From the IMG/VR virus record IMGVR_UViG_3300025133_003555, positions 1 through 23,312 of that record: a DNA stretch of 23,312 nucleotides; one strand, written 5' to 3'. Position 1 is the first letter of the stretch; the number at the start of each line of letters is the position of its first letter. Of the stretch, positions 1-23,312 are shown piece by piece. The notes below the pieces were generated by a model. It was given only the letters and a program-made list of their open reading frames with translations. It did no database searches and was not told the DNA's origin. Source of the stretch: a virus. The position numbers and the translations under genes were made by a program.

Positions 1-756
1 ACAATGCCCGAAAACATAGGTGTTGTTAGCATACGCAGCGACTTCTGCCTGATGCCCGTTTAGACGCTGCCTTGTATAGTTACCTGAGGTTGTGTCACCG
101 TTTAACCTGAATGATACTTCTTCAATATCAGAAGAATGAGTTGACCTTAGGTTTCCTATTACTACTAAGTCTCCATCGGCAGCAGATATACCAGAGTGGT
201 CGAAGCTACCAGCACTAGTCAAAATATCTTCATCAACGATATATGACTCATCAACAACAGCTAACTCAACATAAGAATTAGCAGCAAGTCCGTCCCCTGC
301 GTTTGCCACAAACGTGACGCTAGTAATTGCATCGGTGTCAGCCCACCGCCCTGTTGTTAGCCATAAGCCGTAGTCGTGGTCAACTCCACCAAGACCTATA
401 ACATTCTTATCTGAGTTTGTAGTGAAAGCGTCTGGAACAAGCCATTCGCCCCCACCGAACTCGTTAGACTCATCATCTATCTTGCAAAGCCACAAGGCAG
501 TCTCAGCACTTGTTGTGTGTGTGTAGGCTTCAGTAGTGTTTGTCCCTTGAATTGATTGCTTCCAATAACTACTTCCGCTGTCTGAATTGAAGCGCAAATA
601 GATACCGTCATCTTGGCTGTCGTGTTGTGCGTTGACACGAATAACTAAATGACGCGCTGTAAATGACAACAAAGATGTATCAACTGAAAGAGTCGTAGTG
701 CCAGCAGCACTCCCTAGCGTTTCTTTAGCTATGGTCGTTGTTGGTATACCAAGCAT
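1..756 (-). CDS. Partial tail-associated protein with duplicated beta domain (3' end outside window)
   Basis: An open frame of 252 codons starts with ATG at 756 and has no stop before the left window edge, so the C-terminus is missing. The start directly abuts the TAA of the 82-residue gene upstream. The product is rich in Ser, Thr, Gly, Asp and beta-branched residues, with no membrane segment or signal peptide. It appears to contain two related units: residues about 37-90 (HLVIRVNAQ...YLRFNSDSGSSYWKQSIQG) and about 192-245 (DLVVIGNLR...SFRLNGDTTSGNYTRQRLNG), which share an LVI/LVV strand, a D-rich turn, an R-F/L-N-x-D-(S/T)-x-SG motif and an aromatic/Gly ending. Similar R-F-N-G-D-S-G units are, from memory, frequent in marine phage structural proteins near tail fibres. 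A role as a fibre or tail accessory protein is inferred from this and its place after the fibre gene. Confidence 0.75.
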   Translation of the reverse strand, partial: MLGIPTTTIAKETLGSAAGTTTLSVDTSLLSFTARHLVIRVNAQHDSQDDGIYLRFNSDSGSSYWKQSIQGTNTTEAYTHTTSAETALWLCKIDDESNEFGGGEWLVPDAFTTNSDKNVIGLGGVDHDYGLWLTTGRWADTDAITSVTFVANAGDGLAANSYVELAVVDESYIVDEDILTSAGSFDHSGISAADGDLVVIGNLRSTHSSDIEEVSFRLNGDTTSGNYTRQRLNGHQAEVAAYANNTYVFGHC

Positions 757-1005
757 TTAAGCCTCGAATGTGTGACTGCCACCCGCAACTATAAGCCGAC
801 CTGCGCCACCTGTTTTTATTGCGCCAGATGCATCAAGGATAACGTAGGTCAGCACAGCCTTGAAGTTGTTAGCTACATCGTCCCAAGTGAACTGCCCGTT
901 GCTGTCCGTTGTCTTGATGCCAGAGCCAGAGTCACCGTGTACCAGCGTCCAGCCAGCACCTACGGCAGCATCGTTCTGAGTTATTGTTCCGGTTATAGTT
1001 GCCAT
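757..1005 (-). CDS. Small beta-sandwich-like structural protein (82 aa)
   Basis: An 82-residue protein starting with ATG at 1005, preceded by an AAGG Shine-Dalgarno-like sequence and five bases after the fibre gene stop. The sequence begins ATITGTITQND and continues through GWTLVHGDSG, a TTDSNGQFTWDDVA segment and a C-terminal GRLIVAGGSHTFEA. The TTD-x-NG-x-F-x-W/F pattern is typical of transthyretin-like or carboxypeptidase-regulatory-like beta-sandwich folds, here as a single stand-alone domain. There are no cysteines and no membrane segments. The position between the fibre gene and a further tail-type protein suggests a small fibre accessory, fibre tip or chaperone, but that is inference. 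The fold call is from motif shape only. Confidence 0.7.
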   Translation of the reverse strand: MATITGTITQNDAAVGAGWTLVHGDSGSGIKTTDSNGQFTWDDVANNFKAVLTYVILDASGAIKTGGAGRLIVAGGSHTFEA

Positions 1006-1010
1006 ATACC

Positions 1011-2786
1011 TTATCCAGTATGTTCGATTGTTGTTAAGCAGGGCTGTACGAAGATTAAATCTTCAGCAATAGAGTGACCGACAATCTGTACAACATCGTC
1101 TTCCCCTGACGGAGCGGTAGTTGTCAACGCCCCTGCTGTACCCGACGCATAAACAGGTGCGCCAGCAGCCCCAAAATCTGTAAATGAGTCGTGCCTTATT
1201 AGACCAAGCATCATTACTTCAATGTCTGCGTCAGCAGATACATCGGAAGTGTTCATTGTTACTCCAATACAAGGCATGGTTGCTATTGCGTTGGCATTAC
1301 ATTCCTGAACTTCATTGTTACCGTCTATATAAACTGGACTGAACGGAGTTACAGTAGCCCCTGCCCTAAAGGTAAATATAATCCCCTGCCCATCATCGTT
1401 GTCGATGCTGTTATCCACACCTATTTGATCTGTGAACTTAACGCTTGAGTTTTCAGGCAGCTTCAAGTATTTGTGAGAGGCTAGAGTTACGTCATCTGAC
1501 GGAGCAAAAGTGGTAGACACCAACGCAGCAAACGTACCAGCAGCAGCATCGTTGGCTCCTATAACCGCACCGTCAATAGCACCGCCATCAATGTTGATTG
1601 CATCTAAAGCAGCACTTTCAATGAAGTTTGCCCTAGTCATCTTCTTGAGAGTGCCATCTGCACCATCATCTACCACAACAAGATCAGCGTCAGCAATCGT
1701 AGTTGAAGCACCTAAATTCTGAATATCAAGCGTAAGCACACCACTGGAATCAGACAGTCCTGTAGACGCTACTGTTCCTGCGTTTACTCCCGCAAGGTAA
1801 GTTGTGAGAGTGTCTAAGCCAACCTTCTTTAGTACCCCACCGTCATCGTAAAGAAGTTCGTCTGCTGCTGCCAAGCCAGAAGTAATTTCTGTTTGCCCTG
1901 AGATTACATTAGTGTTCAACATCGAGCCTTCAACAGCATTAGCCTGAATAGTTCCTGCTCCGGTTACATTTCCTGCTCCAGTAAAAGATGCTGAAGTCCA
2001 AGCAACATCACCTGTCATGGAAATAGTTCGACCCGTTGCTAGGGCTGTCGCTGTGTCAGCATTACCTGTTACATCGCCTGTTATATCGCCAACAAAAGCA
2101 GTAGACGTAATACTAGTCGCACCAGTTACTACACCAGCATCAATACTGATTGTTCCATCAAGAAGAATTGCAGAACCCGATGCTGGCTCAATGTTGATAG
2201 CAGCACCAGAGTCTAGTGTCAGAACCCCTGCTGAATCTATGTCAACAGTTCCATCTGCTGTTATCTGGATATTTGCAGCAGCAGCAGCGTTATCAGTAGT
2301 TACAAGAGAGAAAGCACCGTTGGTTGCAGCAGTCATTACTACTGTGTCATCGGTACTTGGAGTAAAGGTTAGAACCCCGCCATCTAGTGTCGTACTGGTG
2401 TCTAGCACAATAGCAGAGCCACTAGCAGGAGTTATTGATAATGAACCAGCAGTTGTTGAAATAGTTCCCGCATCTGTGAGAGTAATGTCACCTTCAAGGA
2501 ACAAGTCCTGCCATGCTGCTGAAGCAGAACCTAAATCATAAGTGTCATCGCTTGCCGGAATAAGATGTCCTGTCGGAGTCCAAGTAGTGTCCCAAGCAGG
2601 AATACCGCCTGTAACTGTGAGAACTGCTCCTGTTGAACCTATCCCCAACCTTGTAAGCTGCGAAGTTGAAGAGGCATAGATGATGTCACCTATCGCCTGA
2701 GAGTCCAGTACGTGTCCGCCTACCGATTCAAACTCTGTTTGAGTTAGTTCGGAGCCTACTGTTTTATGTTTGAATTCGTTAGCCAT
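1011..2786 (-). CDS. Tail fibre protein (591 aa)
   Basis: The 591-residue product has the composition of a trimeric phage fibre: very rich in Ala, Gly, Thr, Ser and Asp, almost no Cys, and long runs of short beta repeats. The N-terminal segment (GDIIYASSTSQLTRLGIG, residues 33-50, then TGAVLTVTGGIPAW) is a motif recalled from many marine phage fibres. The shaft carries near repeats: PASGSAIVLD at about 120-129 and PASGSAILLD at 201-210, and two units containing DDGG-VLKK (about 314-321) and DDGADGTLKK (about 373-382). Residues about 480-591 look like a separate C-terminal module (PVYIDGNNEVQ, ATMPCIGVT, GLIRHDSF, TTTAPSGEDDVVQIVGHS), probably the receptor-contact or tip domain. ATG at 2786 is preceded by AAGGAAG. 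It follows the nozzle candidate, as in short-tailed phages. Confidence 0.9.
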   Translation of the reverse strand: MANEFKHKTVGSELTQTEFESVGGHVLDSQAIGDIIYASSTSQLTRLGIGSTGAVLTVTGGIPAWDTTWTPTGHLIPASDDTYDLGSASAAWQDLFLEGDITLTDAGTISTTAGSLSITPASGSAIVLDTSTTLDGGVLTFTPSTDDTVVMTAATNGAFSLVTTDNAAAAANIQITADGTVDIDSAGVLTLDSGAAINIEPASGSAILLDGTISIDAGVVTGATSITSTAFVGDITGDVTGNADTATALATGRTISMTGDVAWTSASFTGAGNVTGAGTIQANAVEGSMLNTNVISGQTEITSGLAAADELLYDDGGVLKKVGLDTLTTYLAGVNAGTVASTGLSDSSGVLTLDIQNLGASTTIADADLVVVDDGADGTLKKMTRANFIESAALDAINIDGGAIDGAVIGANDAAAGTFAALVSTTFAPSDDVTLASHKYLKLPENSSVKFTDQIGVDNSIDNDDGQGIIFTFRAGATVTPFSPVYIDGNNEVQECNANAIATMPCIGVTMNTSDVSADADIEVMMLGLIRHDSFTDFGAAGAPVYASGTAGALTTTAPSGEDDVVQIVGHSIAEDLIFVQPCLTTIEHTG

Positions 2787-2795
2787 ACCGCTTCC

Positions 2796-5267
2796 TTAGC
2801 TGGTTAAAACCTCTGTGAACTCTAAGTCAAATACCCTAACTTGGTCAATCGGAGTACCCCTCAAAGGGTCTACTCTTCCAGATATAGTCCGGTCTAAATA
2901 TTTTAGCGTAGCGTTCAAACTTTCCCCATCAGGCGTGACAAGCTGAACAAACGGCTGCTGCCTTAGAGTTGTCAACTTACTAATATCCGCAGACTTGAGG
3001 GTAGTCTGTGGAACACGTCTCAATTGTAATGTCCGCCTATCCCCTAAACGAACTGATGCCCTAAATCTTCGCACGTCTGTTTGATTCCATACAGTATTTA
3101 GAACTATTGAAGTAACTGTTGGCGGGTCGTCACTGTGAGAATCTGAAGTAAAGCTAATCCTAAATCTTATTCTTTTGAAAGTTACAGGAGTAGAAGTGAC
3201 AGATGCTTTTGCTTCTTGTGGAGATGTATCAAACACTCCATCGTCACCCCAAAGTGTCCATCCGCTTCCGTCGTCATCTGTTGCATCATCTTTTTTGTAA
3301 TAAACAGTGACGTATTTTGTTCCAGCAGAAAAGTTTCGAGACCCTATAGTTAATTTGCTTGCAGCTTTTTCGACATCGGGGTAATTGAAATCAATCCACG
3401 GAGTATAGAACTCTCCAGTTTTTCTAACTGCAATACCTGAAGAACGTCGCGGGTTTTCATTGTCTCGTGGAAGTTTTAGTCTGTAGATTCTAGGGACGTC
3501 TTCATCTGAAGCATCAATGTTGTTATCCGTAAATGACCCCATTGCAAACAAAGATGAATTAATCCCATCATCAAACCTACCTATCTGGTCAATTTGAGAC
3601 AGTGTAAACGCACTAATCGTATGAACAATAACGTCTCTATCAAAGTCTGCAGCGTCTTCAGGTTTCTGACTTTTGATGGTAAGCAGTCTTACCGTAGTTG
3701 AAATACCAGCAGTGCTAAAGCTGAAAGGAAATGTATAAGGAAATGAACTCAAGGTACTTGCAGCATTATCAGCAAGCGCAATGAATACGTTAGACCTGTC
3801 CTGCGCTATTGCAGATACCTCACCACCAAATCCCTTGAACGCCGACGCTGTAAAGATATGCGTCAACTCGCTCCAGTCATGTATTGGTGGCTGACCTGTT
3901 GGAGATATACGCCAGAAAGTCTGCTGACCACCTGATGCCCATATAGCACCACCACGTCCTATTGCCCGGCGGAAGTTGTTAGCTGACGGGAAGAAATTAG
4001 AATCAGGCTCAATATCTCTGAACCTATTAATACGCCTGTCGTAAACATATAAGCCGTCTTCTCTACCAACATAAGCTGTACCTGCACCGGAAACTAAACT
4101 AGTAGTAGCCCTGTCAGGGTCTCCTACCTGTATTTCAGCACCCCAGTTAACAGTGTTGGATGGGTCTACTGTAAGTGATGCTTGATTGGCGCGAGTCTTC
4201 ATTAAAGCCCAATCACCACGGACATTTAAAACACGCGCCAATTTGTTTGCAATACGTGCATTACCTGAATTAATTGTTGGGTTAGAGAACGTGGCTCCGT
4301 CACCACTTAGAAGATAGTTAGTAGAGTCACCTCTGCCCACAATTAAATTGCCCCCGTAATTTTCAAGGGCTGTAATTTCGTATGCGCTATCAAGATATAC
4401 AGGCAACCATGCGTCGTGAGTTTCATTCCATTTGATTACAGAACGACCCATTGAAGCATAATAACTACCTTCAAACTCTATTGGCCTTGAGTTAAAAGTA
4501 CTTCCACCTGAAAGAACTATTGCAACGTCATCAATTCTAAAGACGTCTGAATTTGTAGAAAGAGTAAAAGTAAATTGAACTGCAGACGTACTACCGTTAA
4601 GAGTTCTTGTTGCTTTAAGAAGAGTCCAGTCAGTAGACGTAGAAGTAGAACTATCTGTGCTTCCTACCCCATCTGCAATCGTAGCCTTAATGCTTCCTGA
4701 ACCAGACACGCGTTTTGCATAAGCAACAAGAGTCATTTCTCTGCTAGCAAGAACCGAATCTGTTCCAAGATAATTTTGAGTACAAGTTCCGCTTGAAGAA
4801 GTAGCAGTGATTTGTAAAGAGTAAGCCCCTGATCTTGCATCTGTATTTACAGCAACAGAAGTATTAGACCCATTAGTCCACCCAGTTGTTTCACCTGTTT
4901 CAAATCTTCCGTTTTGAACAATAGCGTCTACTTCGTACTCTTGATAAGACGGAACTAACTCACCATCAAACATGGCAAGTATTCCATCGGTGTATCCATA
5001 CTTAGGAAAATTTACAAGGTCTGTAAAGCGTGACGCACCAAAACCAAGATGCCAGTCGCTTTGAGAAACAACACGACCGAACTCAGGAGATTGAGCAGCA
5101 TAGTTTACGTCCCCCTGTGGCTGCGGAGGAGGCGTTGGAGAGATGATTTCTTCCTCCCATCCACCGGGACGGTTTGGAGCGTCTCTCCAGAGAGACAGTC
5201 GCACCTTGTTAGTGCTGCCATCAGCATTAGCTACGGTTATATCTGCGTTTTTACCTGCTGTAGACAT
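2796..5267 (-). CDS. Tail tube/nozzle protein candidate with beta-propeller and carbohydrate-binding-like insertion (823 aa)
   Basis: This large beta-rich protein follows the adaptor candidate with a one-base stop/start overlap (TAATG). Residues 1-110 form an N-terminal region with a proline stretch (SPTPPPQPQGD, 43-53). Residues about 115-255 look like a carbohydrate-binding-module jelly roll: QNGRFETGETTGW at the start, SGAYSLQI, then STDWTLLKATRTL and DVFRIDDVAI near the end. From about 260 to 570 there are repeated blade-like segments (YASMGRSVIKWNETHDAWLPV, GGAIWASGGQQTFWRIS, EVSAIAQDRSNVFIALADN) consistent with a beta-propeller, as in short-tail nozzle proteins such as T7 gp12. The C-terminal part (about 630-823) is beta-rich with basic segments (RLGDRRTLQLRRV). 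The role is inferred from position and architecture; a baseplate or spike-associated protein is the main alternative. Confidence 0.8.
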   Translation of the reverse strand: MSTAGKNADITVANADGSTNKVRLSLWRDAPNRPGGWEEEIISPTPPPQPQGDVNYAAQSPEFGRVVSQSDWHLGFGASRFTDLVNFPKYGYTDGILAMFDGELVPSYQEYEVDAIVQNGRFETGETTGWTNGSNTSVAVNTDARSGAYSLQITATSSSGTCTQNYLGTDSVLASREMTLVAYAKRVSGSGSIKATIADGVGSTDSSTSTSTDWTLLKATRTLNGSTSAVQFTFTLSTNSDVFRIDDVAIVLSGGSTFNSRPIEFEGSYYASMGRSVIKWNETHDAWLPVYLDSAYEITALENYGGNLIVGRGDSTNYLLSGDGATFSNPTINSGNARIANKLARVLNVRGDWALMKTRANQASLTVDPSNTVNWGAEIQVGDPDRATTSLVSGAGTAYVGREDGLYVYDRRINRFRDIEPDSNFFPSANNFRRAIGRGGAIWASGGQQTFWRISPTGQPPIHDWSELTHIFTASAFKGFGGEVSAIAQDRSNVFIALADNAASTLSSFPYTFPFSFSTAGISTTVRLLTIKSQKPEDAADFDRDVIVHTISAFTLSQIDQIGRFDDGINSSLFAMGSFTDNNIDASDEDVPRIYRLKLPRDNENPRRSSGIAVRKTGEFYTPWIDFNYPDVEKAASKLTIGSRNFSAGTKYVTVYYKKDDATDDDGSGWTLWGDDGVFDTSPQEAKASVTSTPVTFKRIRFRISFTSDSHSDDPPTVTSIVLNTVWNQTDVRRFRASVRLGDRRTLQLRRVPQTTLKSADISKLTTLRQQPFVQLVTPDGESLNATLKYLDRTISGRVDPLRGTPIDQVRVFDLEFTEVLTS

Positions 5268-6562
5268 TAATACGCTGGAACCTTATACATAGACATAGCT
5301 GACATTGCGCCAGCACCTTCATCAACACGATTCTTGTAATGCCTCCACCTGCGCTGTGCAGCGTTAAGACCTTCTTCAGTAAATTGGTCAATATCACCCT
5401 GAAGGAAACTTGTAGCAGCATAGGCATATAACCTTTGTAACTGCTGACCGTCTATTTCTATAGTGTCACTGCCTGAGGAGACACTAGACAGCAGTCCCAT
5501 TCCGACAATTACAAGTTGCTTAGATTCTGGAATAGTATGAGGAATAATAATGTCGTCACCTTCCTCACGCCAATTAGAAACAGGCTGTGCATGTGACCTT
5601 GGAGATTCAGATTGACCTGCTACTGCTATCAGTTCGTCTGCGTATATAACAAGAGCAGTGCCTGATGTAACGTGTACTCCAACTTGAACAGAAGAAGACA
5701 CGTCTCCTAAATTAGTGGAGACCGTTAGACGTTCCCACCCGCTTCCGTTATGAGTAGAACCCGTAACTGCAGTTCCGCTATCAACGCTTATTGCAGCAGA
5801 TACACGGGAAGCAGTCTTGCAGTAAACCCAAACAGATACGTTTAGTTCTTCACCGTCATACGCAGTAGGACTAGCAAACGTCATGTAAGCAGTTCCTATA
5901 CTAGACGCACCGACAACCATCTTTCCTGATTGTTGTCCTGCAAAGACCATATAGTTATCAGGCGAAGTCGTTTCTTCTTCTGCGGTCAGCGTAATATTGC
6001 TTGTCGACCAATCAGTTGTTACCGTGCTGTTCTCAAAGTCACAGTTCAAAGTTCCAACTATATTGTCGCCATAACTTGCAGCATCTATTCGTTCTTCAAC
6101 ATATATTTTTCTAACGAAACCCTGCTGAATACTTGTTGGGCGAGCATAGTTACGCTGCTCCGGGTGTCCGGTGTGAGTTCTGTCTTGAATCTTTTTGTAA
6201 AGAGAAGGGAACGCTTCCTGACGAGCATCGTTCAAATGGTCAATAAGAATTGCAGGGTCGTACCTATACAACTCAAAGTTTTTGGAACCAGATTCTGCAG
6301 CAAGACTTACTCCTCTAAGGTCTAACGCACCTGTAGAGCCAGTGTGGTCTAAGACGCTGCGAGTAGTGCCGTCATTTTCTGTCCCAACAATTCGAGCAAA
6401 AGTATCGTTTAAGGTGTCATCGTCTTCAAAATACGCAGTGAGACCTGTAGATACTAAAGCCGTACTTGTTGTGATATTTGTAGTGGTAGCAAAGCTACCT
6501 ATGTACGCCCCCATATAACGAGCAAACTGGGGGAGCATTGTATTCAGCGTAGTTGTGGTCAT
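5267..6562 (-). CDS. Head-tail adaptor/tail tube A-like candidate with inserted carbohydrate-binding-like domain (431 aa)
   Basis: The ends of the protein are helical and adaptor-like: residues about 98-160 (YRYDPAILIDHLNDARQEAFPSL, then RKIYVEERID) and about 325-431 (EGDDIIIPH, QLQRLYAYAATSFLQ, AAQRRWRHYKNRV). This resembles the helical-bundle tail tubular A/gp11 type. Between them, residues about 170-315 form a separate beta domain beginning TLNCDFENSTVTTDWSTS, with MVFAGQQSGKMVV, ELNVSVWVYCKT, SGWERLTVST and LVIYADELIAV, the order expected of a CBM4/9-like jelly roll. The start ATG at 6562 overlaps the preceding TAA by one base, and its own stop overlaps the start of the nozzle gene. Function is inferred from order (adaptor before nozzle before fibre). 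Confidence 0.75.
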   Translation of the reverse strand: MTTTTLNTMLPQFARYMGAYIGSFATTTNITTSTALVSTGLTAYFEDDDTLNDTFARIVGTENDGTTRSVLDHTGSTGALDLRGVSLAAESGSKNFELYRYDPAILIDHLNDARQEAFPSLYKKIQDRTHTGHPEQRNYARPTSIQQGFVRKIYVEERIDAASYGDNIVGTLNCDFENSTVTTDWSTSNITLTAEEETTSPDNYMVFAGQQSGKMVVGASSIGTAYMTFASPTAYDGEELNVSVWVYCKTASRVSAAISVDSGTAVTGSTHNGSGWERLTVSTNLGDVSSSVQVGVHVTSGTALVIYADELIAVAGQSESPRSHAQPVSNWREEGDDIIIPHTIPESKQLVIVGMGLLSSVSSGSDTIEIDGQQLQRLYAYAATSFLQGDIDQFTEEGLNAAQRRWRHYKNRVDEGAGAMSAMSMYKVPAY

Positions 6563-7038
6563 TACTCATCTTTCTGACGCTGTCTATCTTGATAACGCTC
6601 ATACATATTGCCGACTTCAGCGTCGGTCATTACTTTATTATGTGTTGAAAGAAGACCTGAATTATCTTCTTTTAAGTAACTAATTTCCCATACTCCGCTA
6701 GCAGGGTCGTAGACCATGTTAGCAGCAGGGATTTTCGACATTATCTTTTGATTACGAACTTTCGCCCTGCGAACACCCTGATCTTGGTCAGCTTGTTCAC
6801 GAGCAGTCTCGTAAGCCCTGTCACCAGCCTTTGTGTCAGTAGACACTCTGGCAACTGTATCTGCTGTCATAAGGGCAAGAGATTCCTGATCTCCATATCC
6901 CAACATACCGTCTGGCACAATTACAGTACCGTCAATACGTGTGCCGTGTTTAGTAACAATACCGCCGGGGGCTTCAGCTTCCGCCCAGCTAATTTCAGGC
7001 TTGGTCTTATTGATAATTTTGTCGCTTGCCTTAGCCAA
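6562..7038 (-). CDS. Uncharacterised phage protein, TTG start (158 aa)
   Basis: I do not recognise the family. The frame overlaps the 3' end of the 276-residue gene by 8 bases and starts with TTG at 7038 (TTG GCT AAG GCA); the next in-frame Met is around residue 45, which would lose a well-formed N-terminus. An AGGA sequence lies about 10 bases upstream of the TTG. The product is hydrophilic and charged: a Lys-rich start, a middle helix-prone stretch (TAREQADQDQGVRRAKVRNQKIMSKI, about residues 82-107, broken here only as a description of composition), a YDPASGVWEISYL strand pair, and a C-terminal RYQDRQRQKDE. No membrane segment. Placed just before the adaptor candidate, it may be a connector, a neck completion protein or an assembly factor; all are guesses. 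Confidence 0.75.
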   Translation of the reverse strand: MAKASDKIINKTKPEISWAEAEAPGGIVTKHGTRIDGTVIVPDGMLGYGDQESLALMTADTVARVSTDTKAGDRAYETAREQADQDQGVRRAKVRNQKIMSKIPAANMVYDPASGVWEISYLKEDNSGLLSTHNKVMTDAEVGNMYERYQDRQRQKDE

Positions 7039-7861
7039 CAGTACTTATTCCTGTTCCTGCGTTTGCAACTAAATCAGCAGTACCTGTATCAGTAACAAAC
7101 TCAATTGAGCCAAATCCACCAAATCCGCTGCGAGCCATTTGTTTCCAAGGGTGACCACCAACTACTACCGCACCGTATCTAACAGAACGGTTTAGTGGAT
7201 GGATTGAATTTAAAGTTGTGGAGGAATCTAAAGCAGCAGAAACTTTAAGACGAACCCAGTAAAGGCCAGTATTGAACACCTGACCAGTACCTGCAAATGT
7301 ACCGTTCCAACTTTTTTCTGTTTCAATAATACTTCTGAGAGTATTTGACTCCCAGTCAGAAGGCTCTGTCCACGTTACGCTTCCGTCCTGACCAAGGGCT
7401 GCACCACTATCCGCAGTGCCGTCTGTCTCGGAAATATCGCTCCATGCAGAGCCATCCCAATAATCTCCCGTCATCAACGACGATGTTCCGTTTACATTAT
7501 CTACATCAATAGCTAGCCCACGGATAGGAACTGCACACCCAACAAATAATGCGCCACCATTAGCAAGCGTGGCTTGAGAAGACATAGTTACATCTGTACC
7601 AGCGTCATCATCTTGAGCGTTTTCTGAATAGTCAGTCCAAGTTGCACCTGAATCCTGTGTACTAATAACACTAATCCAAGGGTTTATTGCAAACTGAACT
7701 ACGGTAGCACTGGAACCTGCATTGTGTGCTTCTAAACTTACGAACTGCGTATTGATAGGTAATCCCACCGTCTTTGCGGAGTTTGTAGCTGCAAGTCCGC
7801 CAGCGGTATAACCAGCACCACGAATTTCGTAGTTGACTGCTGGATTTGTTTGAGTAGGCAT
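7031..7861 (-). CDS. Beta-rich virion structural protein (276 aa)
   Basis: The product begins MPTQTNPAVNYEIRGAGYTA and is dominated by Ser, Thr, Gly, Ala and aromatic residues with no predicted helices or membrane spans. The middle shows the pattern YWDGSAWSDISETDGT followed by SVTWTEPSDWES and GLYWVRLKVSAAL, a W-containing beta arrangement that I recall from phage tail and neck proteins. The C-terminus is glycine-rich (SGFGGFGSIEF). The ATG at 7861 has an AAAGAGG Shine-Dalgarno-like sequence upstream, and a GC hairpin separates it from the preceding 137-residue gene. Its place between decoration-type proteins and the adaptor is compatible with a head-surface, neck or tail structural subunit. 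I cannot name a specific role. Confidence 0.8.
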   Translation of the reverse strand: MPTQTNPAVNYEIRGAGYTAGGLAATNSAKTVGLPINTQFVSLEAHNAGSSATVVQFAINPWISVISTQDSGATWTDYSENAQDDDAGTDVTMSSQATLANGGALFVGCAVPIRGLAIDVDNVNGTSSLMTGDYWDGSAWSDISETDGTADSGAALGQDGSVTWTEPSDWESNTLRSIIETEKSWNGTFAGTGQVFNTGLYWVRLKVSAALDSSTTLNSIHPLNRSVRYGAVVVGGHPWKQMARSGFGGFGSIEFVTDTGTADLVANAGTGISTVG

Positions 7862-7888
7862 CTATGACCTCTTTCTCTTGATTTATGC

Positions 7889-7907
7889 CGGGGGGACAAG
7901 CCCCCCG
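7889..7907 (-). terminator. GC hairpin between two structural genes (terminator or mRNA-stabilising stem)
   Basis: A perfect 7-bp stem (CGGGGGG with CCCCCCG) closed by a 5-base loop lies just after the stop of the 137-residue gene and before the Shine-Dalgarno sequence of the 276-residue gene. On the minus strand the stem is followed by GCATAAATC, not a U-tract, so it is either a weak or partial terminator, or a 3'-end-protecting hairpin. Confidence 0.55.
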
Positions 7908-7915
7908 ACCTATTA

Positions 7916-8329
7916 CTAACTGCTAACAATATACAGCGTAACTGCTGTTGATGACGTCCGTCTCCAAACTAGCACTGCTGCTTCATTAGTTAAAACAGTG
8001 TTTCCTGTATCAGCGACAGTCACTCCCGTACCACCAGCGAAGGTAGCTGTCTGGTCACCGTCGTTGATGTAGTAACTAGTGATGGACTCATTGTCTTTTC
8101 CCAGAGGGACGTTAGCGATAATGTTCGCTGCTGTATCTGTAGTGACTGTTCCACCGCTAGTAGCGGATGTGTGGACGTTGATACCCGCAAGAATGTCCGC
8201 TGCTGCCAGCGTCATGTTCTGCGAGTCGTCGTCTACAACTGTAAGAATTTCTGTGTTTCGACCTGAACGAGTCGTTACGGCAGCACTGCCGACAAATTCG
8301 ATTGGGTCTATTGCGTTCATCTTAGGCAT
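7916..8329 (-). CDS. Head decoration-type protein candidate (137 aa)
   Basis: A 137-residue, Thr/Ala/Val-rich beta protein with no Cys or membrane segment. It begins MPKMNAIDPIEFVGSAAV and has the pattern LTLAAADIL-type start of strands (residues about 38-47), then ANVPLGKDNES, YYINDGDQTATF, and a C-terminal AAVLVWRRTSSTAVTLYIVSS. This arrangement (polar turn, N-D-G turn, then a terminal hydrophobic strand pair) resembles small capsid decoration or fibre-trunk domains. The start ATG at 8329 is preceded by AAAGGAGG at ideal spacing, one of the strongest ribosome sites in the window, and the gene sits alone between two hairpins, suggesting a high, separately tuned output. It looks like a distant paralogue of the 107-residue neighbour. 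Confidence 0.75.
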   Translation of the reverse strand: MPKMNAIDPIEFVGSAAVTTRSGRNTEILTVVDDDSQNMTLAAADILAGINVHTSATSGGTVTTDTAANIIANVPLGKDNESITSYYINDGDQTATFAGGTGVTVADTGNTVLTNEAAVLVWRRTSSTAVTLYIVSS

Positions 8330-8334
8330 AACTG

Positions 8335-8342
8335 CCTCCTTT
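8335..8342 (-). promoter_or_regulatory. Strong Shine-Dalgarno for the 137-residue decoration candidate
   Basis: On the minus strand AAAGGAGG lies five bases before the ATG at 8329. It is close to a full anti-16S complement, unlike most starts in the window, which have only AAGG or less. This supports high translation of this small structural gene. Confidence 0.7.
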
Positions 8343-8387
8343 GGCGTACCGCTTATTTGAAACGCCCGCGCCTAGTAAAAGTAAGTT

Positions 8388-8411
8388 GGGGTGGAGCCGA
8401 AGCCCCACCCC
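8388..8411 (-). terminator. Intrinsic terminator-like hairpin with UUCG tetraloop
   Basis: On the minus strand GGGGTGGGGC pairs with GCTCCACCCC around a TTCG loop: a 10-bp stem with one G-U pair. The U-G wobble only exists on the minus-strand RNA, so the element is oriented with the operon. It is followed by AACTTACTTTTAC, a modest T-rich tail. It begins about 12 bases after the stop of the 107-residue gene. A partial or full rho-independent terminator, or a stable 3' end for an abundant upstream mRNA carrying the capsid gene, is likely. Confidence 0.7.
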
Positions 8412-8422
8412 TGAGAATCTGA

Positions 8423-8746
8423 TTAGGCTTCTGTAATACCAACAGCTTGCCAGCCAGCAGCAGCAGAAACGCCGTTGCAGACTAGAAGAGCCGACTGGTT
8501 CTGGTCAATCACAATAACCGTCGTAGACGAGTCACTCTGCTTAACCGTGATTGCTTCTGCTGCATCAGCAGCATTAGTAATCATTACTTCTCCACCTTGA
8601 GTGCCAGTACCTGATGGCAAATCCAGTTCCCTTGCAGACCCACCGGGGTCAAGGTTCTGGTGATATGCATCAGCAGCAGTCAAGACTTTAGTCCCATCCA
8701 GAGTCTCGGTGTTCGCATCTCTAATGCGAGGAATACCGATGCTCAT
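8423..8746 (-). CDS. Head decoration-type protein candidate (107 aa)
   Basis: A short beta-rich protein starting MSIGIPRIRDANTETLDG. Features are LTAADAYHQNLDPGG, ARELDLPSGTGTQGGEVMITNAADAAEAITV and a C-terminal SALLVCNGVSAAAGWQAVG. The order R-x-L-x-L-P-x-G, G-x-x-x-x-I-x-N-x-A-x-A-x-x-I-x-V, then A-x-L-V-x-x-G-x-x-x-x-x-W is, from memory, common in small phage capsid-surface or fibre-trunk proteins. The start ATG at 8746 overlaps the preceding TAA by one base and has GGAGG six bases upstream, inside the end of the preceding gene. The gene is followed at once by a UUCG-loop terminator-like hairpin. It is probably a capsid decoration protein or head fibre base; exact role unproven. Confidence 0.75.
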   Translation of the reverse strand: MSIGIPRIRDANTETLDGTKVLTAADAYHQNLDPGGSARELDLPSGTGTQGGEVMITNAADAAEAITVKQSDSSTTVIVIDQNQSALLVCNGVSAAAGWQAVGITEA

Positions 8747-9168
8747 TATGAGCCTCCAATGTCTAAACTAGTTTGATTTTTATTAGCTTTTTTAGATTTA
8801 CCCTTTTGTGACTTTACCTGCTTACCCCTCTTACCAAGGTTCTTGCGTTCTTCAGAGGCTTCAATCGCAGACTCGTAGTCTTTGAGAGCCAACGGAAGGA
8901 ATCCGCGCTCTAGTGCAGTAGCGAGTTGACCGGGACGCACATTGTGAATAACAGGAACGTAGGTTCCATCCTTTTGGGGATGAAGAAGATATGCAGAATC
9001 CGCAGAGACAAAGTCCAAACTATTAAGGGCTTCCTTAATGTTGCCAAAACGACTCTCGAATTTATCCAGTACCTCTGCAAAATTTGCATCGGAACGCGCA
9101 CGTTGACGAACTTCAATCGCCCATGCTTCTAGAATTAATTCGGGTGGACGGTCTAATTGAGTTACCAC
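8746..9168 (-). CDS. Small head-associated protein with lysine-rich tail, GTG start (140 aa)
   Basis: The frame starts with GTG at 9168, whose G is the last base of the preceding TAG (TAGTG overlap); AAGGA lies about nine bases upstream. The N-terminal half is alpha-helical (LILEAWAIEVRQRARSD, FAEVLDKFESRFGNIKEAL), the middle has a short beta part (TYVPVIHNVRPGQLA), then GFLPLALKDYESAIEASEERK. Residues about 111-133 form a strongly basic, disordered tail (KRGKQVKSQKGKSKKANK). I do not recognise the family. The place two genes after the capsid gene suggests a head completion, minor capsid or DNA-contacting protein. The basic tail is shared in kind, not in sequence, with the upstream 133-residue protein. 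Confidence 0.75.
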   Translation of the reverse strand: MVTQLDRPPELILEAWAIEVRQRARSDANFAEVLDKFESRFGNIKEALNSLDFVSADSAYLLHPQKDGTYVPVIHNVRPGQLATALERGFLPLALKDYESAIEASEERKNLGKRGKQVKSQKGKSKKANKNQTSLDIGGS

Positions 9169-9569
9169 TATCTATTCCTTCGCTTTCCTCTTTTACCACG
9201 TTTACGCCCGCGGCTACCTTTAACGCCGGGAATCGCAGCTAACGACTCCGTTTTGTTGGGTAATTCCGCAGGTAAAGTCTCTGAATACGCAGGTGTTGAA
9301 CCTCCGGGAGCGTGATGGACAAGACCCGGTTGCCCCGGTACTTGTACCCATATCGCTTTTTCACCTTTTTTTACAGGGCGAACTTTAGCCAGCATGTACT
9401 GCTTGTCAGCAAGTGGAATGCGAAGCTGATGTCCGTCCAGCGTGTCATACAAGAAACAATAGTCGTCTTGTTTGTCGTCTATTGCAATTCCGTAATCTTC
9501 GCTCTGGCTTACAACACTATTTCCTCTAAAGGATTGTGAGTTTTGCCATTGTTGTATAGGTGTAGTCAA
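9168..9569 (-). CDS. Small protein downstream of capsid with arginine-rich tail, TTG start (133 aa)
   Basis: The longest usable start is TTG at 9569 (TTG ACT ACA CCT), twelve bases after the capsid gene's TAA; a TAG lies in the same frame at 9585-9587 and there is no ATG until about residue 59. No good Shine-Dalgarno is visible, so translation may depend on coupling to the capsid gene. Residues 1-85 contain a compact beta-type part (DDYCFLYDTLDGHQLRIPL, KGEKAIWVQVPGQPGLVHH). After a Pro/Ser linker the last 20 residues are very basic (GSRGRKRGKRGKRRNR). The role is unknown; a capsid-lining, DNA-binding or head-stabilising protein is plausible from position and charge. Confidence 0.7.
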   Translation of the reverse strand: MTTPIQQWQNSQSFRGNSVVSQSEDYGIAIDDKQDDYCFLYDTLDGHQLRIPLADKQYMLAKVRPVKKGEKAIWVQVPGQPGLVHHAPGGSTPAYSETLPAELPNKTESLAAIPGVKGSRGRKRGKRGKRRNR

Positions 9570-9580
9570 GGGATTATCTA

Positions 9581-10489
9581 TTAGCTAATTGCGTCGGTTG
9601 CTGAATAAACTTCAACAGCCCACTCATCAACAACTTCAGTTTCGCCCCAAGTACCGACTGTAACAATGTCAGTACCACGAGAACGAATGTCTCTGTCGTC
9701 TTCAGCGTCAATTTCTTTTGCCATAGCAAGCGCAAAAGCCTGAGGAGCAAAGACACAACCCTTAGAGTCACCAGACCCATCACGAGAAATAACTCCCGAT
9801 GAGTAAATCTGTACTCCAAATCGTTGCTCTTTACCACGCCAATAGTTATTGATGACATCGTCGGATGGGCCACTTGGGCGCGCACCAGAAGCCATAGTGG
9901 TAGAACCACCAGCTTGCATACCTGAATCATCTTCTACTAGACGACGGATTTGTTCCGGGTGTAATACTGCATTCACTTGACCACCCGGAGACGGGCCAAA
10001 TGATGAGTTGTTGTCGGTCTGCATATATGAAACTGCACCAGCAAGATGCCTAAAACCGAAGTTAGAGCCAGCACCCGGCGTTGAAAGCCCGGTAACTGAG
10101 TCGAAGAGGGTAACGAGGTCAGACTCACGGAGACGACCAAGTGCAAGACCCTGCATCATTCCAACTTCAGCGAGAACATCTTCACTGTTTTCACGCTGTA
10201 GTACATCAGACACGAAAGTTAGAACACCATGCTCAGAAGCAGTGACGTTACGAACTGTCACTGAAACTTGCTGGGCGTTCTGAATAGTTACGCCTTCAGA
10301 AAGGGCTGAAGCACTAAGACGACCCCAAAGAGGGATATTCTTTTGCTTTTCGCCTTTACCAAGGTCGTATCGTGATACCAAGCTAGCAGTTGGGCCAGCA
10401 GGTTCCACGTTAGCAATCGCATCTGCAATAACAGTTGCAGCCATACTCGACAGACTCGACGAACTGGATAGGGTCAGACCTTCAGCCAT
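9581..10489 (-). CDS. Major capsid protein (302 aa)
   Basis: The 302-residue length, the position right after a scaffold-like gene, and the sequence all fit an HK97-fold major capsid protein. The N-terminus is MAEGLTLSSSSSLSSMAATVI, followed by VSRYDLGKGEKQKNIPLWGRL, a strand-rich segment AQQVSVTVRNVTASEHGVLTFVS and the long helix SEDVLAEVGMMQGLALGRLRESDLVTLFDSV, which would be the spine helix. Later come NAVLHPEQIRRLVEDD, RFGVQIYSSGVISRD and the C-terminal DIVTVGTWGETEVVDEWAVEVYSAT. I recall close relatives in marine metagenomic podovirus genomes. The ATG at 10489 follows a purine-rich AAAGAAGAAAG. It ends with tandem stops (TAATAG). Confidence 0.9.
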   Translation of the reverse strand: MAEGLTLSSSSSLSSMAATVIADAIANVEPAGPTASLVSRYDLGKGEKQKNIPLWGRLSASALSEGVTIQNAQQVSVTVRNVTASEHGVLTFVSDVLQRENSEDVLAEVGMMQGLALGRLRESDLVTLFDSVTGLSTPGAGSNFGFRHLAGAVSYMQTDNNSSFGPSPGGQVNAVLHPEQIRRLVEDDSGMQAGGSTTMASGARPSGPSDDVINNYWRGKEQRFGVQIYSSGVISRDGSGDSKGCVFAPQAFALAMAKEIDAEDDRDIRSRGTDIVTVGTWGETEVVDEWAVEVYSATDAIS

Positions 10490-10504
10490 GACTTTCTTCT
10501 TTCA

Positions 10505-11266
10505 TTATCGTCGCAACCACCCTTTTTCAGAGCCGATGCTTCGATACTCGTCGATGTTTATGTCGCCACGCTGAAATGCTTCTACGGCTTCTGACTTTGT
10601 CTCTATAGGAGATGTAGTCTGCGAAGGAGCCTCTTGCGTGGTAGGTGGCGGAGTCGCGGGTGCAGGAGTTGGTGTTGGAGCAGGAGCAGTTTTTAGGCGA
10701 CCAATATTATTCTGCGCGAGAGTGTAATACTGCTCTGCAGTCATACCAGTTGTTGCGCCTTCCCAAATACGGTTATCCAGATGTGTCATCTGAAGTTTGT
10801 TTTGGGTAATTAACTGTGTCACGTTGTTAGCAAGACTTAGTTTTTCATCTGCAGAAAGTTCCTCTTGCTGCTTTTGCTGCTGTTGAGGAGCCTCTGCTGG
10901 TGTCTGAGCCTTATTCTTCCAATACTCAACCTGTTCTTCTGGTTCCAACTGATCGACTTGTGCCTGTTCCATTTTTATGGACATATCCCTAAAAGGGCGT
11001 AATGCCTCATCAACTCTGGAGTTCAGGTTGTCCTCAATCTGTTTCATTCGGTTCGCATTCCAATTGTTCTGCGTACCTTGATATTTATTGAAGACGTTTT
11101 CTATGTCACTAAGCGTTGGCCCTGAAGAAGCAGGAGCCTGTTCCGGTACTTGTTCCTGTACCTGTTTTTCTGCCTGAGCGGATTCATCTTGAGCAGCCAA
11201 AACTGTACTCGCTATATTTTCCGCTGAATCTTGTGAAGCCGAAACTTCTTGTTTTTCGGTTGTCAT
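10505..11266 (-). CDS. Capsid scaffolding-like protein (253 aa)
   Basis: The product is acidic, Gln/Glu/Ala-rich and predicted disordered or coiled-coil, as expected of a scaffold placed immediately before the capsid gene. Residues about 1-50 are low-complexity (EKQVQEQVPEQAPASSG). Helical stretches follow: IENVFNKYQGTQNNWNANRM, QIEDNLNSRVDEALRPFRDM, and LEPEEQVEYWKNKAQ. There is a poly-Gln patch (QQQQKQQEE, about 133-141) and a Pro-Thr linker (APAPTPTPAPATPPPTT, about 205-221). The short C-terminal domain DINIDEYRSIGSEKGWLRR would be the capsid-binding helix. No catalytic motif of a head protease is seen. Identification rests on composition and gene order. Confidence 0.75.
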   Translation of the reverse strand: MTTEKQEVSASQDSAENIASTVLAAQDESAQAEKQVQEQVPEQAPASSGPTLSDIENVFNKYQGTQNNWNANRMKQIEDNLNSRVDEALRPFRDMSIKMEQAQVDQLEPEEQVEYWKNKAQTPAEAPQQQQKQQEELSADEKLSLANNVTQLITQNKLQMTHLDNRIWEGATTGMTAEQYYTLAQNNIGRLKTAPAPTPTPAPATPPPTTQEAPSQTTSPIETKSEAVEAFQRGDINIDEYRSIGSEKGWLRR

Positions 11267-11307
11267 GGCCTAGACCTTACCCCTAAAGGTGATTTATGTT
11301 TCCGATA

Positions 11308-11336
11308 AATTTACTAAGTCCCTGAATAATAATCAA
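11308..11336 (-). promoter_or_regulatory. Possible sigma-70-type promoter before the scaffold-capsid genes
   Basis: In the 66-base gap before the scaffold gene the minus strand has TTGATT (11336-11331), a 17-base spacer and TAAATT (11313-11308), each matching 4 of 6 consensus bases. The gap is the longest in the right half of the operon. An AT-rich sequence can match by chance, so this is only a candidate. Confidence 0.25.
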
Positions 11337-14300
11337 TATATTCCGGGTTTAATACCAAATCTCTCAAGTGGTAATGGGCGGTTATCCCTAATATCACTTG
11401 TTGCTGTTGGATAATCATTATCTGGGTGTCGCAACGTGCTAGTAAAGCCCCACCTATATAGCCAAGCATCAAGGTTAGAATCTCTAGCCCTCATTTCTTG
11501 CCTAACATCACTAAGTCTATTCTTGAATGTTTTAAGAATTGGATTGGCTTCTAAGAATCTGTCTTTTACATCTGCGTTTGTTTCTTCTAACCATTGATTC
11601 CATAAAGCAGAAAGCACATCGCTGTTTTCACTGGATTCTAGAACTGCAAGTTCTACATCTTTCCAATAATACTCGAAGTGTTCTTTACCTTGATAGTATT
11701 CATAAACCATTGCAGGAAGCTGACGCCCTTCAGCAAATAGTTGTTGAACATAACTATAAACTTCTTCTCCCCACGTCTGCCTAAATTTTTCTATTTCACG
11801 ATCTCTTTTTCTAAAGTTGAACCCGTCAGCATCTTCAAATACTTCATGTTTTGAAATTATATTTACGATGTACTCAGCGTAAGCTGCATCTTCAGGAGTA
11901 TCTGGGCCAAAGCGCGTTGCATTCTTAGCAAAATGCTCGTTGACTAAAACAAAGTCTCCTTTTTCGTTATACAACTCATTTTCAAGACGGCTTCTGCGTT
12001 GAGCGTTTGCTCCACTAATCCAAATATCTTTAAATTGTTGAGGGTTAATCTGACCCGCATCTAAGAACGTTGTGCCTTCAGCCAAAGCAGCAGACCACTG
12101 GTCATCTATGTCTGTCTTTCTATCCCAGAAAGCGTCTATAGCAACATTTAAATCATCCCCAATATCAGCACGTTCTTCCCTTATGATTTCTTCTAACGTA
12201 TCTAAGGCAGCAGCGTCTGATTCACTAATTTTTAATTCGGGGTTATAACTTCTAATTTTTGCTTTTTGCAGTTTATTTAAGTCTTCCCACTTCTTATCAA
12301 AGTTATCAACTGCAATATCATTCCGTAACCACCTGCGACGATCTGCTGCACTAGCAGGTCTAATACGACCACCAAATACTTCCGATGCTGCTCCAACAGG
12401 GCCAACTCTATAAGGAGAATCTAGCATAGTTGCTTCAACCCAAATAGGTGTAAGCTGCCGTGCTAAATGTGATGTCCAATCTCCGCTGTCATTAAACTGT
12501 TTGCCCATGAAGTCATGCCCGGTTGCCATGTCCCAGCCTAAACCACCAACAGGAGCAGACCGACCACGAAGGAACCGAAGTAATGGGCTATCGTCTTTGT
12601 CCCACAAATCTGCTCTTGCTTCTTCATCCCAAGTAGTTTTAGAAAGTTTGCCTGAAAGACGAGCCATTTGTGTCCAGAAAGAACCAACACCAATTAAATC
12701 GTCCCCAATTTTAAATGTCATAAAGTCAGATTTAGATGGGTCTAATTTTGGTTCTTCCCCGTTAGCTTTTGCTAATGCCCAATATGTCAGCATTCCTGCA
12801 CCAGCCATACCCGTAATTGAACGCCTTGCAAACTCTCCTTCAATTCCACCGTCAAAGAAATTCTTCATTAACCCCATAGATGCGCGTGTGTAACGCTGTG
12901 AAAAGAACAAGATATTTCGTTCAATAGCACTTTGATTAGGGGAAATTCCTGAATCAAGCGGGTTTAATGCTCCGGTCATCTTATTTACAAATGACCCTAA
13001 ATCACGCAGCCCTTGTTCCCCGCTATGCTGCCATGCTGTGTCACGCATTATTTTGTAGTATTCAATTCTTAATATGTCACCCGGAGCAACATAAGCACGT
13101 TCAAATGGCTGGGCTATTGCTTTTACAATTTCATCAAATTCTTTTCCGGGTCTACCAAGATTTGCAAAAGCAGTTTGGTTTTGAACAGCTATAAATATGT
13201 CTGTTGCATTTCTTGAAAGTTGAATTCGCCCGGTACTTATAGCTTCAGCAAGAATGTCTTTGTTTTCAATTAGGTTTCTTGTAAGAACCTCTGCATTAAC
13301 TGTTGACTCAAATCCTCGCCCTACAGCTTTCCCCCATGATCTAAATAACTCTAGTCCTTTTTTAGGATTTTGCAGGAAAGTATTTGCTGCAAAGCCAAGA
13401 GCAGGAAGTCCTTGAATTAGAGGAAACCCAAAGTCAAATCCTGTTTTACCAACTCGAATTGTGTCACCAACTTGAGCCAGTGCATCCATAGTGTCGCCAC
13501 CAAGACGTTTAGTTGCTCCAATATTTTTTAATATACTTCCAAGTTCGTCTTTGTCTTTAAACAACAACCCCGCATAAGCTGGCATATCTACATTAAAATC
13601 TCTGCCGGGAGTAAAGTAGGTCTCACCTAATTTTGTTATGTCTTTATTAAATGCTTCGTTAAATTTGCTAAGGGCTTTTTTTCTATCAGTTACATTTGTA
13701 ATTTTGTTTATTTCTTCAACTTTTTCAGCAAAATGCCCCATTCCACTTGCTCTAAGATAGTCTATTTTTAACTGACTAACTTTAGGTACGCTTCCTCGTC
13801 CTCCCTTTTTTAGTTTTCGCCCTCTTCTTGAAAGGGTTGCTAACATATTGTTCCGAATTTTTCGGATATGTTTTGTATCTATAACTTGAGGATGTAAACC
13901 ATGTGCAACGGTTTTTGCAGTTCTTGCTAATTCTTCGTCACGAGCAGCACGATATGCCCCTCGAAGAAGATTTTCCATTGTTGCAAATGGGTCATTAAGA
14001 GCCATTCCTTGTTCGTCTATAGCTTTTTGCAGTTGGGCGCGAGTTAGTTTTCTTGTCTGTAAGTTCATAGGTGTCGAACCAACAGCAACTCCGCCTTCTC
14101 CTGACTTAGCCGTATTGAATAACCAGTTGTTATCAATTTCAAGAAATCTTGGACTGTATTTCATTCCAACAATTTGTTCTGATGTTTCTATCCAGTCAAC
14201 TTTTACTCCTGCTTCAGACAACATTATGCCTACATCAGCAGAATAATTTTGGTAAGTCCAAACAAAGTTGGCAAGACCAGAATGTTTTCCACCTTCAAAG

Positions 14301-15817
14301 CCATCTCTAACAAAATCCTTATTGTTATTAAGAGACCTGAAACTATTTTCTCCTCCAGCTTTTCCAGTTACGACAACTGTGTCTCCCGTATTTTTATTTC
14401 TAAATCTAGCTTTTCCAATATCTACATTTTTATAACGAGAAGAAGTTCGGTACTTATTATTGAATAATAATTCCGTGGCATTAACCCATGCTTGACCGTC
14501 AAGTTTTGTACCAGTACCAGTTATTCGACCTTTTTCATCTAAACCAAACCCAACAGCGTTTTGAAGAGAAGGATTTTCGCCTTTTCCAAAGACATTACGC
14601 ATTCTTCCAAAGGCTTCTTTTAGTTTGCCCCCGGCAACTCCTTCACCATATTTTGCTTGGCTTTTGCCTGTGCGCGATGGAAATGTTTTTAAATTAAGGT
14701 CATCAAAGAGTCGAGCCATTGTATGAGCGATATTAGCTTCAGATATTGCAAGGTTTCTCATATGCCCTGTTGAACTTGTATTTAAAGCATTTGAAGTATC
14801 AAGCAAAATATTTGGGCTAAGAATATTTAAGAACCCAGTTATAGTTCCTGTTATAAGAGGAATGTCGGGAATAGCCGATATGAACTCTCTAAGAGTTTTG
14901 GATTGCTGCTCATCAATAACTCCTTTAGTTTCACCAACTTTTTCAATCGGAAGAACATTTCTGTTTTCAAGAACTTCTGGAACTGCGTCTTCTATATTTA
15001 TATTTCTAAATTTACGAGTCAGACCTCTTGAAGCACCTACAGCAATATCAAGCCCGGTTGCTCCCATTACTCCTCGCCCAAGTCCTCGTCCGGTAGATTT
15101 AAGACCTGCTCTTAAACCTGTTCGGGTTGCAGTACCAACAGCAGAAGTCCCACCTGTAAGCATTGCGAGAATGGCATCAGGAAGTAATTCAATACCTCCT
15201 TTTACTCCAACAGCAATTTGGTGTAATTTTCTATCTCCGCCAAGACCTATTTCAAAAGGCAAGGTAACCGTAGTTGAAGGCATATCTGTTTGACGAAATG
15301 CTTCAGCAAGGTTTTGCATTTGACCCGGTATATTCCATGGTTGCGGGTCACCTTTTTCTGCTTCTATTCGATTTAAGTTAGCTTGAAATCCAAACAGGTC
15401 TCCGGGTGTAACTGCTCCTGCTAAACCAACAGCAGCACCACCAAATGTTTCAATACCTTTTTGAAGTTGCTCAAGCCCACCAAGACCTATTCCTGCTGCA
15501 TTTTCTAAGATTCCAGAACCAAAGAATGAACCAAATTCTGGCTTTCCTCTTTTTTCTACAGCAGCAGTAGGTGCATAAATATCTGCTTGTTGTACCCCAA
15601 AAGGAAGCCTTGCTGGTCGTTGAGCAGTTTGTTGAGCAGTAAATATGTTTTGCTGCGACTGAGGAATAACAGGATTAATTGGCTCAGGTAATGCAGTTCG
15701 GCGTGGCTGGTCAATAACTGATTGAGCCACAGCAGCCGTTTTAGCGTATTTAGCTTGTCGCGTTAATTCAATTAAACGTCTTTGTCGTTCTTCACGTTTT
15801 TCTCTCAGGCTTGCCAA
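11333..15817 (-). CDS. Giant internal virion/DNA-ejection protein candidate (1494 aa)
   Basis: The largest gene in the window starts with TTG at 15817, directly after the TAA of the 844-residue gene; an AGGGGG sequence lies five bases upstream and the first internal Met is only at about residue 167. The N-terminus is basic (MASLREKREERQRRLIELTRQ). Residues about 100-265 contain Gly/Ala-rich amphipathic stretches (NAAGIGLGGLEQL, GGAAVGLAGAV, GIELLPDAILAMLTGG), and about 990-1020 a hydrophobic segment (ARRSITGMAGAGMLTYWALA). The region about 945-1060 (NPLDSGISPNQSAIERNILFF, SFWTQMARLSGKL) resembles the LPD38-type domain of large polyvalent phage proteins. I see no lytic transglycosylase or RNA polymerase motif. 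A role as an internal protein ejected with the DNA is inferred from size, hydrophobic segments and location between portal and scaffold. Confidence 0.8.
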   Translation of the reverse strand: MASLREKREERQRRLIELTRQAKYAKTAAVAQSVIDQPRRTALPEPINPVIPQSQQNIFTAQQTAQRPARLPFGVQQADIYAPTAAVEKRGKPEFGSFFGSGILENAAGIGLGGLEQLQKGIETFGGAAVGLAGAVTPGDLFGFQANLNRIEAEKGDPQPWNIPGQMQNLAEAFRQTDMPSTTVTLPFEIGLGGDRKLHQIAVGVKGGIELLPDAILAMLTGGTSAVGTATRTGLRAGLKSTGRGLGRGVMGATGLDIAVGASRGLTRKFRNINIEDAVPEVLENRNVLPIEKVGETKGVIDEQQSKTLREFISAIPDIPLITGTITGFLNILSPNILLDTSNALNTSSTGHMRNLAISEANIAHTMARLFDDLNLKTFPSRTGKSQAKYGEGVAGGKLKEAFGRMRNVFGKGENPSLQNAVGFGLDEKGRITGTGTKLDGQAWVNATELLFNNKYRTSSRYKNVDIGKARFRNKNTGDTVVVTGKAGGENSFRSLNNNKDFVRDGFEGGKHSGLANFVWTYQNYSADVGIMLSEAGVKVDWIETSEQIVGMKYSPRFLEIDNNWLFNTAKSGEGGVAVGSTPMNLQTRKLTRAQLQKAIDEQGMALNDPFATMENLLRGAYRAARDEELARTAKTVAHGLHPQVIDTKHIRKIRNNMLATLSRRGRKLKKGGRGSVPKVSQLKIDYLRASGMGHFAEKVEEINKITNVTDRKKALSKFNEAFNKDITKLGETYFTPGRDFNVDMPAYAGLLFKDKDELGSILKNIGATKRLGGDTMDALAQVGDTIRVGKTGFDFGFPLIQGLPALGFAANTFLQNPKKGLELFRSWGKAVGRGFESTVNAEVLTRNLIENKDILAEAISTGRIQLSRNATDIFIAVQNQTAFANLGRPGKEFDEIVKAIAQPFERAYVAPGDILRIEYYKIMRDTAWQHSGEQGLRDLGSFVNKMTGALNPLDSGISPNQSAIERNILFFSQRYTRASMGLMKNFFDGGIEGEFARRSITGMAGAGMLTYWALAKANGEEPKLDPSKSDFMTFKIGDDLIGVGSFWTQMARLSGKLSKTTWDEEARADLWDKDDSPLLRFLRGRSAPVGGLGWDMATGHDFMGKQFNDSGDWTSHLARQLTPIWVEATMLDSPYRVGPVGAASEVFGGRIRPASAADRRRWLRNDIAVDNFDKKWEDLNKLQKAKIRSYNPELKISESDAAALDTLEEIIREERADIGDDLNVAIDAFWDRKTDIDDQWSAALAEGTTFLDAGQINPQQFKDIWISGANAQRRSRLENELYNEKGDFVLVNEHFAKNATRFGPDTPEDAAYAEYIVNIISKHEVFEDADGFNFRKRDREIEKFRQTWGEEVYSYVQQLFAEGRQLPAMVYEYYQGKEHFEYYWKDVELAVLESSENSDVLSALWNQWLEETNADVKDRFLEANPILKTFKNRLSDVRQEMRARDSNLDAWLYRWGFTSTLRHPDNDYPTATSDIRDNRPLPLERFGIKPGIY

Positions 15818-18352
15818 TTAAACCCCCTGAGGCGTAACCGTCTGCGCCTGTTGGAATATCTGACTGGGAGTCAGGTAATTCTGTGCAGCCTGTTGTCCCT
15901 GATAGAAACCAAGTTGCTCGTCAGATAAATCTGTAAGGTCTGAAAGTGTTGGATTTACTGGAACCGCAGAAGTATTTTGCGGAACATTTAACCCAAACAA
16001 TGATGCAGGAATATTTCCTTCAGGACTGTCAGCTATGTTTTGTAGGAATCCACTCTGTCCAGCAAATCCTACGGCTGCAGGATTGCCTATAAAGTTTAGA
16101 TAGTTTGCCATGTTTTGCGGAGCAGCACTAGCTTGTACTTCAGCAAGCCTTTGATTTGGAGTAAGTCCGCCTCTAGCAAGCGAGTTTTGAAGAGCCATAA
16201 ACTCATCTTCTTTAGTTATTCCACCTCGTGCTTGCAATCCCATAAGAGACGATTGCTGTTCTGCAGTTAAACCGCCTCTTGCTAATGTTCCTTGTAAGTC
16301 AATTTGCTGTTGTGCAGTAAGTCCAAACGGATTACCCGGCGCACGAGCAAGTGCAACTTGTTCAGTTGGAGTAAGCCCGCTACGAAGAATTGTGCCGATA
16401 TCTCCTATAGTCTGACCAAGCTGCGCTGCTTGAAACGGCCCTGCTGCAGCTTGAGCCTCTTGAAGGCCAAGTATGTCTTGATATCTGGCCTCAGGTGCTG
16501 TACTCAGCGCGCCAAAAGGAGTTGCTCCTGCTTGGGCTGCAGTGTCTTGCATACCTTTAAATTGTTCATTTGTAAGAGCGTAAGGGTTAAATTGCTCTCC
16601 AAGAATAGCTTGAGCATCTGCCAGTCTTTGCGTTCTGTCTGCCGAATCAATACTTGCGCCAAGATATCCAAACGGACTTGCAGCTTCTGCCTGAACTGCT
16701 GCTGCTCCTGTAACCGCTCCTGCCTGAGTATCTGCAATCGTAATGTCAGCTTCAGTACCAGCAAGTTCAGCTTGAAGTTGCTGTGCGCCCTGTGTCGTAA
16801 TCGTATTTTTTTGAAGTTCAGCTAAACGAATATCTCTTGCAGCTTGCGCTTCAGCTATTAATCTTTCACCTTCAACAGTGTCAATTAAACCAAGTCTTTG
16901 AACTTCAGCAATATACCTATTTGTTTCGTCGGTAATCTTGTCACGTTCTACTTGTCGGTTAATCGTTTTTGTTTGAAGTGCAAGAGCATCGAGAGCAGCT
17001 TGTTGTTCAAGTTCAAATTGCTGTTGTTGCTGCAACTGTTGGTTTTCAAATTGTTGGCTTTGAAGGTCAAATTGCTGCGTTTGAAGGTCAAATTGTTGAA
17101 GGTTCTGTTCTTGCTGAATTTGAAACTGCTTCATTAATTCAGCATGTTCACGATCAGAAGCCTTACTAGACTGTTCTCCTTGTTTTATTAAAAGTTCAAA
17201 TTCTCTTTCTTGCGCCCGTTGCTGAAGTTGAAACTGATAATCTTCTTTTTTATTTAAGTAATTAAATTCTCGTATTCTATTAGATTCAGCAATTTGCGCT
17301 ATTGCTTTATCTGCTTCAATTTGAAGCCCAAGAATTTCTGTTTCATTTGCTCCTTCTTCTTCAAGAAGCGCAAGTTGAGATTCTTTTTCGAGATTAGCTA
17401 ATTCTATTAACGCTGAATTTTCAATAAGAGCAATTTGTTCTTTACTGATAAACCCTGCTTGAGAATTTGCAAAATCTATAGCTGTAGCAACCCATGGGTT
17501 AAGTTGCTGAAGCCCTGTTGTTGGGTTTGTAAAAGTTAACTTGGCGTTTTCGCCGTCAAGTCTTTCAAGGAACTGCTCAGGATTATTAATAATGTCTTGA
17601 AAGGTTAATGCTTCGCCTCGTTCTGTAAGATCGGCTCCTGCTGTAACCCAAAAGTTATCTCTGGTTTCTTTGTTATCTCCGCCAAGTAAATAATCTTTAT
17701 TTTTAGCAGCGCTCTCTTCAGCTTTTGTAACATTGTTATCAATGTCTATTCCAAGCTTTTCTAAAGCATCTAATCCTTCTTGAAATTTTTTTGCAGTTTC
17801 TTCTCTAGCATTGTCTTTAGCAGTTTCTAAATTCTGCTGATACTCAATGTCTGAACTTTTAAGTAAAGATTGCAACCACGCATCATCGTTTATTCCGGGG
17901 TTCATACCAGTAGTAGTGTCTGTGGGATTAAAAGCAGTCCAGTTTTCCATGTATTCATCCCATGTCCCCTCATTTGAATTCCAACTTGAAGGACGCGTTG
18001 GATTACCTGAAGGTAAGTTTAAATTAGTAATCCAGTCGAACCCTTTTTTAAGTGCGTCTGCCCCGGTAGTATATTTATTACTACTTGTTGCATTTGGGTC
18101 AGAAATTAAACCTGTCTCAATTTGAGCGGTAGTTATAATTTCTTCTAAAGAATTACTTGCCCTGTATCCGGTTCCTGCGGGAGTAATACCAACACCTGAA
18201 ATTATGTTAAGTGGAATACCAAGTTTTTTGCTTACGTCACTGTATATAGCATCACCTGACATAGCATCAGGATATTCAAGAGTTGCGTATCTTTCACCCC
18301 AACCCGCAATGTCTTTCATAATTGACGGCGGGATTTGAATATAACGTGACAT
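15818..18352 (-). CDS. Long coiled-coil, Gln-rich virion protein with tandem G-L-T repeats (844 aa)
   Basis: The gene starts with ATG at 18352, directly after the stop of the 58-residue gene. Residues 1-170 are globular (MSRYIQIPPSIMKDIAGWGE, KKLGIPLNIISGVG). Residues about 300-515 are a very long helical, Gln/Glu-rich coiled coil including FDLQTQQFDLQSQQFENQQ (421-439) and a poly-Gln core. Residues about 520-660 are Ala/Gly-rich. At about 659-746 five units of 17-18 residues occur, of the form G-(L/I)-T-x-x-(Q/E), ending A-R-G in three of them. The C-terminus is LTPSQIFQQAQTVTPQGV. No enzyme motif was found. Together with the following 1494-residue protein, it probably forms a portal-attached internal core, comparable in position to the T7 internal core proteins; homology to those is not visible. 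Confidence 0.8.
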   Translation of the reverse strand: MSRYIQIPPSIMKDIAGWGERYATLEYPDAMSGDAIYSDVSKKLGIPLNIISGVGITPAGTGYRASNSLEEIITTAQIETGLISDPNATSSNKYTTGADALKKGFDWITNLNLPSGNPTRPSSWNSNEGTWDEYMENWTAFNPTDTTTGMNPGINDDAWLQSLLKSSDIEYQQNLETAKDNAREETAKKFQEGLDALEKLGIDIDNNVTKAEESAAKNKDYLLGGDNKETRDNFWVTAGADLTERGEALTFQDIINNPEQFLERLDGENAKLTFTNPTTGLQQLNPWVATAIDFANSQAGFISKEQIALIENSALIELANLEKESQLALLEEEGANETEILGLQIEADKAIAQIAESNRIREFNYLNKKEDYQFQLQQRAQEREFELLIKQGEQSSKASDREHAELMKQFQIQQEQNLQQFDLQTQQFDLQSQQFENQQLQQQQQFELEQQAALDALALQTKTINRQVERDKITDETNRYIAEVQRLGLIDTVEGERLIAEAQAARDIRLAELQKNTITTQGAQQLQAELAGTEADITIADTQAGAVTGAAAVQAEAASPFGYLGASIDSADRTQRLADAQAILGEQFNPYALTNEQFKGMQDTAAQAGATPFGALSTAPEARYQDILGLQEAQAAAGPFQAAQLGQTIGDIGTILRSGLTPTEQVALARAPGNPFGLTAQQQIDLQGTLARGGLTAEQQSSLMGLQARGGITKEDEFMALQNSLARGGLTPNQRLAEVQASAAPQNMANYLNFIGNPAAVGFAGQSGFLQNIADSPEGNIPASLFGLNVPQNTSAVPVNPTLSDLTDLSDEQLGFYQGQQAAQNYLTPSQIFQQAQTVTPQGV
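16115..16378 (-). repeat. Five tandem 17-18-codon repeats in the 844-residue gene
   Basis: Units begin at residues about 659, 677, 694, 711 and 729: GLTPTEQVALARAPGNPF, GLTAQQQIDLQGTLARG, GLTAEQQSSLMGLQARG, GITKEDEFMALQNSLARG and GLTPNQRLAEVQASAAPQ. Each is predicted as one short helix capped by G-L-T/P. The bases have diverged more than the residues, so this is an old duplication under selection rather than a recent slippage. Confidence 0.75.
16988..17134 (-). repeat. Gln-rich low-complexity coiled-coil segment
   Basis: This part of the 844-residue gene encodes residues about 407-455, in which Gln is more than a third of all residues and QQF-D-L-Q-x occurs twice in a row, followed by a poly-Gln run. 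It reads as CAA/CAG-type repeats and may be variable in copy number. Confidence 0.65.
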
Positions 18353-18529
18353 TTATTTTCTCCCAAACGGGTTCATCGGACGAGGTTGTTGCTTTCGTTT
18401 ACCGCCCGGAGGATTAATTTCTGCATCTTGAATTTGCTTTGGAATAGTATCAAGATACCGTTTTACTATTTCGTCAAATTGTCCAACAGCTTGCGTAATA
18501 ACATCAGTTGGTTTATTTTTTGATGCCAT
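18353..18529 (-). CDS. 58-residue basic/proline-rich protein between portal and internal protein
   Basis: A short open frame starts with ATG at 18529, sharing one base with the portal stop (TAATG), and ends with TAA exactly one base before the ATG of the 844-residue gene. The product begins MASKNKPTDVITQAVGQFDE, has an amphipathic helix to about residue 35 (IVKRYLDTIPKQIQDAEI) and ends in a Pro/Gly/Lys/Arg-rich tail (PPGGKRKQQPRPMNPFGRK). The perfect fit of both ends to the neighbouring genes argues strongly that it is real. I do not recognise the family; a portal- or core-associated adaptor peptide is possible. Confidence 0.8.
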   Translation of the reverse strand: MASKNKPTDVITQAVGQFDEIVKRYLDTIPKQIQDAEINPPGGKRKQQPRPMNPFGRK

Positions 18530-20472
18530 TATCTTCCAAGCCCTGCTGGTAATTGTGAAGTCGGTACACGTCTACTACCATCACGAGCAGGGCTACTTAT
18601 TTGCCTTGCTACCAAATCTGCTTCGCCCATAGACCCCGGCATTACAGGTCTAGTAGTTGTGGGTGCGCCTGTGCCGGGTGTCTGTGGGTTAGTCCCCATT
18701 TGATTACCCTGTTGGAAATTACCAGCGTTAGGTAATTGTGTTGCGCCTTGAGTATTAAGAATATTAGTTGCAATATCTGCTGCGTCGTTATTACTTGCAC
18801 CTGCTGCCTCAACTATATTTTGAAGAAGCGGAACCCTTGCTGCAGCCATGCCTTCAAGAAGCCCTTGAATCTGTTCAGACTGTAAGAATCTTTCAGCTAA
18901 CAACTTTGCCTGAACTTCATGGGCATTTGAAACTCCAGCTTCGCGTAAAGCAGTATCGTGGTCTACGAACCCTTCCCGCCATTTTGTTGACCAGAGGTTG
19001 AGGGTTCTTTCCCTTTCCTCAGGAGCAGTGGGATTAAGTTGAACGAAGTTAACGACATGACCCTTAATATCTTTCGGTGATATTGTGGCGTCAATAGAGC
19101 CTGACTCTGTTTGCCCCCAAACCGTAATTCTGTCCCTAATAACGTACTGAACAATATTAAGAATAATTTCGTTTCTGTGCTGAAGCCCTCTTTGTGACCC
19201 ATCTACATAAGCAGCAAAATTGAGACGGCTAATACCGGACAGAACTGCCGTCTCGTAGCCAGAAGCTGAACCTGACGGACGTTGTCCACGCGTTACCGAC
19301 GGTGCTGTATTAGATTCTAACGCCTGATCTAATACTCCTTTGGCTATAAGAATTGACTGTGGAGGCTCAGGAACCTGCTGCACATTTACTTCTACTTGAG
19401 GAGGAAGGTTGTTTCGTGCGCCGGGAGCCTGATCGTATTCCGCTTGGACTTCTTCAGTCATGCCCGGCGGGCCTTGGAAGTTGGTAACAGGCCAAGCTGA
19501 TTTATTTACAATATCAAGATAGTGAGATGCAAGCTGTGATTCTGCCCGTATCATGTCAAAGTTGCCGTCAAGTATTCCTCGATACAGGTCTTCAGGTTTA
19601 TTACCTAAAGTCACCAATCCTGTTTGAGGCCAGTACATTGTCCATGGCAACGTCATGTAGCCATGTTTTCTTGGCTTCATAACCCATGATTGTTCTGCAA
19701 TATATGCAACCTGCGACTGTGTCCATATTTCTATGAACTGCACGTTGCCGTCACTTGGCCCTTCCCATCCGGGGAAGTGTGCATGTATCCATGTTGCTTC
19801 TACATCCCAGAAATGCATTACCCATCTTGGGTTGAATTGGTTATTCGTATCCCAAATACATTGTTGAGGGTTTACGGCTTTCGCAACAACAGGCCACGAT
19901 ATTGCCCGTTTCTGCATTACATCGTTGAGTTCTTCTTTATATCTTCCTACATCACCGGAATCATCTGGCGGTTCAGGAAATTCAGCCCATCTGTTTCCAG
20001 CAAACTCTGTTTTTTCCCATGCAACTCCGTAGGAAGCCATATGAAAGTTAATAATTCTTCGGGTAGGAGTGTCCTGTTCGAGTCTGTGGTTTGCTCCTCG
20101 CAGGAACTTTTCTATTCGCTCTGCTCGCGCTTGACCTCTTGGGCCGGGTGGTGGAACAGTAACGTCAATAAATGGCGGGGTTATATGATCGGTAAGTGTT
20201 TTTACTGTGGAGTGTGCTGTTCCTAGTCGAATCTGTGTTCCATCTTCCGTAATTGGAAAGTCGAAATCACCTTTTACAAATTCGTCTGCTGTCTGGCACT
20301 TTCTCCAAAACTTGGAGAACTTCATACGTCCACGAGCAAGTTCTGATTCTATCCATGCTAGTGACAGTGTGGGTTCTGATTGTGACGGTGCTTTCTCTAG
20401 TGCAATACTTTCATCAGACACCGTCTGTTTCATAGAGTTGACAGTAGTTCCGTTCAAATATGAGGAAGTCAT
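18529..20472 (-). CDS. Portal protein (647 aa)
   Basis: A 647-residue protein between terminase and scaffold, the usual place of the portal. Supporting segments are LAWIESELARGRMKFSKFWRKCQTADEFVKGDFDFP near the N-terminus, GTAHSTVKTLTDHITPPFIDVTVPPPG, and the internal helix ILDGNFDMIRAESQLASHYLDIVNKSAW. A conserved-looking GYETAVLSGISRLNF region is followed by the long crown-type helices NEIILNIVQYVIRDRI and LREAGVSNAHEVQAKLLAERFL. The C-terminus is a disordered Pro/Gly/Thr/Gln stretch (NPQTPGTGAPTTTRPVMPGS). The length fits podovirus-type portals. The start ATG at 20472 is nine bases after the terminase stop; Shine-Dalgarno is weak, so coupling is likely. Confidence 0.85.
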   Translation of the reverse strand: MTSSYLNGTTVNSMKQTVSDESIALEKAPSQSEPTLSLAWIESELARGRMKFSKFWRKCQTADEFVKGDFDFPITEDGTQIRLGTAHSTVKTLTDHITPPFIDVTVPPPGPRGQARAERIEKFLRGANHRLEQDTPTRRIINFHMASYGVAWEKTEFAGNRWAEFPEPPDDSGDVGRYKEELNDVMQKRAISWPVVAKAVNPQQCIWDTNNQFNPRWVMHFWDVEATWIHAHFPGWEGPSDGNVQFIEIWTQSQVAYIAEQSWVMKPRKHGYMTLPWTMYWPQTGLVTLGNKPEDLYRGILDGNFDMIRAESQLASHYLDIVNKSAWPVTNFQGPPGMTEEVQAEYDQAPGARNNLPPQVEVNVQQVPEPPQSILIAKGVLDQALESNTAPSVTRGQRPSGSASGYETAVLSGISRLNFAAYVDGSQRGLQHRNEIILNIVQYVIRDRITVWGQTESGSIDATISPKDIKGHVVNFVQLNPTAPEERERTLNLWSTKWREGFVDHDTALREAGVSNAHEVQAKLLAERFLQSEQIQGLLEGMAAARVPLLQNIVEAAGASNNDAADIATNILNTQGATQLPNAGNFQQGNQMGTNPQTPGTGAPTTTRPVMPGSMGEADLVARQISSPARDGSRRVPTSQLPAGLGR

Positions 20473-20481
20473 AAACCGTTT

Positions 20482-22041
20482 TTACATTTGTGCAGGTTCG
20501 CCGTTTATTACAATATCGACTTCATCAAGTACATCTGCGTATCTGTGTTCTCTGACCCCTTGAAAGAAAGAGGTTTTCCTACGTCTACGCGCAGTATTTA
20601 GAGGTCTTAGCGGTTCAGCACCCTTGAAAGCCTTATTTGTATGCGCTTTCTGAGCATACTCCACTGGGTCGCATCCATGCAAGGCTAAAACTTCCGCATC
20701 TACCCAGTCATCGTGTTTTCCTGAAATGGTTGTAAATACGTGACCACGATTAGAAGTTTCTTTATGCGAAATGTCCATTAATTGGTTTGACAGTTTTTTC
20801 CAATCGTTGGGAAAAGTTACATGCTCGTGTTCAAGTGCAACTCGATATGGTAAGAACAAATCATGGTATTTAGATATCGGAGTGAAATTAAAAGCTATTA
20901 CCGGAATTCCTTCGGCAAGCATTTCGTTGTACATAATGTCACGAGCAAATTGCCCACCAAGTCCGGTAGAGTCCATAACAATTTGCTTAAGATTCCATCT
21001 TCGGGCTTCAGAACGAATTACTTCCATCTGGATAGTCCAGTCTGTTTTTAGAAGTTCTGTTGCATAAACGGATTCTCTTGTTTTGCGATTTTTTATAATC
21101 ATGACAGTAGCGTCATTTGACCGACCAAGGTCAAGCCCTGCAACGTATTCACAGTTTGGTTTAGGGTTTAGTAGTTCAGTAGCAATTGCTGCTTTATCAA
21201 CTTTCCTAAAGAATGCTCCGACGCCTTCTGGTTGTATTGCCATGTAGAGACGATTCCAGTCGTCTTCCATCATGGTTTCTCTGTCATCTCTGATTTCTTC
21301 TTTTTGGTCTTCAGTGAGAAGAGGGTTATCAAACGCAGTCCAAGAGAATGCTTCTCTTCTTGAAGAAGGTTTTTCCTTGGCGCGTTTAAAGTTTCTTGCA
21401 AACCAGTGACCGGGTGATACAGGGGGTATGCCTTCGACAAGTGCGCGCCCTGCTCTTCCGGGACTTGAAAGAGTGGGTCTAAGTTTATTCCACCCACGTT
21501 CGTCTATTTCTTGTGCTTCAGTTACGTGTAAGAAGTCGAGTCCTACTGACTGAAGTGATTCGGGATTATCTGCAGACTTAAGTTCCCAGAAGACAACAGG
21601 TCTTGGTCGTGGTTTACCGTCTTTTCCTCGGAGCCATCTACCGTTGTTATCTTTGAATACTAACCAGACATGCAGAGCGTCTTCTTTGAATCCAGAGCCT
21701 CTGCCTCCCGCAAGTTTATTTTCTCTGTAGGGGTTTGTTTTAGAAACAAGGTGTTCGGGAATAAACGCTTGCATCTCGTTCCAGACTTGGTACATCTGTG
21801 CTTTTGTGGGGGCGACAGTCCATACGTGGATAGCGGGAACGAGTCTTGCTTCTTCGGCTGTTTGTTTGTTACTAGGGTCGTTTGGAAATACGACGTATTC
21901 TTGTGAGAGTTCTTCTATGACCGCTAAGTCTTCTTCAAGTGCAGATCGGGTTTTTCCGCCACGCCGTCCTGTCTGATTCCATTTTATCTTCGCCTTTGAT
22001 TGGTGAAGTTTCAGTTGGTGTTCATGTGGCTTGTAAGGCAT
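20482..22041 (-). CDS. terL: Terminase large subunit (519 aa)
   Basis: This ATP-driven packaging motor and DNA-cutting nuclease is recognised by its motifs. Walker A is GRRGGKT at residues 25-31, Walker B plus catalytic Glu is LDFLHVTEA at about 168-176 (E175). The RNase H-like nuclease domain follows, with acidic residues in GLDLGRSND (D304), VMDSTG (D357) and KHDDWVDAE (about D444-D448). The Q-motif-like region near the N-terminus is EHQLKLHQSKAKIKWNQ. The length of 519 residues is in the family range and both domains are intact. The start overlaps the stop of the preceding gene by one base (TAATG). It works with the portal encoded just downstream. Confidence 0.95.
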   Translation of the reverse strand: MPYKPHEHQLKLHQSKAKIKWNQTGRRGGKTRSALEEDLAVIEELSQEYVVFPNDPSNKQTAEEARLVPAIHVWTVAPTKAQMYQVWNEMQAFIPEHLVSKTNPYRENKLAGGRGSGFKEDALHVWLVFKDNNGRWLRGKDGKPRPRPVVFWELKSADNPESLQSVGLDFLHVTEAQEIDERGWNKLRPTLSSPGRAGRALVEGIPPVSPGHWFARNFKRAKEKPSSRREAFSWTAFDNPLLTEDQKEEIRDDRETMMEDDWNRLYMAIQPEGVGAFFRKVDKAAIATELLNPKPNCEYVAGLDLGRSNDATVMIIKNRKTRESVYATELLKTDWTIQMEVIRSEARRWNLKQIVMDSTGLGGQFARDIMYNEMLAEGIPVIAFNFTPISKYHDLFLPYRVALEHEHVTFPNDWKKLSNQLMDISHKETSNRGHVFTTISGKHDDWVDAEVLALHGCDPVEYAQKAHTNKAFKGAEPLRPLNTARRRRKTSFFQGVREHRYADVLDEVDIVINGEPAQM

Positions 22042-22559
22042 TAACTAACTTTGAATGATGCAAGTCCTGAATCGTCGGATACGGGATTTTCTACCTGTTC
22101 AGTATCTTCAGCCCACTTAGCGTGAGTCTCAATATCTTTTCGTTCTTGAAATGGTTCTGCCATATCAAGCATACCGTTTTTTTCAACAATGTCCCTATGA
22201 AAGTTTATTGCCTTTGGGTCTGCTTCTAGCATTGCGTATGCTGCAAGTTCCCCTTCTCTCATGTAAACGGTTTTTAGCTGAGAGGTTGTTACTGCTTTTT
22301 GCCAACCTTTTCTTGTCGGATAGTTCCCGTTATTTCTATAGGCTTCAAGTGCTTGCTCAAAAGTAGGAGTGGATTTGATAAGGCGGTTTATAGATTCCCA
22401 CTTCCAACCCCATACCTCAACCATGTCTTGAATAGCTATTTCAGAAGAACCCCAATCTTCAAGACTTGCATATACCCGGCGAAGTCTTCTAGGCCATTCT
22501 TTCCAAAAGGGAACCGAACCATTTACACGATACTCAATCTTGTCATAGCCGTTTGCCAT
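22041..22559 (-). CDS. Terminase small subunit candidate (172 aa)
   Basis: The gene is the first in the operon and ends in a one-base overlap with the terminase large subunit, the usual arrangement for the small, DNA-recognising subunit. The N-terminal part is helical (KEWPRRLRRVYASLEDWGSS, then EIAIQDMVEVWGWKWESINRLI), consistent with a helix-turn-helix that could bind the packaging site. Then TPTFEQALEAYRNNGNYPTRK and AVTTSQLKTVYMREGELAAYAMLEADPKAINFHRDIV would form the oligomerisation core. The C-terminus is acidic (WAEDTEQVENPVSDDSG). Sequence alone is not a proof; identification depends on position. ATG at 22559 follows an AT-rich leader with an AAAGGG about 20 bases upstream. Confidence 0.75.
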   Translation of the reverse strand: MANGYDKIEYRVNGSVPFWKEWPRRLRRVYASLEDWGSSEIAIQDMVEVWGWKWESINRLIKSTPTFEQALEAYRNNGNYPTRKGWQKAVTTSQLKTVYMREGELAAYAMLEADPKAINFHRDIVEKNGMLDMAEPFQERKDIETHAKWAEDTEQVENPVSDDSGLASFKVS

Positions 22560-22581
22560 TTTTTGAATTTTTACAAACCCT

Positions 22582-22680
22582 TTAACCGTTAACCGAAATA
22601 CACTGAAGCATTAAAGCGGAAGTGTATTTCTACGCTTAACCGTATTAACCCTTAAACAGTTTAACCGTTAAACAGTTTAA
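22582..22680. promoter_or_regulatory. TTAA-type palindromes with 16-bp spacing (operator-like)
   Basis: TTAACCGTATTAA (22636-22648), TTAAACAGTTTAA (22652-22664) and TTAAACAGTTTAA (22668-22680) begin exactly 16 bp apart. TTAACCGTTAA occurs at 22582-22592 and again at 22661-22671, bridging the last two. The 13-mers have perfect 6-base arms around a central A. Regular dyads next to the first operon gene suggest dimer binding sites of a repressor, activator or initiator protein. Confidence 0.6.
22595..22630. repeat. Inverted repeat GAAATACACT/AGTGTATTTC
   Basis: Two 10-base arms (22595-22604 and 22621-22630) are perfectly complementary around a 16-base spacer. Each arm contains one copy of the GTGTATTT core. 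The element lies about 35 bases before the small terminase gene on the minus strand. Confidence 0.7.
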
Positions 22681-22830
22681 AAAGAAACCCCCTACGAAAT
22701 ACACTCATTGTCTCAAAGACATCGTGTATTTCTAAATGCATTTAAGTGTATTTGCTGTTGAAACCACCATGTTGAACTGGAAAACCCACAATACACCAAC
22801 AGTGTATTTACTGTGTATTTTAGTGTATTT
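22596..22830. repeat. GTGTATTT iteron-like array (both orientations)
   Basis: Exact GTGTATTT begins at 22622, 22724, 22746, 22802, 22813 and 22823; its reverse complement AAATACAC begins at 22596 and 22697; a 7-of-8 copy (CAATACAC) begins at 22789. The last three direct copies are 11 and 10 bp apart, one helical turn each, and 22724 to 22746 is 22 bp, two turns. Such a mix of phased direct and inverted copies is typical of multi-site protein binding, as at origins or complex promoters. Confidence 0.7.
22696..22732. repeat. Inverted repeat GAAATACAC/GTGTATTTC with nested stem
   Basis: Perfect 9-base arms at 22696-22704 and 22724-22732 enclose a second stem, TGTCT-CAA-AGACA. The outer arms are again the GTGTATTT core plus a flanking C, matching the inverted repeat at 22595-22630. 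Confidence 0.65.
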
Positions 22831-22859
22831 ACTTTTCAGCACTGTGAGGGTCACCCAAG

Positions 22860-23060
22860 GAAAATGAACTGGCGTGGCTTCCTATCGGCGCACCCCCTCG
22901 GCGGTCGACCGTGCCGCGGTGGTCGGTCGCGGTGGTCGCGTCACCATTGCCCAAGGCGTACGCGGGCATGTCCACCCGCGTTCATTATTCACGCCCCGCA
23001 ACCCGTACGCGTGAGGGGGGCAATTGGGGGTCTTAGCCCCCTCACTCTCATATCGGGTGA
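22860..23060. other. GC-rich, inverted-repeat-dense non-coding block
   Basis: GC rises sharply: 43 of 60 bases in 22921-22980, against 17 of 60 in 13681-13740 of the internal protein gene. Elements seen are the palindrome CGGTCGACCG (22902-22911), the direct repeat GCGGTGGTCG (22916-22925 and 22929-22938), a 7-bp stem ACGCGGG/CCCGCGT (22960-22966 with 22975-22981), and a 9-bp stem at 23011-23045. No gene is supported; a structured RNA, an origin or acquired DNA are all possible. Confidence 0.5.
23011..23045. repeat. Strong GC hairpin
   Basis: GTGAGGGGG (23011-23019) is perfectly complementary to CCCCCTCAC (23037-23045), with a further GC pair after a one-base bulge. A competing stem uses the inner GGGGG and the same CCCCC run. 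Neither strand has a U-tract behind it, so it is not a classic terminator. Confidence 0.6.
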
Positions 23061-23073
23061 TAATCAGGATATA

Positions 23074-23131
23074 TCCGTACTGATTAGACCCCCTTAGGTA
23101 CGGATTCATGGTTACGATTACAACGTAATCG
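23074..23131. repeat. Two further inverted repeats near the right edge
   Basis: TCCGTAC (23074-23080) pairs perfectly with GTACGGA (23098-23104), and CGATTAC (23115-23121) with GTAATCG (23125-23131) around a 3-base loop. They continue the run of stems in this gene-free stretch. Confidence 0.55.
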
Positions 23132-23312
23132 ACACGGACTGATTACAACTCCGATGAAGAGGGGCGCCCCAAGGGGTGCAAGGTCAAGACTACGAACCCG
23201 AAATAAGTAGCCCGAACCACCTAACACAGTCCTTCCTCATCAAGACCGCCCATAGGGGTCTAGCGAGAACATAGAAGAGATACACAACGCCCCCCCCCGT
23301 CGATTATGGGGC

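Follow-up and report, generated by a model that had tools for sequence, protein, structure and literature searches.

A repeat array with covarying hairpins between a conserved core and the terS-like gene of uncultured phages: a possible packaging initiation site

In an uncultured phage and its close relatives, an array of short repeats fills the gap between a conserved 54-bp core element (22836-22889 in the sequence analysed here) and a terS-like gene, with terL next. The layout of the array is kept among close relatives while its repeat word changes as a set, the word is confined to this single locus, and two hairpins within the array show covariation. Tentatively, and a little short of calling it probable, we read the array as that half of a cos or pac packaging initiation site to which TerS would bind. 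Binding of the word by TerS, cutting of the core and action of the hairpins in DNA are the parts of this reading that we infer.

The window, that is, the whole stretch of DNA analysed, is 23,312 bases long and consists of one IMG/VR uncultured-virus record, a phage contig that is apparently a fragment and from which the early region is absent. Its ORF list shows leftward genes on the minus strand, with the terS-like ORF and terL followed by long ORFs that, judged by their order, are taken as portal, virion, scaffold, capsid and tail genes. The two terminase genes are as follows.

22041 to 22559, minus strand: terS-like gene, 172 aa, assigned by its position directly before terL and by its predicted fold (mean pLDDT 72.5), with a predicted helix-turn-helix at residues 40-63
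20482 to 22041, minus strand: terL, large terminase, 519 aa; phrog_2 at E 2.7e-33, and Pfam Terminase_6C and Terminase_3 above cut-off

Profile searches returned no family match for the terS-like product, Foldseek returned no significant match for its model, and VIA-align aligned the model only to wHTH regulators at Z about 4. The helix-turn-helix fold is a feature of the model, and the product is a putative TerS by position and model. The TerL search of genome contigs found no host genome, and among isolate phages none exceeded 23-29% TerL identity.

The initial annotation had counted eight exact copies and one near copy of an 8-mer in both orientations. All of them lie within 22596-22830, with exact copies of GTGTATTT at 22596, 22697 (minus) and 22622, 22724, 22746, 22802, 22813 and 22823 (plus) and a ninth copy with one mismatch, GTGTATTG, at 22789 (minus). 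The word is not equally dense elsewhere, as the 23,312 bases contain zero exact copies outside the array, and the pattern read backwards has 0 occurrences in the window. A copy number above chance was also borne out: the densest 8-mer cluster within 235 bp has eight copies, compared with three in 60 dinucleotide shuffles and four, of CAGCAGCA, in the rest of the real window. The spacings of 11 and 10 bp and of 22 bp are as claimed. Helical phasing applies to the triad at 22802/22813/22823 and the pair at 22724/22746 but does not extend to the whole set, which includes gaps of 27 and 56 bp. Three things had been overlooked: four of the copies form two hairpin-forming inverted repeats of 36-37 bp, a TTAA tandem repeat lies in the array, and a core adjoins it. 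From the core towards terS, the features are the following.

22836 to 22889, minus strand: conserved core GCCGATAGGAAGCC...CCCTCACAGTGCTGA (GCCGATA...AGYGYTGA), 54 bp, from sequence comparison
22802 to 22830, plus strand: triad of GTGTATTT at 22802, 22813 and 22823, spaced 11 and 10 bp, the core-nearest copy 5 bp from the core
22789 to 22809, no strand assigned: small palindrome in which the mismatched inverted copy at 22789-22796 faces the copy at 22802-22809
22756 to 22785, minus strand: central element GTTTTCCAGTTCAACATGGTGGTTTCAAC, kept as TTTTACGAGTTCAACNTGGGTGTTTCGA where the word changes, read directly from the window and the L010-L013 sequences
22724 to 22753, plus strand: pair of GTGTATTT at 22724 and 22746, 22 bp apart, from the motif search
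22696 to 22732, no strand assigned: hairpin 1, arms GAAATACAC/GTGTATTTC, a 2/4-nt internal loop and a 5-bp inner stem; z about -4.4 (RNA) and -4.6 (DNA)
22635 to 22685, no strand assigned: AT-rich tandem TTAA-containing repeats between the hairpins, unit about 8 bp, TRF period 16
22595 to 22630, no strand assigned: hairpin 2, 10-bp arms, a 3/3 internal loop and a short inner stem; z -6.3 (RNA) and -4.8 (DNA)

Read in the sense of terS (minus strand) from the far end inward, the order is the core (GCCGATAG...CACAGTGCTGA, 22889-22836), three copies of AAATACAC spaced 10 and 11 bp and beginning 5 bp from the core, an inverted copy 13 bp past the start of the last direct copy, the central element, two direct copies 22 bp apart, hairpin 1, the TTAA repeats, hairpin 2 and terS. 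The array extends about 270 bp upstream of terS. On the other side of the core, positions 22890-23312 are GC-rich and non-coding, with C-runs and short repeats, and the contigs of several independent relatives also end on that side within about 550 bp of the core.

An IMG/VR search with TerL yielded 45 loci, 12 of which, besides the near-identical L009, have 80-93% TerL identity, the rest having 54-63%. Complete-genome counts of the word were possible on relatives only. The close relatives (TerL 82-93%) do carry an array at the same place, although the close clade amounts to seven distinct array sequences only and most of its contigs are fragments. In all seven distinct array-bearing genomes the array lies exactly between core and terS, and it is the densest 8-mer cluster of each. 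The words change as a set, to AAATACAC, AAATCCAC, AAACCCA, TTACACAC or AAGTCACA: L010 has seven copies of AAATACAC and L011 five, L012 has four of AAATCCAC, L013-L016 have nine of AACCCA, L017 has five of GTGTGTAA and L019 eight of AAGTCACA. Because even close relatives differ in the word, no family signature can be read from its letters; the earlier remark that the motif is no known operator holds so far, and no initiator or late-regulator family was recognised. The spacing of the triad in the window, with the same or another word, recurs in L010, L012, L013, L017 and L019; a triad spacing of 10-12 bp is kept in most genomes with differing letters, L017 and L019 deviating in orientation. L010, L011, L012 and L013 likewise have an inverted copy 13-14 bp beyond the last direct one, and TTAA-containing tandem repeats of 7-9 bp occupy the same place in L010-L013. 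Almost every copy is inside the array (window 8/8, L010 7/7, L011 5/5, L017 5/5, L019 8/8; L012 4/7). The restriction of the word to the array in nearly every contig therefore indicates one cis site rather than a regulon, and a regulon of several promoters was rejected on this ground.

In most array-bearing genomes 5-13 bp separate the first copy from the core, while the distance from hairpin 2 to terS varies from 71 to 147 bp and reaches 606 bp in L019; the array is therefore anchored to the core. In L019, a 68-aa ribbon-helix-helix-like ORF (L019:558-761), possibly a local DNA-binding protein, is inserted between array and terS and is absent from all other array-bearing relatives. TerS and TerL are 70-93% identical in L010-L017, and the array keeps its place beside the terminase genes and the core even where the early genes next to it are replaced; homologues of the nearest divergent genes examined, those of L011 and L012, are absent from the other array-bearing contigs. 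The TerL tree does not place L012 and L013 as sisters, most of its branches being poorly supported. The earlier view of the array as protein-binding sites heading the late operon is well supported as an interpretation. The two identities it proposed, initiator iterons and operators of a regulator of the structural genes, are possible, but neither is the best fit. The array is tied to the core and stands at varying distances from the terS start.

Operators of a late-transcription activator, in which direct repeats would recruit a protein such as TP901-1 Alt or phi13 Ltr to a weak late promoter before terS, seem to us an unlikely but serious explanation. The four imperfect direct repeats to which Alt binds lie at -76 to -32, and the phi13 late promoter loses its activity when repeats at -107 to -42 are deleted (PMC13123087). 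Like these operators, the array has tandem direct repeats at the head of a packaging and structural operon; L010-L013 and L017 lack a strong consensus promoter and carry an extended -10-like TGNTAGGTT near the terS start, mostly 16-17 bp before it and in L011 about 50 bp. Unlike them, the array is longer, reaching about 270 bp upstream at a variable distance from the terS start, and comes with hairpins and a conserved core, which an activator leaves unexplained; no regulator gene was identified, as neither TIGR01637 (ArpU) nor phrog_36 matched in the array-bearing contigs, most of which are fragments. In two unrelated contigs, copies of the window word spaced by 10 bp immediately precede a TTGACT/TATAAT promoter (AAATACACCT, three to four copies, L127:409-480 and L129:3734-3800). 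These repeats look like a late-activator operator, and those of L127 follow a gene matching phrog_36 'transcriptional regulator'. The shared word, however, is not special: in a control scan of viral contigs, triads of AAATACAC numbered 14 and those of a reversed word of the same composition 12. The arrangement in L127 is a chance example, and AAATACAC in unrelated phages was rejected as evidence of one operator family. In another virus group (L122, L124, L125, L128, L130, L132), three tandem copies of AAATACACGT lie in a non-coding gap and face inverted copies about 210-220 bp away.

A replication origin, with the word as initiator iteron, the TTAA repeats as unwinding element and the hairpins as priming sites, appears slightly less likely still. 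Direct repeats together with an AT-rich unwinding-type region are present, as in SPP1 oriL/oriR (PMC6316719), the GC skew changes sign near the divergent region, and the 40-kb L012 contig, which carries AAA_25 helicase-like and CHC2 primase-like genes, has no repeat cluster besides the array. Those replication genes are about 10 kb away, however, no initiator was recognised among the L012 early proteins, and the skew follows gene direction with unequal arms. Unlike the SPP1 origins, the array lies at terS, has no identified initiator gene and is absent from near-complete distant relatives (G014-G018, without any iteron-like array); it also remains beside terS and core where early genes are replaced. 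An attP of a tyrosine integrase was rejected, as PF00589 had no match in 11 contigs, including near-complete ones.

The hairpins are conserved as pairs. In five genomes, 93% of the cells of the two hairpins are paired and 10 of 26 pairs have changed on both sides; none of 500 shuffles reached as high a covariation and slid versions came nowhere near. Compensatory changes occur in the arms and inner stem of hairpin 1, and in the outer helix of hairpin 2, which is 100% paired in the five genomes, they affect half of the ten pairs. The arms of hairpin 2 in L019, AAATACCC/GGGTATTT, differ from the repeat word of that phage yet match each other, and therefore pairing is kept, not only a binding word.

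Such changes are also what a structured RNA would show, either an early-operon leader or a separate RNA with the inverted copies as stems, and the G-U changes of hairpin 2 fit the strand antisense to terS, the evidence for a strand being slight. We nevertheless regard this explanation as improbable: pairing does not explain the direct repeats, no antisense promoter was found in the window, and folding of the whole region in the window clade gives similar z-scores on both strands. No Rfam family matched at gathering score, and nothing credible appeared at a relaxed threshold. In its favour is a structure at the same place in 12 distant relatives (TerL about 55%), where a 157-nt stretch between core and terS adopts, on the strand antisense to terS, a fold of 45 pairs; compensatory changes affect 18 of these, and 97% of cells are paired.

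L031:5325-5480, L034:7085-7240, L045:7230-7380, L048:7087-7235, L043:612-762, L039:679-833 and others, minus strand: 157-nt RNA-like structure

Scores are lower for the sense strand, the majority of one-sided changes read as G-U on the antisense strand only, and a conserved promoter-like pair, TTGAC-N16-TATAC, lies just 5' of the structure. Its covariance model detects further members, including the divergent L039 (86 bits), which was outside its training set, but finds no match in the window clade; the structure has no Rfam match and, in a DNA pattern scan, is confined to this phage family. The core-terS gap might be a packaging module that uses nucleic-acid structure, namely repeats and hairpins in the window clade and a multi-stem antisense RNA in the distant relatives; we consider this very unlikely. 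If true, packaging would be initiated with the help of RNA or hairpins in phages beyond the phi29 group.

The core, with the same two end boxes and a length of 54-57 bp, is found upstream of terS in 20 of 23 relatives checked, and core and terS are also adjacent in clades without the array, at 55% TerL identity. It is a previously unnoted element that marks a family of uncultured phages, and a candidate for the cleavage or recognition part of a packaging site. Core matches in L080 and L090 were dismissed as chance, both being inside unrelated coding sequence. In one clade an HNH_3 endonuclease gene (L022:6088-6342, with equivalents in L023-L028, L033, L035, L038 and L041) separates core from terS, an arrangement also seen in some cos-packaging phages. 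HNH proteins help cos cleavage in HK97 (PMC11331095).

Core and array lie directly upstream of terS-terL in the window and its relatives. The short, fixed distance to the core, the single locus and the constant company of the terminase genes fit a site whose word would be read by TerS and whose core would be cut by TerL. The helix-turn-helix domains of an oligomeric TerS would contact the phased 8-bp words beside the core and the inverted copies further on, placing TerL on the 54-bp core, where the concatemer would be cut; bending or shaping of the DNA may fall to the central element and to the two inverted repeats able to form hairpins. The word could then drift as a set, needing to match only the phage's own TerS, while the cut site would stay conserved. 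Against this stand distant clades that have core, TerS and TerL but no array, the clade with the HNH gene, in which open reading frames begin about 10 bp past the core, and hairpins whose covariation plain TerS binding does not require. The recognition-helix positions also fail to track the word. The TerS proteins of word-changing relatives are 55-86% identical to that of the window, and L010 and L012 have identical recognition-helix contact residues and different words. At residue 51, in the turn of the helix-turn-helix, only L012 (Glu) and L013 (Asp) among the aligned relatives depart from Gly, and they are the two genomes in which C replaces A at position 5 of the word, which is suggestive only; beyond this residue no co-variation was found. 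Contig ends, used as a stand-in for virion ends, fall elsewhere than at the core. The two ends of the G014 contig lie next to each other in the G015 contig and vice versa (L105-L108; 35.1 and 35.7 kb), so that both are near-complete units of one circular map, opened at different points. These arbitrary points are not at the core, and so they do not speak for fixed cos ends there.

Known packaging sites offer partial parallels. As in lambda-type cos (cosQ-cosN-cosB; PMC4669245), the site lies directly before terS, a putative cutting part stands beside putative binding words repeated in both orientations, and the words differ between relatives while the putative cutting part stays; in lambda, 21 and N15, cosQ/cosN are common and the R sites and TerS helices differ (PMC4669245). 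Unlike lambda, with its three R sites and IHF site, the array has 8-9 copies of an 8-bp word at 10-11 bp and two covarying hairpins, and the candidate TerS is unrelated by profile. The SPP1/SF6 pac (PMC4737164, PMC6316719) is similar in its sets of direct repeats over the terS promoter region, its circular genome map and a conserved box next to the cut, the other boxes not being common to relatives; boxA of SPP1 is not kept in SF6 (PMC4737164). The present site differs in being wholly upstream of terS and in having more copies and inverted pairs. SF6 TerS shows little preference for its own repeats (PMC4737164, PMC6316719), and the reading of packaging sites by TerS is still disputed, since binding is weak in most of the pac packagers studied and repeats are few in cos sites (PMC9611059).

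The series of words set in one layout gives these phages a particular value. If TerS is the binder, the series would allow swap experiments on TerS-DNA recognition, and if another protein binds, it would identify a new late regulator or initiator.
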